Shown: positions 1 through 64,000 of the stretch, in pieces | How the letters are laid out: every line of letters begins with the position of its first letter | How positions within the stretch are numbered: position 1 is the first letter of the stretch | Assembly (NCBI RefSeq): GCF_036885605.1 | Contig: NZ_CP142523.1 | Coordinates: 2,170,001-2,234,000 of the forward strand | Direction: 5' to 3' | Source of the DNA: Janthinobacterium sp. TB1-E2 | Lineage (GTDB): Bacteria; Pseudomonadota; Gammaproteobacteria; Burkholderiales; Burkholderiaceae_D | DNA length: 64,000 nucleotides | The notes under the pieces: generated by a model | What the model was told of the DNA's origin: nothing | Database searches by the model: none | What the model saw: only the letters and a program-made list of their open reading frames with translations | Made by a program: the position numbers and the translations under genes

Positions 1-362
1 TATTCGCCGTTGTCGAGACGCACGCTGATCTGGTAAGCCTGTGCCTGCTGCTTGCGGCCTTCGACCTGGTTGCCCACGACGCCGCCGGCGACGGCGCCCG
101 CCACGGTGGCGGCCGTGCGGCCGCTGCCTGAACCGATGGTATTGCCCAGCAGGGCGCCGGCGATGCCGCCGACCACGGCGCCGGCGCCGCTGGTTTGACC
201 ACCACCCTGCACGATCTGGATGGAATCGACAGTGCCGTACATGGCGGACTCAGGCTGGTTGGCCGGGTAATACTGTTGTGACTGGGAAGGGCCGGTGGCG
301 CAACCGCTGAGTACGGCTGTGGCGGCGAGCATCAGTGCGGCCAAGGTGGCGTTGGTTTTCAT
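1..362 (-). CDS. Glycine-zipper (17 kDa surface antigen type) outer-membrane lipoprotein, partial
   Basis: The gene reads leftward and runs off the window edge, so its C-terminus is missing. The start is the ATG at 362, with AGGAG about 8 bases upstream. The first 20 residues form a lipoprotein signal peptide ending in the lipobox LSGC, so the mature protein is expected to be lipid-anchored. Around residues 55-100 there is a stretch rich in Gly and Ala (GGIAGALLGN, AGAVAGGVVGNQ), the two-helix glycine zipper typical of SlyB/PcP/17-kDa antigen proteins. These are structural or stress-related envelope lipoproteins without a known enzymatic activity. It is divergent from the secreted protein at 632; the shared 269-base gap contains paired dyads. 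The family is well supported; the specific function is unknown. Confidence 0.85.
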   Translation of the reverse strand, partial: MKTNATLAALMLAATAVLSGCATGPSQSQQYYPANQPESAMYGTVDSIQIVQGGGQTSGAGAVVGGIAGALLGNTIGSGSGRTAATVAGAVAGGVVGNQVEGRKQQAQAYQISVRLDNGE

Positions 363-420
363 TTTATTCTCCTGACGAGGTGAGGGTGTAGTGCCATCTT
401 AGTCATGCCCCCGTCCCGGG

Positions 421-556
421 TCTGTACGCTGCCGCACGTAGTTATTTGCTGCCAAAAATGGTATTTTTTACCGTGGCGATCCACCAAAACGTTGTTATTT
501 CTCCCTGTATCCCTTTCGCTTTCAAAATAAATTACTTGTGTACGGCAGCGTACAGA
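421..556. promoter_or_regulatory. Paired TGTACG-type dyads in a divergent promoter region
   Basis: A perfect dyad TGTACG-GCAG-CGTACA occupies 539-554. A related, imperfect copy (TGTACG-CTGC-CGCACG) lies at 423-438. The 14 bases at 421-434 are the exact reverse complement of 543-556, so the two sites face each other about 110 bases apart. They sit between the divergent genes starting at 362 and 632. This arrangement suggests operators for one dimeric regulator acting on both genes, possibly by looping. The regulator is not identified, and a pure RNA or DNA hairpin role cannot be excluded. Confidence 0.5.
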
Positions 557-631
557 AGAGCGGCGACTATCCACGTAAAACGGTAGTCATGCCAAGCAGA
601 CATGTTTGGTACCACCAGGGAGAAATACAAT

Positions 632-1186
632 ATGAACAAGAATAAGCTTTTCACCGCCATCGTCGTCAGCCTGGCATGCGCCGCCTGGGGCGGCCAGGCA
701 GTGGCCGCCACGCCGGAAGCAAAAGCAGCCTACAAGGCGGCCAATGAACAGGCGGCCCTGAACTACAAGCTGGCGCATGCCGAGTGCGAAAAAATCACGG
801 GCAACCCGAAGGATGTCTGCATCGCCGAAGCGAAGGCCGTGCGTACCTACGATGAAGCCGTGGCCCAGGCGCAATATACGAATACCCTGCGCGCCTACAC
901 CAAGGCGCGCATCAAGATTGCCGATGCCAATTACGACGTCGACCTGGCGCGCTGCAATGCGGTGACCGGCAACGACAAGGATGTCTGCGTCAAGCTGGCC
1001 AAGTCCACCAAGGTGGCGGCCCTGGCCGACGCCAAGGCGGACAAGAAAGTCATCGAAGCGCGCAGCGATGCGCGTGAAGCAAAAAGAAAAGCCGAGTACA
1101 AGGTCGCGACAGAAAAATGCGATGCATTAGCCGGCGCAGCCAAGGATGACTGTATCAAGGCTGCAAAAACCCAGTTTGGCTACTGA
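632..1186 (+). CDS. Secreted Ala/Lys-rich protein with three Cys-pair repeats, function unknown
   Basis: The protein has 184 residues. The start is the ATG at 632, preceded by GGGAGAAA. A Sec signal peptide (residues 1-25, ending in AVA-A) predicts export to the periplasm. The mature protein is alanine- and lysine-rich and probably helical. A motif C-x2-[IVL]-[TA]-G-x2-KD-[VD]-C occurs three times: CEKITGNPKDVC, CNAVTGNDKDVC and CDALAGAAKDDC. The copies are spaced about 50 residues apart, so six cysteines could form three local disulphides. I do not recognise a named family. Its neighbours are envelope lipoproteins (glycine-zipper at 1-362, BON at 1269), which fits a cell-envelope role, but no function can be assigned. 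Confidence 0.75.
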   Translation: MNKNKLFTAIVVSLACAAWGGQAVAATPEAKAAYKAANEQAALNYKLAHAECEKITGNPKDVCIAEAKAVRTYDEAVAQAQYTNTLRAYTKARIKIADANYDVDLARCNAVTGNDKDVCVKLAKSTKVAALADAKADKKVIEARSDAREAKRKAEYKVATEKCDALAGAAKDDCIKAAKTQFGY

Positions 1187-1268
1187 GCTCCATCCGGCGC
1201 GCAGTCACCACACTGGTATAAGAAGCTCATTGTGAGCACATTGATTGACCACTCCTAAGGAAAAAACC

Positions 1269-1580
1269 ATGAAATTCACTAAATCTATCGCTACTGGCCT
1301 TTTCGTCGCTTCCCTGTTCGCCGTTGCAGGTTGCGCTTCGACCCCAACCAAGGAAGGCACGGGCGAGTACATCGACGACGCCGCGATCACCACCAAAGTG
1401 AAGGCCAGCATCTTCAATGAGCCTACCCTGAAATCGACGGAAATCAACGTGGAAACCTTCAAGGGCGTGGTTCAGCTGAGCGGCTTCGTTGCCCAGCCAG
1501 CCGATGCCGCCAAAGCGGGTGAAGTTGCCCGTGGCGTCAAGGGCGTGAAGTCGGTGAAAAACGACATCCGCGTCAAGTAA
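1269..1580 (+). CDS. BON-domain lipoprotein
   Basis: The protein has 103 residues. The start is the ATG at 1269, with AAGGA eight bases upstream. The signal peptide ends in the lipobox VAGC at about residue 20, so this is a lipoprotein. Residues 35-103 form one BON domain: DDAAITTKVKASIF, then a central strand region with GVVQLSGFV, and an end with VKSVKNDI. BON domains bind phospholipid or other envelope surfaces and occur in OsmY/DolP-type proteins that respond to osmotic or envelope stress. OsmY and DolP carry two BON domains, so this is a minimal single-domain version. A short dyad (GCTCA-TTG-TGAGC) lies at 1226-1238 in the 82-base upstream gap. Confidence 0.88.
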   Translation: MKFTKSIATGLFVASLFAVAGCASTPTKEGTGEYIDDAAITTKVKASIFNEPTLKSTEINVETFKGVVQLSGFVAQPADAAKAGEVARGVKGVKSVKNDIRVK

Positions 1581-1591
1581 TGGCCTGACCT

Positions 1592-1626
1592 GCCGCAGCG
1601 GCCAGCCCCACGGCTGGCGCTGCGGC
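1592..1626 (+). terminator. Strong GC-rich stem-loop after the BON gene (no U-tract)
   Basis: The arms GCCGCAGC-G-GCCAGCC (1592-1607) and GGCTGGC-GCTGCGGC (1612-1626) pair with one bulged base and a four-base loop. The hairpin begins 12 bases after the BON stop codon and ends 26 bases before the next start. There is no T-run, so it may only slow polymerase or protect the upstream mRNA end; it is not a canonical intrinsic terminator. Confidence 0.4.
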
Positions 1627-1652
1627 CCACCACCGACCGTCGCGGGAATCGC

Positions 1653-2852
1653 ATGCATATCCAGCCTTCAGATACCCCGCCCGAGCCGGTGGCGGCTGCC
1701 TCCACCGAGCCTGCCGGGCCACCTCCCGGCACGCCCGTGGAGCACCTAGACGCATCCTTGCGTTTGCCGCTGCATGTCAATGCGCGTGGCATGGCGCTGG
1801 GCATCATCGCCACCGTCAGCTTCATTTATGCGCTGCAGTGGGCACAGAAATTCCTCATTCCCGTCATCTTCGGCATTTTCATTGCCTACACCCTCAATCC
1901 CGTCGTTGCCTGGCTGGAAAAGCTGCGCCTGCCGCGCGCCATCGGCACCACGGTCGTCACGGCCCTGATCCTGTTCGGCTCCATCGTCGTGGTCGAGCGC
2001 GTGCAGGGCGAATTCGAATCCATCGTTGAAGAGTTGCCAGCCGCCACGCATAAACTGTCGCGCCTGATCGCCGCCAATACGGGTGGCAAGAACAGCACCT
2101 TCCAGAAGATGCAGGCCGTGGCCAATGAGATCGAGCAAGTGGCCGCCGGCGCCGAGGCGCGCCGCAACAACCGCCGCGCCGCGGCAGCGTCCGAAGGCCC
2201 CAATTTCAAGATCATGGACTGGGTCTGGGCCGGCTCGCTGGGTCTGGTGGGCTTTGTCAGCCAGGCCACCATGGTCATCTTCCTCGTGTTTTTCCTGCTG
2301 CTGTCGGGCGACACCTTCAAGCGCAAGCTCGTCAAGCTGACGGGACCGTCGCTGAGCCGCAAGAAGGTCACCGTGCACATCCTGGAAGACATCAATACCT
2401 CGATCCAGAACTATATGTTCATGCTGCTCGTCACGAATGGCTTGCTGGCCGTCCTGATGTGGATCGCCCTGCGCGTGATCGGCCTGGAAAACGCGGGCGC
2501 CTGGGCCATCGTGGCCGGCTTGCTGCACATCATGCCGTACTTCGGCCCCTTGCTCATCACCATCGCCACGGGGCTCGTCGCCTTTTTGCAGTTCGAATCG
2601 CTGGAAATGGTCTTGCTGGTGACGGGCACGTCGATGGCCATCGCCACGCTGGTCGGCACTTTTGTCACCACGTGGATGACGGGGCGCATCGCCCGCATGA
2701 ACCCCACGGCCGTCTTCATCAGCCTGCTGTTCTGGGGCTGGCTGTGGGGCGTCTGGGGCTTGCTGCTGGGCGTACCCATCATCGTCATCGTGAAGGTCGT
2801 GGCCGAGCGCGTGCAGGGCATGGAAGTGGTGGCGGAATTGCTGGGCGAGTAA
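1653..2852 (+). CDS. AI-2E/PerM-family transporter
   Basis: The protein has 399 residues, normal for the family. The start is the ATG at 1653, preceded by CGGGAA. After a Pro/Ala-rich cytosolic N-terminus of about 50 residues come two hydrophobic segments at roughly 50-95. A long, partly amphipathic region with a basic stretch (RRNNRRAAAA) follows, then a cluster of membrane helices from about residue 195 to the end. Family members include PerM, YhhT and TqsA. Some export autoinducer-2 or Na+, but most have no proven substrate, so substrate assignment would be a guess. It is convergent with the BrkB-family gene, separated by a bidirectional terminator at 2869-2896. Confidence 0.88.
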   Translation: MHIQPSDTPPEPVAAASTEPAGPPPGTPVEHLDASLRLPLHVNARGMALGIIATVSFIYALQWAQKFLIPVIFGIFIAYTLNPVVAWLEKLRLPRAIGTTVVTALILFGSIVVVERVQGEFESIVEELPAATHKLSRLIAANTGGKNSTFQKMQAVANEIEQVAAGAEARRNNRRAAAASEGPNFKIMDWVWAGSLGLVGFVSQATMVIFLVFFLLLSGDTFKRKLVKLTGPSLSRKKVTVHILEDINTSIQNYMFMLLVTNGLLAVLMWIALRVIGLENAGAWAIVAGLLHIMPYFGPLLITIATGLVAFLQFESLEMVLLVTGTSMAIATLVGTFVTTWMTGRIARMNPTAVFISLLFWGWLWGVWGLLLGVPIIVIVKVVAERVQGMEVVAELLGE

Positions 2853-2868
2853 GTTGATGCTGCATAAG

Positions 2869-2896
2869 AACAACGGCGCCCGCGGGCGCCGTTGTT
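2869..2896. terminator. Bidirectional hairpin between convergent genes
   Basis: This is a perfect 12-base inverted repeat, AACAACGGCGCC and GGCGCCGTTGTT, with a CGCG loop. It lies 17 bases after the AI-2E-family stop codon and 14 bases from the end of the opposing BrkB-family gene. The GC-rich stem with AA/TT flanks fits a bidirectional terminator, though the T-tracts are short. Confidence 0.7.
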
Positions 2897-2909
2897 ACGT
2901 GCAGACTGC

Positions 2910-3857
2910 CTACGATTGGTGGCGTTTCAATATCTTCACTTGCAGGTCGCCGTCTTCCGTCTTCGGCATATCCTTCATGCTGCCCAGTTGCAGGGCGAAC
3001 TGGCGCGTGAATTCGGCGCCCAGGAAGAAGATTTGCGCCGAGTAATATACCCACAGCAGCAGCGCCACCAGCGAACCGGCCGCGCCATAGCTGCTGGCCA
3101 CGCCGCTATTGCCAATATACACGCCAATCGCATATTTCCCCAGTGAAAACATGAAAGCCGTGCCGATGGCGCCGATCAGCACGTCGCGCCAGGACAGGCG
3201 CACGCGCGGCAGCATTTTATAGATGACGGCAAACAGGCTGGCGATGACGGCAAAGCCGATCAGGTTCGACAGGATGGTAAACAGCACGGCCGTGTCTTTC
3301 CACACGCCTTCCCAGAAGTTGGCGAGGATGGCCATGGCGGCGTTGACCACCAGCGACACCATCAGCAGGAAGGCCAGCACCAGTACCAGGCCGAACGACA
3401 GCAGGCGCGTGCGCAGCATGTCCCAGGCGCCCGCTTCCTTCAAGGGCGGCACTTGCCAGATTTCATCGAGACTGGCTTTCAGTTCGGCAAACACGCTGGT
3501 GGCGCCAAACAGCAGCAGGGCGCTGGCGATGAGGGTGGCGATGCGGCCCTGTTCATGGTTTTTCGCGCCGGCCAGCACGAGCTGAATGGCTTCGGCGCCC
3601 TGCGTGCCCAGCAAGCCCTGCAATTGCCCCATCAGCTCGCCGCGCGCGGCGGCCGGGCCATAGAAAAAGCCGGCGATGGCGATCACCAGCACGAGGATGG
3701 GGGCGATGGAAAACAGGGTGTAATAGGCGAGGGCGGCGCCCTTGCTCGAGGCGCGGTGTTCCAGCCATTCAGTGACGGAACAGACGAGGACACTGCGCAT
3801 CTGCTTGCTGAACGGCGCCAGGCTGGCCAGTTTGGGATAGCGGGTAGAGAAATTCAT
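2910..3857 (-). CDS. YihY/BrkB-family inner-membrane protein
   Basis: The protein has 315 residues from the ATG at 3857; a TTG at 3869 would add four residues. Six hydrophobic segments are spread over residues 45-280. Family hallmarks include the N-terminal ALAYYTLFSIAPIL segment, the LDEIWQVPP region and the C-terminal SYGAAGSLVALLLWVYYSAQ segment. The family was once annotated as ribonuclease BN by mistake. Its real role is uncertain, with transport or virulence-linked envelope functions suggested. The gene lies downstream of the OmpA-like gene on the same strand but is separated from it by a terminator at 3872-3895, so it is probably transcribed on its own or by read-through. Confidence 0.9.
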   Translation of the reverse strand: MNFSTRYPKLASLAPFSKQMRSVLVCSVTEWLEHRASSKGAALAYYTLFSIAPILVLVIAIAGFFYGPAAARGELMGQLQGLLGTQGAEAIQLVLAGAKNHEQGRIATLIASALLLFGATSVFAELKASLDEIWQVPPLKEAGAWDMLRTRLLSFGLVLVLAFLLMVSLVVNAAMAILANFWEGVWKDTAVLFTILSNLIGFAVIASLFAVIYKMLPRVRLSWRDVLIGAIGTAFMFSLGKYAIGVYIGNSGVASSYGAAGSLVALLLWVYYSAQIFFLGAEFTRQFALQLGSMKDMPKTEDGDLQVKILKRHQS

Positions 3858-3871
3858 GGTGGCTTTCAATG

Positions 3872-3895
3872 CAAAAAGGGGCGTGAGCCCCTTTT
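3872..3895 (-). terminator. Intrinsic terminator of the ompA-like gene
   Basis: The arms AAAAAGGGGC and GCCCCTTTTT enclose a GTGA loop between the end of the OmpA-like gene (3929) and the start of the BrkB-family gene (3857). On the minus strand the stem is followed by a run of five T. The plus-strand T-run is longer, so it could also work in that direction, but no plus-strand gene reaches it. Confidence 0.75.
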
Positions 3896-3928
3896 TTTTA
3901 ATTCACAAGTGGCGTACCACTGTTCAGC

Positions 3929-4957
3929 TTACTGCACGCGGCGTTCGATGGTGATTTGCTCCACTTCAACGCGGCGGTTTGGTTCCAGGCACTTGATCAG
4001 GTCGGCACGTTTCTTGTTGTTGCACGTGACGACAGGATTCGTGGAGCCCTTGCCTTCGGCCGTCAGGCGGTTGGCGGCGACACCGTGGGCGACCAGGTAT
4101 TCCTTGACTGCATCAGCGCGCTGCTGCGACAGTTTCAGGTTGTACTTGGGCGAACCGATGCGGTCGGCATAACCACTGATGACGACGTTGTTGACGTCCG
4201 GTGCTGCCGTCAGCACACGTGCGATTTCGTCGAGCTTGGTCTGTGTCGGACCCAGCTTGGCGCTGTCGAACGCGAACAGTTCCGTTGCCGACATCGTCAC
4301 TTTTTCAAAGCGTGCTGGTGGCGGTGGCGGCGGTGGCGGCGGCACGACCACGACCACTTCTTCACGCACTGGCGGCGGTGGCGGTGGTGGCGGCGGTGCT
4401 GGCGGTTTGTTGAACGCGTAATTCAGGCCCACGGTGACGTAGTAGTTGTTAGCCTTGCTGCTCGGGTCGAACGTGTTGCCGCGCAGGAAACCGTGGACGT
4501 TGCGCACGTCAGCCTGGACGGACAGTTGATCGGTGATGCTGGACTGGAAACCCAGGCCCACGCTGGCGTATGGCGAGCTCTTGCTGCGCTCACCGAAGGC
4601 GAAGCTGGTGTCCTTGTCGCGTTGCATACCGGCACCGACCAGCAGGAAGGGACGGAAGGCTTTGCGCGAGAACATGTACAAGCCGTCTACGCCCAGCGTA
4701 TTTTGCTGGTAGCGCTGACCGCCATCCTTGGAACGTGCATACGTGGTGCCCAGCTGGATATCCCAGTCCTGGGAAACAGGCTTACCGAAGCGCAAGCCTG
4801 CGCCATAGCCGGTTTTATCCGTGGCGAAGTCGGAATCTGGCTTGAGTGCGTTGATGCTAGGTTGAATATACCAGGAGGGATTGATTTCCTGGGCCTGTGC
4901 GCCGAGGGCAGAGCACAGGACTGCGGCGGCAACGGCGATTTTTTTTAGATTATTCAC
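3929..4957 (-). CDS. OmpA-family outer-membrane protein
   Basis: The protein has 342 residues. The start is a GTG at 4957 with GGGAG eight bases upstream. A signal peptide (residues 1-22, ending AQA-Q) is followed by an eight-stranded beta-barrel of about 160 residues. Next comes a proline-rich hinge at about 183-215 with two runs of nine prolines around a REEVVVVV segment. The C-terminal OmpA domain binds peptidoglycan and contains NNVVISGYADRIGSP and LSQQRADAVKEYL. Two cysteines near the C-terminus (VTCNN, IKCLE) are typical of the family. The protein should tether the outer membrane to the wall and act as a structural porin. The 471-base upstream region suggests a long regulatory leader. 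Confidence 0.95.
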   Translation of the reverse strand: MNNLKKIAVAAAVLCSALGAQAQEINPSWYIQPSINALKPDSDFATDKTGYGAGLRFGKPVSQDWDIQLGTTYARSKDGGQRYQQNTLGVDGLYMFSRKAFRPFLLVGAGMQRDKDTSFAFGERSKSSPYASVGLGFQSSITDQLSVQADVRNVHGFLRGNTFDPSSKANNYYVTVGLNYAFNKPPAPPPPPPPPPVREEVVVVVPPPPPPPPPARFEKVTMSATELFAFDSAKLGPTQTKLDEIARVLTAAPDVNNVVISGYADRIGSPKYNLKLSQQRADAVKEYLVAHGVAANRLTAEGKGSTNPVVTCNNKKRADLIKCLEPNRRVEVEQITIERRVQ

Positions 4958-5428
4958 AAGTAACTCCCAACGTTGATAAGAGATTTTCTCTACGGCATCA
5001 AAACGACATCTTGCTACACGTGCTATTGCTAGAGATCGACCACACTTCCAGGTGCGTTTTCTTGCGATAAATGCACTGCTGTTGGACTAGAGAATACGGT
5101 TGCAGGTTCAGGTGGTCGGTGCGCTGGCGCACAAAGCATTGCGGTATATCAATGGTGTTGCAGATTCACGACAATGACTTTGCTGTTGAAAAAAACTAAT
5201 TTGCTAGGTGAAACTTTTACAAGCACGCCACTTCCTGGCGCCGCGGCAAGAGGCAATCGTACGACTTGTCACCTGCATGCCACTGTATATTAGCAACAAT
5301 GATGAGCTTGATAACTAATATTACATTGATGTTGTATTCCTGCCGCGTTCCGTTGCTTTTCCAGGCTTCCGCCAAGCAACTTTTGCGCGCCGCAGCCAGC
5401 TCCGCCACTTTTCATCAAGGAGTCACCC
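4958..5428. other. 471-base intergenic region between the ompA-like and alpha-2-macroglobulin genes
   Basis: No gene is apparent here. The region is clearly poorer in GC than its neighbours and separates two divergent genes, so it must hold both promoters. The ompA-like side contains the GGGAG ribosome-binding site just before the GTG. The other side has AAGGAG before the GTG at 5429 and AT-rich stretches around 5280-5340 that could carry a promoter. I could not choose a convincing -35/-10 pair on either strand. Confidence 0.6.
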
Positions 5429-8400
5429 GTGCCTGACCTGCCCCGTATTTTTTCTTCCCCGCTGACTGGCAAACTGGGGGCCTTGTGCCTGCTGCTGTCG
5501 CTGGGCTCGGCGACGCCGGCCTGGGCCGATAGCGGCGTATCCGTGTTTTCACCGAGCGGCACGGTCAAGGCCGTACGCCAGGTACGGGCGCAGTTCGCCA
5601 CGCCGATGGTGCCGTTCGGCGACATGGGCTTGCCCGCGCCGTTCGCCATCGATTGCGGCAAGGCCGAGCCTGCCGTCGTGGCGGGCGCGGGGCGCTGGGC
5701 CGACGAGCGCAACTGGAACTTCGATTTCGAGCGCGACTTGCCGGCCGGCGTGGCCTGCAGCTTCGCCTTGAAGCCGGGGCTGAAGGACCAGGCGGGCCAG
5801 GCCTTGCAGGGGACGACGTCGTACCGTTTCACCACGGGCGGCCCGGCCATCGTCGAGGCCGTACCGTATGACGGCCAGCCGTACATCGATGAAAACCAGA
5901 TCTTCGTGCTGGGCCTGGACGCCGCGCCGAACGAGGCCAGCGTGGCCGCCAACGCGTATTGCCGCGCCGATGGCATCAATGAAAAGATTCCCGTACGCCT
6001 GTTCAAAGGCAAGGAACTGGAGCAGGTATTGACCCTGCGTAAGAGCTTTCTCGACCGCTACCTGACCGTGTATTTCAAGAAGCGGGGCGTCGTATGGAAA
6101 GCGGGCATGCCCGTGGCCAGCAAGGGCGCGCCGCCGTTGCCCGTCACCGTGCTGCAATGCAAGCGCAGCTTCCCCGCCAACGCCAAGGTGTCGCTCGTGT
6201 GGGGCGAGGGCATCGCCAGTGCCAGCGGCATCGCCACGGAGAAAGCGCAAACCCTGCGGTTCAAAACGCGTCCCGACTTCACGGCCAAATTCAGCTGCGA
6301 GCGCAGCAACCCGAAGGAGCAATGCATACCCTTCCTGCCCATGCGCGTGCAGTTTTCCGCGCCCGTGAGCGCCGCGCAGGTGCGCGCCATGACCTTGAAG
6401 GGGGGAGGAAAGACGTATGCGCCGACGATTTCAAAAGAGGAGGAAAAGGCGGAATTCCTGTACAGCGCCGCCTTCAACGGCCCCTTTCCCGTGCAAGCGA
6501 GTTTTGTCTTGAGCCTGCCGCCGAAGCTGACGGATGACGCGGGCCGCGCCTTGCTCAATCGCGCGCGCTTCCCCATGACGGTGCGCACGGGGGAACAGCC
6601 GCCGCTGCTCAAATTCCCGGCCCCGTTCGGCATCATCGAAGCGAAGGGCGACGGCTTGCTGCCCGTGACGGTGCGCAATATCGAACCCGTGCTGTCGGGC
6701 AAGGAAGTCGTCCAGCCATCCGCAGCCGCCACGGGCGCCACCTTGCGCGTTCCCGACAATGACGACAAGTTCATCATCGAGTGGATGCAGCGCCTGGCCG
6801 GCAACGGCGACGGGGGCGAATACTGGCAGCCGTACGCGCAATATGCGGGCAACATGAGCAAATCCGTCTTGGTGGGCGCGGCCGGCACGCGTCCTATCAG
6901 CCTGCCCCGTCCCGATGGCAAGAAAACTTTTGAAGTGATCGGCATTCCGCTGCAAAAACCGGGTTTTTACGTGGTCGAACTGGCCAGCCCCATCCTTGGC
7001 AAAGTGCTGCTGGGCAAACCGACGACGGCCTATATCCGTACGGCCGCGCTGGTGACGAATCTGGCGGCCCACTTCAAGCATGGCGCGCAATCGTCGCTCG
7101 TGTGGGTGACGTCGCTCGACAAGGGCGCGCCTGTTGCGAAGGCGCAAGTGGCCGTGCGCGACTGCGCCGGCAAGCTGCTGTGGCAAGGGGCCACGGGTGC
7201 GGACGGTGTGGCGCACATTCCCGGCGAACTGGCCAATTCCAGCTGCAAGAACAACGGCCGCTACTTTATCAGTGCGCGCAGCGGCGGCGACATGACGTTC
7301 ACCCTGTCGGACTGGGTGGGCGGCATCGAAGCGTGGCGTTTCAATTTGCCCACGGACGACACGCGCGCCGACAACACCTTGCTGGCGACGGTATTTGACC
7401 GCACCTTGCTGCGCGCCGGTGAAACCGTGCACATGAAGCATTTCATACGCAAGCACACGGGCGATGGCATGAGCCTGGTCGACAAGAACAACGGTCCCGG
7501 CAGCGCCACCTCCGTCGTCATCACGCACCAGGGCAGCGACCAGAACTATCAATTGCCGCTGCGCTGGTCCGCCAGCGGCACGGCGGAAAGCGACTGGGTC
7601 ATCCCCGCCGACGCCAAGCAGGGCGAGTACAGCGTGACGATGGCGGGCCGACCATCCGGCAGTTTCCGCGTGGAAGCGTTCCGCGTGCCGACCATGAAAG
7701 CCGTGCTGCAAGGGCCGAAAGCGCCCGCCGTGCAGGCCAGGCAGCTGGCCCTCGATGCGCAAATCACGTATCTGGCCGGCGGCGCGGCCACCAACGCGCC
7801 CGTCAAGCTGCGCACGGTGCTGCAAGACAAGAGCGTGACGTTTGCCGATTATCCCGACTATAGCTTCAGCAATGGCGACGTGAAGGAAGGTCTTGTGAAA
7901 CAGGGCACCGGTTACGATGACGATGAGGGCGGGTGGCAGGACGAGGGCAATGGCGGGCATGCCGGTGCTGGCGCGGCGGCCGCGCGCGCGCAAAGCTTGA
8001 CCCTGGATAAGGCGGGCGGCGCGCGCATCGTCATCGACCAGCTGCCGCAGCTGTCCACGCCGCGCGACCTGGTGGCGGAAATGGCGTTCCAGGATGCGAA
8101 TGGCGAGACGGCATCGGTCGCCACGCGCGTCCCGCTGTGGCCATCAAACTATCTGATCGGCATCAAGCCCGACGCCTGGGCCTTGAGCAAGGATGCCTTC
8201 AAGTTCACGGTGGCCGTGCTCGGCACCAATGGCAAGCCCGTGGCGAATGCCCCAGTCGCCGTTGATTTCTTCCAACGCAACAGCTATTCGCACCGCCGGC
8301 GGCTGATTGGCGGCTTCTATGCATATGAAAACAGCAGCGAAGTGGTTAAGCTGGGCCCTGCATGCGCGGGCAAGACGGATGGCAAGGGCCTGTTGATGTG

Positions 8401-11173
8401 CGACGTGAAGGCGCCCGCCAGCGGCAATCTTGTCCTGCGCGCCAGCACGCAGGACAGTGCCGGCAACGCGGCGGTCGCCAACCGCGAAACGTGGGTGGCC
8501 GGCAGCGGCGACTGGTGGTTCAACGCCAGCGACAATGACCGCATCGATGTGCTGCCTGAAAAGAAACGCTACGAACCAGGCCAGGAAGCAAGCTTGCAGG
8601 TGCGCATGCCGTTCCGTTCGGGCACGGCGCTGATCACGGTCGAGCGCGAAGGCATTCTCGATACCTATGTGCGCCAGCTCAATGGCCGGGAACCGGTGGT
8701 GAATATCCCGGTCAAACCAAACTATGCGCCGAATGTGTATGTGTCCGTGTTTGTCGTGCGGGGCAGGGTCGATGGCGTGCAGCCGACGGCCCTGGTGGAC
8801 TTGGGCAAGCCGGCCTACAAGATGGGCATCGCACCGCTGAACGTGGGGTGGCAGGCGCATGAACTGAACGTGATGGTCGTGTCCGACAAGGAGGTGTACA
8901 AGACGCGTGACAAGGCGGAGGTGTCCGTGCGCGTGCGCCGCGCCGACGGTAAACCGTTGCCGGCCGGCGCCGAAGTGGCGCTGGCGGCCGTCGATACGGG
9001 CTTGCTGGAACTGATGCCCAACGATAGCTGGAAGTTGCTCGATACCATGATGGCGCAGCGCAGCCTGCAGGTGGAAACGGCGACGGCGCAGATGCAGGTG
9101 ATCGGCAAGCGCCACTTCGGCCGCAAGGCTTTCCCGGCCGGCGGTGGCGGCGGCAAGGGCGCCAGCCGCGAACTGTTCGACACTTTGCTGTTCTGGAAGG
9201 GGACTGTCAAGCTCGATGCGAAGGGCGAAGTCACGGTGCAAGTGCCACTCAACGATTCATTGACGGCGTTCCGCGTCGTCGCCATCGCCAGCGCCGGCAA
9301 GGAACTGTTTGGCACGGGCAGCACGGATATCCGCAGCTCGCAAGACTTGATCCTGATGTCGGGCTTGCCGACTCTCGTGCGCGAAGGCGACCAGTTGCGC
9401 GCAGGCTTCACCGTGCGCAACACCTCAGCCGCGTCCTTGAGCGTGGACCTGAACGCCAGCGCGGCGGGCAAGGCCTTGCCACGCCAGAGCTTGACCTTGG
9501 CGGCGGGCGAAGCGCGCGAAGTAGGCTGGGATTACCAGGTGCCGCTCGGTGCGCAGCAGATTGTGTGGGAAATCGGCGCCAAGGCAGGTAGCCATACCGA
9601 TAAACTGAAAATCACGCAAAAGGTGGGCCAGGCCACGCCCGTGCGCACCTACCAGGCCACCTTGCAGCAAGTCGACAAGCCCATCAATATGTCTGTGCAA
9701 ATGCCGGCCGGCGCCTTGCCGGGCCGGGGTGGTATCCAGACCAGCTTTGTCGCCAAGCTCGGCGGTGAGCTGCCAGGTGTGCGCGAGTACATGGCCGCGT
9801 ATCCGTACACCTGCTTCGAGCAAAACACGTCGAAGGCCATCGCGCTGCAAGACGAGGAGGCGTGGAACAAGCTGGCCGCCAGCCTGCCCGCCTACCTGGA
9901 CAGCGACGGCATGCTGAAATACTTCCCCATCATGGAACAAGGCAGCGACAGCTTGACGGCCTACGTGCTGTCGGCTACAAAAGAAGCGGGCTATGCGATT
10001 CCCGAACAGACGAAAAACCGCATGGAAGCAGCCTTGACGGCCTTCGTGCAGGGCCGCATCGTGCGCCGTTCCGCGCTGGACACGACGGACCTGGCCGTGC
10101 GCAAGCTCGCCGCACTGGAAGCGCTGTCGCGTTCCAATAAAGTGCCGCCCGATGCGCTGGAAAGCATCAGCATCAACCCGAACCTGTGGCCGACTTCGGC
10201 CGTGATCGACTGGAGCCTGTTGCTGCAGCGCACGCCAAACCTGGCACGCCGCGATGCGCTGCTGGCCGAGGCGCAGCAGATACTGCGTTCACGCCTGAAT
10301 TTCCAGGGCACGACCATGGGCTTCTCCACCGAGCGCAAGGATAACTGGTGGTGGCTGATGGTCTCGGGCGACGTCAACGCCAACCGCCTGCTGCTGGCCG
10401 TGATGGACAACCCGGCGTGGAAAGATGACATCGGCCGCCTCGTGCGCGGCAGCATGGGCCGCCAGAAGAAGGGCCGCTGGGATACGACGGTAGCCAACGC
10501 CTGGGGCACCCTGGCCATCAACAAGTTTTCGGCCAAATTCGAATCCACGCCCGTGACGGGCGCCAGCGCCGTCAAGCTGGGCGGCGATACGCAAGCACTC
10601 GTGTGGAATGGCGCGGCGAAAGTGGGCCCCGTGCTGCAATCGTGGCCAAAGGGCACGGATACCTTGGGCCTGGCGCACAGCGGCAAGGGCAAACCGTGGG
10701 CCACCGTGCAAAGCCTGGCGGCGATCCCGCTCAAGGCACCTGTGTCCAGCGGCTACACGATCAAGAAAACCATGACGCCGGTGGAACAGAAGACGGCGGG
10801 TGCATGGTCGCGCGGCGACGTCTACCGCGTGCGCCTGGATTTGTCGGCGCAGGCGGACATGAGCTGGGTCGTGGTCGACGACCCGATTCCCGCCAGCGCC
10901 ACCGTGCTGGGCAATGGCCTGGGCCGTGATTCGCAGCTGATGACGGCCGGCGAGAAATCCACGGGCTGGGTCTGGCCCACGTTCGAGGAACGCGCGTTCG
11001 ACGCCTTCCGCGCGTATTACGCGTTCGTGCCGAAGGGCAGCTGGAGCGTGGAATACACGGTGCGCCTGAACAATGCTGGCGATTTCAGCCTGCCGGCCAC
11101 GCGCATCGAAGCCATGTATTCGCCCGAAATGTTTGGCGAGTCGCCGAACGCGAATGTGAAGGTGGGGCAGTGA
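5429..11173 (+). CDS. Bacterial alpha-2-macroglobulin with intact thioester motif (YfhM type)
   Basis: The protein has 1914 residues. The start is the GTG at 5429 with AAGGAG before it. A Sec signal peptide (residues 1-33, cut near PAWA-D) lacks a lipobox, so it is probably soluble in the periplasm, unlike the lipid-anchored E. coli YfhM. The N-terminal half contains macroglobulin (MG) domains. The thioester motif CFEQ lies at Cys1462-Gln1465, followed by the alpha-helical thioester domain and a C-terminal receptor-like domain. The protein should trap attacking proteases: cleavage of a bait region exposes the thioester, which binds the attacker. It overlaps pbpC by four bases, the known pairing with a peptidoglycan repair enzyme. 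Unusual features are an acidic/Gly-rich insert near residue 830 and a Gly-rich stretch near 1238. Confidence 0.93.
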   Translation: MPDLPRIFSSPLTGKLGALCLLLSLGSATPAWADSGVSVFSPSGTVKAVRQVRAQFATPMVPFGDMGLPAPFAIDCGKAEPAVVAGAGRWADERNWNFDFERDLPAGVACSFALKPGLKDQAGQALQGTTSYRFTTGGPAIVEAVPYDGQPYIDENQIFVLGLDAAPNEASVAANAYCRADGINEKIPVRLFKGKELEQVLTLRKSFLDRYLTVYFKKRGVVWKAGMPVASKGAPPLPVTVLQCKRSFPANAKVSLVWGEGIASASGIATEKAQTLRFKTRPDFTAKFSCERSNPKEQCIPFLPMRVQFSAPVSAAQVRAMTLKGGGKTYAPTISKEEEKAEFLYSAAFNGPFPVQASFVLSLPPKLTDDAGRALLNRARFPMTVRTGEQPPLLKFPAPFGIIEAKGDGLLPVTVRNIEPVLSGKEVVQPSAAATGATLRVPDNDDKFIIEWMQRLAGNGDGGEYWQPYAQYAGNMSKSVLVGAAGTRPISLPRPDGKKTFEVIGIPLQKPGFYVVELASPILGKVLLGKPTTAYIRTAALVTNLAAHFKHGAQSSLVWVTSLDKGAPVAKAQVAVRDCAGKLLWQGATGADGVAHIPGELANSSCKNNGRYFISARSGGDMTFTLSDWVGGIEAWRFNLPTDDTRADNTLLATVFDRTLLRAGETVHMKHFIRKHTGDGMSLVDKNNGPGSATSVVITHQGSDQNYQLPLRWSASGTAESDWVIPADAKQGEYSVTMAGRPSGSFRVEAFRVPTMKAVLQGPKAPAVQARQLALDAQITYLAGGAATNAPVKLRTVLQDKSVTFADYPDYSFSNGDVKEGLVKQGTGYDDDEGGWQDEGNGGHAGAGAAAARAQSLTLDKAGGARIVIDQLPQLSTPRDLVAEMAFQDANGETASVATRVPLWPSNYLIGIKPDAWALSKDAFKFTVAVLGTNGKPVANAPVAVDFFQRNSYSHRRRLIGGFYAYENSSEVVKLGPACAGKTDGKGLLMCDVKAPASGNLVLRASTQDSAGNAAVANRETWVAGSGDWWFNASDNDRIDVLPEKKRYEPGQEASLQVRMPFRSGTALITVEREGILDTYVRQLNGREPVVNIPVKPNYAPNVYVSVFVVRGRVDGVQPTALVDLGKPAYKMGIAPLNVGWQAHELNVMVVSDKEVYKTRDKAEVSVRVRRADGKPLPAGAEVALAAVDTGLLELMPNDSWKLLDTMMAQRSLQVETATAQMQVIGKRHFGRKAFPAGGGGGKGASRELFDTLLFWKGTVKLDAKGEVTVQVPLNDSLTAFRVVAIASAGKELFGTGSTDIRSSQDLILMSGLPTLVREGDQLRAGFTVRNTSAASLSVDLNASAAGKALPRQSLTLAAGEAREVGWDYQVPLGAQQIVWEIGAKAGSHTDKLKITQKVGQATPVRTYQATLQQVDKPINMSVQMPAGALPGRGGIQTSFVAKLGGELPGVREYMAAYPYTCFEQNTSKAIALQDEEAWNKLAASLPAYLDSDGMLKYFPIMEQGSDSLTAYVLSATKEAGYAIPEQTKNRMEAALTAFVQGRIVRRSALDTTDLAVRKLAALEALSRSNKVPPDALESISINPNLWPTSAVIDWSLLLQRTPNLARRDALLAEAQQILRSRLNFQGTTMGFSTERKDNWWWLMVSGDVNANRLLLAVMDNPAWKDDIGRLVRGSMGRQKKGRWDTTVANAWGTLAINKFSAKFESTPVTGASAVKLGGDTQALVWNGAAKVGPVLQSWPKGTDTLGLAHSGKGKPWATVQSLAAIPLKAPVSSGYTIKKTMTPVEQKTAGAWSRGDVYRVRLDLSAQADMSWVVVDDPIPASATVLGNGLGRDSQLMTAGEKSTGWVWPTFEERAFDAFRAYYAFVPKGSWSVEYTVRLNNAGDFSLPATRIEAMYSPEMFGESPNANVKVGQ

Positions 11174-13275
11174 AAGGCAAGGTTTTACTGATAGGCTGCC
11201 TGCTGGCCAGCCCGGTTTTCGCCGAGGCGGTCCTGACGCCCGCCCAGGTGCAGGCCGCCTACCGCAGTTCGGAAGCGCAGTTGCTCGACCGTAGCGGCGC
11301 GCCGCTGCAATCGTTGCGCGTGGACATGAAGGTGCGGCGGCTGCCGTGGGTGCCGCTGGCCGATATTTCACCGGCTGTGCAGCAAGCCGTGCTGCTGGCG
11401 GAAGACCAGCGCTTCATGCAGCATGGCGGTGTGGATGTGTCCGCGCTGGCCACGGCCGCCTGGGACAATCTGTTTTCGAAAAAGCCCCGGGGCGCCTCGA
11501 CCATCACCATGCAGCTGGCGGGCCAGCTCGATGCGGACTTGCAGGCGTCCTCGGGCGGACGCAGCCTGCGCCAGAAGTGGGACCAGATGCGCGCGGCCCA
11601 AGCCATCGAAGACAGCTGGAGCAAGGCGCAGATTTTTGAAGCGTATTTGAATCTGGTATCGTTCCGCGGCGAGCTGCAGGGCATTGCGTCCGCCTCGTAC
11701 AGCCTGTTCGGCAAGGCGCCGTCAGGCCTGAACCAGACGGACGCCATCATTTTGGCCAGCCTCGTGCGCGCGCCGAACGCGCCGCCGGCCACCGTCACGC
11801 GGCGCGCTTGCGCGCTGGCGAAAGAGTGGCGCATGGACAGCAGCTGCCAGCTGATCGGCCAGCGCGTGCAGACGGCCTTGCAGCGCAACGCGCTGGCCGC
11901 GGAGCTGGCGCCGGCGCCGCAAGTGGCGCAGCAGTTGCTGAAGCAGCCCGGTGCGCAGGTCGCCAGCACGCTCGATGGTCCTTTGCAGCGCTTCGCGCAG
12001 GAAAACCTGCGCCAGCAGCTGGCCTCCTTGCGCGAGCGCAATGTCAACGATGGCGCCATCATCGTGCTTGATAACCGCAGCGGCGAGATCCTCGCTTATG
12101 TCGGCAATGCGGGCGGCAGCCATGTCGATGGCGTGGCGGCCCTGCGCCAGGCTGGTTCCACATTAAAACCGTTTTTATATGAACTGGCGATCGAGCGCAG
12201 GCTGATGACGGCAGCGTCCGTCATGGACGACTCGCCGCTCGACGTCGCCACGGCGTCGGGCATGTATGCGCCGCAAAACTACGACCGCAATTTCAAGGGA
12301 TACGTCAGCGCCCGCACCAGCCTGGCCAGTTCCCTCAACATCCCCGCCGTGCGCACGGTGCTGCTGACGGGGCAGGACGGCTTCTATAACCGCCTCAAGG
12401 AAGTGGGCCTGTCGAGCCTGACGGAACCGGCCGAGTACTACGGCCCGTCGCTGGCGCTGGGCTCGTCCGAAGTGACCTTGCTGGAACTGGCCAACGCCTA
12501 CCGCGCGCTGGCCAATGGCGGGCTGTACAGCACGGCCAGCCTGCAGCCGGGCCAGGCCGGCAAGGATAAACGCCGCGTGATGGAGCCGGGCGCCGCCTTC
12601 ATCGTTGGCGATATCCTGGCCGACCGCGCTGCGCGCAGCATGACGTTTGGCTTGCGCAACGAGCTGGGGACGAATTTCTGGAGCGCCGTCAAGACGGGCA
12701 CGAGCAAGGACATGCGCGACAACTGGTGCATGGGCTACTCGGCGCGCTACACGGTGGGCGTCTGGGTGGGCAACTTCGACGGCAAGCCCATGTGGGACGT
12801 ATCGGGCGTGACGGGCGCCGCGCCCGTGTGGCGCGACGTCATGGATTACCTGCACAAGAACGTGCCCAGCCACGCCCCGAAAGCGCCGCCAGGCGTATTG
12901 CAGCAGATGGTGGCGTACCAGCCCGCGCTCGAAGCGCCGCGCCGCGAATGGTTTATCGCCGGCACGGAAAGCCCCGTCATCGCCGTTCTGGGCGACACCG
13001 TGAAGCCGCCCGCCATCGTGTATCCGGCCGAAGACAGCATCCTCGCCATCGACCCCGACATCCCGCCCGCCCTGCAGCGCGTGTTCTTCCAGGCACAGGG
13101 CAGCCATGCCTTGCGCTGGGTGCTCGACGGCAAGGACCTGGGCGCGGCGCTTGACAGCATCAGCTGGCACCCCGTGCCGGGCAAGCATCTGCTGGCGCTG
13201 GTCGACGATGCGGGCAAGACGGTGGCGCAGGTGGCGTTTCAGGTGCGGGGGAATGCGCTGGCGTCGCTGAACTAG
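11170..13275 (+). CDS. pbpC: Penicillin-binding protein 1C
   Basis: The protein has 701 residues. Its GTG start at 11170 overlaps the upstream TGA (GTGA), so translation is probably coupled. An N-terminal hydrophobic segment is a signal or anchor. The glycosyltransferase (GT51) domain shows ED-x2-F-x2-H at Glu78 and the GASTITMQL motif. The transpeptidase domain has STLK with Ser330, SLN at 388-390 and KTGTS at 508-512. The C-terminal region (about 615-700) matches the extra domain found in PbpC enzymes. It polymerises and possibly cross-links peptidoglycan in the periplasm. Pairing with the alpha-2-macroglobulin gene suggests a joint defence: inhibit incoming proteases and repair the wall. 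Confidence 0.95.
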   Translation: MKGKVLLIGCLLASPVFAEAVLTPAQVQAAYRSSEAQLLDRSGAPLQSLRVDMKVRRLPWVPLADISPAVQQAVLLAEDQRFMQHGGVDVSALATAAWDNLFSKKPRGASTITMQLAGQLDADLQASSGGRSLRQKWDQMRAAQAIEDSWSKAQIFEAYLNLVSFRGELQGIASASYSLFGKAPSGLNQTDAIILASLVRAPNAPPATVTRRACALAKEWRMDSSCQLIGQRVQTALQRNALAAELAPAPQVAQQLLKQPGAQVASTLDGPLQRFAQENLRQQLASLRERNVNDGAIIVLDNRSGEILAYVGNAGGSHVDGVAALRQAGSTLKPFLYELAIERRLMTAASVMDDSPLDVATASGMYAPQNYDRNFKGYVSARTSLASSLNIPAVRTVLLTGQDGFYNRLKEVGLSSLTEPAEYYGPSLALGSSEVTLLELANAYRALANGGLYSTASLQPGQAGKDKRRVMEPGAAFIVGDILADRAARSMTFGLRNELGTNFWSAVKTGTSKDMRDNWCMGYSARYTVGVWVGNFDGKPMWDVSGVTGAAPVWRDVMDYLHKNVPSHAPKAPPGVLQQMVAYQPALEAPRREWFIAGTESPVIAVLGDTVKPPAIVYPAEDSILAIDPDIPPALQRVFFQAQGSHALRWVLDGKDLGAALDSISWHPVPGKHLLALVDDAGKTVAQVAFQVRGNALASLN

Positions 13276-13329
13276 GCGGGGTGAACCGTGTCCTTGGCCA
13301 GCTTCTAGCGCAATATAATCAAAAAATAT

Positions 13330-14010
13330 TTACGGTGCGCTGAGGATGTTCGTCAGCGCAATCCGATACGCCGGTTGCACCTCGCCATTCTTGTCGAGCT
13401 TGTCCGTCATGATTACGCCGAAACCCTGCGCGTACCACACGTATTCGCCGCTTTTGCCTTTGCTTTTTCCGCCCACGTCATGCAGTTCGAACTTGCAGGC
13501 GTCGGGGAAGCGGCGGCCTCCCAGTTCGAGGCGTTCCCAGCCCAGGAAGGTGATGGAGAAATTGCGCTCGTCCGTGCGCGTCGAGGTGGTGATCTTGTCG
13601 GACAGGCCCGCCAGCGGGTAGTGGGTGCTCGTTTGCGTGTCCGAAAATTGCACGCGCACTTCCTGGCCGGGGCGCATGTTGGCGGGGATGGCGGACTGCG
13701 GCGTGTAGACGTTCTTGCTGCGCACGGTGCCGTCTTCATTGTAGTGGACGTTGCCCGTCAGGAATACCTGGCCATCGCGGATGTCCTGGTAGGACGTGGC
13801 CAGCAGCACGCCGCCGTTGAGGATCAGTTGCGTGCCCTTTTGTTTCTTGCCCTCGAACATTTCTTCGATGTTGACTTGCGCATCGCCATTGTTCTTGCTG
13901 AACTTGATGCCCGTCGTCAGTTCCATGCACTGGCCCACCGTGGGGGCCGCCTGTACGCTCGCGGCCGCCAATACGCTTGCCACCATCATTCCACACCATG
14001 CTGCTTTCAT
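13330..14010 (-). CDS. Secreted protein of unknown function
   Basis: The protein has 226 residues. I chose the ATG at 14010 because AGGA precedes it and a signal peptide follows directly (MKAAWCGMM to VQAAP). A longer frame upstream lacks such a site. The mature part is predicted beta-rich, with segments such as GKKQKGTQLILNGGVLL and NFSITFLGWERLELGG, two cysteines (QCMEL and DACKF) and no recognisable catalytic motif. It is convergent with pbpC, 54 bases apart. It is the last of four minus-strand genes (15559 to 13330) that all encode small envelope proteins and may share transcripts. No family assignment is possible from the sequence alone. Confidence 0.7.
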   Translation of the reverse strand: MKAAWCGMMVASVLAAASVQAAPTVGQCMELTTGIKFSKNNGDAQVNIEEMFEGKKQKGTQLILNGGVLLATSYQDIRDGQVFLTGNVHYNEDGTVRSKNVYTPQSAIPANMRPGQEVRVQFSDTQTSTHYPLAGLSDKITTSTRTDERNFSITFLGWERLELGGRRFPDACKFELHDVGGKSKGKSGEYVWYAQGFGVIMTDKLDKNGEVQPAYRIALTNILSAP

Positions 14011-14079
14011 TGTCTTCCTGGCTATCTTGTAAAAGCGCGATGATAGCGTGACTGGAAGCAACGTGGCGCAGCGCTGATG

Positions 14080-14409
14080 CTATTTCACGGGGGCGACGGG
14101 GATGCTGGGCACCGCAGGTGTGGACGCTGGCGGCTCGGTGGGCGTGCCGCTGTGCGGTTTGACCCCATGATTGGCCGTCTGTTTTCCGCGCCGCGTGCGC
14201 TTGTCCGTGCGGGTTTTGCTGGCCTTGCCGTCGTGGACCAGCTTGCCTTTGTTGTCGAGCTTGTCGGAGGCATCCGATTGCTGGCCCGGGTCCCTGGCAT
14301 TGTTGGTGTGGTTGCCTGTCTGGTTCAGATTCGTCGTCGACTGGGCTTGCACCCAGGCGCCGCCCACGGTCATCAGGGTGGCGGCCAGCAAGAGAGCGGG
14401 AGTTTTCAT
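14080..14409 (-). CDS. Small secreted Asn/Thr/Lys-rich protein, paralogue of the 15065 gene
   Basis: The protein has 109 residues from the ATG at 14409. The signal peptide (residues 1-23) ends VQAQ. The mature part begins STTNLNQTGNHTNN, continues with a basic stretch KTRTDKRTRRGK and ends with a Pro-rich tail. It looks intrinsically disordered. The signal peptide and first mature residues resemble those of the protein encoded at 15065-15559, and both have a low-complexity start followed by a basic patch, so the two are probably paralogues. No known domain is visible. The basic patch could bind polyanions such as LPS or DNA, but that is only inference. Confidence 0.6.
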   Translation of the reverse strand: MKTPALLLAATLMTVGGAWVQAQSTTNLNQTGNHTNNARDPGQQSDASDKLDNKGKLVHDGKASKTRTDKRTRRGKQTANHGVKPHSGTPTEPPASTPAVPSIPVAPVK

Positions 14410-14524
14410 GGTGCGTGTCCTGTATGGGAAGTTGGAAGTTGCTGTCGAGCCTAGATTGTCACATGCGTGCTGCCGTTTCCAAGTAGGAATATGCCGCATG
14501 CGCGTGTGAGCATATTGCCAGTGT

Positions 14525-15037
14525 TCACGCATGTCGGCCTGCACGCAAGCGCAGGCGCCGCGCGCTCAGGCCATCGCGCACGGACCATGCCAGCGAGATG
14601 GCGCCCATGGCGGCCAGCCACTGGCCGGGTCCGCCGGGCGGCAGGGCCTGCATGGCGGCCGGCAGGGCAAGCCAGCCGGGCAGCGCCTGCAGCAGCAAGG
14701 TGGCGATCACGCCCAGGTTGATGAACAGCAGGACGTGCAGGATGCGTTCGGGCACGGGCAAGCGGCGCGTGTCGCCTTCGACCACGGTGTCGCGCAGCGA
14801 GACCAGTATCTCCGCCAGCAGCAGTGCCACGGGCCACCAGGCCAGCCAGCCGTGCCAGCTGAACAGGCCCAGCGAGGGAAACAGCAGGCCGAAGATGACT
14901 TCGCGGGCGCTGTGCAGGCGCTGCTCGGCGGCTGCGCCCGGGCGCGATGGCAGCCGCACGAGCAGCTCGTGGTTGAGGATGACGTCGGCCCCGCCCAGCA
15001 AGCCGTGCAGCAGCAGCGCGGCCTGCAGCGCCGTCAT
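14525..15037 (-). CDS. Small multi-pass membrane protein of unknown function
   Basis: The protein has 170 residues from the ATG at 15037. About four hydrophobic helices are visible (roughly residues 1-20, 45-75, 95-118 and 122-150), and the C-terminus is strongly basic (ARRLRLRAGR). Histidines occur at the ends of helices (LLHGLLGG, NHELL, WHGWL, HVLL), but I see no clear haem or metal motif. It lies between two genes for similar secreted low-complexity proteins, with 27 bases to the upstream one. An operon is therefore possible, and it may serve their placement or function. I do not recognise the family. Confidence 0.65.
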   Translation of the reverse strand: MTALQAALLLHGLLGGADVILNHELLVRLPSRPGAAAEQRLHSAREVIFGLLFPSLGLFSWHGWLAWWPVALLLAEILVSLRDTVVEGDTRRLPVPERILHVLLFINLGVIATLLLQALPGWLALPAAMQALPPGGPGQWLAAMGAISLAWSVRDGLSARRLRLRAGRHA

Positions 15038-15064
15038 GGCTATCCCGTGCCGCGTTGCTGGCGC

Positions 15065-15559
15065 TTAGCGGCCGGGCTGGCGCGGCGGCACCACGCCCGT
15101 GTTGCCCGAGGTGCCGGAATTGCCCGTGTTGCCGGTGTTACCCGAGGTGCCAGAGTTGCCGGTATTGCCGGAAGTCCCCGATGTCCCTGACGTGCCCGAA
15201 GTTCCTGACGTGCCTGTGCCGCCCGTATTGCCGTTCATGTTTTGCGTGCCGCTGCGCGCGGCGTTGCCTGCGGACTGGCCGGCGCTGCCCGGGGTACCGC
15301 CGCCCGAATTGGTGCCGCTGGTGGATTGTCCCGTCGTATCGTTGTTGCGCGATTTGCCGGATTTCTGCTTCTGTTTCTTGTCATGCTTGCGCGGCGCCGT
15401 GTCGTCCTGTCGCGTATTTTGCTGCGTATCTTGCTGGGCCGCCGTGCCCGTGTTACCGGTGTTGCCTGTGGTATTGCTATTGCCCGTCGATTGCGCCTGA
15501 GCCATGGCGGCTGCGCCGCCCAGCAGCAAGGCGGCCAGCATCAATGCAGATGGTTTCAT
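15065..15559 (-). CDS. Secreted low-complexity Gly/Thr/Ser/Asn repeat protein
   Basis: The protein has 164 residues. The start is the ATG at 15559 with GAAGGAG seven bases upstream. The signal peptide ends AQAQ. The mature part starts STGNSNTTGNTGNTG, then has a basic patch (RKHDKKQKQKSGKSR), then a long region made of GTS and NTG tripeptides with almost no hydrophobic residues. It is predicted to be disordered and probably extracellular or periplasmic. Its N-terminus resembles that of the protein at 14080-14409. The repeat-coding DNA consists of near-identical 9-base units, so length variation between strains is likely. Function is unknown; adhesive or matrix roles are only a guess. Confidence 0.65.
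   Translation of the reverse strand: MKPSALMLAALLLGGAAAMAQAQSTGNSNTTGNTGNTGTAAQQDTQQNTRQDDTAPRKHDKKQKQKSGKSRNNDTTGQSTSGTNSGGGTPGSAGQSAGNAARSGTQNMNGNTGGTGTSGTSGTSGTSGTSGNTGNSGTSGNTGNTGNSGTSGNTGVVPPRQPGR
15095..15232 (-). repeat. Tandem 9-base coding repeats (GTS/NTG tripeptides)
   Basis: This stretch inside the low-complexity gene is built of imperfect 9-base units on the minus strand encoding Gly-Thr-Ser and Asn-Thr-Gly/Gly-Asn-Thr. Unit boundaries stay in frame, so gain or loss of units would change protein length without a frameshift. It is a coding minisatellite, not a CRISPR array. Confidence 0.7.
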
Positions 15560-15675
15560 GGGAACTCCTTCTCGTGGCATGAAGTGGAGTCACGATTCTG
15601 GCATGCGCGGGCAGGGCGGCAAGTAGGAGCGCGCCGCCCGCGGCTGTGGGTGCATGGCTGGCCGTGGCGCAGGCG

Positions 15676-17022
15676 TCAGCGGAATTGCTCGGTCGAAATA
15701 TCGAAACGCTTGAGCTTGTCGTACAGGGTTTTCTTGGGAATATTCAGGCTGGCCGCCGCGTCGATGACGTTGCCGTTGTGGCGGCGCAAGGCTTCCTCGA
15801 TGATGGAAATTTCGAACGTGTCCACTTGCTCGGCCAGCGACGCTTCGCGGCAGCCGGCCGGGCTCAGGGTGTCGTCGAGCAAGCCCAGCACGAAGCGGTC
15901 GGCCACATTGTGCAGCTCGCGCACATTGCCGGCCCAGCGCTGCGCCATCAGGGACGCGATCAGTTCACCGCTGACGAGGGCGGCCGGCTGGCCGTAGCGC
16001 AGCGCCGCCTGCAGTACGAAGAACTCGAACAGCAGCGGGATATCCTCGCGCCGGTTGCGCAAGGCGGGCAAAGTCAGGCTGGCCACGTTCAGGCGGTAAT
16101 ACAGGTCGGGACGGAATTTCCCCTGTTCCGCCAAGACATTCAAGTCTTCCTTGGCGGCGGCAATCACGCGGAAATTGACGGAAATGAGTTTGTTGGAACC
16201 GAGCCTCTCCACCTGCCGCTCCTGCAGCACGCGCAGCAGTTTCACTTGCAGGGCCAGCGGCATGCTTTCGATTTCATCGAGAAACAGGGTGCCGCCGTTC
16301 GCGTACTCGATCTTGCCGATGCGCTGGCGCTGCGCGCCTGTAAACGCGCCTTCCTCGTGGCCGAACAGTTCCGATTCGAAGATCGATTCGGGCAGGGCGC
16401 CGCAGTTGATCGCCACGAATGGATGATCGCGCCGCTCGCTGAAGTCGTGCAGGCAGCGGGCGATCAGTTCTTTTCCCGTCCCCGTTTCGCCGAGGATGAT
16501 GATATCGGCCGATTTCGGCGCCAGGTTCAGCACCAGCTGGCGCACCTTGGCCATGGCGGCGCTGCGGCCCACGATGCGTGCTTCGATGCCGACGCGCTGC
16601 TCGAGCTGGCGGCGCAAGTTCATGTTTTCCAGCACAAGGTGGCGCTTGTCGAGCGCGCGGCGGCACACTTCCACGAGCAAGTCGGCGGAAAACGGTTTTT
16701 CGATGAAATCGTAGGCGCCACGGCGCATGGCACCCACAGCCATCGACACGTCGCCGTGGCCGGTGACAAGGATGACGGGCAGGCTGGCATCCTGTGCCAC
16801 GGCGATATCGAGCAGTTTCAAGCCATCGATGCCCGGCAGCTTGATGTCGCTCAATAAAATGCCCGCAAATTCAGGCACCAGATAGGGCAGCGCCTCCTCG
16901 GCCGTGGCGACAGCCGTCACTTGCAAGCCCGCCAGTTCCAGCGATTGCCGGGCGCCCTTGCGCACGACGGCATCGTCTTCCACCAGCAGCACTTGCATGC
17001 CTTCAAAATTATTCTCGTGCAT
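15676..17022 (-). CDS. DctD-like sigma-54-dependent response regulator (NtrC family)
   Basis: The protein has 448 residues from the ATG at 17022, overlapping the kinase gene by 14 bases. The receiver domain (9-125) has acidic residues ED at 15-16, phosphoacceptor Asp59 and a conserved Lys. The AAA+ domain (about 145-380) has Walker A GETGTGKE, the sigma-54 contact loop GAFTGA and Walker B GGTLFLDE. A Fis-type helix-turn-helix closes the protein (residues 405-440, NVIDAAASLNIPKKTLYDKL). It should activate sigma-54 promoters after phosphorylation by its partner kinase. The likely target is the promoter at 21661-21677, ahead of the ABC genes in the same unit. DctD normally controls dicarboxylate uptake; the signal here is unknown. 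Confidence 0.93.
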   Translation of the reverse strand: MHENNFEGMQVLLVEDDAVVRKGARQSLELAGLQVTAVATAEEALPYLVPEFAGILLSDIKLPGIDGLKLLDIAVAQDASLPVILVTGHGDVSMAVGAMRRGAYDFIEKPFSADLLVEVCRRALDKRHLVLENMNLRRQLEQRVGIEARIVGRSAAMAKVRQLVLNLAPKSADIIILGETGTGKELIARCLHDFSERRDHPFVAINCGALPESIFESELFGHEEGAFTGAQRQRIGKIEYANGGTLFLDEIESMPLALQVKLLRVLQERQVERLGSNKLISVNFRVIAAAKEDLNVLAEQGKFRPDLYYRLNVASLTLPALRNRREDIPLLFEFFVLQAALRYGQPAALVSGELIASLMAQRWAGNVRELHNVADRFVLGLLDDTLSPAGCREASLAEQVDTFEISIIEEALRRHNGNVIDAAASLNIPKKTLYDKLKRFDISTEQFR

Positions 17023-18934
17023 CAGATGTTTCCTTGTCTCTCTCCCCCGGGTCGCAGCTCAGGGTGATGGTAAATTGTGCGCCGCCCCCTTCCTGCGCGC
17101 TGCGGTTGCGCACGGCCAGGGCGCTGCCGGCAGCGCGCAGTATGCCTGCGCTGATCGACAATCCCAAGCCCAGCCCGTGTTCCTTGGTGGTATAGAAGGG
17201 GTCGAAGATCTTGTCGAGCGAGGCCAGCGGGATGCCGGGGCCATTATCGGTGATATGCAGCACGGCAAGGCTGCCTTCGCGGCGCACCTGGAACCAGATT
17301 TGCACGGGCTCGTTTTCCGGCACGGCATCCATGGCGTTGGTGATCAGGTTGGTAAACACCTGTTCCAGGCCAATGGCGTTGCACAGCACGATGATGTCGT
17401 CCTCCAGCCAGCTTTCATGCAGGGTCAAACGCTGCGAGTTCTTGCGCGTGCGGATTTGCAGCATGGTTTGCGCGAACGCCTGGCGTACGCTGACGGGTTT
17501 GCGCGCATCGTCGCTACGCCGTGCAAAACCTTTCAGTTGCGACGTCACATAGCCGAGCCGCTTGACGAGGTCGGAAATGGTCGACAGGTTATCGAGCGCA
17601 TCGTCGATCTGGCCCCGCGCCAGGAACACCTTGGCATTGTCGGAAAACGTTTGCAGGGCGGCCAGCGGCTGGTTCAGCTCGTGCGTGACGCCGGCTGCCA
17701 TCTGGCCGATGGCCGCCAGCTTGCCGCTTTGCACCAGTTCCGCCTGGGCATAGCGCAAGGTTTGCTCGGCCCGCTCGCGTTCCGTCACCTCGGCTTGCAG
17801 GCGGCCGTTCGCGTGGACGAGGTCGGCCGTGCGCTGTTCTACCTTGATTTCCAGCTGTTCATAGGCGCGCGCCAGGGTTTGTTGCGCATTGAGCTTGTCG
17901 GCGATGCGGCGCCGGCGCTGGCGCGCATACATCAGGGCCAGCAGCAGCAAGGCCCAGCCCAGCGCGGCGGCGATGGCCGCGTTGCGCGCCGCCTCATTCA
18001 CCTGGTCGAGCTCGGCCAGCACCGTGATCTGCCATTGCAGCGGCCCCAGCGCGCGGTTCACGGCCAGGTAGTCGGCGCTGCCGGACAGGGCGGGGGTATC
18101 GCCCGTCTGCGGACGTTCCAGGGTCATCACGCTGGCGCCGTCGGCGAACTGGCGGCTGACGCGGTGCGGCAGGATGGGGAGATTCTCTTGCAGGAACTGG
18201 CGCTGTTCGCTGATGTCTTTCTTCGCGTCCGGCGACAGCGGGGCCAGGGTCTTGAACTTGAAGGCGGGCGTGGTGGCCAGGATGATCACGCCATTTGCAT
18301 CCTTGACCCAGATCTGTTCGCCCGCGCCGGGCGTGCGCCACGATTGCTCGATCCAGTCCAGGTTGACCTTGGCGGCGACGATGCCGATGATGCGTCCGTC
18401 GCGCTGCACGGGCTGCGAAATGAAATAGCCGGCCTCGAAGGTGGAAAAGCCGATGCCGTAAAAGCGGCCGATGCCGCCCGCGATCGCGTTCTTGAAATAC
18501 GGACGGAAACCGTAGTTGACACCCACGTACGAGCTGCGGTCTTGCCAGTTGCTTGACGCCAGGGTCGTGCCCTTGTCGTCGAGCACGTAGACGGCAAAGG
18601 CGCCTGCGCGGCGGTTCATGTCGACCAGGTAGGCGTTGATTTGCGTGACTTTGTCGGCGCTGGGCTGCTCCAGCAATTGCGCCACCGCATCGCTCTGGGC
18701 CACGGCCAGGGGCAGGAATTCGTACTTGTTGAGGGCGCCGCCGATGGATGCCGCATACAGTTCCGCGCGCGAATCGAGGGTGCGGTGCAATTCGTCGAGC
18801 TGGCGCTGCTTGACCCAGGCATACGACGCCCACGTCAGCACGGCCAGCGACCCCACGGCCAGCAGGGGGACGAATGGCCTTGGGGTCTGACCCGCCGGGT
18901 CAGACCCCAAATAAGTTTGCGGTCGCTTAATCAA
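17009..18934 (-). CDS. DctB-like membrane sensor histidine kinase
   Basis: The protein has up to 641 residues. One membrane helix lies near 24-43. A periplasmic Cache-type sensor follows (about 45-300, with YFKNAIAGGIGRFYG and GYFISQPV), then a second helix near 305-325. After a coiled coil (330-390) comes the dimerisation domain with His418 in GVTHELNQPLAAL, and an ATPase domain with the N box and DNGPGIP. It should phosphorylate the DctD-like regulator. The start is uncertain: the only upstream option is a TTG at 18934 whose ribosome-binding site is too close, and there is no ATG before the first helix. Codons 9-19 lie in a perfect palindrome. The gene begins six bases after the ABC ATPase gene, implying one transcript. 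Confidence 0.9.
   Translation of the reverse strand: MIKRPQTYLGSDPAGQTPRPFVPLLAVGSLAVLTWASYAWVKQRQLDELHRTLDSRAELYAASIGGALNKYEFLPLAVAQSDAVAQLLEQPSADKVTQINAYLVDMNRRAGAFAVYVLDDKGTTLASSNWQDRSSYVGVNYGFRPYFKNAIAGGIGRFYGIGFSTFEAGYFISQPVQRDGRIIGIVAAKVNLDWIEQSWRTPGAGEQIWVKDANGVIILATTPAFKFKTLAPLSPDAKKDISEQRQFLQENLPILPHRVSRQFADGASVMTLERPQTGDTPALSGSADYLAVNRALGPLQWQITVLAELDQVNEAARNAAIAAALGWALLLLALMYARQRRRRIADKLNAQQTLARAYEQLEIKVEQRTADLVHANGRLQAEVTERERAEQTLRYAQAELVQSGKLAAIGQMAAGVTHELNQPLAALQTFSDNAKVFLARGQIDDALDNLSTISDLVKRLGYVTSQLKGFARRSDDARKPVSVRQAFAQTMLQIRTRKNSQRLTLHESWLEDDIIVLCNAIGLEQVFTNLITNAMDAVPENEPVQIWFQVRREGSLAVLHITDNGPGIPLASLDKIFDPFYTTKEHGLGLGLSISAGILRAAGSALAVRNRSAQEGGGAQFTITLSCDPGERDKETSDARE
18880..18910. 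repeat. Perfect 31-base palindrome (GGGGTCTGACCC type) at the kinase gene start
   Basis: The arms TTGGGGTCTGACCC and GGGTCAGACCCCAA (14 bases each) flank a GCC spacer. The repeat lies inside the predicted kinase reading frame and 31 bases after the ABC ATPase stop codon. As RNA it would form a very stable hairpin, which could lower downstream expression or protect the upstream mRNA. It has the look of a REP-type dispersed palindrome. Only one copy is in this window, so its dispersal must be checked in the genome. Confidence 0.75.
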
Positions 18935-18940
18935 GCTCCC

Positions 18941-19732
18941 TCAATCGGCGGTACTGGCCATGGTTTCGGCATTGTGATGACGCTGCTGCTCTTCCATCAC
19001 CATCTCGCCCAGCATGCGCTTGAGGCGGTTGAACTCGGGGTCGCTCGGGTCGCGCGGGCGGGGCAGGTCGATGGCCACGTCGCGCTTGATGGTGCCGGGA
19101 CGGTAGGTCATGACGATGGTGCGGTCGGCCAGGTAGATCGATTCCTCGATCGAGTGCGTGACGAACACGATGGTGGTGCCGAAGACTTTCCAGATTTTCA
19201 GCAATTCATCTTGCAGGTTGCGTCGCGTCAAGGCGTCCAGCGCGCCGAACGGTTCATCCATCAGCATGATCGGCGAATCGAGGGCCAGCACGCGGGCGAT
19301 GGCCACGCGCTGGCGCATGCCGCCCGACAAGTCTTTCGGGTAGCGGGCACGGAATTCCGTCAAGCCCAGCATGCTCAGCAGCATGTCGACCCGCTCCTTG
19401 ATCTCGGCCGGCGTCTTGCCGGCGATTTCCAGGCCAAAAGCGATATTGCTCTCGATGGTCATCCAGGGGAACAGCGCGTATTCCTGGAACACCATGCCGC
19501 GGTCGGGGCCGGGCTCGGTGATCAGCTTGCCGCCGGCCAGGATCTGGCCCGACGTCGGCTGCGAAAAGCCGGCGATGGCGTTGAGCAGGGTCGACTTGCC
19601 GCAGCCGGACGGTCCCAGCAGGCAGATGAATTCGCCGCTGGCGATTTCCAGGTTGATGTCCTTCAGGGCGATGACGTCCGCGCCGCCCGTGGTGAAGATT
19701 TTATTGACTGCATTGATATTGATCGTGGTCAT
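18941..19732 (-). CDS. ABC transporter ATP-binding protein, nitrate/sulfonate/taurine (NitT/TauT) family
   Basis: The protein has 263 residues. I chose the ATG at 19732 (MTTINI...), which has GAGAGGAAC upstream; a longer frame lacks a ribosome site. Walker A is GPSGCGKST, the signature is LSGGMRQRVAIA, and Walker B with D-loop is LMDEPFGALDALTR, followed by the switch His in FVTHS. This is the standard TauB/SsuB form. It should power uptake through the permease encoded just upstream, with 11 bases between the genes. The C-terminus (about 235-263) is a short polar tail, QQRHHNAETMASTAD. The substrate cannot be read from the ATPase. Confidence 0.95.
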   Translation of the reverse strand: MTTININAVNKIFTTGGADVIALKDINLEIASGEFICLLGPSGCGKSTLLNAIAGFSQPTSGQILAGGKLITEPGPDRGMVFQEYALFPWMTIESNIAFGLEIAGKTPAEIKERVDMLLSMLGLTEFRARYPKDLSGGMRQRVAIARVLALDSPIMLMDEPFGALDALTRRNLQDELLKIWKVFGTTIVFVTHSIEESIYLADRTIVMTYRPGTIKRDVAIDLPRPRDPSDPEFNRLKRMLGEMVMEEQQRHHNAETMASTAD

Positions 19733-19743
19733 GGCCGTTCCTC

Positions 19744-20565
19744 TCAGTGTTCCAGGCCGCGGTGCCACTGCAGCAAATGATTATTCAGGGCATTCATGGC
19801 GATATCGATGGCCAGGCCGAACAGGCCGATGGTAAACATGCCGGCGATAATCTTGTCGGACCAGAAGTACTCGCGCGCTTCCAGGATGCGGAAACCGAGG
19901 CCGCTGTTGACGGCGATCATTTCCGCTACGATCACGACGATGAAGGCCGTGCCCATGCCGATGCGCGCGCCGGCCAGGATGTACGGCGTGGCGGCCGGCA
20001 GGATGACGCGGCGGAACATCGTCATCTGGCTGGCGCCCAGGTTGCGTGCGGCGCGGATATAGATGCCGTCGACCTGGCGCACGCCGGCGATGGTATTCAT
20101 CAGCACGGGGAAGAAGGAGCCGATGCTGATCAGGAAGAAGGCGGGCGGATTGCCCAGGCCGAACCACAAGATTGCCAGCGGAATGTAGGCGATCGGCGGA
20201 ATCGGGCGCAGCACCTGCACCAGCGGGTCGAACAGTTTATAGATGGTCTTGTTGGTGCCCATCAGCAAGCCTAGCGGCAAAGCCAGGCCGGCACCGATGG
20301 CAAAGCCGCCCAGCACGCGCGACAGGCTGGCCCAGGCGTCGTGCGGCAATTCGCCGGAGAACATCCACACGAGGTAATTGCCCGCTTCGGGCGTGTACGC
20401 TTCCATGGGAATCAGGTATTCATACCACTTCACGACCACGGCGACGGGCGAGGGCAGGATTTGCGGGTTGATCCAGCCGAACGTGGACATGGCTTGCCAC
20501 AGCAGCAGCACGGCGACGGGCACGGCGGCGCCGTGCGCGAAGCGTTTCATCATTTGAATATTCAT
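19744..20565 (-). CDS. ABC transporter permease, NitT/TauT family
   Basis: The protein has 273 residues from the ATG at 20565. Six membrane helices are visible, from about residue 12 (AVPVAVLLLWQAMS) to 262. The coupling-loop region contains AARNLGASQMTMFRRVILPAATPYILAG, which docks on the ATPase. The family (TauC/SsuC/NrtB) imports small anionic or heterocyclic compounds such as nitrate, taurine, sulfonates or thiamine precursors. The gene is 15 bases from the binding-protein gene and 11 from the ATPase gene, so the three form one operon. Confidence 0.93.
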   Translation of the reverse strand: MNIQMMKRFAHGAAVPVAVLLLWQAMSTFGWINPQILPSPVAVVVKWYEYLIPMEAYTPEAGNYLVWMFSGELPHDAWASLSRVLGGFAIGAGLALPLGLLMGTNKTIYKLFDPLVQVLRPIPPIAYIPLAILWFGLGNPPAFFLISIGSFFPVLMNTIAGVRQVDGIYIRAARNLGASQMTMFRRVILPAATPYILAGARIGMGTAFIVVIVAEMIAVNSGLGFRILEAREYFWSDKIIAGMFTIGLFGLAIDIAMNALNNHLLQWHRGLEH

Positions 20566-20580
20566 CGTGACACTTTCAGA

Positions 20581-21582
20581 TTAGCGAGGTGCGTAGGACT
20601 TCTTGGCTTTTTCCAGCAGATCCAGCTTGACCCAATCCTTGGCGGCAGGCGCTTTGGCCATGCGGCCCACTCCGAATTTCACCATGTAGTCGGTGGTCAG
20701 CTGCACGTGGCTTTGCGTGATGTCTTCCGTGAAGATGGCGTTGTCGATGGCGTCGCGGTAATCGTCAGAGGTGATCTGGTTCTTGAACATCGATTCGCGC
20801 ACGTATTTTTCCGCCAGTTTCGGGTCGGCCAAAAATGCCCGCGTGGCGGCGACGAAGCAATCCATGAAGCGCTGGGCCACGGCCGGCTTTTCCTTGTACA
20901 TTTTTTCCGTCATCACGAGCGCGCGCACGGGCTCGCCCAGCGGCGTGTCGTAGGGCTTGATGATGGCCGCGCCATATTTCTTGTGGATGGCCTGGGTCGA
21001 GTACGGCTCGGACTGGCTCATGACGTCGATATCCTTGGTCAGCAGCGCCTGGTTCAGGTCCGGGTAGCCCATGTACAGGATCTGCACGTCCTTGCCCGGT
21101 TTGTCGGACCAGGTCAGCTTGGCTTTGGTCAATTCGGCAAACAGCAGGATTTCCTGCGGACCGCCGCGCGTGACGCCGACTTTCTTGCCTTTCAGGTCGG
21201 CGATACCCTTGATGTTCAGGTCGGGACGGCCGACGATCTGCACGCCGCCCTTGGCAAAGCCGCCCACCAGGTACACGGGCAAGCCCGTGGCGCGGCCCGT
21301 GATGGCCGCTTCCAGCGCGCTGGCGGATACGTCGATTTCGCCGGCGATCATGGCCGGCACGATGTCGAGGCCCTTGGCGAAAATGCGCTCTTCGATCTTC
21401 AGGTCGTATTTCGGCGCGATTTCCTTCATGTAGGCGACGGCGCCGTAATGGGCGAATTTCAGGTTGCCCAGGCGTACGGTATCGGCCGCGTGGACGGCCA
21501 GCGGGAATTGCGCGGCCAGTGCGACGGCCACGGCCAGTGCCTTGGTGTTGAGGAAGGACGAGATGCGGAAGGTGCTTGCCAT
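20581..21582 (-). CDS. NMT1/TauA-like ABC substrate-binding protein
   Basis: The protein has 333 residues from the ATG at 21582, with GGAG eight bases upstream. The signal peptide (1-32) ends VHA-A and has no lipobox, so the protein is periplasmic and soluble. The fold is a periplasmic binding protein type II: DTVRLGNLKFAHYGAVAYMK, IKGIADLKGKKVGVTRGGPQ and GEIDVSASALEAAI match the nitrate/sulfonate/NMT1 class. The ligand is not evident. It is the first gene of the unit and sits directly behind a sigma-54 promoter. Sensing by a DctB-type kinase in the same operon suggests a carbon or nitrogen source available in the environment. Confidence 0.92.
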   Translation of the reverse strand: MASTFRISSFLNTKALAVAVALAAQFPLAVHAADTVRLGNLKFAHYGAVAYMKEIAPKYDLKIEERIFAKGLDIVPAMIAGEIDVSASALEAAITGRATGLPVYLVGGFAKGGVQIVGRPDLNIKGIADLKGKKVGVTRGGPQEILLFAELTKAKLTWSDKPGKDVQILYMGYPDLNQALLTKDIDVMSQSEPYSTQAIHKKYGAAIIKPYDTPLGEPVRALVMTEKMYKEKPAVAQRFMDCFVAATRAFLADPKLAEKYVRESMFKNQITSDDYRDAIDNAIFTEDITQSHVQLTTDYMVKFGVGRMAKAPAAKDWVKLDLLEKAKKSYAPR

Positions 21583-21626
21583 GCTGTTGTCTCCAAAAGG
21601 TAGATGGTTTTTATATAGTGGGTCAG

Positions 21627-21646
21627 GCCGCCGCTCTGATGGCGGC
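21627..21646 (-). promoter_or_regulatory. Hairpin in the leader of the ABC/two-component operon
   Basis: The arms GCCGCC (21627-21632) and GGCGGC (21641-21646) can pair around an eight-base loop. It lies just after the predicted transcription start near 21650 and 45 bases before the first start codon. It may stabilise the 5' end of the mRNA; no riboswitch fold is recognisable. Confidence 0.4.
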
Positions 21647-21660
21647 TATGAAAATATAAA

Positions 21661-21677
21661 AGCATCTTCCGTGCCAG
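21661..21677 (-). promoter_or_regulatory. Sigma-54 (-24/-12) promoter of the ABC/dctBD-like operon
   Basis: Read on the minus strand the sequence is CTGGCACGGAAGATGCT. It matches the sigma-54 consensus TGGCACG-N4-TTGCW at all positions but one, with the required GG-N10-GC spacing. The start of transcription would be near 21650, giving a 68-base leader. The presence of a GAFTGA-containing activator in the same operon makes this assignment convincing. Confidence 0.8.
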
Positions 21678-21759
21678 TGGAGCGCATTTTGGCGTTTATT
21701 GCAAGTGATTGTTTATAAAGGTTTAATTTGAATCTATTGAAATTGGGAAATGGCGAGAT

Positions 21760-21805
21760 TCCGCCTTTCCGCACGGCGAGGGGAAAGACTGTGCGGATTG
21801 CCGCA
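21760..21805. promoter_or_regulatory. Upstream activator sites for the sigma-54 promoter
   Basis: A perfect dyad TGCGG-ATTG-CCGCA lies at 21792-21805. A degenerate copy, TCCGC-CTTT-CCGCA, lies at 21760-21773, with centres 32 bases apart, or three helical turns. They are about 90-125 bases upstream of the -24 element, the normal distance for NtrC-family enhancers. The CGG-N4-CCG layout resembles sites described for DctD/AauR-type regulators, so the DctD-like protein is the likely binder. Confidence 0.6.
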
Positions 21806-21880
21806 TTTTGACGGGCGGGTTCGATGTCGGCTGCGGGCTCACAGCAGGTGAACCTTCATGGCGCGACCGACTCCAATCGT

Positions 21881-21914
21881 AAAAAAACGCGTTGCAAACA
21901 GGCTGGCAACGCGT
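21881..21914 (-). terminator. Intrinsic terminator of the small lipoprotein gene
   Basis: Nine-base arms ACGCGTTGC (21887-21895) and GCAACGCGT (21906-21914) enclose a ten-base loop. On the minus strand the hairpin is followed by seven T (21881-21887). It lies 65 bases after the stop of the gene at 21980-22216 and insulates the sigma-54 control region from it. Confidence 0.85.
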
Positions 21915-21979
21915 AACTCCCCCGTGGAGTAGGGGCGGCGCCGCACGGGCGCCTGATGGATGGGCTCCGTCTGCCGGGC

Positions 21980-22216
21980 TTACTTCGGTGCCGTGGCGGG
22001 AGGCAGTGCCGGCGCGGTGGCCGGGTCCGTCAGCGGGGCAGGCGGCGTCGTGCTGCCAGGACCGGCTTCCGGCGTGGCTGGCGCGACGGGTGGCGGCATC
22101 ACTTGGGGGGCGGAAGCGGGGTTGGGCGCCGTTTCGGGCAGCGGCGCGTCGGCCGGTTTTTTGCAGGCGGACAAGGTGATCAGGGCGGCGGCGGCCAGCA
22201 GACTGGGCATATTCAT
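21980..22216 (-). CDS. Small Pro/Ala-rich lipoprotein
   Basis: The protein has 78 residues from the ATG at 22216, with AAAGGAACC upstream. The signal peptide ends in the lipobox LSAC at about residue 18, followed by KKPAD. The rest is a Pro/Ala/Thr-rich segment (PPPVAPATPEAGPG, TDPATAPALPP) with no folded domain visible. Such tails are often flexible spacers to the cell wall. Its own terminator follows at 21881-21914, so it is monocistronic. Function is unknown. Confidence 0.7.
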   Translation of the reverse strand: MNMPSLLAAAALITLSACKKPADAPLPETAPNPASAPQVMPPPVAPATPEAGPGSTTPPAPLTDPATAPALPPATAPK

Positions 22217-22563
22217 GATGGTTCCTTTGCAAAGTATCAAGATTGGCGCGATGCGGGCAGCGGGTGCCGCGCGCGAAGCTTGAATTTATTGCAAGGATGG
22301 CGACGCTTCTGTTCGCTATTTCACTTTGTGCGCGTATGCGAGCGCACGGTTTTTAGATGTCTTTTATAGATGCATTGAGAGAAATAATTCAACAAGGCAA
22401 TATTTTTCACTTTCTTGCTTCTAATGTTCGTTAACGCACAGACCAGTGAGGATCAGGATGGCATTCTGTGTCCAGACGCTCAGGATTCGTTGCGTTCTGG
22501 TATAAAAATTGCCAAGAACTTAACAATCCGGGCTACCGGCAATCGTTTAAAAGGAGTATTCAA
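22217..22563. other. 347-base intergenic region, AT-rich in the middle
   Basis: No gene is visible between the divergent small lipoprotein and winged-helix-like genes. A hairpin GTGCGC-N8-GCGCAC followed by GGTTTTT lies at 22328-22354 on the plus strand and looks like a weak terminator, though no plus-strand gene precedes it. AGGAG at about 22552 marks the start of the next gene. A TATAAAA stretch at about 22500 could be its -10 box. Confidence 0.4.
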
Positions 22564-23184
22564 ATGCATGCAATGACTCAGTCTCACGTGAAGAGCGAAT
22601 TAAAGGCAGCGCACCAGGAACTTCGTAGCCCCGAAAAAGGCTCGCAAATGGTAGAACGCGCAGCACCCATCCCCCCGGAACGCATGAATCCCATTTCCAT
22701 GGCACCGATCGAGCGCGTGCGTTCGACGTCGGCCACCCTGCGCCGCATCGAAAACATGCAAAAGCTGATCGGCGAATTGTCGCTGCACGAGATGCTGGCA
22801 GACGAAATCGCCTGGTTCCTCAAGTTTTCGCCATCGGGCGCCCGCAAATACATCCGCGACCTGCGCGAAGCGGGCGTGATCGAACTGGCCCGCTACATCG
22901 AAGGCACCGCCACCTACCTGGGCAAGGCAGTGTACCAGCTGACGCCGGATCCTGAGCGCGTGCGCGCCTTCCTGGCCGCCATCGTCCAGCCAAAACGCGA
23001 AGGCGCGCCACCGCGCAAGGACCGTCCCGGCCTGCGCGAGCAAAGCATGGCAGGCAGCGGCCGTCACTTCCACATCCTGGCCGATGACACGCATTACGCC
23101 ATCCGCGTCAACCGCGGTCCCGTGACGCGCGATCCGCTGGTGGCAGCCTTGTTCGGAGCGCCGCAGCAAAAATCTGCCGAGTAA
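22564..23184 (+). CDS. Putative winged-helix DNA-binding regulator
   Basis: The protein has 206 residues from the ATG at 22564, with AGGAG eight bases upstream. The first 55 residues are polar and probably flexible. Residues 60-140 look like a winged helix: LRRIENMQKLIGELSLHEM, then DEIAWFLKFSPSGARKYIRDLREAGVIE with a recognition helix, then a wing containing TYLGKAVYQL. This resembles ArsR/MarR-like folds. The C-terminal part (AGSGRHFHILADDTHYAIRV) may be a sensing or dimer region, but no ligand motif is evident. A strong intrinsic terminator follows at 23257. Its targets are not evident from the neighbours. Confidence 0.65.
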   Translation: MHAMTQSHVKSELKAAHQELRSPEKGSQMVERAAPIPPERMNPISMAPIERVRSTSATLRRIENMQKLIGELSLHEMLADEIAWFLKFSPSGARKYIRDLREAGVIELARYIEGTATYLGKAVYQLTPDPERVRAFLAAIVQPKREGAPPRKDRPGLREQSMAGSGRHFHILADDTHYAIRVNRGPVTRDPLVAALFGAPQQKSAE

Positions 23185-23256
23185 AAACGCGTCTGAGCGG
23201 CCGCCTGGCGGCCGGCGGGCGGAATGCTTGTGGTTTTGATTCTCAGATGCATGTCG

Positions 23257-23283
23257 AAAGCCGGGTTGCAACCCGGCTTTTGG
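23257..23283 (+). terminator. Intrinsic terminator
   Basis: Perfect 11-base arms AAAGCCGGGTT and AACCCGGCTTT with a GC loop are followed by a T-run. It lies 72 bases after the winged-helix-like gene and closes that transcript. Confidence 0.85.
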
Positions 23284-23452
23284 CGTTGGGACAGGCCGTT
23301 TCATGTCGTCTGATTGAAAAGACTGCAAGCATCCCCATGTGGGCTGGACTGCTGCCCGCAACGCGCGGGTTCACTTGAAGGAGCTTGTCCTTGTCTGCCT
23401 ACGCCGCCTCGTTATCGTGTCTGCCACTGCCTTGCCTGAAACGGGACTTCGC

Positions 23453-24325
23453 ATGAACCCGCTGCTGTGGATCGCCCTCGTCACGGCCGCCATCGTCTTT
23501 TCGCTGTGGTTACCCCGCTGGCGCTTGAAGCGGGCCCTGGCCAGGCCCTTGCCGGCTGAAGGCCTGGCCGTGCTGGAAAAGAATATTCCCGTGTATCCGC
23601 GCATGCCGGCGCCGCTGCAGGAACAATTGCGCCGTCTCGTCGTGCAATTCCTGTATCAGAAGAAATTCGTCGGTTGCGGCGGCCTGGAGATCACGGACGA
23701 GATGCGCTATACCATCGCCGGCCAGGCTTGCCTGCTGCTGCTGAACCGCCAGACGCAGGTGTATCCGGAACTCGACACCATCCTCGTGTATCCCACGGAA
23801 TTCATCGTCACGCGCGATGAAGTGGGGCCGGGCGGCGTGGTGACGCCATCGGCCAATGGGCTATTGGGCGAATCCTGGGGCGATGGCAGAGTCGTGCTGG
23901 CCTGGGACCATGTGCAGCGCGGCGCGGCCGACTGGACCGATGGGCACAATGTCGTGCTGCATGAATTTGCCCACCAGCTCGACAGCGAATCGGGCGCCGC
24001 GAATGGCGCGCCGTATTTGCCCAGCGTGTCGAGCTACCGCAGCTGGGCCACCGTGCTGTCGCGCGACTTCGACAACCTGCGCCACGACGCCATCTACCAG
24101 CAGCACAGCGTGATGGACCATTACGGCGCCACGAATCCCGCCGAATTCTTTGCCGTGGCCACGGAAACCTTCTTTGAAAAACCGTACCAGATGGCCGAGC
24201 ACCACGAAGAACTGTACGCGCAATTCTTGCAGTACTACAAGGTCGACCCGCGCGACTGGATGGCGCCACCCGTGGAGCCCGAGCACATGGCCTCGCCGTT
24301 TCCCAACTACGCGGCACATTGGTAA
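23453..24325 (+). CDS. MtfA-like zinc peptidase (family M90) with N-terminal membrane anchor
   Basis: The protein has 290 residues from the ATG at 23453. A hydrophobic helix at residues 3-20 followed by PRWRLKR predicts an inner-membrane anchor with the body in the cytosol; E. coli MtfA (about 265 residues) lacks it. The zinc site HEFAH lies in VVLHEFAHQLDSE (near residue 172), and the third ligand is probably the Glu in EFFAVATETFFEKP. MtfA regulates the glucose phosphotransferase system by binding Mlc and has aminopeptidase activity; whether this applies here is unknown. It is convergent with the LytR-type regulator gene, four bases apart. Confidence 0.88.
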   Translation: MNPLLWIALVTAAIVFSLWLPRWRLKRALARPLPAEGLAVLEKNIPVYPRMPAPLQEQLRRLVVQFLYQKKFVGCGGLEITDEMRYTIAGQACLLLLNRQTQVYPELDTILVYPTEFIVTRDEVGPGGVVTPSANGLLGESWGDGRVVLAWDHVQRGAADWTDGHNVVLHEFAHQLDSESGAANGAPYLPSVSSYRSWATVLSRDFDNLRHDAIYQQHSVMDHYGATNPAEFFAVATETFFEKPYQMAEHHEELYAQFLQYYKVDPRDWMAPPVEPEHMASPFPNYAAHW

Positions 24326-24329
24326 GTAT

Positions 24330-25019
24330 TCAGCCCAGCAGCCGCTGTTTCAGCGCGGGATAACTGCTGCGCGACACGGGTATGCCCGTGCTGGTTTGCG
24401 TGTCGAGCGCGTATTTGCCGCCTGCCGCTATCTGCAGCCGTTTGAAACCGAGGCTGTTGACGATGTAGGAGCGGTGCACGCGCAGGAAGTGGGGCGGCAG
24501 CAGGGCCATGAGCTTGTCGATGGCCAGGTCGTGAAAACACTGTTCGCCGCTGCGCAGCACGATATTGCTGTAGTGGCCATCGGCTTGCACATGGTCGATG
24601 TCGGCCATGGCGATCCATTCCAGCGCGCCGCGTTTCTTGACGGCCAGCGAGGCCGCTTCCGTATGCCGTCCCGTGTAGCGTTGCAGCGCCTTGTGCAGGC
24701 GCTCGCGGCTGAAAGGCTTGGCAACGAAGTCGAGCACGCCGAACTCGAAGGCCGTGATCGAGCGTTCCGCGTGGGCCGAGACGATGATGGTCTGGAACGG
24801 GGCTGTCTGGGCCAGACGCAGCAAGTCATAGCCGTCCGCGCCATGCAGGTTCAAGTCCAGCAGCAGCAAGTCGACCTGTTCCTCGGCCAGCGCGGCCAGC
24901 GCTTGCGGGACATTGTCATGCAGCACCAGCGCCGTCAGGCGCGCGCCGAAATGCGCGCGCACCTCGCGTTCGAGGCCTTGCGCGATCAGCGGTTCATCTT
25001 CCAGTATCAACACATTCAT
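24330..25019 (-). CDS. LytTR-family response regulator (LytR/AlgR type)
   Basis: The protein has 229 residues from the ATG at 25019, overlapping the kinase gene by four bases (ATGA). The receiver domain (1-120) has acidic residues near position 7 (LEDEP), the phosphoacceptor Asp in LLLLDLNLHG and the conserved Lys in VAKPF. The LytTR DNA-binding domain (about 130-229) shows the typical DIDHVQADGHYSNI, HFLRVHRSYIVN and the final PVSRSSYPALKQRL. Such regulators control cell-surface, metabolite-uptake or biofilm genes. It forms a two-component system with the upstream kinase; no target is evident. Confidence 0.93.
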   Translation of the reverse strand: MNVLILEDEPLIAQGLEREVRAHFGARLTALVLHDNVPQALAALAEEQVDLLLLDLNLHGADGYDLLRLAQTAPFQTIIVSAHAERSITAFEFGVLDFVAKPFSRERLHKALQRYTGRHTEAASLAVKKRGALEWIAMADIDHVQADGHYSNIVLRSGEQCFHDLAIDKLMALLPPHFLRVHRSYIVNSLGFKRLQIAAGGKYALDTQTSTGIPVSRSSYPALKQRLLG

Positions 25020-26677
25020 GGCGCCGCCGGCAAGGTAAACGTGAGGCGCCAGCCAGCCTGCTGCTGTTCGCTCGCATATTCACGCTCATAGCGGGCCGCA
25101 TCGCCAAACACGGCGTGCAGGCTGGCGCGGATGTACTGTTCGCCCACGCCGCTGCCCGCATGCGGTCGCGCCTCGCCTTCGGGCAGCAGCAGGGTGAGCA
25201 CGTGCGTTTGCGCGCGTTGTGCGATGCTCAGGATAAAGACCGCGCCATGGCGGTAGCGGTTGTGGCTGAACGCATTTTCCAGCGCCGTCAGCAAGGTGGC
25301 GGGCGGCACGGTGATGCCCGCCGCCTCGCCATTGAGCTGCAGGCTGCATTGCTGCTGCAGCCGCGTGCCCATGATGCTCAGGTAGTTCTCGCACAGGGCC
25401 AGTTCCTGCGTCAGGGCGATGCTGGGCTGCTGGGCGAATTCGTTGAGCATGCGCAACTCGGCGCCCAGTGCCTCGATGAAGGTTTCGGCCGCCTGCGGCG
25501 ATTGCGCGTTGAGTTCGCTGATCAGGCTCAGGGAATTCATCAGGAAATGCGGTTGCATGCTTTTACGCAAGAGCTGGTTTTCCAGCTGCTGGGCGCGTGC
25601 CGCCTTGCTGCGTTCGCGCAGCAGCTGGGCCAGCAGTTGCGCGCACAGGGGCAGTAGCATGAAGCACACGACGAGGGCGAAGCCCCCTTCGGCAAACTGG
25701 CTGCCCGTCAGCAGGAACAGGGCGCACGAGGCCAGCGCGATCAAGGTGCCGCCGAGACTGCCCGGCAGGCGGCGCCACAGGGCGCCCAGGTTGAGCGCCA
25801 GGCTCGCTGCCAGACCCGTCAGAAACATCGACCAGCAGCGCGAGTCGAAATGCGCGGGCAGCGCGCCGGCCAGCGCGATGCCCGCCAGCAGTACCGCCGC
25901 CGCCAGCGGCCAGCGCGGCAGCCGGTATGCCGTATAAAAATACAGGGGCAGCAAGGCGGAAAACAGCCAGGTCAGGGCGCTGACGGCGTACAGGCGCGGC
26001 AAATGCATGGGATAGGCATAGCCGGCAACGCTGCGCCAGAGTTCCACCACCAGCAGCAGCGCCGCCACCAGGCACAGCGCGGCAAACATGGCCCAGTGCC
26101 GCTGCCGCTGGTACAGCGCCGTCAAGGCGAGAAACAGCAGGGCGACGGCACCCAAGGCCCCGGCCAGCAGCAGCGGCGGCAGCCGGTACCAGGCCAGCGC
26201 CGCGCGGTAGCCTTGCCGGTCGACCAGGTACAGCGCGTACAGTGGCGACGCCAGGCGGGCAGGCGCCTGCTGCGTCGACAGCAGCAGGCGCAGGTGATGT
26301 CTGCCCATGGCCAACTGCCGTGGCGTCAGGTGGATGGCGAAATCGATGTCGCCCGCGCGTTCCCCGCTGGCCTGGCGGGCCGGTTGGCCATTGCTGCCGA
26401 TCAATATGTCATCGAGCCAGACTTCGCTGGAAGCCAGCGCCGACAGCACCAGCAGCTGCGTCGACGAGGGCGTGGCGGCCACAGTGAGGTCGCGCTCGAC
26501 GCACAGCAGCAGGCCCGGCTTGAGCAACTGGTACAGCGAGGCGGCGGGCGTGGTGCTGGTTGTGCCGCAGGCGCGCCAGCCTTCGGCCAGCGATAGCCTG
26601 TCCATGCCCATGGCGAAAGAGGGCAAGGCCAGGCAGCACAGCAGCAGGTAGCGGAAGCAGGAGGGCATGGCGGGCAT
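25016..26677 (-). CDS. LytS/YehU-type sensor histidine kinase with 7-TM sensor region
   Basis: The protein has 553 residues from the ATG at 26677 (an alternative Met lies three codons on). After a signal-like segment, residues 25-165 form an extracytoplasmic domain of the 7TMR-DISM-extracellular type. Seven hydrophobic helices follow at about 170-350. The cytosolic kinase belongs to the His_kinase (LytS) class, with the phospho-histidine in MQPHFLMNSLSLISELN near residue 372 and an ATPase region with ALENAFSHNRY. It overlaps its response regulator by four bases. The signal is probably an extracellular small molecule or carbohydrate, as is usual for DISM sensors, but this is inference. Confidence 0.9.
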   Translation of the reverse strand: MPAMPSCFRYLLLCCLALPSFAMGMDRLSLAEGWRACGTTSTTPAASLYQLLKPGLLLCVERDLTVAATPSSTQLLVLSALASSEVWLDDILIGSNGQPARQASGERAGDIDFAIHLTPRQLAMGRHHLRLLLSTQQAPARLASPLYALYLVDRQGYRAALAWYRLPPLLLAGALGAVALLFLALTALYQRQRHWAMFAALCLVAALLLVVELWRSVAGYAYPMHLPRLYAVSALTWLFSALLPLYFYTAYRLPRWPLAAAVLLAGIALAGALPAHFDSRCWSMFLTGLAASLALNLGALWRRLPGSLGGTLIALASCALFLLTGSQFAEGGFALVVCFMLLPLCAQLLAQLLRERSKAARAQQLENQLLRKSMQPHFLMNSLSLISELNAQSPQAAETFIEALGAELRMLNEFAQQPSIALTQELALCENYLSIMGTRLQQQCSLQLNGEAAGITVPPATLLTALENAFSHNRYRHGAVFILSIAQRAQTHVLTLLLPEGEARPHAGSGVGEQYIRASLHAVFGDAARYEREYASEQQQAGWRLTFTLPAAP

Positions 26678-26841
26678 TGTAGCTGCTCATTTGCCAACCC
26701 TTTGCAACATTTTCATCCACTTCGGTGCCGTTCATGCGGGCCACGTGCATTTCGTGCACGGCCCGCCAATAGTGTGTAAAAGACACTTACCATGCATCAG
26801 CGCCGTGCTGTGGACACGGCCCTCACCATGGAATATTAATT

Positions 26842-28956
26842 ATGCAAAGCAGCAAATACTACGGTTTCGCCGGCGCGCTGGCGCTGTTCTGCGGCGCGGC
26901 GCAAGCCGCCGCCGCTCCCTCATCCGCTCCTTCCGCTGCTCTGGCCGCGCGCCTGGCCGATTTCGACGGCTGGGTCGCCCAGCGCATGGACAAGGCACGC
27001 ATCCCGGGCGTGACCGTCGGGTTCAGCCAGGGCGACGTGGAATGGGTCAAAGGCTATGGCTATGCGGACCTGGAAAACCGCGTGCCGGCCACAGCCCGGT
27101 CCAGCTACCGGCTCGCGTCCGTCACCAAGCCCATGACGGCGGTGGCCATCCTGCAACTGGTGGAACAGGGCAAGATCGACCTGGATGCGCCCGTGCAAAC
27201 GTATGTGCCGTATTTCCCCGTCAAACCGTTTCCCGTGACGGTGCGCCAGTTACTGGGCCACCTGGGCGGCATCGACGCCTACCGTAACAGCAAGGCGGAG
27301 AAGCACTTCAAGGAGCACAAGGATACGCGCCAGTCCATCGCCGTCTTCGAGCAGTTCGACCTGATCGCCGAACCGGGCACGCGCTTTCGCTACACCAGCT
27401 ACGGCTACAACCTGCTGGGTGCCGTCATCGAGAGTGCCTCGGGCGAAAGCTATGGCGGCTACATGCGGCGCCACGTATGGGGGCCGCTGGGCATGGACAC
27501 GATCGTGATGGATGACCCCGACGCCGTGATCGCCCATCGCGTGCGCGGCTACCGGCTGGCCGGCAAGGAGTGGAAAAATGCGGAATTCGTCGACATCAGC
27601 AGCCGCTTTTCCGCCGGCGGCACGCGCGCCAGCGTGCCCGACATGCTGGCGTTCGGCAGGGGCGTGCATGAAGGCAAGATACTCTCGGCGGCCAGCGTGG
27701 CCGCCATGGTGCAGCCGATGGCCACGCGCGCCGGCCGCTTGACGGACTATGGCATGGGCTGGGAAGTCGTCCCGACGGGCGGGCGCTACGCGATTGCCCA
27801 CAGCGGCCAGCAGCCGGAGACCGTCACCTATCTGTACAGTTTTCCCTCGCGCAAGCTCACCATTGCCGTCGCCGCCAATCTCGAGCGCGTCAATCCCGAG
27901 GCGTTCGTGCAGCGCCTGTTCGAGGTGGTCACGGGCGAAGCGTGGCAGCTGAACACGTATATCGCCGATGCGGGCGCGCAGCGCGCGTACCAGGTGGCGC
28001 AAGGCTTGTTCGAAGAGGGCAGGTCATACGCGGAGCGCACGGATCAGCCGTATGCCGAGGCGGCCGCCACGCGCGAAGCATTTACGCAAATCAACCGGCA
28101 AGCGCTGGCGCCCGATGCCAGGGCGGCGCGCGCCTTCATCGACGCGGCCCGCCATCCCGCAGGCGGCCGCGTGTTTCTCACGGCCGGCGCCAGTATGGCC
28201 GGGCAGTTGCGCCAGTCGGGCGTCGACTTGAATCAATACGCGCGCGGCGGCGCGCTGGCGTTTGCGCGCGACTATGTCCTGTTGTCGCAAGGAACAAAGG
28301 CCGGCGCCTTGCCCCGTTTCGACCCTGCCTTCGAGCAAGCCATCATGACCCTGGCCGGCAGCTGGGACCGCACGGCCGCCATCGCCTGGCCGGCCGCGGC
28401 CCCATCCATCGCCGCGCTCGATAGCCAGCTGCGCACGGCCTTCCGTGGCCAGCGCGCCTATCCCGATTTCGTGCCCGAGCTGCAGGAACTGGCGCAAGCG
28501 TCGGCCGCGCGCGGCGAGATAGATACGGCGCTGGCGGCCAGCCGCCTGGCCGTGGAACTGTATCCGCTCAGCGACCGCGCACATGCGCTGCAAGGCTTGA
28601 CCCTGCTGCGCGCAAGCAAGACGGAAGCGGCCCTCGCCGCCCTGCGCCTGGCGCTGGAGCGCGATCCGCTCGGTGCGGCCAACCCGGCGGCGCTGAACCT
28701 GGAAGCCTACCGTTTGAAAGGCAGCGGCGCCGTGGCGCAAGGCATGGCCGTGCTGCAGGCGGCCGTCCGCCTGCATCCGCGCGACGCGAATCTGCAGGAT
28801 AGCCTGGCCGAGTTTTATGTCGAGCAAGGCTTGCGCCCGCAGGCTGTCGAGGCCTACCGGCAGGCGCTGCGGCTCGATCCCCGCTATCCGGGCGCCGTGG
28901 GCGCAAAAGCGGCGATCCTCCGCCTCGCTGGCGAGACGAAGGCGCTGGCGCCTTAG
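26842..28956 (+). CDS. LACTB-like serine hydrolase with C-terminal TPR region
   Basis: The protein has 704 residues from the ATG at 26842; no clear ribosome site is visible. A signal peptide (1-24, ending QAA) sends it to the periplasm. The class-C beta-lactamase fold covers about 30-370. The nucleophile is Ser93 with Lys96 (SVTK), the tyrosine motif is YTSYGY at 184-189, and HSGQQPE near 319 replaces KTG. The YTSYGY form resembles eukaryotic LACTB more than true beta-lactamases, so peptidase or esterase activity is likelier than drug resistance. The C-terminal 250 residues are helical, with TPR-like units (EFYVEQGLRPQAVEAYRQAL), suggesting protein partners. Neighbours give no further clue. 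Confidence 0.88.
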   Translation: MQSSKYYGFAGALALFCGAAQAAAAPSSAPSAALAARLADFDGWVAQRMDKARIPGVTVGFSQGDVEWVKGYGYADLENRVPATARSSYRLASVTKPMTAVAILQLVEQGKIDLDAPVQTYVPYFPVKPFPVTVRQLLGHLGGIDAYRNSKAEKHFKEHKDTRQSIAVFEQFDLIAEPGTRFRYTSYGYNLLGAVIESASGESYGGYMRRHVWGPLGMDTIVMDDPDAVIAHRVRGYRLAGKEWKNAEFVDISSRFSAGGTRASVPDMLAFGRGVHEGKILSAASVAAMVQPMATRAGRLTDYGMGWEVVPTGGRYAIAHSGQQPETVTYLYSFPSRKLTIAVAANLERVNPEAFVQRLFEVVTGEAWQLNTYIADAGAQRAYQVAQGLFEEGRSYAERTDQPYAEAAATREAFTQINRQALAPDARAARAFIDAARHPAGGRVFLTAGASMAGQLRQSGVDLNQYARGGALAFARDYVLLSQGTKAGALPRFDPAFEQAIMTLAGSWDRTAAIAWPAAAPSIAALDSQLRTAFRGQRAYPDFVPELQELAQASAARGEIDTALAASRLAVELYPLSDRAHALQGLTLLRASKTEAALAALRLALERDPLGAANPAALNLEAYRLKGSGAVAQGMAVLQAAVRLHPRDANLQDSLAEFYVEQGLRPQAVEAYRQALRLDPRYPGAVGAKAAILRLAGETKALAP

Positions 28957-29129
28957 AACAGCTAATGGGCTTTGCGCGCACAACAATTCCTGTCCGATAT
29001 CCGTAGCCCGTACGGCGCAGCCGCATGATTGGCGGCTGTGTGCGCAAGCGAACGGTATTTCGCCGGCGGCAAGCGCACGCTATCGTAGCGGCGCACGGTG
29101 CGCCAGCAGCCGACCAGGAGGGCCGTATC

Positions 29130-29696
29130 ATGTCACGCATCATCGCAGGTCATTTTCAGTTGCAGGAGCAGATCGACGCCGCGCGCGCGGCCCTGAACCA
29201 GGCGGGCTTTCCCGACAGCCGCATCAGTTCCTTCTTTGTCAACCAGCCGGGCCAGCATGATTTGCACGCGCTTGGCGGCGACCGCGACATGTCGCCTGGG
29301 GCCAAGGAAACGCCGGAAGGCGTAGTGGAAGGCGCGGCCGTCGGGGCCGCCGTCGGTGCCGGCATCGGCGCGGCCACCACCCTGGCGACGGGGCCGCTGG
29401 GCCCGGTGGTGGGGGCGCTCGTGGGCGCCCATGTGGGTTCGCTCTACAGTTTCAATAAAATGAAAGACGCGGGCGAACCCGAAGCAAATGGCGAGGGTAA
29501 TGGCGAAAATCGTCGCCAGCCCCGCCATCCGGGCATGCTGATCGCCGTCGCGCTCGGTGGCCTTGAGGAGCGCGAACGGGCGCTCGAGACCTTGCACCGT
29601 CTCGGCGCCGAGCACATCGAGGAAGCGGAAGGCACGATCGCCAATGGCGACTGGCTGGATTTCGATCCACTCAGCATACCCGTGCTGGTGGCGTGA
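29130..29696 (+). CDS. Glycine-zipper protein with YflT-like N-terminus, possible stress protein
   Basis: The protein has 188 residues. The ATG at 29130 is supported by AGGAGG nine bases upstream. The N-terminus (residues 4-40, IIAGHFQLQEQIDAARAALN) resembles the fold seen in general stress proteins that predict a ferredoxin-like domain. Residues 65-110 form a Gly/Ala-rich double helix (GAAVGAAVGAGIGAATTLAT), a glycine zipper likely to insert in or sit on a membrane. The C-terminal part repeats the ferredoxin-like pattern (ALGGLEERERALETLHRLGA). There is no signal peptide, so it should face the cytosol. Function is unknown. Confidence 0.7.
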   Translation: MSRIIAGHFQLQEQIDAARAALNQAGFPDSRISSFFVNQPGQHDLHALGGDRDMSPGAKETPEGVVEGAAVGAAVGAGIGAATTLATGPLGPVVGALVGAHVGSLYSFNKMKDAGEPEANGEGNGENRRQPRHPGMLIAVALGGLEERERALETLHRLGAEHIEEAEGTIANGDWLDFDPLSIPVLVA

Positions 29697-29892
29697 ATCG
29701 GCGCGCCAGCCGCGGAATATGCATAAATTCCGCGCTGCATGAAATTTAGGTATGATCCTTGTTAGTATTCGTAATTATTGGTAAACAATGCCGACAGGGA
29801 TAGTTTCCGCGCGCCCGAAGTGACACTGGACCAAGGTGACTGCCTGTAGTACTTGCCTCGCATGCTAACGGGTATGAATAGGAGGTCGCGTC

Positions 29893-30252
29893 ATGACACA
29901 GGCATGGTTCATTCTGACACGGGCCGATGGGCGCGACATCTGCGCGCCCTCGCCGGCACAGCTGGCCGATGCGCTGGCCGAGGTCTACCGCGGCGGAGCC
30001 GTGGCGCAGGATGGCAGCCCGGCCGCCGTCCTGTTGCGTTTTGGTTACGACGATGGCTTGATGTATCAGGTCGAGGTCGCTAGCGGAGGCGAAGTCACTT
30101 TCGAGGAATGGTCGGACCGCGATTGCGAAATCGCCCTGGCCAGTCCGCGCCACATGTCGGCCCTGCCGCAGGACGACGCGCTGCAGCTGTGGCAGTGGCT
30201 GGCGCAGCGCCAGGTGGCAAAGATCCGCAGCCAGCCCTGGCAGGGCGGCTAG
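29893..30252 (+). CDS. Hypothetical cytosolic protein
   Basis: The protein has 119 residues. The ATG at 29893 has a good GGAGG site eight bases upstream. There is no signal peptide or membrane helix. The sequence alternates strands and helices (QAWFILTRADGRDI, AVLLRFGYDDGLMYQVEVA) and is acidic and Trp-containing. It is not a family I recognise. It runs toward the universal stress protein gene, ending 20 bases from it in convergent orientation. The good ribosome site and codon use support it as a real gene. Confidence 0.6.
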   Translation: MTQAWFILTRADGRDICAPSPAQLADALAEVYRGGAVAQDGSPAAVLLRFGYDDGLMYQVEVASGGEVTFEEWSDRDCEIALASPRHMSALPQDDALQLWQWLAQRQVAKIRSQPWQGG

Positions 30253-30272
30253 CCCGCCGCTTTCAATACACC

Positions 30273-31139
30273 CTAGTGCGCCATCAGCACGGGGATCGTC
30301 ATGCTTTGCAGAATTGTGCGCGTGACGCCACCGAGGATGGTTTCGCGCAGGCGCGAATGACCATACGCCCCCATTACCAGCAAGTCGGCCGACAGGTCGG
30401 CCGCCTGCGACAGCAGCGCTTCGCCGATATCGCCGCGCCGCACGCCACCGCCATCGAGCAAATGCAGCCGCGCTTCCACGCCGTGGCGCGCCAGGTATTG
30501 CGTCAGTTCCGCGCCCGGCTGTTCGCCGTGCTCGGCGGCATGCACCTGGGCGTCGAAGATAGCCACGTGGACTTGGCCGGCGCGCTGCAGCAGGGGCAGG
30601 GCGGCGCTCACGGCGCGGCTCGCTTCCTTGCTGGCGTTCCAGGATATGAGTACATTGCGCGCGGCCGCCGGCGGCGCCAGCAGGGGCAGCGGCGGCGCAT
30701 ACGGCACGATCAGCACGGGACGTCCCGAATGCAGCAGCACGTAGGCGGGAAAGTCGCGCATCACGGACGGCGATTTATCCTTGGCATTGTATTGGCTGAT
30801 GACGACCAGGTCCGCATAGCGGGCCAGCAGGCTGATGCCGCCCGCCGCCTCGTCGTCGAGCACGCGCTGTTCGAACGAAGCGACGCCGGCTGCGCGCACC
30901 TGCGCCTCGAAACCGTCGAGGGCGTGCGTGGCCCGGTCGCGCAGGAAGTTCAGGTGCAAGCTCAGGTTCGGGTCGGCATCGAGGTCGGGCTGGTTCTGGT
31001 ACAGCAGGCGCGACACGCCCGTCAGCGCCACACCCGTCAGGTGGCCGCCGCAAGCCTGGGCGATGCTGGCCGCCGCTTCGATGCGGGCGGCGCGCCCGGC
31101 GCTGTCGTCGATGTGGAGCAATACGGTCTTGTACGTCAT
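30273..31139 (-). CDS. Tandem universal stress protein (UspA family)
   Basis: The protein has 288 residues. I chose the ATG at 31139, which has AGAGGAC upstream and fits the Usp start YKTVLLHIDDSAGRAAR. Two Usp domains lie in tandem (about 1-150 and 160-288). The second has the ATP-type motif GAYGHSRLRETILGG; the first is degenerate. Tandem Usp proteins help cells survive starvation and low oxygen. The gene is divergent from phaB, and an FNR/Anr-like box lies in the 168-base gap, which fits the usual low-oxygen control of usp genes. Confidence 0.93.
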   Translation of the reverse strand: MTYKTVLLHIDDSAGRAARIEAAASIAQACGGHLTGVALTGVSRLLYQNQPDLDADPNLSLHLNFLRDRATHALDGFEAQVRAAGVASFEQRVLDDEAAGGISLLARYADLVVISQYNAKDKSPSVMRDFPAYVLLHSGRPVLIVPYAPPLPLLAPPAAARNVLISWNASKEASRAVSAALPLLQRAGQVHVAIFDAQVHAAEHGEQPGAELTQYLARHGVEARLHLLDGGGVRRGDIGEALLSQAADLSADLLVMGAYGHSRLRETILGGVTRTILQSMTIPVLMAH

Positions 31140-31222
31140 GGCTTGTCCTCTCGCTGTGCAGTAGCGGCCATTCTGGCACAGTCCGGGGTGCCGGCCGCGC
31201 ACGACTGCATCAGGCTGAGCAC

Positions 31223-31264
31223 TTGATCTGGCGCAAGGCTGGCAATAAAAACTGCTCCTACACT
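31223..31264 (+). promoter_or_regulatory. FNR/Anr-like box with spaced -10 element before phaB
   Basis: TTGAT-CTGG-CGCAA at 31223-31236 matches the FNR/Anr consensus TTGAT-N4-ATCAA in eight of ten positions. A -10-like TACACT lies at 31259-31264. If transcription starts at 31271, the box is centred at -41.5, the classic class II FNR position. The gap is shared with the divergent usp gene, which may be controlled from the same site. It is a candidate only. Confidence 0.5.
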
Positions 31265-31307
31265 TGATGCCACGCAGAACAACCATAACAAGCGGGGAGA
31301 GACAGTC

Positions 31308-32054
31308 ATGAAGGAACAAAAGGTAGCGCTGGTCACGGGCGGCATGGGCGGCCTGGGGACGGCCTTGTGCCGCCGCCTGCATGGGGCGGGCTTTGCCGTC
31401 GTGGCCGCGCATACGCCGGACAATGCGCGGGTGGCAAGCTGGCTCGACGAGCAGCAGGCGCAGCAGTATTATTTCCATCCGCTGGCCATCGACGTGACGG
31501 ATTTCGCTGCCTGCAGCGAGGCCGTGGCCAGCGTGCTGGCGCAGTTCGGCCGCATCGACGTGCTCGTCAACAACGCCGGCATCACGCGCGACCAGAGCAT
31601 GCGCAAGATGGAATTGCCGCACTGGTCCGAGGTCATGCGTACCAATCTCGACAGCCTGTTCAACATGAGCAAGCAGGTGCTCGAACCGATGCTCGAACAT
31701 AAATGGGGCCGCATCATCAATATCTCGTCCGTCAACGGCCAGAAGGGCGCGTTTGGCCAGTGCAACTACGCAGCCGCCAAGGCGGGTGTGCATGGTTTCA
31801 GCAAGGCGCTGGCGCTGGAAGTGGCGCGCCACGGCATCACCGTCAACACGGTCTCGCCCGGCTATCTGCGCACGCAGATGGTGACGGCCGTGCCCGCCGA
31901 TATCATGGAAACGAAGATCCTGCCGCAAATTCCCCTGGGCCGCCTGGGCGAGCCGGACGAAGTGGCGGCCCTGGTCGCTTACCTGGCGTCGGACGAGGCG
32001 GCGTTTGTGACGGGCGCGAACATCGCCATCAATGGCGGACAGCACATGAGTTAA
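31308..32054 (+). CDS. phaB: Acetoacetyl-CoA reductase (PhaB/PhbB)
   Basis: The protein has 248 residues from the ATG at 31308, with GGGGAGAG upstream. It is a short-chain dehydrogenase. The cofactor site is TGGMGGLG at residues 10-17, followed by NNAG near residue 88. The catalytic Ser is in NISSVNGQKG, with Tyr and Lys in YAAAKAG. The motifs GITRD and the end TGANIAINGGQHM are those of PhaB, which reduces acetoacetyl-CoA to (R)-3-hydroxybutyryl-CoA with NADPH for polyhydroxybutyrate synthesis. phaA and phaC are not nearby. The promoter region suggests low-oxygen control. Confidence 0.93.
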   Translation: MKEQKVALVTGGMGGLGTALCRRLHGAGFAVVAAHTPDNARVASWLDEQQAQQYYFHPLAIDVTDFAACSEAVASVLAQFGRIDVLVNNAGITRDQSMRKMELPHWSEVMRTNLDSLFNMSKQVLEPMLEHKWGRIINISSVNGQKGAFGQCNYAAAKAGVHGFSKALALEVARHGITVNTVSPGYLRTQMVTAVPADIMETKILPQIPLGRLGEPDEVAALVAYLASDEAAFVTGANIAINGGQHMS

Positions 32055-32169
32055 GCAAGCGTACAGCTTGCGCAGAGGCAATGGCAGTAGAGGAGACCCG
32101 TCCACCCAGCCGGCGCATAGACGCCGACGGAGGATGGCAGGCAGTATGGCGGTTACGCTGGAGTACAGG

Positions 32170-32200
32170 GGGCAGGGCAGCGATGCCTTGCCCTTTGTTG
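32170..32200 (+). terminator. Probable phaB terminator
   Basis: GGGCAGGGCA (32170-32179) pairs with TGCCTTGCCC (32184-32193), one mismatch, around a GCGA loop and is followed by TTTGTTGT. It lies 116 bases after phaB. The opposing zinc-finger gene ends 22 bases further on. Confidence 0.5.
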
Positions 32201-32222
32201 TGGTGCCGCCGTTACGCTCCCC

Positions 32223-32609
32223 TTACGGTACCGGGCGCCGGGCTTTTTCCAGCCGCGTCTGGCAATCGATGCACAGCCGTGCTTCCGGACGGGCGTTCAG
32301 GCGCGACAGGCCGATGGCTTCGCCGCAGTTGTCGCACAGGCCGTAGCTGCCATCGGCAAACTTGGCCAGCGCGTGCTTGATGATGGCCAGCTGCGCCTGA
32401 TTGTGCTCGGCCGCTTCGCTGACGAGGGCGTTCAAGGTGCGCACGCTGGCGTTGTCGGCCGGCGAGGCTTCGATTTCATTGAGCAGGGAGGCGCGCGCGT
32501 CCGCTTCGGCCGCTTCGTTCTCGATCTGTTCCAGCAACGCCAGCTTGCGTTGCTCCAGCACGCCCTGCAGGCGCTGCAACTGGTCTTGCGGCAATCCATT
32601 CATGGCCAT
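32223..32609 (-). CDS. DksA/TraR-family zinc-finger protein
   Basis: The protein has 128 residues from the ATG at 32609; a second ATG two codons on is equally possible, as neither has a strong ribosome site. A coiled-coil N-terminal half (QLQRLQGVLEQRKLALLEQI) precedes a C4 zinc finger, CDNCGEAIGLSRL to CIDCQ (C-x2-C-x17-C-x2-C). This is the DksA/TraR layout, which enters the RNA polymerase secondary channel and modulates transcription with ppGpp. It is shorter than DksA itself (151 residues in E. coli), so it is probably an auxiliary paralogue. It lies between phaB and the VOC gene. Confidence 0.9.
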   Translation of the reverse strand: MAMNGLPQDQLQRLQGVLEQRKLALLEQIENEAAEADARASLLNEIEASPADNASVRTLNALVSEAAEHNQAQLAIIKHALAKFADGSYGLCDNCGEAIGLSRLNARPEARLCIDCQTRLEKARRPVP

Positions 32610-32713
32610 CACCCGGTAGAGGTTACTTCCATCATGGTAGTCCAAGATTGGCGGCTCTGCTTGCGCTACCACCCGCGCCGCGTTTGATGCGGCGCAGGCT
32701 GGCAGCGGCCGTT

Positions 32714-33133
32714 CTATGCTGGCTCTTTCAGGCAGTTGACCATCCAGGCGACGCCGAACTGGTCTTTCAGCATGCCGAAGCGCTTGGCCCAGAACGTTTC
32801 TTCCATGGGCATCTGGATGGTGCCGTCACGCGCCAGCGCGTCGAAGGCCCGTTCCGCCTCTTCCGGCGTATCGACGGTCAGGCAGATCGAGCTGCCGTGC
32901 ATGCCCTTGGCGCCATCCTCGGTACAGCCGCCGTCCGAACCCATCAGCATGGTGGGACCCAGCTGCACGGAGCCGTGCATGATCTTGTCATACCAGTCTT
33001 CCTTGACTTGCTCCTGGCCCGGCGTGCCCCGGAATGGCATCAGGCACAGGTCCGTGCCATGCAGGTGCTGGCGGTAGTATTCGAGCGCTTGCGCGCAGTT
33101 TCCATTGAATTGCAAATACGGTTCGATACGCAT
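32714..33133 (-). CDS. VOC-superfamily (PhnB-like) protein
   Basis: The protein has 139 residues from the ATG at 33133, with AGAGGAGAC upstream. It shows the fold seen in PhnB and 3-demethylubiquinone-9 methyltransferase-like proteins: IEPYLQFNGNCAQALEYYRQ at the start, then MHGSVQLGPTMLMGSD and the end FGMLKDQFGVAWMVNC. Such small vicinal-oxygen-chelate proteins bind metal or small ligands; most have no known reaction. No operon partner is evident. Confidence 0.88.
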   Translation of the reverse strand: MRIEPYLQFNGNCAQALEYYRQHLHGTDLCLMPFRGTPGQEQVKEDWYDKIMHGSVQLGPTMLMGSDGGCTEDGAKGMHGSSICLTVDTPEEAERAFDALARDGTIQMPMEETFWAKRFGMLKDQFGVAWMVNCLKEPA

Positions 33134-33217
33134 CTTGGTCTCCTCTGGTCATCGTCCCGCAGGCACGATTGCCACGCGGGGGAGGTCCCAGTATAGGCGC
33201 TCGCCGGCCGATTTCAA

Positions 33218-33691
33218 TCACTCCGGGGCCATCTCTTGCAGCCGCTCACGCACCTTGCCCAAGGTGCTGAGGATGCGCTCGGGATTGCCGGCGAGCACGG
33301 CGCTGCCCAGGTGCAACAAGCTCGTCGCCAGGCTGATCCAGTGCCGCACGTCGTCGTTGCGGGCGATGCGCAGGCGTACCGTGTCGAGCAGGCCGCTGAG
33401 CTGGCGCTGCGCCGTCTCCAGCCCTGCCACCGTGTGCCCTGCCGCATCGGCATACAGCTGGTTGGCTTGCTGGCGCAAGGCTACTTCCAGGGCGAAGACG
33501 GCTTGCGCCTGGCTGTGGCTGATGCCGTCGGCGCCCTGGCTGGCGCGCTTGCGGATGGCGCGCATGACGGCGCCGTGCAGGGTGACGGCCGCCTGCGACA
33601 GGCTGTCGGCCAGTTGCTCGACGCGCATGGCGCTGCTGAGGGCCGCTTCGCGGCGTTCGCTGTTGCTGCTCCTGCCTACCGATCCGTCCAT
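33218..33691 (-). CDS. Helical cytosolic protein of unknown function, partner of upstream lipoprotein
   Basis: The protein has 157 residues from the ATG at 33691, overlapping the lipoprotein gene by 16 bases. It is almost entirely helical and rich in Ala, Gln and Arg, with no signal peptide. Helical segments such as AVFALEVALRQQANQLYADAA and LETAQRQLSGLLDTVRLRIA suggest a coiled or bundle fold. The overlap with the upstream frame suggests the two act together, although one is exported and the other is not. No known domain is recognised. Confidence 0.6.
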   Translation of the reverse strand: MDGSVGRSSNSERREAALSSAMRVEQLADSLSQAAVTLHGAVMRAIRKRASQGADGISHSQAQAVFALEVALRQQANQLYADAAGHTVAGLETAQRQLSGLLDTVRLRIARNDDVRHWISLATSLLHLGSAVLAGNPERILSTLGKVRERLQEMAPE

Positions 33692-34494
33692 TGTGCCTCC
33701 GTGGTGGTGAGGGTAGCGGCGAGCCGGGCGTGTTCGCGCCCCAGTGCCGCCAGTTGCCGGCGCGCCAGGGTATGGCGCAAGCCAGCCAGGCGGTATTCCT
33801 CGGTTTTGCTTTGCTGCATGTTTTTCGCCAGCACGGTCAGCAGGCGCTGCTGCGGCGTGTCCGCATACGCGATTTCCACGTCGAGCAAGCCGAGCACCAT
33901 GTCGCGCTCGTTGTCGCCGCTTTTGTCGTACAGCGCCAGCAAGCTGTCGAGCGCGGCCAGCAAGGCTTGCAGCGGCGCGTCGCCATCGTGCAGCACTTGT
34001 GCCAGGTGCGCCTGCTGGCCGGCACCGCCGCCCAGGCGTGACAGTTGCTGCAGCAACAGGATATAGGCGCTGACATGGCGGTCGTCGATGCCGCTGCCCG
34101 GCCAGGCGCGGAGGGCGGCGCCGGCACCGGCCAGTTCCGGTTGTACGTCATACGCGTCGGTATCGGCCAGCCGGCCCAGCGCCTGCAGGTACAGGCGCAC
34201 GGCTTGCGCCAGGCGTGCGGCGTCCGCCTGCGCGGCGCGGCGCTGCGCATCGAGCAGGCGTTCGCGCGCGTCTTCGGCCGGCGACAGATAGGGGCGGGTG
34301 CGCTGGTAGCTGTCCACGTGGCGCTGCGACAGTTCGCTGAAGGCGCTCAAGGCATCGGTGCCGGCCGCCAGGGCGCGCACGTGCGCCAGCTCGGGGCGCG
34401 CCGTGGCGCAGCCACACAGCACGGCAGCCAGGAAGAGGCTCAGGTACAGGTGCAGGTAAAGAGCGCGGCGATGGCGGGCGGGCATGGCAAACAC
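33676..34494 (-). CDS. Helical lipoprotein of unknown function
   Basis: The protein has 272 residues from a GTG at 34494 (AGAGG upstream); an ATG at 34485 is also possible. The signal peptide ends in the lipobox VLCGC near residue 28. The mature protein is helical and rich in Ala, Leu and Gln, with a bundle-like segment DARERLLDAQRRAAQADAAR. I see no catalytic motif. It overlaps the following gene by 16 bases, a clear operon sign. The pair sits between the VOC gene and the hydroxypyruvate isomerase-like gene, which does not help to define its role. Confidence 0.6.
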   Translation of the reverse strand: MFAMPARHRRALYLHLYLSLFLAAVLCGCATARPELAHVRALAAGTDALSAFSELSQRHVDSYQRTRPYLSPAEDARERLLDAQRRAAQADAARLAQAVRLYLQALGRLADTDAYDVQPELAGAGAALRAWPGSGIDDRHVSAYILLLQQLSRLGGGAGQQAHLAQVLHDGDAPLQALLAALDSLLALYDKSGDNERDMVLGLLDVEIAYADTPQQRLLTVLAKNMQQSKTEEYRLAGLRHTLARRQLAALGREHARLAATLTTTEAQWTDR

Positions 34495-34582
34495 GTCACC
34501 TCTCGACAGGAAATACTGTATGGAAAGGTATTGTCGTGCCGGCCTGCGCTACCCGCCTTGTGCGGGCGCAAGCAGGCTGCGA

Positions 34583-35365
34583 TCAGGCGCCCGTCAATTG
34601 CTCGCGCCAACCCAGTCCGGCAACGGTGTCGCTGGCGGGACGGTATTCGCAGCCGACCCAGCCTGCGTAGCCGACCTGGTCCAGCAGCTTGAACAGGTGG
34701 CGGTAGTTGATCTCGCCCGTGCCCGGTTCGTGGCGGCCCGGCGTGTCGGCGATCTGGATGTGGCGGATCAGGGGCAGCATGGCGCGGATGGTGTTGCTCA
34801 GCTCGCCCTCCATGCGCTGCATGTGATAAATGTCGTACTGCAGGAAGATATTGCTGCGCTGGCAGTCGGCGATGATGTCGGCCGCCTGCTGGCTATGGTT
34901 CAGGAAGTAACCGGGCATGTCGTGGTGGTTGATCGGCTCGATCAGCACGTTGATGCCATGCGGACGGCAGGCTTCGGCCGCAAATTGCAGGTTGCCGATC
35001 AGGCTTTGCCGCGCCCGCTCCAGGCTCATGCCGGGCGGCACGATGCCGGACATGCAGTGCAGCTGTTTTGCCCCGAGCGCCAGCGCATAGTTGAGCGCCA
35101 GCTGCACGTTGCTGCGGAATTCCTCGCCCCGGCGCGGGTCGCAGGCAATGCCACGCTCGCCATGCTCCCAGTCGCCGGGCGGAAAGTTGAAGAGGGCCAG
35201 CTGCAGATGGTGAGTTTCCAGCCGCATGGCGATCTGCCGCGCCTCGACGGCATAGGGAAACAGGAATTCAACGGCATCGAAGCCCGCTTCCCTGGCGGCG
35301 GCAAAGCGGTCGAGGAAGGGCAGTTCGGTAAACATCATGCTGAGGTTGGCAGCGAAGTTCGGCAT
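34583..35365 (-). CDS. Hydroxypyruvate isomerase family protein (Hyi/OtnI)
   Basis: The protein has 260 residues from the ATG at 35365. It has the xylose-isomerase-like TIM-barrel fold. Matches include the N-terminal FAANLSMMFTELPFLDRFAA, INVLIEPIN (Glu metal ligand), QYDIYHMQRMEG, IRHIQIADTPGRHEPGTGEI and the C-terminal VGCEYRP. These are hallmarks of hydroxypyruvate isomerase (Hyi) and of OtnI, a 2-oxo-tetronate isomerase. The sequence cannot separate these, and no partner gene (gcl, glxR, otnK) is in the window, so no symbol is given. Confidence 0.9.
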   Translation of the reverse strand: MPNFAANLSMMFTELPFLDRFAAAREAGFDAVEFLFPYAVEARQIAMRLETHHLQLALFNFPPGDWEHGERGIACDPRRGEEFRSNVQLALNYALALGAKQLHCMSGIVPPGMSLERARQSLIGNLQFAAEACRPHGINVLIEPINHHDMPGYFLNHSQQAADIIADCQRSNIFLQYDIYHMQRMEGELSNTIRAMLPLIRHIQIADTPGRHEPGTGEINYRHLFKLLDQVGYAGWVGCEYRPASDTVAGLGWREQLTGA

Positions 35366-35432
35366 GGCGGCACGCAGGTGGGGGCAATGGACACTATCCT
35401 AGCCCAAATCGGCAATTGGTGGCGGGCATGAA

Positions 35433-35467
35433 AAAACCGTTCCAGAAACAAGTCCTGGAACGGTTTT
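35433..35467 (-). terminator. Intrinsic terminator of the rhlE gene
   Basis: Perfect 13-base arms AAAACCGTTCCAG and CTGGAACGGTTTT surround a nine-base loop. On the minus strand the stem ends in six T. It lies 30 bases after the helicase stop and 67 bases before the isomerase start. Confidence 0.85.
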
Positions 35468-35496
35468 GATTGCTGCGATACGCTTACCCGCGGGTA

Positions 35497-36867
35497 TTAA
35501 CGGCCGCGACCGCCGGAACGGTGCGATGCTGCCGAACGCGGCGCATTGCCGCTGCGGTTACCGCCGCCACCACCGCCCGATGGGCCGGCGCTGCGTGGCT
35601 TGGCGCCGCTGCCGCCAGTTTTCACGCGCACGACGGCGCCCGCTGGCGCGCGGCTGTTGTTGCGGTGACCACCGGTGCCGCTGCGCAATTGCACAGGCTG
35701 GGCGCGGGCGTTCAGGTCGGGCTCGAAGCCTTCGATGACTTCGCGCGGCAGGGTTTGCTTGATCAGCTTTTCGATGTCTTTCAACATTTCGTGCTCATCC
35801 ACGCAGACCAGCGACACGGCTTCGCCCTTGGCGCCGGCACGGCCCGTGCGGCCGATACGGTGCACATAGTCTTCCGGAATGTTCGGCAAGTCGTAGTTGA
35901 CGACGTGCGGCAACTGGTCGATATCGATACCACGCGCGGCGATGTCGGTGGCGACCAGCACTTGCAAGGTGCCATCCTTGAACTCGGACAGCGCGCGCGT
36001 GCGCGCCGACTGGCTCTTGTTGCCGTGGATGGCCAGGGCGCCGATGCCGTCCGCGCCCAGCTGTTCGACCAGTTTATTGGCGCCATGCTTGGTGCGCGTA
36101 AATACCAGCACTTGCGTCCAGTTGTTCGACTTGATCAGGTAGGACAGCATCGGGTGCTTCTTGTCGCGGTCGACCGGATGGATCTTTTGCTTGATCACTT
36201 CCACGGTCGAATTGCGGCGCGCCACTTCGATCATGGCTGGCTTGTTCAGCAAGCCGTCGGCCAGGGCCTTGATCTCTTCCGAGAACGTGGCCGAGAACAG
36301 CAGGTTCTGGCGTTTTGGCGGCAGTACTGCCAGCACTTTCTTGATGTCGCGGATGAAACCCATGTCGAGCATGCGGTCGGCTTCGTCGAGAATCAGGATT
36401 TCCACTTTCGACAGGTCGACCGTGCCCTGGCCCATGTGGTCCAGCAAGCGGCCCGGCGTGGCGACGAGGATGTCGACGCCATGCTTGAGCTGCTTGATTT
36501 GCGGGTTGATGCCGACGCCGCCGAAAATCACGGTCGAGTTCAATTTGGTGTACTTGCTGTAGGCGCGCACGCTTTCCTCGACCTGCGCGGCGAGTTCGCG
36601 CGTCGGGGCCAGGATCAGGGCGCGGATAGGGCGCGTCGAGGTGTTGCTGGTGATGGATGCGCCATTGGCGTCCGTCGACAGGCGGTGCAGCACGGGCAGG
36701 GTGAAGCCGGCCGTCTTGCCGGTACCGGTTTGTGCACCGGCCAGCAAGTCGCCGCCAGCCAGCACGGCGGGAATCGCCTGCGACTGGATCGGGGTCGGCA
36801 CGGTGTAGCCGTGTTCGGTAACGGCACGTACGATAGCGTCGGACAATCCGAGGGAGGAAAAGGACAT
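35497..36867 (-). CDS. rhlE: DEAD-box RNA helicase RhlE
   Basis: The protein has 456 residues from the ATG at 36867 (MSFSSLGLS...), the normal start for the family; the Q motif at its front is [13 protein letters not shown]. The helicase motifs are [21 protein letters not shown] in [19 protein letters not shown], and HRIGRTGR. The C-terminal tail is basic and Gly/Arg/Asn-rich, typical of RhlE and able to bind RNA without specificity. RhlE helps in ribosome assembly and RNA decay, especially in the cold. The upstream gap is about 185 bases. A long leader like this often carries cold-shock control, but nothing specific is visible. Confidence 0.94.
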
Positions 36868-37053
36868 GGTAACTTTATTGTGAGATCGGCCTGTCGCCAT
36901 CGTGAGGCGCCAGTCGCAGGCAATCAGATTAGGGGTCGAAAGACAGCGGCAAGGGGACTGGTCATATGTGCCGCACACGCGAAGTATAACAGCCTGGCAA
37001 AAACGCGCCTGTTTTGTTTCAGGTTTGCAATGTCGCAAGTAAAGAAAAGGCGT

Positions 37054-37296
37054 TTAGTCGTCGATCTCGCCGACAGTGTAGCGCACGCCCTGCGTATCAA
37101 ACCAGGCGCGCAGGGCTTCCAGGCCGTGCCACGGCTCAGGGCGCAGGTACTGGCAGATATACAGGCCGGCCTCCGTCAGCCTGACGTCGGTATCGGGCAT
37201 GGCGCCGGGCGCCTGCGGCCGTGCCGCCAGCAGCTGCGCGATGTGCTGGCGCTGTTCCGGCGCCAGGCTGGCCGTAACCCTGAATTCAAATCCCAT
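37054..37296 (-). CDS. Small hypothetical protein
   Basis: The protein has 80 residues from the ATG at 37296, which follows a good AAGGGGGAAAC site. There is no signal peptide. It is mixed alpha/beta with Trp in the centre (PEPWHGLEALRAWFDTQG). I do not recognise the family. It lies 186 bases upstream of the helicase gene on the same strand. Confidence 0.6.
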   Translation of the reverse strand: MGFEFRVTASLAPEQRQHIAQLLAARPQAPGAMPDTDVRLTEAGLYICQYLRPEPWHGLEALRAWFDTQGVRYTVGEIDD

Positions 37297-37515
37297 GTTT
37301 CCCCCTTGACGAACAGATCGCTGCCGCGGTTATTTTGTATTATCGAAAAAATTGCACATAGCTTGGCATTCTTTCCGTTTTTGTTTTCAAAGTATCTCGT
37401 CCATACTGCATAGCACTGGCCCGGCACACACAACGTGACGCAAGGGCAGGAGCAGCAGCACCGTATAACGACATCCGTATTTTTATATTCAATTATTTTC
37501 ACTAAGGAAAACATC

Positions 37516-38169
37516 ATGCCTATCGCCACCGCCCAAGCCGCCAAAAAACTGCTGACCCCGAACGATCATACCCTGATCATGATCGACCACCAGTCGCAGA
37601 TGGCGTTCGCCACGCGCTCCATCGACCTGGCCCTGCTGCGCAATAATGCGGCCCTGGTGGCCAAGGCGGCGGCGGAATTCAAGGTGCCGACGATTTTGAC
37701 GACGGTGGCCGCCAAATCGTTCTCCGGCCCGATCTTCGACGAGATCCAGTCCGTCTTCCCGGATCAGGCGCCGATCGACCGCACCAGCATGAATACCTGG
37801 GAAGATGCGCGCATCGCCGACAAGGTGAATGGCTACGGCAAGGGCAAGATCGTGCTGGCCGGCCTGTGGACCTCCGTCTGCATCGTCGGCCCTGCGCTGT
37901 CGGCGCTGGAGCAGGGCTTTGAAGTCTACGTGATTGCCGACGCCAGCGGCGACGTCTCCGACGAAGCCCATGCGATGGCCATGCAGCGCATGATACAGGC
38001 GGGTGCGCAGCCGATGACGTCCGTGCAATACTTGCTGGAACTGCAGCGCGACTGGGCCCGCGGCGAGACCTACAATGAGACGGTGGCGACGGCCGTGGCG
38101 CACGGCGGCGGTTATGGCCTGGGCCTGATCTACGCCAAATCGATGTTCAACGCCAGCGAAGGCCATTGA
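37516..38169 (+). CDS. Isochorismatase-family cysteine hydrolase (YcaC-like)
   Basis: The protein has 217 residues from the ATG at 37516, with AAGGAAA upstream. The fold is that of isochorismatase-like hydrolases. The catalytic Asp is Asp24 in MIDHQ, and the nucleophilic Cys122 lies in AGLWTSVCIVG, flanked by a typical Lys. The YcaC group uses this triad on unknown substrates, likely amides or N-carbamoyl compounds. The next gene, an amidohydrolase, starts 67 bases later in the same direction, so the two probably act on related amides. The closest characterised relatives have no assigned substrate. Confidence 0.9.
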   Translation: MPIATAQAAKKLLTPNDHTLIMIDHQSQMAFATRSIDLALLRNNAALVAKAAAEFKVPTILTTVAAKSFSGPIFDEIQSVFPDQAPIDRTSMNTWEDARIADKVNGYGKGKIVLAGLWTSVCIVGPALSALEQGFEVYVIADASGDVSDEAHAMAMQRMIQAGAQPMTSVQYLLELQRDWARGETYNETVATAVAHGGGYGLGLIYAKSMFNASEGH

Positions 38170-38236
38170 TTTTTCGCTGATTTTGGCTCCGCCACCCGCC
38201 GGCGGGGCCGTGTTTTCATTTGATCCGGGAGTTCCC

Positions 38237-40087
38237 ATGCACGCAAACACCATCTTGCTCAACGGCCGTTTCCACACGGTCGACAGGACGCAGCCGCTGG
38301 CGTCCGCCGTCGCCATCGCCGATGGCAAATTTCTCGCCGTGGGCGACGTGGAAGACGTGATGCGCCATCGCGGCCCCGCCACGCAGGTGATCGACCTGGC
38401 TGGCCGCACGGTGATTCCCGGCCTGAACGACTCGCACCTGCACCTGATCCGCGGCGGCTTGAACTACAACCTGGAATTGCGCTGGGAAGGCGTGCCCTCG
38501 CTGGCCGATGCCTTGCGCATGCTGAAGGAACAGGCCTTGCGTACGCCGAACCCGCAATGGGTGCGCGTCGTGGGCGGCTGGACGGAGTTCCAGTTCGCGG
38601 AAAAGCGCATGCCGACCCTCGATGAAATCAATGCGGCCGCGCCCGACACGCCCGTCTTCATCCTGCACCTGTACGACCGCGCACTGCTGAACCGGGCCGC
38701 ACTGCGCGCCGTCGGCTACGACAAGAACACGCCGAACCCGCCCGGCGGCGAGATCGTACGCGATGCGGCCGGCAACCCGACAGGTTTGCTGATCGCCCGC
38801 CCGAACGCCATGATCCTGTATGCCACGCTGGCGAAAGGCCCCAAGCTGCCGCTGGAATTGCAAGTGAACTCCACGCGCCAGTTCATGCGCGAATTGAACC
38901 GCCTCGGCATCACCAGCGCCATCGACGCGGGCGGCGGCTTCCAGAATTATCCCGAGGATTACGCCGTTGTCGACGAGCTGGCGCAAAAAGAACAGCTGAC
39001 CATCCGCATCGCCTACAACCTGTTCACACAAAACAAGGGCGCGGAATTGCAGGACTTCCAGAGGTGGACGGGCATGATCAAGCCCGGTGACGGCACGGAC
39101 TTTTACCGGCATAACGGCGCCGGCGAAATGCTCGTGTTTTCCGCCGCCGACTTCGAGGATTTCCTCGAGCCGCGCGCCGAGCTGGCGGCCGGCATGGAAG
39201 ACGAGCTGGAAAAGGTCGTGCGCCACCTGGTCGAGCAGCGCTGGCCGTTCCGCCTGCACGCCACCTATGACGAATCGATCAGCCGCATGCTCGACGTATT
39301 CGAAAAGGTCAACCGCGACACGCCGTTCGGCGGCTTGCACTGGCTGTTCGATCATGCGGAAACCATCAGCCCGCGCAATATCGACCGGGTCAAGGCGCTG
39401 GGCGGCGGCCTGGCCATCCAGCACCGCATGGCCTTCCAGGGCGAGTACTTCGTCGAGCGTTACGGCGCGGACGCGGCCAAGGCCACGCCGCCCGTGCAGC
39501 GCATGCTCGACGCGGGCGTGCCCGTGGGCGGCGGCACGGATGCGACCCGGGTCGCCAGCTACAACCCGTGGACGGCGCTGTACTGGCTGGTGTCGGGGCG
39601 CACCGTGGGCGGCCTGGCCCTGACGGATGCGGCGGGCAGATTGTCGCGCGACACGGCGCTGGAACTGTGGACGGCGGGCAGCGCCTGGTTCTCCAGCGAG
39701 CAAGGCAAGAAGGGGCGCATCCGCGAGGGCATGCTGGCAGACCTGTCCGTGCTGTCGGCCGATTATTTCACGGTGCCGGAAGAGGCGATCAAGTCGATCG
39801 AATCCGTGCTGACCATGGTGGGCGGCAAGGTCGTCTACGGCCAGGCAGAATTCACGACACTGGCGCCGCCGCCGATTCCCGTGCTGCCCGAATGGTCGCC
39901 CGTGCGCACGGTGCCCGGCCATTACCGGCCCGTGGTGAAGCAGGTGCAAGCCGCCATGCCACACCAGTGCGCGGGCGCCTGCGGGGTGCACGCCCACGCC
40001 CACGACCGGGCGCGCAAGTCGGCCGTGCCGATCAGCGATTTTTCCGGCTTCTGGGGCACCCTGGGCTGCAGCTGCTTCGCCTTCTAG
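38237..40087 (+). CDS. YtcJ-like amidohydrolase with Cys/His-rich tail
   Basis: The protein has 616 residues. I chose the ATG at 38237, which follows GGGAG and begins the typical HANTILLNGRFHTVD. Metal-binding motifs are NDSHLHLIRGG (HxH near residue 69), FRLHATYDE and LFDHAETI, with GGTDATRV providing the late Asp. YtcJ-type enzymes hydrolyse amides, but few substrates are known. The C-terminus carries a Cys/His-rich extension (CAGACGVHAHAHD) and ends in GCSCFAF, a CxC tail seen in some family members. The neighbouring YcaC-like hydrolase gene suggests a two-step pathway. Confidence 0.88.
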   Translation: MHANTILLNGRFHTVDRTQPLASAVAIADGKFLAVGDVEDVMRHRGPATQVIDLAGRTVIPGLNDSHLHLIRGGLNYNLELRWEGVPSLADALRMLKEQALRTPNPQWVRVVGGWTEFQFAEKRMPTLDEINAAAPDTPVFILHLYDRALLNRAALRAVGYDKNTPNPPGGEIVRDAAGNPTGLLIARPNAMILYATLAKGPKLPLELQVNSTRQFMRELNRLGITSAIDAGGGFQNYPEDYAVVDELAQKEQLTIRIAYNLFTQNKGAELQDFQRWTGMIKPGDGTDFYRHNGAGEMLVFSAADFEDFLEPRAELAAGMEDELEKVVRHLVEQRWPFRLHATYDESISRMLDVFEKVNRDTPFGGLHWLFDHAETISPRNIDRVKALGGGLAIQHRMAFQGEYFVERYGADAAKATPPVQRMLDAGVPVGGGTDATRVASYNPWTALYWLVSGRTVGGLALTDAAGRLSRDTALELWTAGSAWFSSEQGKKGRIREGMLADLSVLSADYFTVPEEAIKSIESVLTMVGGKVVYGQAEFTTLAPPPIPVLPEWSPVRTVPGHYRPVVKQVQAAMPHQCAGACGVHAHAHDRARKSAVPISDFSGFWGTLGCSCFAF

Positions 40088-40100
40088 GAGCGGGCTGGCC

Positions 40101-41459
40101 TTACTTGGAAATGCGCAGGATGGCCGAGGCGAGCCGCGTGAAACACGGGCTCAGGTCGCTGTCCGTGGCCGCATAGCAGTACAGGCCCACGGGTTCGGCC
40201 GGCTTGCGGCAAGCCGCTTTCGCATCGGTGGTATTGGCCAGGCAGCGCAGCAAGTCTTCGCCCAGTTCGTTGTCCGGTCCTTCCTTGCTTTTCAGCGAGG
40301 CGCCCATGCCCAGGGTAAAGACATAAATGCCTTCCTGACGCGCTTTGGCCGCCATCGCCTCGACCAGGTTGCGCGAGGCGCGGTGCACATTCGTCCATTG
40401 CACCTGCGCCGATGATAGGGACGAGGTCACGACGCGCGGTGTGTTGGTGACGATGGGAAATTCGCGCAGCGCCGCGTCGTTGGCTTTGGCGTACGCATTA
40501 TTCGCGTTGTACCACGGGGGAAGCGCCGTGATCTGCATGGCATCGCAGTCGCCGTACTGGCGCGTGTCGCTCACTGCCATCTTGTACAGACCGACCAGCG
40601 CGGGGTTTTGCAAAGCCGTAAAGGTGGCCAGCGCGCCCGCCGTCTTGCATTTGCCGCCCGTATTGGGAAAGTACGAGGAAAATGCCGCAGGCGAGCCATC
40701 GGAAAAAAACACGATGACGCGCAGGCTGGAGCGGTTGACCTGTCCGATGTCGTTCAGCTGCTTGCGTGCCTGAAACATGCCTGCGGAAGAATTGGTGCCG
40801 CCGACAAAGGCGAATTGATCGATCTTTCCACCTTTCATGGTCATGCTGGCGCGGTCGAAACCGCGCTCGACCTGCTTGATCGGGACATCGATCTGCGCTT
40901 CCGAGGCGAAGTGCAGCAAGCCGACCCGGTCGACCGTGGAGTTGAATTTGTTCAGGAAGGACTTGCCCGCCGCCCGCACGGCGTCGGCATTGCTAGCCAG
41001 TGAGCCCGAGGTATCCATCACCAGCACCATGTCCAGATCCTTGCGGATGGTTTGCGCGCTGGCCGCCACGTTCAGGGTCTTGAAGCCGAGTACGCCCATC
41101 AGCGAGACGGGCAGCGACGCGGTGGCAGAGACGTCGATGGTGACGTTGCCCTTGTCGAACGTGACGCCGACCGGATGCAGGGTCGGCGTCGACAGCAGGA
41201 ACTGGTCCGGATAATTGATGTCGAAAAATTCCTTGGCCGACTGGCGCGCATTGGTCCGCTGTTCCTCTTCCGAGCTGCCCGCCGTGACGCCGCGCGCCGC
41301 CGCCAGGCTGGCCGAGTCGACGGCCGCGTTGAGCTTGGCCTTGACGAAGTAGCCGAGGGCCGAATCGACGGCCAGGCCCACCGAGGCGATCAAAACGACG
41401 GCCGACAGCGCCACCATGATCAGCACTTGCCCGCCTTGCCGCGTGTGTGGAATGCGCAT
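40101..41459 (-). CDS. tadG: TadG-like pilus assembly protein with von Willebrand A domain
   Basis: The protein has 452 residues from the ATG at 41459, whose first base overlaps the upstream stop (TGATG). An N-terminal hydrophobic helix (VLIMVALSAVVLIAS) anchors it, as in pseudopilin-like TadG. A vWA domain (about 140-420) has the metal site DTSGS, the Thr in GGTNSSAG and the Asp in FFSDGS. TadG is thought to anchor the Tad pilus apparatus to the cell surface. Four cysteines near the C-terminus (CLANTT, ACRKP, LYCYA, SPCFT) may form disulphides. It is the last gene of the tadE-F-G unit. Confidence 0.9.
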   Translation of the reverse strand: MRIPHTRQGGQVLIMVALSAVVLIASVGLAVDSALGYFVKAKLNAAVDSASLAAARGVTAGSSEEEQRTNARQSAKEFFDINYPDQFLLSTPTLHPVGVTFDKGNVTIDVSATASLPVSLMGVLGFKTLNVAASAQTIRKDLDMVLVMDTSGSLASNADAVRAAGKSFLNKFNSTVDRVGLLHFASEAQIDVPIKQVERGFDRASMTMKGGKIDQFAFVGGTNSSAGMFQARKQLNDIGQVNRSSLRVIVFFSDGSPAAFSSYFPNTGGKCKTAGALATFTALQNPALVGLYKMAVSDTRQYGDCDAMQITALPPWYNANNAYAKANDAALREFPIVTNTPRVVTSSLSSAQVQWTNVHRASRNLVEAMAAKARQEGIYVFTLGMGASLKSKEGPDNELGEDLLRCLANTTDAKAACRKPAEPVGLYCYAATDSDLSPCFTRLASAILRISK

Positions 41460-42064
41460 CAGAATACCGTCATCGAAGTGAGGTTGGGGCCCAGTACGGG
41501 CGTCGTGCTGTTGCCAAATTTCAAGGTGCCGAACAGCATGTCGAAATGGTAGAAAGTTTCCACGGCGTAGATCAGTTCGCCGTCGGACAGCTGGTCCCGC
41601 ATCAAGGCCACCGTGGGGGCGGACTCGTCCTTGGCGATGCCCGTGCACGCGCCATTGCTCCAGCTGCCGCATTGCCACACCTGGCTGGCGGGCAGGTAGC
41701 CGCTTGCCCTCGCGCCCGCATCCCAGCGGTACTGTTCCAGCACGATGTTGCGCATGCCGCTCTTGGCCGTGTAGCCCATGATCTTGGTGATGTAGATCAT
41801 GCCGCGCTGGTTCATGTCCAGCGGCGGCGTGCTGGCCGCCAGCGCGTTCATGATGGCCTGGCTAGATCCGCTCAGGTCGGACGTGGAGCGCGAAGCCAGG
41901 TTGGCGCCTTCGCGGCTGATGTTGAGCAAGATGGTCTTGGCCTGGATGGCGCGTGACAGATCGACCACCATGAACAGCAGCAGCGCCAGCAGCGGCAGCA
42001 CGATGGCAAATTCCACGGCGGCGATGCCGCGCGCGGCGCGCGCAGGAAAGTAGCCGCGCATCAC
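41459..42064 (-). CDS. tadF: TadF-like minor pseudopilin
   Basis: The protein has 201 residues from the ATG at 42064, overlapping tadE by four bases. The N-terminus has the prepilin motif ARGIAAVEFAIV (cleavage after Gly, Glu at +5) followed by a hydrophobic helix LPLLALLLFMVV. The globular part contains two cysteines in QCGSWSNGACTG. TadE/TadF proteins are processed by the prepilin peptidase and are needed for pilus assembly. The name TadF is given by gene order and size, and could be reversed with the next gene. Confidence 0.85.
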   Translation of the reverse strand: MMRGYFPARAARGIAAVEFAIVLPLLALLLFMVVDLSRAIQAKTILLNISREGANLASRSTSDLSGSSQAIMNALAASTPPLDMNQRGMIYITKIMGYTAKSGMRNIVLEQYRWDAGARASGYLPASQVWQCGSWSNGACTGIAKDESAPTVALMRDQLSDGELIYAVETFYHFDMLFGTLKFGNSTTPVLGPNLTSMTVF

Positions 42065-42549
42065 AGGCCGCCAAAGCTTTCATTGCGCATGGTGGCGGCC
42101 ACGACGAAATGCGCCTGCCCATCGCGGAACAGGGCACGGATCATCGGCGTGGCAAACGCCCAGCGGCAATCGACGGAAATGACGACGATATCGCCGGCCT
42201 GGCCGAACATGGCGGCGCCGACGGCATCGCTGCCGTTGACGGCGATCACGGGGCTGACCTTGTCATACATGCCCATGGAACTGTCCCTGATCTTCTGTAT
42301 CACGGCCTGGTAGCGCTGCTGGTTGGCGCTGTCGGGGTCCAGGTCCTTGGCCCCCGTGACGGCATAGCGCGCGCCTTCGCGTACCGCGTGCTGCATGGTC
42401 ATATTGGCAAAATAAGCCATGCTCAATTCGATGATGCCGATTATCAGCATGAGAAAGACCGGCGTTATCAGGGCAAATTCAAGCAAGGTGGCGCCGCCTT
42501 GTCCGCCGTGCTTGCGCAATATGCGGGAATCGGCCTTTTTTAAACGCAT
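42061..42549 (-). CDS. tadE: TadE-like minor pseudopilin
   Basis: The protein has 162 residues from the ATG at 42549, with no clear ribosome site. The motif GGQGGATLLEFALITPVF is the TadE prepilin signature, with a hydrophobic helix (VFLMLIIGIIELSMAY). It is the first gene of the left-facing pilus unit and overlaps tadF by four bases. It lies 563 bases from the right-facing regulator gene. Confidence 0.88.
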   Translation of the reverse strand: MRLKKADSRILRKHGGQGGATLLEFALITPVFLMLIIGIIELSMAYFANMTMQHAVREGARYAVTGAKDLDPDSANQQRYQAVIQKIRDSSMGMYDKVSPVIAVNGSDAVGAAMFGQAGDIVVISVDCRWAFATPMIRALFRDGQAHFVVAATMRNESFGGL

Positions 42550-43111
42550 GGGAATAATCCGGTAAAGTTTCGCGATGACGAATGTCGGGCGGATGGCAAT
42601 GCGCCATTTGACTGGCGATTATTCTATATCGATTTTCAAGGGCGTGGCCGCCATTTAAATTATTACAGGTCAAGATAATCGAAATTAATCGCCATATTTC
42701 AATTGTCCCGGCCCCGTCCTTACAAGGCCGGGAGTAATATGCGCGGGTATGAAAACAGGCCTGGTGTCAGGATTGTCCTGCGTGCAGGCAAGGACTTGTT
42801 TTGCAAGGTGATGCAACAAAAATGCTGCAATGTAAGCAACAGCAGCGGTGGCAGCCGCGCTGGCGCGCCCGCGCCTCGTCCGCCCTGGCCACGCTGCCCA
42901 TCCATCGGCACACGCCCGCCATGCGGCGCCCGCTGGCCTGGGCCACGCACCGCGTTTGCGCGTGCCGGCCCGATGCCTCTTCCTTCGTGCCCCCATGACT
43001 TCTTACCCTGCGCGAGGCCGCGGAAGGCGCGCGCGCGGGCGAGGCAGGCAAGCCGATTCGGATCAACAACATTCCCCCGAGGGGAGTGGGCTTCAAGTAA
43101 AGAGGTAAAGC
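42550..43111. other. 562-base divergent region in the Tad locus
   Basis: No gene is credible here. The left part (about 42600-42700) is AT-rich and likely holds the tadE promoter. The right part (42840-43090) is very GC-rich, and its open frames lack known motifs, signal peptides or ribosome sites. The leader of the LuxR-type regulator ends with AGAGG at 43099. I see no clear operator or terminator. Confidence 0.5.
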
Positions 43112-43807
43112 ATGTCAACAAAAAATGTCATCCGCGTCATGCTGGTGTCGGACCACAAGACCTGGCTGTGGGGCCTGGAGCAGTTGCTCGCCGGTGCCCA
43201 GCCGGCGATGCAGGTGGTGGCCAGCTCCACCGAGATCGACAGCGCGCTGCTGCTGGCGCGGACCCTGTGTCCCGACGTCATCGTGCTCGACGCCGACCTG
43301 GGCTGCAGCGGCGCCAGCGCCTGCGCCATCGACTATCTGCCGCAGCTGCTCGGCAATGGCGTGTCGCGCGCCTTGCTGTTCAGCGGCACGCAGGACCAGG
43401 CCGCATGCGGGCGCGCCGTGCGCAGCGGCGCGCGCGCGGTGGTGGGCAAGGAAACGCCCGTCAAGCAGATGGTCGACGCTATCGCCCGCCTGTATCAAGG
43501 CGAGTTGTGCCTGGATCCGGCGCTGCTCGACAGCATGCTGGGCGTACTGAACAAGCCGGAAGCGGCGCCCGATCCGGAAGAGCAGCGGATCGCCAGGCTG
43601 ACGCTGAAGGAGCGCAAGATCGTTGCCATGATGGTGGAAGGAAATGGCGCGCTGAACCGCGCGATAGCCCAGCGCGCTTTTATCTCGGAGCAAACCTTGC
43701 GTAATCATCTGACATCGATCTACAGCAAGCTCGATGTCACCAACCGCCTGGAATTATATGTGTACGCCACCCGCAACCGGCTGGCCGAGCCCATGCCTGC
43801 GGAATGA
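43112..43807 (+). CDS. LuxR/NarL-type response regulator of the Tad locus
   Basis: The protein has 231 residues from the ATG at 43112, with AGAGG eight bases upstream. The receiver domain (6-125) keeps the phosphoacceptor Asp60 (VLDADLG) and Lys in VGKET, but the usual acidic pair is SDH instead of DD, so its phosphorylation may be altered. The LuxR helix-turn-helix is at 165-220 (TLKERKIVAMMVEG, FISEQTLRNHLTSIYSKL). No kinase gene is adjacent. It sits between the two pilus operons, so it likely regulates flp and the pilus genes. Two palindromes in front of flp are possible targets. Confidence 0.9.
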   Translation: MSTKNVIRVMLVSDHKTWLWGLEQLLAGAQPAMQVVASSTEIDSALLLARTLCPDVIVLDADLGCSGASACAIDYLPQLLGNGVSRALLFSGTQDQAACGRAVRSGARAVVGKETPVKQMVDAIARLYQGELCLDPALLDSMLGVLNKPEAAPDPEEQRIARLTLKERKIVAMMVEGNGALNRAIAQRAFISEQTLRNHLTSIYSKLDVTNRLELYVYATRNRLAEPMPAE

Positions 43808-44011
43808 CGGTACATATGTACTGGATGTGAATAAAAAATTAAGATGTTTTGTACTGCGCACAAAATGACTTTTCTCTGATTCGATTTGATGTTTGTTTAT
43901 ATAAAATACACGCATCAGAAATTGGCAAATAAAAACAAGGATGATGTTTTTATTTTCAGACTGTATTTTCAGTTTTTATCATGTTTGAAACTTGACCTGA
44001 AAGGGAATAAT
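43808..44011 (+). promoter_or_regulatory. AT-rich flp leader with two palindromes
   Basis: This 204-base gap is strikingly AT-rich next to its GC-rich flanks. A 12-base palindrome GTACATATGTAC lies at 43810-43821, and the dyad TTTTGT-N7-ACAAAA at 43847-43865. A TATAAAA stretch at about 43901 may be a -10 box. AAGGGA precedes the flp start. The layout fits a strongly used, regulated promoter for the major pilin, possibly bound by the adjacent LuxR-type regulator. Confidence 0.5.
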
Positions 44012-44185
44012 ATGAATTGCATTAAAAACTTTATCGCCGAAGAAGACGGCGTGACTGCGATCGAATATGCGCTGATCGCGGCGCTGGTGGCTGCGGCGCT
44101 GGTAACGGCCGTCGGCTATTTCACCACCGGCCTCGATGGCGCCTTCAAGGCGATCGGCACCAAGCTGACGGGCGCGGCGATCTAA
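44012..44185 (+). CDS. flp: Flp-type major pilin
   Basis: The protein has 57 residues. The ATG at 44012 has AAGGGA upstream; a longer frame is excluded by the motif position. The Flp signature is EDGVTAIEYALIAALVAAAL, with cleavage expected after Gly13 and Glu18-Tyr19 at +5/+6. The mature peptide of about 44 residues is almost all hydrophobic helix and forms the Tad pilus fibre. Only one flp gene is present in this locus. Confidence 0.95.
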   Translation: MNCIKNFIAEEDGVTAIEYALIAALVAAALVTAVGYFTTGLDGAFKAIGTKLTGAAI

Positions 44186-44301
44186 AACGCCGGCGCACCG
44201 CGCTGCACCCCGACAGGCCGGCTGCCGATCCGGCCCGGCCTGCCGACTTCCCGCCCAACGATGCGCATGCTGTGCTGCGCTCGGCTTGCATCAGGTACAC
44301 G

Positions 44302-44862
44302 ATGGACCCTCATTCTTTCTGGACGTTCAGCCCCGCCATAGTCTTGTGGGGGCTGCTTGCCGCGGCTGTCTGGCACGACGTGCGCCGCCGGCGCATTCCC
44401 AACCGGCTCGTGTTTTCCGGCGCCGTGCTGGGCGTGTTGCTCAACAGCCTGGCCTTGCCCGGGGTAACGCCGGCCGGACCGTGGCTGGCGCTGGGCGGGA
44501 TGGCCGTCGGCCTGGGCTTGCTGTTGCCCATGCATGCGATGAAGGCGCTGGGCGCGGGCGACGTCAAGCTGATGGCGATGGTGGGAGCTTTTCTCGGCCC
44601 GCGCGCCGCCGTGTTTGCCGTGCTGTGCAGTCTGCTCGCGGGCGGCGTGCTGGCACTGGCCGTCGCCGTGTATCAGGGCACGCTGCGCCAGGCGCTGGCG
44701 AATGCCCGCCAATTGCTGCTGCAAGGCTGGCTGCGCGCCGCGGCGGGCGAGGCGCCGCAGCTGGATGCACCTGCCGCGCCGGGCGGCAGCTTGCCGTACG
44801 CGATCGCCATTGCCGCCGGCACCGCCATCTGGCTGGCCCTGGCGGCCGGCGGCCATGCATGA
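44302..44862 (+). CDS. cpaA: Tad prepilin peptidase (CpaA/TadV)
   Basis: The protein has 186 residues from the ATG at 44302 (an alternative start 10 codons upstream is less likely). It is an aspartic membrane peptidase with about five helices. The catalytic aspartates are in WHDVRRRRIPN and GAGDVKLMA (the GxGD motif). It should cleave Flp and TadE/F before the conserved EY/EF motif. The C-terminal hydrophilic region (RAAAGEAPQLDAPAAP) before the last helix is longer than usual. Confidence 0.92.
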   Translation: MDPHSFWTFSPAIVLWGLLAAAVWHDVRRRRIPNRLVFSGAVLGVLLNSLALPGVTPAGPWLALGGMAVGLGLLLPMHAMKALGAGDVKLMAMVGAFLGPRAAVFAVLCSLLAGGVLALAVAVYQGTLRQALANARQLLLQGWLRAAAGEAPQLDAPAAPGGSLPYAIAIAAGTAIWLALAAGGHA

Positions 44863-44904
44863 CGCGCCCGTCCGGAACCCCACGCTTGATCAAGAGGAAA
44901 AACA

Positions 44905-45732
44905 ATGAGAAATAGCCGCGTTGCGATCGTGCTGCTGCTGGCGCTGCTGATGGCGGGGGCCGCCGTGCTGGCGGCCGCGCGCTGGATGTCGGGGCAGGGC
45001 GCGCCGGCCAGCCAGACGGTGATGGTCGCGCTGGTCGATATCGGCGTGGGCGCGAAGGTGACGCCGGCCATGCTGCGCGGCATGGATTGGCCCGCCGGCG
45101 CCATGCCGCCCGGGGCGTTCGGCGAGGCCGGCGCGCTCGACGGGCGCATCACGCGTACCGCCGTCAGCAGGGGCGAGCCCGTGCTGGAAAGCAAACTCGC
45201 GCCGCCCGGCGCCACGGGCGGCCTGTCGGCCATCGTGGCGGCCGGCAAGCGCGCCATGACCGTGCGCGTCAATGACGTGGTGGGCGTGGCCGGCTTCGCC
45301 CTGCCGGGCAATTTCGTCGACATTCTCGTGCATACGCAGGATGACCGCGCCAGGCCGGCAGGCGGCGCGCCGCTGGCCATTTCCAAGATCGTGCTTGAAC
45401 GCATCCTCGTGCTGGCCGTGGCGCAGGAGTCCGGCCGCGACGACAACAAGCCCAAGTTGGTCAACGCCGTGACCCTGGAACTGACGCCGGAGCAGGTGGA
45501 AAAGCTGGACCTGGCGCGCAGCGTTGGCAGCCTGTCGCTGGTGCTGCGCAACCAGGTCGATCCAGACCCCGTCAAGACGGGCGGCGCCACCAAGGAGTCG
45601 TTGCTGGAACTGAAGGTGCCGGCGCCCGCGCCGGTGCGAGCGGCGCGGCGCCAGGCGGCCCCGGCACGCGCCGCAACGCGCGACAGCGTCACCGTCGTCA
45701 AGGGCATGGATACGAGCGTCCAGCAATTTTAA
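44905..45732 (+). CDS. cpaB: Flp pilus assembly protein CpaB (RcpC)
   Basis: The protein has 275 residues from the ATG at 44905, with AGAGGAAAAAC upstream. An N-terminal membrane helix (AIVLLLALLMAGAAVLAA) is followed by a SAF-like domain (about residues 35-110, with GVGAKVTPAMLRGMDW) and a beta-rich region including VNDVVGVAGFALPGNFVDI. RcpC/CpaB is a periplasmic partner of the secretin. The C-terminal tail is basic (RAARRQAAPARAATR). Confidence 0.92.
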   Translation: MRNSRVAIVLLLALLMAGAAVLAAARWMSGQGAPASQTVMVALVDIGVGAKVTPAMLRGMDWPAGAMPPGAFGEAGALDGRITRTAVSRGEPVLESKLAPPGATGGLSAIVAAGKRAMTVRVNDVVGVAGFALPGNFVDILVHTQDDRARPAGGAPLAISKIVLERILVLAVAQESGRDDNKPKLVNAVTLELTPEQVEKLDLARSVGSLSLVLRNQVDPDPVKTGGATKESLLELKVPAPAPVRAARRQAAPARAATRDSVTVVKGMDTSVQQF

Positions 45733-45759
45733 CAATCAGCAGGCAAGCAAGGATGACCG

Positions 45760-47256
45760 ATGAATACATTTCGTAAGCACGCCGCGAGTGCGGGCATGCG
45801 CCTGGCCCTGGCGGCAGGACTGGCCTGGCCGGGCGGCGCCATCGCGGCGGCGCCGGCCCGGCAGGCCGTCATGTCGCCCGTGGCGGCGCCGACCATGTCG
45901 CTGGGCGCCGATATCGCCCGCCTGGGCGAGCCCGTGCGCATCGCCGTGGGCAAGTCCACCTTGCGCAAGCTGAGCCTGCCGGTGTCGCAGATCGCCGTCA
46001 ACGATGCGCGCGTGGCCGGCGCCAGGATGCTGGGCTCGTCCAGTCAGCTGTTCGTCTGGGGCCTGGCCCCGGGCAGCACCAACCTGATCCTGTGGGACCG
46101 GCAGCAGCGTCCCGTGATCGTCGATATTGAAGTCGAGATCGACGTCGAAGGCTTGCAGGCGCAGCTCGCCTATGTCTTCCCTGGCGAGCGCGCCGTGAAA
46201 GTTGGCGCGGCCGGCGGCAGCATCGTGCTGTCGGGACAGGTGAGCGACGGCGTCAAGGCCAGCCAGATCCTCGAGATGGCGCAAGCCTATGCGCAGCGGG
46301 GCGCAGGCGAATCGGCCGCAGCGGCCGACGGCGCCGCGAGTGCGGGCGGCGCCGTCAAGGTCATCAATATGCTGTCGGTCGCGGCGCCGCAACAGGTCAT
46401 GCTGGAAGTGAAGATCGCCGAAGTGTCGAAGACCCTCGTCGACCAGCTGGGCGCCAGCGTGGGCATCAGCGGCACGCGCGGCAACTGGAGCTACGGCCTG
46501 CTGTCGAACCTGCTAAGCGGCAACCCCAGCCAACTGGGCGCCGTGCACGGCAAGAATGGCAACGGCCTGACGCTCGACGCGCAAAAGCGCGACGGCCTCG
46601 TCAAGGTGCTGGCCGAACCGAACATCATGGCCATCAGCGGCCAGGAAGCCAGTTTCCTGGCGGGCGGCAAGATTTTCATTCCGGTCGCGCAAGACAGCAC
46701 GACCAACAAGATCACGCTCGAGGAAAAGGAATTCGGCATCGCCGTCAAGTTCACGCCCACCGTGCTGGAAGGGGGGCGCATCAACCTGAAGGTGGCGCCG
46801 GAAGTGTCGGAGCTGAACCGCGAAGGCATCGGCATCACCACGGGCGGGGGCGCCGCCGCCAATGCGGTGCTGCCGGCCTTTACCACGCGGCGCACCACGA
46901 CGACGGTGCAGCTGTTCGATGGCCAGAGTTTTGCCGTCGGCGGCTTGATCAAGAACAATGTGACGACCAATATCAAGGCCTTGCCCTTCCTCGGCGAGAT
47001 TCCCGTGCTGGGCGCGCTGTTCCGCAGCAGCGATTTCCAGACCGACCGTACCGAGCTGGTATTCATCATCACGCCGCACCTGGTCAAGCCGCTCGATACC
47101 GCCGATGGCGCCGCTGTCGTGCTGCCGACCGACGCCTATGTGGCACCGAGCCGCGGCGAGTTCTTCTTGCAAGGAAAAATGGAAGGCGCCGCCCCACCAC
47201 GGCCACGGCAGGAAGCGGCCACGCAGACAGCGCCGGCCGGCCCCGACATTCAATAG
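45760..47256 (+). CDS. cpaC: Tad secretin CpaC (RcpA)
   Basis: The protein has 498 residues from the ATG at 45760. A signal peptide is followed by a pilus-specific N-domain (VAVGKSTLRKLSLPVSQIAV type), a BON-like section with VKVGAAGGSIVLSGQVSDG, and the secretin core from about 210. The core shows VKVLAEPNIMAISGQEASFLAGG, FTPTVLEGGRINLKVAPEVS and FLGEIPVLGALFRS, ending in LVFIITPHLVKPL. It forms the outer-membrane channel for the Flp pilus. The last 50 residues are Pro/Ala-rich. Confidence 0.95.
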   Translation: MNTFRKHAASAGMRLALAAGLAWPGGAIAAAPARQAVMSPVAAPTMSLGADIARLGEPVRIAVGKSTLRKLSLPVSQIAVNDARVAGARMLGSSSQLFVWGLAPGSTNLILWDRQQRPVIVDIEVEIDVEGLQAQLAYVFPGERAVKVGAAGGSIVLSGQVSDGVKASQILEMAQAYAQRGAGESAAAADGAASAGGAVKVINMLSVAAPQQVMLEVKIAEVSKTLVDQLGASVGISGTRGNWSYGLLSNLLSGNPSQLGAVHGKNGNGLTLDAQKRDGLVKVLAEPNIMAISGQEASFLAGGKIFIPVAQDSTTNKITLEEKEFGIAVKFTPTVLEGGRINLKVAPEVSELNREGIGITTGGGAAANAVLPAFTTRRTTTTVQLFDGQSFAVGGLIKNNVTTNIKALPFLGEIPVLGALFRSSDFQTDRTELVFIITPHLVKPLDTADGAAVVLPTDAYVAPSRGEFFLQGKMEGAAPPRPRQEAATQTAPAGPDIQ

Positions 47257-47265
47257 GAGCACACC

Positions 47266-47538
47266 ATGCAGCATTCTTTTTACTTTCCCGTGCTGCTGGC
47301 CGCCCTGGCCGCCAGCGGCTGCGCCGCCACGCCGAACCTGGACCGCCAGTTCGGCCACAGCGTCGAGCAGCTGCGCGCGCGCCAGGTGCTGGCGCCGCAG
47401 GCGGGCGCGAACCGCGACCCCGTGGCCGGTATCGACGGCAAGGCCGCGCAGGCCGCCCACGCGGCGTACCAGAAAAGCTTTGCCGCGCCCGCGCCGCAAG
47501 GGGCCGCCCTGACCATCGGCGTCGGGGCGCGCCCGTGA
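47266..47538 (+). CDS. Small Tad-locus lipoprotein
   Basis: The protein has 90 residues from the ATG at 47266, with AGGAG upstream. The signal peptide ends in the lipobox ASGC at residue 18. The rest is polar with helical segments (RQFGHSVEQLRARQVL) and no known domain. Similar small lipoproteins occur at this position in other Burkholderiales Tad loci, where they may act like a CpaD/pilotin for the secretin; this is inference. It lies nine bases after cpaC and 37 before cpaE. Confidence 0.75.
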   Translation: MQHSFYFPVLLAALAASGCAATPNLDRQFGHSVEQLRARQVLAPQAGANRDPVAGIDGKAAQAAHAAYQKSFAAPAPQGAALTIGVGARP

Positions 47539-47575
47539 GCCTGGCACCGTCACCACAGAATCAGCAAGGCATATC

Positions 47576-48736
47576 GTGAAAATCGCCATCAATTCCAGGG
47601 ATGAAAAAATACTGTCCGAACTGGGGCGGCTGCTGCGCAGCCGCAACCGGCTCGACGAGATCAGCGCGGGAGGCGAATCGCTCGAACCGCTGCAGGCGGC
47701 GCAATCGCTGCCCGACGTGCTGATCTTCGACCGTCCATCGAACGACGGCGCCGACCTGGCCGCCATCGAGCGCCTCAGCAACCTGCATCCGCGCATGGCC
47801 TTCATCGTGCTGTGCCACCAGCAGCCGCCCGAATTCCTGCTGCAGGCCATGCGCGCGGGCGTGCGCGACGTGCTGCCGTTTCCCGCCGTGCCGGCCAGCC
47901 TGCATGCGGCGCTCGAACGCATCGAGGAAAAGCTGGAGCGGCGCGAGCATGGCAACGGCAAGGTGCTGGCCTTCATTTCCTGCAAGGGCGGCAGCGGCGC
48001 CACCTTCATTGCCAGCAACCTCGGTTATGCGCTGGCCGCCGGCGGCCAGCAGCGCGTTGCCCTGATCGACATGAACCTGCATTTTGGCGACGCCTCGCTC
48101 TTCGTTTCCGAGAACAAGCCGCTGGCCACGCTGTCCGACGTCACGCGCGACATCCACCGGCTCGACTCCTCGTTCCTGGGGTCGAGCATGCTGCACATCC
48201 TGCCCAACTACAGCGTGCTGGCCGCGCCCGAGGATCCCGCGCATGCCAGCGAAGTGGCGCCCGAACACATCGATGCCATCATCCGGCAAGCCAGGCGCCA
48301 GTACGATTTCATCGTGCTCGACGTGGGCCGCAACCTCGACGCCGTCAGCGTGCGTGCGCTCGATCACGCCGACATGATCTTTCCCGTCCTGCAGGCGACC
48401 TTGCCGTACATCCGCGACGGCAAGCGCCTGCTGGGCATGTTCCGCTCGCTCGAATACGCGAAGGAAAAGGTGCACATCATCGTCAACCGCCACGACAAGG
48501 GCGGCGAAATCCGCCTGCGCGACCTGGAAGCGGCGTATGGCACGGCTGTCTACCGCACGGTGCCCAATCACTACGCCTCGGCGGCCGCCTCGGTCAACCA
48601 GGGCATGCCGATTTTGCAGCTCGACAAAGCCAGTCCGATCACCCGCTCGCTGCAGGAGTTCGCCGCCAGCCTGGCGGGCGGCGTGGCCAGCACGGCGCGC
48701 CAGGGCTGGCTGGGCCGCGTCCTGCGGCGCGCTTGA
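47576..48736 (+). CDS. cpaE: CpaE/TadZ-type pilus localisation ATPase
   Basis: The protein has 386 residues from a GTG at 47576. An atypical receiver-like N-domain (1-125) without the full acidic pair precedes a MinD/ParA-like ATPase. The deviant Walker A is CKGGSGATFIASNLG with Lys137, and the Walker B region is FIVLDVGRNLD. TadZ localises the Tad machinery, usually at a cell pole, and CpaE does this in Caulobacter. Confidence 0.92.
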   Translation: MKIAINSRDEKILSELGRLLRSRNRLDEISAGGESLEPLQAAQSLPDVLIFDRPSNDGADLAAIERLSNLHPRMAFIVLCHQQPPEFLLQAMRAGVRDVLPFPAVPASLHAALERIEEKLERREHGNGKVLAFISCKGGSGATFIASNLGYALAAGGQQRVALIDMNLHFGDASLFVSENKPLATLSDVTRDIHRLDSSFLGSSMLHILPNYSVLAAPEDPAHASEVAPEHIDAIIRQARRQYDFIVLDVGRNLDAVSVRALDHADMIFPVLQATLPYIRDGKRLLGMFRSLEYAKEKVHIIVNRHDKGGEIRLRDLEAAYGTAVYRTVPNHYASAAASVNQGMPILQLDKASPITRSLQEFAASLAGGVASTARQGWLGRVLRRA

Positions 48737-48775
48737 TGCACATGCTTGACCCACACCCCAGAACAGGAGCATTGC

Positions 48776-50146
48776 ATGGCTAGTTCCCCCACCGCCGCCT
48801 TGTCCATCCGCGAACGTCTCGGCAGCGCCAAGATCGCCGCGCTCGCGCCGCAACGTGCGGCGGCCATCGACAACCACGGCTACCGCGCCCTCAAGCTGCG
48901 CATCCATGGGCTGCTGCTCGAACGGGTCGACCTGGAAAGCATGCAGCGCCTGTCGCAGGAGCGCATCCGCGAAGAATTGCGCGGCCTCGTCGAGCGCTTG
49001 CTGGACGAAGAGGCGGTCGTCATCAACGACGCCGAGCGCCGGAGCCTCACGCGCGACATCCAGCACGAGATGCTGGGCTTCGGGCCGCTCGAAACCCTGC
49101 TGTCGGATGCCAGCGTGTCGGACATCCTCGTCAACGGCCACAAGCAAGTGTATGTGGAGCGCGGCGGCCGCCTGGAGCTGACCGACATCCGCTTCGACGA
49201 TGACGCCCACCTGATGAAAATCATCGACAAGATCGTCTCGCGCGTGGGCCGGCGCATCGACGAGTCGAGTCCCATGGTCGATGCGCGCCTGCCCGACGGT
49301 TCGCGCGTGAACGCCATCATCCCGCCGCTGGCCATCGACGGTCCCGTGATGTCGATCCGGCGTTTTTCCGCCGATCCGCTGCGCCTGGCCGACCTGGTCG
49401 CCTACCGCAGCATGACGGCCGAGATGGCAGAAGTGCTGCAGGGCCTGGGCAAGGCGAAGATGAACATCCTCATTTCCGGCGGCACGGGCAGCGGCAAGAC
49501 CACCATGCTCAACGTGATTTCCGGCTTCATCGGCCATACGGAACGCATCGTCACGGTGGAAGACGCGGCCGAACTGCAATTGCAGCAGCCGCACGTGGTG
49601 CGCCTGGAAACGCGGCCCGCGAATATCGAAGGCAAGGGCGAAGTGAGCCAGCGCGCGCTAGTGCGCAATGCGCTGCGCATGCGCCCCGACCGCATCATCC
49701 TGGGCGAGGTGCGCGGCGCCGAGGCGCTCGACATGCTGGGCGCCATGAACACGGGGCACGAGGGCTCAATGGCCACCATCCACGCCAATACGCCGCGCGA
49801 CGCGCTGACGCGGCTGGAAAACATGATCAGCATGGCGGCGGCGAATTTGCCCAGCAAGGCCATCCGGCAGCAGATCAGCTCGGCCGTGTCGGTGGTGGTG
49901 CAAGTGTCGCGCCTGATCGACGGCAAGCGCAAGGTGACGTCGATCCAGGAAATCACGGGCATGGAAGGGGAGGTCATCACGATGCAGGAAATCTTCAGCT
50001 TCAAGCAGACGGGCGTGGCCGAGGGCGGCGCCGTGGTCGGGCAGTTCTCGGCCAGCGGCATCCGCCCGCGCTTCCTCGAGCGCCTGAACAGCTTTGGCAT
50101 CGGCGTCTCGGCCGCCCTGTTCGAACCCACCGCGGCGGGACGCTGA
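48776..50146 (+). CDS. cpaF: Tad pilus secretion ATPase CpaF (TadA)
   Basis: The protein has 456 residues. I chose the ATG at 48776, which follows CAGGAG. An N-terminal helical domain precedes the secretion ATPase core. Walker A is GGTGSGKTT with Lys241, followed by the Asp box VEDAAELQL and Walker [10 protein letters not shown], then the His box [14 protein letters not shown]. TadA is the bifunctional motor for Flp pilus extension and retraction. Confidence 0.95.
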
Positions 50147-50151
50147 ACGCC

Positions 50152-51120
50152 ATGCTTTCCTATCTTGTCTATCTGTTCCTCTTCCTTGCCGTCGTGCTGC
50201 TGGTGGCGGGCGCCTGGCTGGCGTGGCAGGCGGCGCGGGGCCCAAGTGCGGCGCGGGTGGCGCGGCGCCTGCAAGCCATGTACACGGCCAGCGATGGCGA
50301 ACAGGCGCTGTCGATCACCAAGCAGCGCCCGCTGAGCAGCTATCCGTTTCTGCAGGGCGTGCTGGAAGGCTTGCCTGGCGCGCGGCGCATCGAGCAACTG
50401 CTGCTGCAGGCGGGTATGCGCTGGCTCGTGGCCGGCTTCCTGGGCTATTGCGCGCTTGGCGCGACCGCAGGCCTGCTGGCGGCCAGCGCGCTGCCCTTGC
50501 CATGGTATGTGCGCCTGGGTCTGGGCGCGGGCGGCGCCGCGCTGCCGTATCTGCTGGCGCGCCGCGCCAGGAGCCGGCGGCTGGTGCGCATCGAGCAGCA
50601 GCTGCCGGACGCGCTGGACCTGATGGGCCGCGCCATGCGCGCCGGCCATGCCTTTCCCACCGCGCTGAAAATGGTGGGCGAGGAGATGACGGGGCCGCTG
50701 GCCGACGAGTTTCGCGCCGTGTTCGACGAAGTCAGTTTTGGCGTGGCGATGGCCGATGCGCTGGGCAACCTGGCCGCGCGCGTGCCCAGCACGGACTTGC
50801 GCTATGTCGTCATCGCTGTGCTGATCCAGCGGGAAACGGGCGGCAACCTGACTGAATTGCTGGGCAGCATCAGCGCCATCATCCGCGACCGATTGAAATT
50901 GCTGGGCCAGGTGCGCGTGCTGTCGGCCGAAGGGCGCATGTCGGCCTGGGTACTGGGCTTGCTGCCGTTTGGCGCGGCGCTGATGATGTACGTGATGAAT
51001 CCGCAATTCATTGCCGTGCTGTACACGGATGCGGGCGGGCGCAAGATGGTCGGCGTGGCGCTGGGCTTGCTGCTGGTTGGCGTGCTCTGTATCCGAAAAA
51101 TTATCCATATCCGGGTGTGA
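50152..51120 (+). CDS. tadB: Tad inner-membrane platform protein TadB
   Basis: The protein has 322 residues from the ATG at 50152, five bases after cpaF. It has an N-terminal membrane helix, two more near 85-130 and helices near the C-terminus. The T2SSF domain (about 155-280) shows [20 protein letters not shown] and [15 protein letters not shown], the standard pattern. With TadC it forms the inner-membrane platform of the machine. Confidence 0.94.
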
Positions 51121-51138
51121 CATGAAAGAGCAAACACG

Positions 51139-52080
51139 ATGAGCGGCATGAATGCGTCGCAGCTGGCTTTGCTGGGCTTGCTGTTCCTGATTGTTTTCGC
51201 GCTGGCCGTGCTGGTGCTGCGCCTGTTCGCCGGCAGTGCCGTACAGCAGCGGCTGCAATCGCTCGGTGATGCGGGCGCCGCCGGCGACCGGGAGCGCCAT
51301 GCGAGGCGGCGCTGGGTGGCGCACGCCGTCAGCCTCACGCGCCCGCTGGCCAGGCTGTCGCTGCCCGACGAAGGCTGGGAAAGTTCGCCCATTCGCAGCC
51401 GCTTCGTCCATGCCGGCTGGCGCAGCCAGGCCGCGCCGGCCCTGTTTTATGCGGCCAAGACGGGCCTGTTCGTGGGCTTGCCGCTGCTCGTGTATTTCCT
51501 GCTGCGCCAGGGCGGACAGAATATGCTGTTATGGCTGGTTGCGGCGGCCGCCCTCGGCTATTACCTGCCCAATGTCTGGCTGTCCCACTGTTTGAAACAG
51601 CGCCAGCGCGAAGTGTTCGAGACCTTTCCCGATGCGCTGGACCTGATGACGGTGTGCGTCGAAGCGGGGCTGGCGATGGATGCGGCGCTGGCGCGCGTGG
51701 CGCAGGAAATCGGCCTGAAAAGCGCGGTGCTGGCCGAAGAGCTGCAACTGGTGACGCTGGAACTGCGCGCCGGCAGCGCCAAGGACAAGGCCTTGCGCAA
51801 TCTGGCCCTGCGCACGGGCGTGGAAGACGTGGACGCACTGGTGACCTTGCTGATCCAGGCCGAACGCTTCGGCACGAGCATCGCCGCGTCGCTGCGCGTG
51901 CAGTCCGACCAGCTGCGCACCAAGCGGCGCCAGCGCGCCGAAGAAACGGCGGCCAGGATCGCCCTCAAGCTGCTGTTTCCGCTGATCTTTTTCATTTTCC
52001 CGTCGCTGATGGTCGTGCTGATGGGCCCGGCGTTCCTGCAGATTTACCGCGTGCTGCTGCCGGCCATGCGGGGCAGCTGA
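51139..52080 (+). CDS. tadC: Tad inner-membrane platform protein TadC
   Basis: The protein has 313 residues from the ATG at 51139, 18 bases after tadB. The N-terminal membrane helix, paired helices at about 95-145 and the final helix ([18 protein letters not shown]) fit TadC. The T2SSF domain contains [22 protein letters not shown] and [17 protein letters not shown]. It is the last gene of the right-facing pilus unit; a strong terminator follows at 52104. No TadD-type TPR lipoprotein is found after it. Confidence 0.94.
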
Positions 52081-52103
52081 GGGGTAGCCGAGCGGGCAAA
52101 AAA

Positions 52104-52135
52104 AAGCTGCCGGAGTTTCCTCCGGCAGCTTCTTT
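52104..52135. terminator. Bidirectional terminator between tadC and suhB
   Basis: Perfect 12-base arms AAGCTGCCGGAG and CTCCGGCAGCTT with a TTTC loop are flanked by an A-run on the left and TTCTTT on the right. It lies 23 bases after tadC and 25 bases after the suhB stop on the opposite strand, ideal for stopping both. Confidence 0.88.
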
Positions 52136-52156
52136 ACATCAGCCCTTGCCTGGCAA

Positions 52157-52948
52157 TCAGGCGAATGGCGTCAGCAAGGTGATCATCTGGCCAAAGATCT
52201 TCGGGCTGGCGGCGATGACGTCGCCCTTGTACAGGTAGTCCGATTCGCCGGAAAATTCACCAACGATGCCGCCCGATTCCGTGATCATCAGGGCGCCTGC
52301 TGCGATATCCCAAGGCTTCAAGCCTTTTTCGTAGAAGCCGTCCAGGCGGCCGCAAGCGACGTAAGCGAGGTCCAGCGCGGCCGAGCCGGCGCGGCGTACG
52401 CCCTGGCTGCGTTCGCCCATGATCGCGTACATCTTCAGGTATTCGTCCAGCGCGCGGGCGCTGCCGGCCACGTAGCCGGTGCCCAGCAGGGCGTTCGAGA
52501 TGCGGTCGAGCTTGGTGACGCGGATGCGTTTTTCGTTCAGGTAGGCGCCGGCGCCCTTGGTGGCCGTGAACAGGTCGTTGCGGACCGGGTCGTAGATGAC
52601 GGCTTGCGTGACGACGCCGCGATGCGCGAGGGCGATCGAAATGCAGTATTGCGGGAAACCGTGGATAAAGTTGGTGGTGCCGTCCAGCGGATCGATGATC
52701 CACTGATATTCATTCTCGTCGTGCGAGTTGGCGGAAGCTCCCGATTCCTCAGCCAGGAACGCGTGGTCCGGGTAGGCTTTGGACAGCACCTCGATGATGG
52801 CTTGTTCGGCCGCCTGGTCGACGTCGGTGACGAAATCGTTATGTTGTTTTTCCGTGACGACGACGCGGTCGAGGTCAAAAGAGGCGCGATTGATGACGGC
52901 GGCGCCGCGGCGGGCGGCTTTGATCGCCGTGTTGAGCATTGGGTGCAT
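52157..52948 (-). CDS. suhB: Inositol-1-monophosphatase SuhB
   Basis: The protein has 263 residues. The ATG at 52948 is supported by GGAAG upstream and the usual [16 protein letters not shown] start. Metal-site motifs are [18 protein letters not shown] and [17 protein letters not shown]. SuhB dephosphorylates inositol phosphates and, in bacteria, also joins the rRNA antitermination complex. The gene is divergent from trmJ, an arrangement seen in related bacteria. Confidence 0.95.
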
Positions 52949-53134
52949 GTGAGCTTCCGTTAAAAGCACGCGACCGCCCATGGCCGCCTTGCGGCGCCGG
53001 TACGATAGAGTGCAAGAATGAATTAAAGAGCGGAGCGGTGCCGAAGTGGTTAAAATCCCGGCCTGGCGTCAGCGTTTTGTGACTCCGTTTCCCGAAATTT
53101 CCTGTATCGATACCGCGCAATAGCGCTATTTTAA

Positions 53135-53899
53135 ATGAATCTGCCCGAAATCAACACGTCTCTTTTCAAACGCCTGCGATTTATTCTTGTCGAAACTAGT
53201 CGTCCTGGCAACATTGGCGGCGTCGCGCGCGCCATGAAAACGATGGGTTTTTCCGATCTGGTGCTGGTCAACCCCCGCTTTCCCGATGCCTTGACGGATG
53301 CGGAAGCGGTGGCCTTCGCCAGCGGCGCGCAGGATATTTTGTCGGGCGCGCGCATCGTCGGCTCGATCGCCGAGGCGCTTGAAGGCTGCAATTACGCGGC
53401 CGCCGTGTCGGCCCGGTTGCGCGAATTTTCGCCGCCCGTCACGGCCCCGCGCGCCATCGCGGCCCAGCTGGCGGCCGGCGCAGACTTGCACGCGGCCGTC
53501 ATCTTCGGCAATGAGCGCTTCGGCTTGCCAAACGAGATCGTCGAGCAGTGCAATGTGCTGATCAACATCCCCGCCAATCCCGAGTATTCGTCGCTGAACC
53601 TGTCGCAGGCGGCGCAGGTCGTCGCCTATGAATGCCGCGTGGCGGCGCTCGGCGATGGGCAAATGTCCAGCCCCGTCGGTTTTCATGGCGACGCGGCCAG
53701 CCTGGCGCAGGTCGACGGCATGTATGCGCATCTGGAGCAGGCGCTGGTCGCCATCGATTTTCTCGACGCCGACAATCCGAAAAAGCTCATGCCGCGCCTG
53801 AAACGCCTGTTTTCGCGTACGGGGCTGGAAACGGAAGAAGTCAATATCCTGCGCGGCATCGCGCGCCATATCCTGGCGGTAGCCAAAAAAGGCCCATGA
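53135..53899 (+). CDS. trmJ: tRNA (cytidine/uridine-32-2'-O)-methyltransferase TrmJ
   Basis: The protein has 254 residues from the ATG at 53135; there is no clear ribosome site. It is a SPOUT (trefoil-knot) enzyme. Matches are FILVETSRPGNIGGVARAMK at the N-terminus, VIFGNERFGLPN and the knot segment INIPANPEYSSLNLSQAAQV. TrmJ uses S-adenosylmethionine to methylate position 32 of several tRNAs. Its stop codon overlaps the start of the LysR gene (ATGA), unusual for a housekeeping gene. Confidence 0.95.
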   Translation: MNLPEINTSLFKRLRFILVETSRPGNIGGVARAMKTMGFSDLVLVNPRFPDALTDAEAVAFASGAQDILSGARIVGSIAEALEGCNYAAAVSARLREFSPPVTAPRAIAAQLAAGADLHAAVIFGNERFGLPNEIVEQCNVLINIPANPEYSSLNLSQAAQVVAYECRVAALGDGQMSSPVGFHGDAASLAQVDGMYAHLEQALVAIDFLDADNPKKLMPRLKRLFSRTGLETEEVNILRGIARHILAVAKKGP

Positions 53900-54798
53900 T
53901 AGAGACCCGGCTGCTGCGCCAGTTCATCGCCGTCGCCGAGGAACTCAATTTCCGGCGCGCGGCCGAACGGCTGCACATGGCGCAGCCGCCCTTGTCCCAG
54001 GCGATATTGCGGCTGGAAGAGGTGCTCGGCTACCCTGTTTTCGAACGCACGAACCGCAAGGTCGCCTTGACCCCGGCCGGCAGCACTTTCCTGGCCACGG
54101 CGCGCCAGGTGCTGGCCAGCCTGGAAGAGGGCGTGGCCGCTGCGCGCCGCGTGGCGCAAGGCATCGAGGGCCACTTGCGCCTGAGCTTCATCCACATCAC
54201 GCCCTACGCCCACGTGCTCGATGCTTTGCGCGCGTTTCGCGCCGCCTCGCCCGCCGTGCAATTCACCTTGCGCGAAGCATCGACGCAGCAGCAGGTCGAG
54301 TGGCTGGAAAAAAACGAGGTCGATATCGCCCTGCTGCGCGCACCGGGCCGCAGCACGCCGGGCTTGCGCTTCGAGCGCCTGTCGGGCGAAGACATCGTGA
54401 TCGCGCTGCCCTTGGACCACCGCTGCGCGGGCCAGGCGAGGGTGGATCTGGCGGACCTGGCCGGTGACGATTTCGTCGCTTCGCCGCGCGAGCTGGGCCA
54501 GGGTTTCCACGACCAGCTGGCCAGCCTGTGCCTGCATGCGGGTTTCGTGCCGCGCGTGGTGCAGCAGGCACGCCGCTTGCAAACGGTGCTGGGACTGGTG
54601 GCGGCAGGCTTTGGCGTGGCGCTGCTGCCGGCCAGCCTGGCGGCCTGCGCACCTGCCGGCGTGGTCATGCTGCCGCTGGCAAGCAACGCGCCCGAAGCGT
54701 TGCGCCAGCTCGACCTGTACATGGCCTGGGACCCGCAGCGCACGTCCCCCGTGCGCGAGCGGCTGCTGGCGCAGCTGCGGCGGTCTGTCTCGCATTGA
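53896..54798 (+). CDS. LysR-family transcriptional regulator
   Basis: The protein has 300 residues from the ATG at 53896, overlapping trmJ by four bases. The winged helix-turn-helix (1-60) has LLRQFIAVAEELNFRRAAERL, PLSQAILRLEEVLGYPVFER and ALTPAG. The rest is the LysR substrate-binding domain, with IALPLDHRCAGQ and VAAGFGVALLPASLA. It likely controls the MFS gene starting 90 bases downstream. A dyad TGAGAC-N7-GTCTCA overlaps its stop codon and could be its binding site. Confidence 0.93.
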   Translation: MIETRLLRQFIAVAEELNFRRAAERLHMAQPPLSQAILRLEEVLGYPVFERTNRKVALTPAGSTFLATARQVLASLEEGVAAARRVAQGIEGHLRLSFIHITPYAHVLDALRAFRAASPAVQFTLREASTQQQVEWLEKNEVDIALLRAPGRSTPGLRFERLSGEDIVIALPLDHRCAGQARVDLADLAGDDFVASPRELGQGFHDQLASLCLHAGFVPRVVQQARRLQTVLGLVAAGFGVALLPASLAACAPAGVVMLPLASNAPEALRQLDLYMAWDPQRTSPVRERLLAQLRRSVSH

Positions 54799-54814
54799 GA
54801 CTTGCAGGGTCTCA
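54796..54814. promoter_or_regulatory. Candidate LysR operator before the MFS gene
   Basis: The perfect dyad TGAGAC-TTGCAGG-GTCTCA also contains a T-N11-A pattern, as expected for LysR-type binding. It overlaps the LysR stop codon and lies 75 bases before the MFS start, in front of an AT-rich stretch (GATAAGATATTTT) that could contain a -10 element. A transcript hairpin is an alternative reading. Confidence 0.45.
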
Positions 54815-54888
54815 TTTCAAGATGAATAAGATATTTTACAGATGATGGTCCAAGGGCCAGCATGGCGTTTTGATTGTCAGGAATTGCC

Positions 54889-56082
54889 ATGTCTATCGTT
54901 TCATCGCGCAGCCGCGCGCTGCCACCCTCTATTTATTTGCTGTCATTGTGCAGCTTCGCCTTTGGCTTGTCCGAATTCATCGCCGCCGGCCTGTTGACGC
55001 CCATGGCGCGCGACCTGCACGCCAGCGTGGCGGCGGCCGGCGGCGCCATTGCCGCGTATGCGCTGGGGGCGGCCATCGGCGCACCGATCCTGACGGCCAT
55101 GCTGGCGCGCCGGCCCACGCGCCAGGTGCTGGTGGCCACGATGCTCGTGCTGGCGGCCGGCAGCATGGCCATGGCGGCCGCGCCGGCGCTGGGCGCGCTG
55201 CTTGGTGTGCGCTTTGCCGTGGGACTCGCGCATGGCGTGTTCATGGCTGTCGCCTCGCATGCGGCCACCAGCCTGGTCGACCCATCCCGCGCGGGCAGGG
55301 CGCTGTCCATCGTCTGGCTGGGCCTGACCCTGGCGCTGGCGGGCGGCGTGCCGCTGGGGACGTGGCTGGGCGCCGTCTCGTCGTGGCGCTGGGTATTTGC
55401 GGTCATCGGCGTGCTGGCCCTGTGCGGCGGCGCCGGCTTGCGCTTTGCCATGCCGACCGTGCGCCAGGAAACCGCTGCCGTCTCGGCCCTGGCCAGCCTG
55501 CGCGCCATCGTGCAGCCGCCCCTGCTGCTGGCGGCCGGCGTGGCGGCGCTGGTCAGCGTGGCCACCTTCAGTTTTTTCACCTATGTTTCGCCGTTCCTGT
55601 TGCAGCTGGGCGGACTCGATGCGGCCTGGCTGGGCGCCGCCATGCTGTGCTTTGGCGCGTGCGCCATCGGCGGCAACCTGCTGGGCGGCTGGTGCGCGGA
55701 CCGTCCCCACGCGCTGCGCGCCACCGTGCTGGCCCTGGCCGCGCTGGCGCTCAACTTGCTGGCGTTTTATGTGCTGCGCGCCCAGCCCGTGGCCATGCTG
55801 GCCCTGTGCGGCACTTTGGGCTTGCTGTTCTTCGCCCTCGTGACCTTGTCGACCATGCGGCTGCTGCGCCTGGCGCAGCAGCATTGCCCTGGCAGCGACG
55901 CCGTGGCGGCGGGCTTGAATATCGCCGCCTTCAATGCGGGCACGGCGGCCGGTGGCGCGCTGGGCGGTGCGCTGATCGTCGCCTTTGGCTTGCCCAGCAT
56001 CGCCATCGGCGGCGCGCTGGCGGCGCTGCTGGCCATGTTGCTGCTGTGGTTCCCGTCGCGCAAACTAGACGGGTCGCTCTAG
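54889..56082 (+). CDS. MFS exporter (arabinose efflux/drug resistance type)
   Basis: The protein has 397 residues. I chose the ATG at 54889, with AGGAATTGCC upstream. Twelve membrane helices span the whole length. The first helices show the pattern FAFGLSEFIAAGLLTPMA, and a basic loop ARRPTRQVL follows helix 2. This fits the DHA1/YdhP-AraJ class that exports sugars or small drugs. The adjacent LysR gene suggests inducible control. The substrate is unknown. Confidence 0.9.
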   Translation: MSIVSSRSRALPPSIYLLSLCSFAFGLSEFIAAGLLTPMARDLHASVAAAGGAIAAYALGAAIGAPILTAMLARRPTRQVLVATMLVLAAGSMAMAAAPALGALLGVRFAVGLAHGVFMAVASHAATSLVDPSRAGRALSIVWLGLTLALAGGVPLGTWLGAVSSWRWVFAVIGVLALCGGAGLRFAMPTVRQETAAVSALASLRAIVQPPLLLAAGVAALVSVATFSFFTYVSPFLLQLGGLDAAWLGAAMLCFGACAIGGNLLGGWCADRPHALRATVLALAALALNLLAFYVLRAQPVAMLALCGTLGLLFFALVTLSTMRLLRLAQQHCPGSDAVAAGLNIAAFNAGTAAGGALGGALIVAFGLPSIAIGGALAALLAMLLLWFPSRKLDGSL

Positions 56083-56158
56083 TTTTTGCGCGCGGATCGC
56101 CGCCCCCTTTGGCGTACACTGGCCTGCAAAAGGCCGTACAAAACAAGGGAGAATGGGG

Positions 56159-56680
56159 ATGCGACGCAGATCGTTTCTGAAACTGGGCGTGCTCGGCGCC
56201 GGTGTGCTGGCCGCCGGCGGCGCCGCCTACCGGCTGGTACGCGGGCCGGCGCCGCCTGGCCGCTTCGTGCTCGATGGCGAAGCGCGCGCGGCGCTGGCGG
56301 CCATCGTGCCGGCGATGCTGGGCAGCGCACTGACTGGGGACGCGACCGCGCGGGCCACGGCGCTTGATGGCGCCATCGCCGGCGTGGACACGGCCATCCG
56401 CGGCTTGCCGCTGGCGGCGCAGCAGGAAGTGCAGGACTTGTTTGGCTTACTGGCGCTGGCGCCCGCGCGGCGCTTCGTCGCTGGCGTGCATGGCGGCTGG
56501 CTTGACGCCGACCCGGCACAGGTGGCCGCCTTTTTGCAGTCGTGGCGCACGCACCGCCTGGCCACCCTGCAGACGGCCTACCTGGCCCTGCACGACTTGA
56601 TCCTCGGCGCCTGGTATGCCGATGCCGCCCACTGGGCCGCCATCGGCTATCCGGGACCGCTGCCCGAACTGAGCGCATAA
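56159..56680 (+). CDS. Tat-exported small subunit, gluconate dehydrogenase subunit 3-like
   Basis: The protein has 173 residues. The ATG at 56159 is preferred because GGGAG is at the right distance; the ATG at 56153 is too close. The N-terminus MRRRSFLKLGVLGAG is a clear twin-arginine signal. The mature part is helical (LDGEARAALAAIVPAML, AAQQEVQDLFGLLALAP) and ends ADAAHWAAIGYPGPLPEL, resembling the small subunit of membrane gluconate or alcohol dehydrogenases. It probably helps to export the GMC flavoenzyme encoded eight bases later, which lacks its own signal. Confidence 0.75.
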   Translation: MRRRSFLKLGVLGAGVLAAGGAAYRLVRGPAPPGRFVLDGEARAALAAIVPAMLGSALTGDATARATALDGAIAGVDTAIRGLPLAAQQEVQDLFGLLALAPARRFVAGVHGGWLDADPAQVAAFLQSWRTHRLATLQTAYLALHDLILGAWYADAAHWAAIGYPGPLPELSA

Positions 56681-56687
56681 GGCATCC

Positions 56688-58322
56688 ATGAGCACATCCC
56701 CCATACCCGACCCGATCGCCGCCGGCCTGGCCGCAGGCTGGAACGTCACCGACGCCAGCACCCTGGCCGCCGACCGCACCCTGGAAGCGGACGTCGTCGT
56801 CATCGGCAGCGGCGCCGGCGGCGGCGTGACGGCGGAAATCCTCGCGCTGGCCGGCTTGAAAGTGCTGATCGTCGAAGAGGGCGGCTTGAAGTCCTCGCAA
56901 GACTTCAAGATGCGCGAAGCGGACGCTTATCCCGCGCTGTACCAGGAATCGGCCGCGCGCAAGACGCGCGACAAGGCGATCAATATCCTGCAGGGGCGCA
57001 CGGTCGGCGGTTCGACCACCGTCAACTGGACCTCGAGCTTTCGCACGCCGCCCGGCACCCTCGAATACTGGCGCAAGCACTTTGGCTTGTCCGGCTATGG
57101 CGTCGATGCCATGGCGCCGTGGTTCGCCATGATGGAAAAACGCCTGCACGTGAGCGACTGGGCCGCGCCGCCCAACGAAAACAACGACTTGTTGCGCCGT
57201 GGCGCCACGGCGCTGGGCATCCCCACGGCCGCCATCCGGCGCAACGTGAACGGCTGCTGGAACCTCGGCTACTGCGGCATGGGCTGCCCGACCAACGCCA
57301 AGCAGTCGATGCTGGTGACGACGATCCCGTCGGCGCTGGCGCTGGGCGCGGGCCTGCTCGTGCATGCGCGCGCCGAACGTTTCACTTTCAAGGGCGAGCG
57401 CATCGACAGCCTGCAGGTGACGGCGCTGGACGCCGCCGGACAGGCGCCCACGGGCGTGCGCCTGACGCTGCGCGCGAAACACTTTGTGCTGGCCGGCGGC
57501 GCCATCAACTCGCCCGCGCTGCTGCTGCGCTCGCAGGCGCCCGACCCGCACGGCTTGCTGGGCCGGCGCACCTTTTTGCATCCGACCGTGGTCTCGGCGG
57601 GCCTGTTCCAGCAAAGGGTCGACGCCTATGCGGGCGCGCCGCAGACGATTTATTCCGACCATTTCCTGCATACGGCGCCCATCGATGGCCCTATCGGCTA
57701 CAAGCTCGAAGCGCCGCCCTTGCACCCGCTGCTGATGGCCACCACCATGGGCGGCTTCGGTGACGAACATGCGCGCACCATGCGCGAATTTCCCCATGCG
57801 CACGCCTTGCTGGCGCTGCTGCGCGACGGCTTTCACCATGATGCGGCGGGCGGCACGGTGTCCATCGACGGTTTCGGCGCGCCCGTGCTCGACTATCCGC
57901 TCACGCCTTTTCTCTGGGATGGCGTGCGGCGCGCGCTGCTGTCGATGGCGGAAATCCAGTTCGCGGCCGGCGCCAGGAGCGTCTATCCCGTGCATGAGCT
58001 GGCCAGCCACTACACGAGCTGGGCGCAGGCAAAGCAGGCCATCGGCGATTTGCCGATGAAGGCGCTGCTGGCACGCGTGGTGTCGGCCCACGTGATGGGC
58101 GGCTGCGCCATGTCGGACGATGCGCGCTTGGGCGTGACGGGGGCCGATGGCCGCTATCACGGCGTACGCAACCTGTCCGTACATGACGGCTCGCTGTTCC
58201 CCACGTCGATCGGCGCCAATCCGCAATTGACGATCTACGCGCTGGCAGCGCGCCTGGCCAGCGGCCTGGCGCAAGCGCTGACGGGCAAGCCCGCGCCCGT
58301 TCCCGTCGCGGCGGCCGCATGA
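56688..58322 (+). CDS. GMC-family FAD-dependent oxidoreductase
   Basis: The protein has 544 residues from the ATG at 56688. The FAD-binding site is VVVIGSGAGGGVTAEIL near residue 36. Later family motifs are GRTVGGSTTVNWTSSFR, the GGAINSPALLLRSQ helix and the C-terminal HVMGGCAMSDD and GANPQLTIYALAAR. It oxidises an alcohol, sugar or sterol, donor unknown. It has no signal peptide and may be co-exported by the Tat subunit encoded upstream. It overlaps the lipase gene by four bases (ATGA), so the three genes form one unit. Unlike gluconate dehydrogenase complexes, no cytochrome gene is present. Confidence 0.9.
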   Translation: MSTSPIPDPIAAGLAAGWNVTDASTLAADRTLEADVVVIGSGAGGGVTAEILALAGLKVLIVEEGGLKSSQDFKMREADAYPALYQESAARKTRDKAINILQGRTVGGSTTVNWTSSFRTPPGTLEYWRKHFGLSGYGVDAMAPWFAMMEKRLHVSDWAAPPNENNDLLRRGATALGIPTAAIRRNVNGCWNLGYCGMGCPTNAKQSMLVTTIPSALALGAGLLVHARAERFTFKGERIDSLQVTALDAAGQAPTGVRLTLRAKHFVLAGGAINSPALLLRSQAPDPHGLLGRRTFLHPTVVSAGLFQQRVDAYAGAPQTIYSDHFLHTAPIDGPIGYKLEAPPLHPLLMATTMGGFGDEHARTMREFPHAHALLALLRDGFHHDAAGGTVSIDGFGAPVLDYPLTPFLWDGVRRALLSMAEIQFAAGARSVYPVHELASHYTSWAQAKQAIGDLPMKALLARVVSAHVMGGCAMSDDARLGVTGADGRYHGVRNLSVHDGSLFPTSIGANPQLTIYALAARLASGLAQALTGKPAPVPVAAAA

Positions 58323-59275
58323 TCGCGCGCATCCTCAAGTGGCTGATGCTGCTGCAAGTGCTGGCCGTGCTGGGCTTGGCGTACCTGGCCATGCAGGCGT
58401 GGGGCGTCGCCTCGCCGCTGCTGGCCGTGCTGCTGGCGCTGGCCATGCTGCTGGCCGTGCGCGCGATGATCGTCGTGCGCAATTTCTGGGAGAGCCGGCG
58501 CCTGGGCAGCCCCGTGCCGCCTGAATACCAGCTGGGCGCCATGGGCGCGGCGCGCCTGTTTTTGGGCGAATTGCGTGCCACCCTGTGGACGTCGTCATGG
58601 GGCATGCTGCGTCCGCGCCTGCATGCGGCCGGCAGCATCCCCGGCCAGGGCATGCCGGTGCTGCTGGTGCACGGCTATGTGTGCAACGGCGGCTATTGGA
58701 CTAAGCTGAGCCTGCAGCTGGCACGGGCCGGTATCGTGCACAAGGCGATCGACCTGGAACCGATCAACGCCGATATCGAGGAGTTCGTGCCGCTGGTCGA
58801 ACAAGCCATCACCGAGCTATGTGCCCGCACGGGCAGCGACCGCGTGATTCTCGTCGCCCACAGCATGGGCGGCCTGGTGGCGCGCGCCTGGCTGCGCCAT
58901 TACGGCGCGGCCCGCGTGGCCCGCATCATCACGATCGGCACGCCGCACCACGGCACGGCGCTGGCCAACCTGGCGGCGGGCGCCAATGCGCGCCAGATGA
59001 GCCGCGTCAATGGCACGCCCAGCGGCTGGCTGGCGCAGCTGGCCGCCAGCGAAACGCCCGAGACGCGTGCCCTGATCACGTCGATCTATTCGCATCACGA
59101 CAATATCGTCGCGCCGCAAGCGTCCGCGCAGCTGCCGGGCGCGCGCAATATCGCTTTCGGCGGCATCGGCCACGTGGCGCTGGCCAGCGATGCGCGCGTG
59201 CTGCGCCAGCTGCTGGCAGAAATCACTATCAAGAGCGAAGTCGCCCAGCCTCCCTCCGCTCCCCATTTCGCCTGA
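58319..59275 (+). CDS. Membrane-anchored alpha/beta hydrolase (lipase-like)
   Basis: The protein has 318 residues from the ATG at 58319. Two hydrophobic helices at 5-50 anchor it. The hydrolase fold follows, with the oxyanion region VLLVHGYVCNGGYW and the nucleophile Ser182 in VAHSMGGLVARAW. An Asp in the SIYSHHDNIV region and a His in GIGHVALASD complete the likely triad. It resembles triacylglycerol lipases/PGAP1-like esterases. Co-translation with the GMC gene suggests that it releases the alcohol that the GMC enzyme oxidises; this is inference. Confidence 0.88.
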   Translation: MIARILKWLMLLQVLAVLGLAYLAMQAWGVASPLLAVLLALAMLLAVRAMIVVRNFWESRRLGSPVPPEYQLGAMGAARLFLGELRATLWTSSWGMLRPRLHAAGSIPGQGMPVLLVHGYVCNGGYWTKLSLQLARAGIVHKAIDLEPINADIEEFVPLVEQAITELCARTGSDRVILVAHSMGGLVARAWLRHYGAARVARIITIGTPHHGTALANLAAGANARQMSRVNGTPSGWLAQLAASETPETRALITSIYSHHDNIVAPQASAQLPGARNIAFGGIGHVALASDARVLRQLLAEITIKSEVAQPPSAPHFA

Positions 59276-59527
59276 GTCCTGTTGTGTTTTGTCTGCATGG
59301 CAAGACTGTCTCTTTTGACTCTGCTGTTGCCCATGTTTAACAACGCACGAGGCAGAAAATGCTGTTTTCCACTGGCGTACTGTATTAAGCTAACGTCAGA
59401 AGATAAGCGGGGAAAATTTGTTCATGAGGCCGCTTGAGCCGTTCTGCAGGCGTACGTCGGCCAGAAATTTCTCTGAATCTATGGCAAGATGTTATACGAT
59501 TGTTATGTAGCCCGCGCATGCGGAAAA

Positions 59528-59560
59528 ATGAGTCCATGCCGTTTTTATTGGGGGCGCTAA
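59528..59560 (+). CDS. Possible ten-residue leader peptide upstream of the TTG-started signalling gene
   Basis: An ATG at 59528 opens a frame of ten codons, MSPCRFYWGR, that ends with TAA directly against the TTG start at 59561 in the same frame. GGAAA precedes it. Translation could hand over ribosomes to the weak TTG start. It may also be chance, since only ten codons are involved. Confidence 0.3.
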   Translation: MSPCRFYWGR

Positions 59561-62500
59561 TTGTCCGCACGTATCCTGATTATCGAAGATAACGCCACCA
59601 ATATGGAATTGATGGTGTACTTGCTGCGTGCCTTCGGGTACACGCCGCTGGCCGCCTATGACGGCGAAGAGGGCGTGCGCATGGCGCGCAGCGAGTTGCC
59701 CGACTTGATCATTTGCGACGTGCATTTGCCCAAGCTCGATGGCTATGGCGTGGTGGCGGAGCTGAAGAAGGACCCGCAGCTGCGCAAGATCCCGGCGCTG
59801 GCCGTGACGGCGCTGGCCATGGTGGGGGACCGCGAGCGCCTGCTCGAAGCGGGCTTCAATGGCTACATCGGCAAGCCGATCGAACCCGACCTGTTCGTCG
59901 CGGAGCTGGAGTCTTTTTTACCCGGGGCGCCGTCGACGCCAGTTAAAAACGACATAGCCACCATCCTGATCGTCGATGATCATGTGCTGAACCGCGAGTT
60001 CCTGACCGCACTTCTCGGCTACGGCGGCCACCGCCTGCTGGAGGCGGCCAACGGCGCCGACGCGCTGGAAATACTGCGTACCGAACGGCCCAACCTGATC
60101 ATCTCCGACATCCTCATGCCGAACATGGACGGCTACGAATTCGTCACGTGCGTGCATGCCGATCCCGCGCTGGCCGACGTGCCCATCATCTTTTATACGG
60201 CCACCTACCGCGAGCAGGAAGCGATCCTGCTGGCGCAGGCGTGCGGCGTGCGCTGGGTCTTGCCCAAGCCGTCCGATCCCGAAGTCATCGTGCGCACCGT
60301 CAACGAGGCGCTGGGACTGATGCCGGCGGCGCCCCAGGTGCCGGCGGTGCCGGGCGCGGGCGGCGGGGCGGCGCTTCCCGCCACGGGCCAGCTGGCCGGC
60401 ATCGAGCACCAGGTCAGCGGCTACCTCGACGAACTCGAATCGAGCAGCCAGCAGATTTCGCAGCTGGCCAGCCAGCGCGAGGGCCAAGCCGCGCTCCCCG
60501 AAGACCTGGGCATCATGACGGAGCGCTTGTCGCGCTCGCTGTCGAGCCTGCAGGCGGTGAGCCTGCGCCTGACGGCCCTGATCGAACTGGGCATCGAGCT
60601 GGGTGCCGAACGCGATCCGCGCGCCTTGATCGAGGCGGGCTGCAAGGTGGCGCAGAATATCTGCGTCTCCAAGTACGCCTGTATCGGCGTACTGGAAGAG
60701 GGCGCCGAAAAGCTCAGCTATTTTTCCTCGTGCGGCGCCGAGAAAAACCTCGATCGCATCGCCAGCACGCCGCGCACGGGCATTTTGAACCGCTTGCTGG
60801 AACAGCGCCAGCCATACCGGGTCAATGGCTTGAAGGGCGATCCCGGCGCGCTGGGCCTGCCCGACACGCACCCGCCCGTCCACTCCTTCCTCGGCGTGGC
60901 CATCGCCTCGCGCGAGCGCAGCCACGGCTGGCTGTACCTGGTCGACAAGCTGGGGGCGAATGAATTTTCCGAAGTCGACGAACGGGTCGCCGCCACGGTG
61001 GCGGCGCAGATCGCCGTCGCCTACGACAACCTGCTGCTGTACGACGAGATCAAGCGCCACCACGAGCAGCTGACCCTGGACATGGCGGCGCGCATCCGCC
61101 TCGATGAAGACTTGCGCCGCTTCCGCCTGGCGATGGACGCCACGGCCGACGCGATTTTCCTCGTCGACCGCGCCGGCATGTGCTTCGTCGACGTCAACCA
61201 GACGGCTTGCCGCATGCTCGGTTTCGAGCGCGAGGATTTCCTGCGCGTGGGGCCGGGCCGCGCGCACGAGGGCGAATCCCAGCTGGAAGAGCTGTACAAC
61301 AAGCTGCTGGCCGGCGACCAGGGCGGCCCGATGACGGAATTGCAGCTGCAGCGCAAGGACGGCTCGCCCCTGTCGGTGGAAGTGCAGCGGCGCACCCTGC
61401 GCTCGGGGCAGAGCTGGATCCTGGTGGCCGTGGCGCGCGACATCACGGAGCGCAAGGACGCCGAGCAGCGCCTGATGAAACTGGCCCATTTCGACACCTT
61501 GACGGGTTTGCCGAACCGCAGCCAGTTCTACGCCTCGCTGACCCATTCGCTGGCCCAGGCGGCCGAGCACCAGTGGGCCGTGGCCGTGCTGTTCATGGAT
61601 GTCGACCGCTTCAAGAATATCAACGATACCCTGGGCCACACGATCGGCGACGACCTGCTGCGCCAGTTTTCCAGCCGCCTTGTCGATTGCCTGCGTGTGC
61701 GCGACACCATCGGCCGCTTTGGCGGCGATGAATTTGCCACCATCCTGCTGCTGCCCGAAGGCGCACAGCATGCCGTCGGCGTGGTCGACAAGATCCGCGA
61801 GGCGATGCGCAAGCCCTTCGACTTGCAGGGCCACGAGGTGACGGTGACGGTCAGCATCGGCATTTCCGTGTTCCCCGAGGATGCGGCCGATGCGGACACC
61901 CTGATTCAATATGCCGACACGGCCATGTACCGGGCCAAGGAAGCGGGCCGCGACGCCTTCCGCTTCTTCACGGCGGAAATGAACGCGCAATCGATGGCGC
62001 GGCTGGACATGGAAAATGCCTTGCGGCGTGCCATCGACAACGAGGAATTCGTGCTGTTCTTCCAGCCCAAGGTGAATATCATCTCGGGGCGCATCAGCGG
62101 CGCCGAGGCGCTGATACGCTGGCGCCGTCCCGGCCACGGCATGGTTTCGCCGGCCCTGTTCATTCCCCTGCTGGAAGAAACGGGTCTCATCGTGCGCGTC
62201 GGTAACTGGGTGCTCGACGAGGCCTGCAAGAAGATCAGCGAATGGGGCGCCAGCAGCATCGGCCCCGTACACCTGTCGGTGAACGTGTCGGGCATCCAGT
62301 TCTTCGTCGGCGGCCTGGAAGAAGAGGTGCTCAAGGCGATCCGCAAGCACGATATCGCGCCCGACCTGCTGGAGCTGGAGCTGACGGAAAGCTCGCTGAT
62401 GTCGAATGCCGAGGAAACCATCGCCGTGCTGCGCAACCTGAAGGCGCTGGGCATCCAGATTTCCATCGACGATTTCGGCACCGGCTATTCCAGCCTGGCC

Positions 62501-63199
62501 TACCTGAAGCGCTTCCCCATCGACAAGCTGAAGATCGACATCGCCTTCGTGCGTGAAGTGACGAGCAATCCGGACGACGCGGCCATCGTGCTGGCCATTA
62601 TCAGCATGGCGCACAGCATGAAGCTGGAAGTGATCGCCGAAGGCGTGGAAAACGATGCGCAGCTGGCCTACCTGCGGCGCCATGGCTGCGACGAGATGCA
62701 GGGCTATTATTTCAGCCGCCCCGTGCCGCAGGAAGAATTCGAACAGATGCTGATGGGCGGCAAGCTGCTGCAGGCGCCGCAGGATGCGGGCAGCGAAGAG
62801 CAGCAAACCCTGCTGATCGTCGACGACGATGTCTTCATGCTCGACGTGCTCAGCGACTTCCTGGCGCAGGACGGCTACCGCATCCTGACGGCGCAGACGG
62901 CCGCCGAGGGCTTCGACATCCTGGCGCGCCACAAGGTGCAGGTGATCCTGTGCGACCAGTGCATGCCGCTGATGAGCGGCACCGAATTCATGGAGCGGGT
63001 CAAACATTTGTGCCCCGATACCTTCCGCATCATGCTGTCGGCCTTTGCCGATCTGACGCCCATCATGGCGGCCATCAACCGCGGCGCTGTCGACCGCTTC
63101 TATACCAAGCCGTGGAAAGGCGCCGTGCTGCGCGAGAATATCCGCGAAGGCTTCCGCCTGCACAAGCTGCTGCATGGCCAGGTGAAAGCGGCGGCCTGA
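59561..63199 (+). CDS. Hybrid c-di-GMP protein REC-REC-GAF-PAS-GGDEF-EAL-REC
   Basis: The protein has 1212 residues. The start must be the TTG at 59561, because a stop codon precedes it directly and the first receiver needs ARILIIEDN. Receiver 1 (1-120) has Asp53 and GKPIEP; receiver 2 (about 133-250) has IVDDH and SDILMP. A GAF domain (about 345-480) and a PAS domain (about 515-630) follow. The diguanylate cyclase site GGDEF (721-725) is intact with the inhibitory RxxD five residues before it. The phosphodiesterase site EAL (849-851) is intact with DDFGTGYSSL. A third receiver (1084-1205) has Asp1132. It could both make and degrade c-di-GMP under two-component control. No kinase gene is nearby. 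Confidence 0.93.
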   Translation: MSARILIIEDNATNMELMVYLLRAFGYTPLAAYDGEEGVRMARSELPDLIICDVHLPKLDGYGVVAELKKDPQLRKIPALAVTALAMVGDRERLLEAGFNGYIGKPIEPDLFVAELESFLPGAPSTPVKNDIATILIVDDHVLNREFLTALLGYGGHRLLEAANGADALEILRTERPNLIISDILMPNMDGYEFVTCVHADPALADVPIIFYTATYREQEAILLAQACGVRWVLPKPSDPEVIVRTVNEALGLMPAAPQVPAVPGAGGGAALPATGQLAGIEHQVSGYLDELESSSQQISQLASQREGQAALPEDLGIMTERLSRSLSSLQAVSLRLTALIELGIELGAERDPRALIEAGCKVAQNICVSKYACIGVLEEGAEKLSYFSSCGAEKNLDRIASTPRTGILNRLLEQRQPYRVNGLKGDPGALGLPDTHPPVHSFLGVAIASRERSHGWLYLVDKLGANEFSEVDERVAATVAAQIAVAYDNLLLYDEIKRHHEQLTLDMAARIRLDEDLRRFRLAMDATADAIFLVDRAGMCFVDVNQTACRMLGFEREDFLRVGPGRAHEGESQLEELYNKLLAGDQGGPMTELQLQRKDGSPLSVEVQRRTLRSGQSWILVAVARDITERKDAEQRLMKLAHFDTLTGLPNRSQFYASLTHSLAQAAEHQWAVAVLFMDVDRFKNINDTLGHTIGDDLLRQFSSRLVDCLRVRDTIGRFGGDEFATILLLPEGAQHAVGVVDKIREAMRKPFDLQGHEVTVTVSIGISVFPEDAADADTLIQYADTAMYRAKEAGRDAFRFFTAEMNAQSMARLDMENALRRAIDNEEFVLFFQPKVNIISGRISGAEALIRWRRPGHGMVSPALFIPLLEETGLIVRVGNWVLDEACKKISEWGASSIGPVHLSVNVSGIQFFVGGLEEEVLKAIRKHDIAPDLLELELTESSLMSNAEETIAVLRNLKALGIQISIDDFGTGYSSLAYLKRFPIDKLKIDIAFVREVTSNPDDAAIVLAIISMAHSMKLEVIAEGVENDAQLAYLRRHGCDEMQGYYFSRPVPQEEFEQMLMGGKLLQAPQDAGSEEQQTLLIVDDDVFMLDVLSDFLAQDGYRILTAQTAAEGFDILARHKVQVILCDQCMPLMSGTEFMERVKHLCPDTFRIMLSAFADLTPIMAAINRGAVDRFYTKPWKGAVLRENIREGFRLHKLLHGQVKAAA

Positions 63200-63351
63200 G
63201 GATTTTCCGCAGCGGGCAACTGGCCGCCGCGTGCGCTGGCGCACCTTGCGCCGCAGCTTTCCATCGAATTAGACTCCCGTCTCTAGTTTTGCTCTCTAGA
63301 ATAAAACGCATCCATGAAGTGGCATGGCCTTTCACATGACGGGAGCTGGCG

Positions 63352-63933
63352 ATGGTGAAGAAATTGAAGGCGCTGACGGAAGATACGGAATTGACGAGTG
63401 CCGTGCGCTCGTCCGCGCAGCAGATCTGGCAAGCGGGCCTCGGCGCATTCGCCAAGGCGCAGGAAGAGGGCGGACGCGTGTTTTCCCGGCTGGTGAAGGA
63501 AGGCACGGAATTCCAGAAACGGGCCGAAGACAAGGTGGCCGACGTCAGCGGCAGCGTCGGCAAACTGGCCGATGGCGTGGGCAAGCAGGCCAGCGGCTCG
63601 TGGGACAAGCTTGAGCAAGTGTTCGAAGAGCGCGTGGCGCGCGCACTGGCCACGATCGGCGTGCCCACGCAACAGGACATCGCCGCGCTGCACGCGCAGA
63701 TCGATGCCTTGAGCCGGCAGGTGGCGGCGCTGTCGGCCAAGGCCGCGCTGGCGCCCAAGCCGAAGGCTGTGGCCAAGCCCGCCGTGAAGGCGGTGCCGAA
63801 AGTTTCACCGAAGGGGGCCGTCGCCAAGACCCCGGCCAAGCCGGCGGCCAAGGCTGCGCCGCGCGCCGCAAGCAAGCCAGCGAGCAAACCCGCCGCGAGA
63901 CCGGCGGCGAAGAAAAAAGCGCCGGCCGCCTGA
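63352..63933 (+). CDS. PhaF-like phasin (polyhydroxyalkanoate granule protein)
   Basis: The protein has 193 residues from the ATG at 63352, with GGGAGCTGGCG upstream. The phasin domain (1-95) shows AQQIWQAGLGAFAKAQEEG and VFEERVARALATIGVPT. A short leucine-zipper-like region (IAALHAQIDALSRQVAAL) follows, then a Lys/Ala/Pro-rich tail (about 140-193) like the histone-type tail of PhaF. It coats polyhydroxybutyrate granules and may link them to DNA. This fits phaB elsewhere in the window. A terminator follows at 63953. Confidence 0.9.
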   Translation: MVKKLKALTEDTELTSAVRSSAQQIWQAGLGAFAKAQEEGGRVFSRLVKEGTEFQKRAEDKVADVSGSVGKLADGVGKQASGSWDKLEQVFEERVARALATIGVPTQQDIAALHAQIDALSRQVAALSAKAALAPKPKAVAKPAVKAVPKVSPKGAVAKTPAKPAAKAAPRAASKPASKPAARPAAKKKAPAA

Positions 63934-63952
63934 GCTGGCGCCGCATTCCTCC

Positions 63953-63977
63953 AGCCTGCTCGCGCAGGCTTTTTTTT
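63953..63977 (+). terminator. Intrinsic terminator of the phasin gene
   Basis: Seven-base arms AGCCTGC and GCAGGCT with a TCGC loop are followed by eight T. It lies 20 bases after the phasin stop codon. Confidence 0.9.
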
Positions 63978-64000
63978 GCCTGCGGTTTTCGCCGGCGCCA

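Follow-up and report, generated by a model that had tools for sequence, protein, structure and literature searches.

Among described systems, AatJQMP/AauSR of Pseudomonas brings together, in one locus, an ABC importer and its own DctBD-type regulator pair, with an RpoN promoter and two inverted-repeat activator sites upstream (PMC7962211, PMC7386598). This importer takes up glutamate and aspartate, has two permease proteins (AatQM), and is controlled through the site TTCGG-N4-CCGAA (PMC7962211, PMC7386598). The DctBD pairs of Rhizobium and Pseudomonas have as their target dctA, a symporter gene, and their box is TGTGCGgnnntCCGCACA (PMC11077940); MifSR, a DctBD-type pair for a C5 dicarboxylate, namely 2-oxoglutarate, also has a symporter as its target (PMC7962211). 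With regard to C5 diacids, a 2025 paper states that no transporter taking up glutarate in microorganisms had previously been described, and identifies KgtP of E. coli, a proton-coupled permease (PMC12622518). A model for four beta-proteobacteria assigns ABC importers to diacids of C7 and longer and symporters to those of C4-C6, although one ABC importer there also affected adipate (PMC12543098).

The locus investigated here lies in a window of 64,000 nucleotides (the whole stretch analysed, from the soil bacterium Janthinobacterium sp. TB1-E2) and consists of five minus-strand genes, whose positions, 15-, 11- and 6-base gaps and 14-base overlap agree with those of our initial annotation. Its features are as follows.

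21792-21805, minus strand: predicted DctD-type activator box TGCGGcaatCCGCA; 18-base form AATGCGGcaatCCGCACA at 21790-21807
21760-21773, minus strand: second, weaker (degenerate) predicted box TGCGGaaagGCGGA, at a distance of 32 bases from the first
21661-21676, minus strand: predicted sigma-54 -24/-12 promoter TGGCACGGAAGATGCT, with comparative support
20581-21582, minus strand: periplasmic binding protein of NitT/TauT (NMT1) type, 333 aa; NMT1/NMT1_2 domains and fold comparison
19744-20565, minus strand: permease, 273 aa; BPD_transp_1; gap of 15 bases to the binding-protein gene
18941-19732, minus strand: ATPase, 263 aa counted from ATG; gap of 11 bases to the permease gene
18883-18907, no strand assigned: REP-like palindrome, part of the kinase 5' end; 54 copies in the genome
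17009-18934, minus strand: DctB-type sensor kinase, start uncertain, 641 aa from TTG; dCache_1, HATPase_c; gap of 6 bases
15676-17022, minus strand: DctD-type sigma-54 response regulator, 448 aa; Response_reg, Sigma54_activat, HTH_8; overlap of 14 bases with the kinase gene

For the ATPase, the ATG was taken as start and the longer GTG start of the open reading frame list was set aside. The binding protein of NMT1 type, the BPD permease and the ABC ATPase make up a NitT/TauT-type importer, which has folds and subunit types in common with SsuABC, TauABC and NrtABC but falls below the curated cut-offs shown for them and, unlike them, is accompanied by DctBD-type regulators. The regulator combines receiver, AAA+ sigma-54 and Fis-type DNA-binding domains, and the kinase has a DctB-like periplasmic dCache sensor, although its HisKA match, 26.8 bits in the profile search, is just below the cut-off of 26.9. 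These domain matches, together with the matches to DctB structures given below, support the initial assignment of a putative DctB/DctD-type pair with a Cache sensor.

As in AatJQMP/AauSR, an importer and its own pair share one locus with a predicted sigma-54 promoter and two activator sites; here, however, there is a single permease, the binding protein is NMT1-type, and the site reads TGCGG-N4-CCGCA. With the DctBD-dctA systems, including the organism's own dctA-porin-dctB-dctD cluster, the operon has in common the sensor type, the regulator type and sigma-54, and with the published systems also the type of box, but its target is an ABC importer within the same operon. The earlier claim that no system of this composition had been described thus does not hold with regard to the wiring. 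In the literature searched, we found no report of such wiring for a NitT/TauT-type importer, and while this kind of wiring is known, its combination with these parts and this cargo seems to be undescribed. Cross-talk with the organism's own dctA promoter was considered and discarded, as no such box occurs within 450 bases upstream of it, even with two mismatches allowed; the best sigma-54-like site there is AGGCATATCCTTTGCT, with a score of 19.5.

The predicted sigma-54 self-control loop is well supported, as judged from sequence comparisons. The first box agrees at 13 of 15 fixed positions with the DctD site of R. meliloti as given in PMC11077940, paired boxes 31-32 bases apart are also found in several other loci, the box lies upstream of the -24/-12 promoter, from which transcription would start near 21650, and rpoN is present in the genome. 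The box alone is not enriched genome-wide (22 places, versus 51 for the reversed pattern). Upstream of the binding-protein gene, a sigma-54 site with a score of at least 19 was detected in 18 of 18 Janthinobacterium loci (mean of 0.64 in dinucleotide shuffles), in 22 of 24 other kinase-bearing loci (0.98 in shuffles) and in none of 15 Acidobacteria-type loci, these counts being based on 79 of the 80 loci. The operon's own sigma-54 promoter, proposed in the initial annotation, is thereby corroborated as a prediction, with the -24/-12 site at 21676-21661 and the box at 21805-21792.

The presence of the site also goes with that of the kinase. It was found in 40 of 42 loci with kinase and 9 of 28 without in the set of 80 relatives, in 10 of 10 and 1 of 30, respectively, in a second genome set, and, in the pooled 111 loci, in 51 of 53 with an adjoining kinase versus 10 of 58 without; L139 and L140 share identities and neighbours with L068 and L069 and seem to repeat them, so this pooled figure probably includes two rows lacking both kinase and site in duplicate. 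Kinase presence was scored by tblastn, since gene calling by codon score does not work for some loci rich in AT (L066, L067 and L142, for example). Fifteen loci whose sequence ended too soon after the importer were treated as undecided, those with insufficient upstream sequence were skipped, and L137 and L138, copies of L066 and L067, were left out. After correction for relatedness, using eight independent pairs, a mean of 5.4 pairs agree, 0 disagree and 2.6 show no difference (median p of 0.0625, range 0.0156-0.375), making the association only suggestive.

Comparison of the kinase sensor with the DctB structures 3e4o, 2zbb and 3by9 gave E values from 4.6e-32 to 1.1e-29, and the closest solved sensors are those for C4 dicarboxylates. 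After the GYF motif, the importer-linked rows end in P (ISQP, IALP, VSQP, LSWP, LAAP, IAQP, LSVP), and P is missing there from the five rows shown to be dctA-linked; as a marker of specificity, however, these residues were dropped, because V. cholerae DctB also has P. We slightly favour a reading of the operon as a self-inducing uptake unit, with DctBD-type sensing, sigma-54 control and glutarate as its most probable cargo. A short periplasmic dicarboxylate would bind the dCache domain of the kinase, which would phosphorylate the regulator; this, from the paired boxes at 21805-21760, would activate the promoter at 21676-21661. More binding protein, permease and ATPase would then be made and, if there is one transcript, read-through would raise the level of the regulators too. 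The importer would take up the signal compound or a close one, most likely glutarate, to be degraded by the glutaryl-CoA dehydrogenase and CoA-transferase encoded elsewhere in the genome.

The ATPase-kinase junction, between the importer and regulator genes, is variable. The tight 6-base gap given in the initial annotation is valid only with the TTG start and is peculiar to this sequence: the first kinase codons cross the repetitive palindrome, which occupies the site where most relatives have the kinase ATG. Of 18 Janthinobacterium loci (L042-L059), 14 have this ATG, located behind ACGGAGCACC (by eye). Palindromes occur at this junction in many Janthinobacterium loci, and the hairpin region between the two genes, with a folding z of -3.76, could uncouple the regulators from the importer. 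An arrangement in which only the importer is under sigma-54 via the pair, with kinase and regulator expressed apart at a low constant level, is consistent with both observations. We nevertheless regard it as less likely, since neither a terminator-like nor a sigma-70-like site could be detected at the junction, the regulator gene overlaps the kinase gene, and L056, L057 and L059 have a short junction without such palindromes (by eye).

With regard to the cargo, gcdH and sugCT-type genes act on glutarate, and gcdH directly follows the ATPase gene in six of 80 loci (L060-L064, L071), with sugCT next in three of these and absent behind gcdH in L064. The best solved relatives of this dehydrogenase are named glutaryl-CoA dehydrogenase (E of 4.5e-234; human enzyme, 1.1e-168), and among the matches of the transferase, succinate--hydroxymethylglutarate CoA-transferase 9br6 (8.4e-107) ranks just behind an unnamed CaiB/BaiF protein; the curated NCBIfam cut-offs were missed by both (217 of 470 bits for glutaryl-CoA dehydrogenase, 494 of 750 for succinate-glutarate CoA-transferase). 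Judging from this gene order, glutarate or a closely similar dicarboxylate is the probable cargo, and the gcdH-bearing loci are the closest outside relatives of this importer. The same circuit with another small carboxylate as cargo (succinate, 2-oxoglutarate, a sugar acid or an aromatic acid), the relatives' glutarate genes being a local addition, is nonetheless a serious if secondary possibility. It agrees with the C4-dicarboxylate sensors being the nearest solved ones, and with the DctA, DASS, Peripla_BP_6 or DHDPS-type genes found in or behind the operon in other lineages (a DctA-type symporter in Pandoraea, a DASS symporter in D. hortensis, a DHDPS-type gene in R. lusitanum), from which it follows that the cargo may differ between lineages. 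However, it has to accommodate the glutarate genes in precisely those closest relatives, and a genome that already has its dctA-porin-dctB-dctD cluster for C4 acids. That the importer is a sulfonate transporter of the SsuA/TauA kind, beside an unrelated regulator pair, is highly improbable: SsuA_fam is the best NCBIfam match of the binding protein, and SsuA and TauA are among its top folds, but the scores fall short (125.4 bits against a cut-off of 163.5, and 32.8 against 304.25 for TauA), the sensor is DctB-type, and loci that have the pair tend to have the importer's promoter as well.

The present operon itself has neither gcdH nor sugCT, and is thus not a glutarate catabolic operon. In its genome these genes lie side by side at 6.13 Mb, where gcdH has a divergent LysR gene, placing catabolism outside this regulon. 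Stand-alone gcdH copies were rejected as regulon members, as the exact box is found in 0 of 17 upstream regions; in these, the single sigma-54 hit with a score of at least 20 is about 2.8 kb from gcdH. Among 25 genomes searched, four (all from the six loci) have two gcdH copies, 19 have one and two have none. On the importer tree, a single gain plus a single loss of gcdH (two changes), with the loss in the lineage of this operon, fit as well as two gains, the key forks being below the support threshold. A more elaborate version of the self-inducing unit, which we consider unlikely, is an ATP-driven importer dedicated to glutarate and served by a C5-dicarboxylate sensor of its own. The binding protein would also present the ligand to the kinase, and the importer's former glutaryl-CoA dehydrogenase and CoA-transferase would have been lost in crown Janthinobacterium at the junction now holding the repetitive palindromes. 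If true, an ABC importer for glutarate, paired with a sensor to match, would alter the division between ABC importers and symporters by diacid length, offer a glutarate-inducible sigma-54 switch, and show the same DctBD circuit fitted to importers of unrelated families.

The search for the five-gene order among relatives, called for in the initial annotation, confirmed a real module, conserved beyond chance and across several genera: all five genes occur in the same order in 41 of 80 relatives of the binding protein, the nearest being Janthinobacterium. Conservation of the pair apart from the ABC genes, which had been named as evidence against such a module, was encountered in part: in two Oxalobacteraceae stretches (L185, L186) a related pair adjoins a Peripla_BP_6 protein but no importer, and in seven Azospirillum loci the importer has its sigma-54 site but is followed by no pair (an eighth locus is truncated). 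The kinase tree, built from 62 rows by a quick method and with its long branches flagged, requires the importer-linked label to change four times; for some rows labelled 'other' the label is based on just some 1.5 kb of flanking sequence, and the tree was not used to argue for a single origin. A wide spread in the class was discarded, as a binding-protein match with E of at most 1e-90 occurs in only 2 of 369 class genomes, the organism's own included, against 53 of 141 in the family; the distribution is patchy. Among the matches listed, at least eight genomes of the genus, the organism's own included, have a close kinase match, and in that of G048 a TGA is counted inside the matched stretch.

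The five minus-strand genes at 15676..21805 and their four junctions were as the initial annotation had described them. The encoded proteins carry the Pfam domains of, namely, an NMT1-type binding protein, a BPD permease, an ABC ATPase, a dCache/HATPase kinase and a receiver/AAA+/Fis regulator, and among the matches listed (the best 25 for three of them) none of the five met an NCBIfam cut-off. The host genome is a single contig of 6.31 Mb, and the closest named relatives of the window are Janthinobacterium. A search with the binding protein gave 163 pattern matches, 134 of them confirmed, and the best 80 were retained as the best-80 set of loci. By a strict order rule all five genes stood in the right order in 33 of these loci; eight more, which that rule overlooked, have the genes in order with the regulator overlapping the kinase, giving 41/80. 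The remainder comprises 24 loci with the importer and no kinase behind it and 14 that are partial or end early; L082 ends within the kinase. The order is shared by all 18 Janthinobacterium loci (L042-L059) and by J. fluminis, and recurs in Massilia, Glaciimonas, Pandoraea, Chromobacterium, Dechloromonas, Azonexus, Azospira and Azoarcus. Matches to the binding protein at E<=1e-90 occur in 53 of 141 genomes in the family and 2 of 369 in the class. One module lies in an alphaproteobacterium:

L211, 8983-16045, five-gene module on a Rhizobium lusitanum plasmid

This module has a sigma-54 site, lacks a box of the operon's TGCGG-N4-CCGCA type, and carries a DHDPS-family gene behind the regulator.

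Two regulatory elements were predicted upstream of the binding protein gene:

21676-21661, minus strand, predicted sigma-54 promoter TGGCACGGAAGATGCT
21805-21792, minus strand, DctD-type activator box TGCGGcaatCCGCA

The pattern TGGCACN5WTGCW, loosened and fitted to the window's own site, occurs at 20 places in the genome vs 6 for its reversal. A second, weaker copy of the box lies 32 bases closer to the gene, and the 18-base form agrees at 13 of 15 fixed positions with the R. meliloti DctD site TGTGCGgnnntCCGCACA, as quoted in an excerpt of PMC11077940. We surveyed 79 of the best-80 loci, with a sigma-54 threshold score of at least 19 and boxes allowed up to one mismatch. Sigma-54 sites were present in 18/18 Janthinobacterium loci, 22/24 other loci with the kinase, 8/8 Azospirillum loci, none showing a kinase behind the importer (one locus cut short), 0/15 Acidobacteria-type loci and 6/14 others (shuffle means 0.4-1.0); for boxes the counts were 16/18, 11/24, 0/8, 2/15 and 3/14, respectively (shuffle means 0.36-0.64). 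In the case of Azospirillum (L094, L096, L100, L106, L109, L110, L117 and L119), six of the eight loci have paired boxes 32 bases apart that deviate at the outermost bases. These loci have the site and no pair was seen behind the importer, so any regulator of theirs would need to be encoded at another place.

A second clade of the importer lies near an ffh gene in many Oxalobacteraceae, some copies with the kinase/regulator pair behind them and the majority without. In a further set of 49 loci, taken as a whole (ffh-cluster neighbour in 26, ccsB-like neighbour in 27), with pair presence scored by tblastn, the sigma-54 site was found in 10/10 loci with the pair vs 1/30 without; in the best-80 set the figures were 40/42 vs 9/28. 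Both loci with the pair that missed the threshold are from Glaciimonas and barely below it, at 18.5, and seven of the ten loci with a site but no kinase are from Azospirillum. Corrected for relatedness, the test retained eight independent pairs, of which a mean of 5.4 agreed and 0 disagreed (median p 0.0625), a one-sided trend that does not reach significance. The strongest support for action of the pair on the importer promoter comes from this co-occurrence.

Such an architecture is already known. In the accessible text of two reports (PMC7962211; PMC7386598), Pseudomonas AatJQMP/AauSR combines an ABC importer with its own DctBD-type pair and RpoN at a single locus, as the window's operon is predicted to do. 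The initial claim that no system of this composition had been described thus fails for the architecture. Within titles and abstract openings, mostly outside subscription journals, we found neither a NitT/TauT-type importer with a DctBD-type pair nor a glutarate ABC importer.

The periplasmic part of the kinase has matches of ~200-250 residues to the DctB sensors solved from S. meliloti and V. cholerae. Its residues around the core (SSNW, FRPYF, GRFYGIG, GYFIS and a later K), when compared with those of S. meliloti (ASNW, FRDYF, AEHFAMG, GLYIS, K) and V. cholerae (SSNW, WRPYF, SQYFALG, GYYYA, K), indicate a common frame and a pocket neighbourhood that is not identical. An excerpt of PMC8694187 gives one ligand-residue set as used by DctB, MifS and AauS. 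A classical dctA-porin-dctB-dctD cluster is present in the window's genome as well.

The main clue to the cargo comes from genes inserted between ATPase and kinase in relatives. J. fluminis and two Massilia have an acyl-CoA dehydrogenase and a class III CoA-transferase at this position. The closest solved structures to the dehydrogenase are bacterial and human glutaryl-CoA dehydrogenases (gcdH). In family scans done on the M. agilis copies, the top NCBIfam model for the transferase was succinate-glutarate CoA-transferase (sugCT), at 494 bits below its cut-off of 750; the transferase also matches a solved succinate--hydroxymethylglutarate CoA-transferase. Both counterparts, with identities of 86% and 64%, are adjacent at 6.13 Mb in the window's genome, where a LysR gene is transcribed divergently. 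Directly after the ATPase, gcdH was found in six loci (L060, L061, L062, L063, L064 and L071), three of them with sugCT next; L064 has no sugCT, and L061 and L071 are truncated where their sequences end. A search of these genomes except that of L071 found a second gcdH in those of L060, L062, L063 and L064, and a single partial copy in that of L061, a draft MAG. The gcdH loci lie on either side of crown Janthinobacterium in the importer tree, with two changes and the deciding forks supported at 80/75 and 88/94, a pattern in which gcdH/sugCT may have been lost from the window's operon; two gains would fit equally well. Against glutarate weigh the stand-alone gcdH copies, with a box in 0/17, and the genes that take the place of gcdH/sugCT in other lineages, of DctA, DASS, Peripla_BP_6 or DHDPS type:

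L081, 10625-11911, DctA-type symporter in a Pandoraea operon
L104, 10593-12056, DASS symporter in the D. hortensis operon
L091, 9795-10916, Peripla_BP_6 gene between permease and ATPase

Weighing these against gcdH/sugCT in relatives, we rank a short dicarboxylate first as putative cargo, with glutarate the likeliest within that class. A separate insert, placed between kinase and regulator, encodes a 120-residue protein of the 5-carboxymethyl-2-hydroxymuconate isomerase family (L098, 12406-12765); it forms one sequence cluster, at 11 loci in all (Pfam scan of one).

The binding protein might also present ligand to the kinase. In an excerpt of PMC7386598, gene induction in P. syringae requires AatJ together with AauS and AauR and the ATPase AatP is dispensable, hence a binding protein can share in signalling by a DctBD-type pair. 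Three loci bear on this idea:

L185, 6153-10667, kinase/regulator pair of the operon's type
L186, 6075-10849, kinase/regulator pair of the operon's type
L136, 5734488-5735435 of the window's contig, minus strand, orphan binding-protein paralogue with 61% identity

A Peripla_BP_6 protein precedes the pair in L185 and L186 with no importer, perhaps constituting a binding-protein-assisted sensor. L136 has no permease or ATPase of the importer family within the 14 kb examined, and adjoins a ccsB-like gene, where other genera have the full importer. Taken with the role of AatJ, these loci led us to the idea that the binding protein could act as a co-sensor with the kinase. The pair of L186 adjoins an ffh gene.

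At the ATPase-kinase junction, the 5' end of the window's kinase passes through the palindrome GGGTCTGACCCGGCGGGTCAGACCC, of which the genome holds 54 (reversed control, 0). This REP-like palindrome, of a dispersed family, is now coding at 18883-18907, where relatives have the kinase ATG. By eye, 14 of 18 relatives have an ATG behind ACGGAGCACC ahead of conserved kinase sequence, and other palindromes or none at the junction. The matched ATPase-to-kinase distances range from 7 to 272 bases across the 18 Janthinobacterium loci, the shortest of which may count the palindrome itself. The junction region folds strongly (z -3.76), which could reduce expression of the kinase, and no terminator-like or sigma-70-like site was found in it.

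Near the operon lie a gene pair for a LytTR-type regulator and a His_kinase-type sensor (24330-26677) and, on the opposite strand, an M90 peptidase (23339-24325), which we take to be MtfA-type. Immediately downstream of the operon, a Gly/Thr/Ser/Asn-rich repeat protein (15065-15580) has a Pfam collagen match slightly below cut-off.
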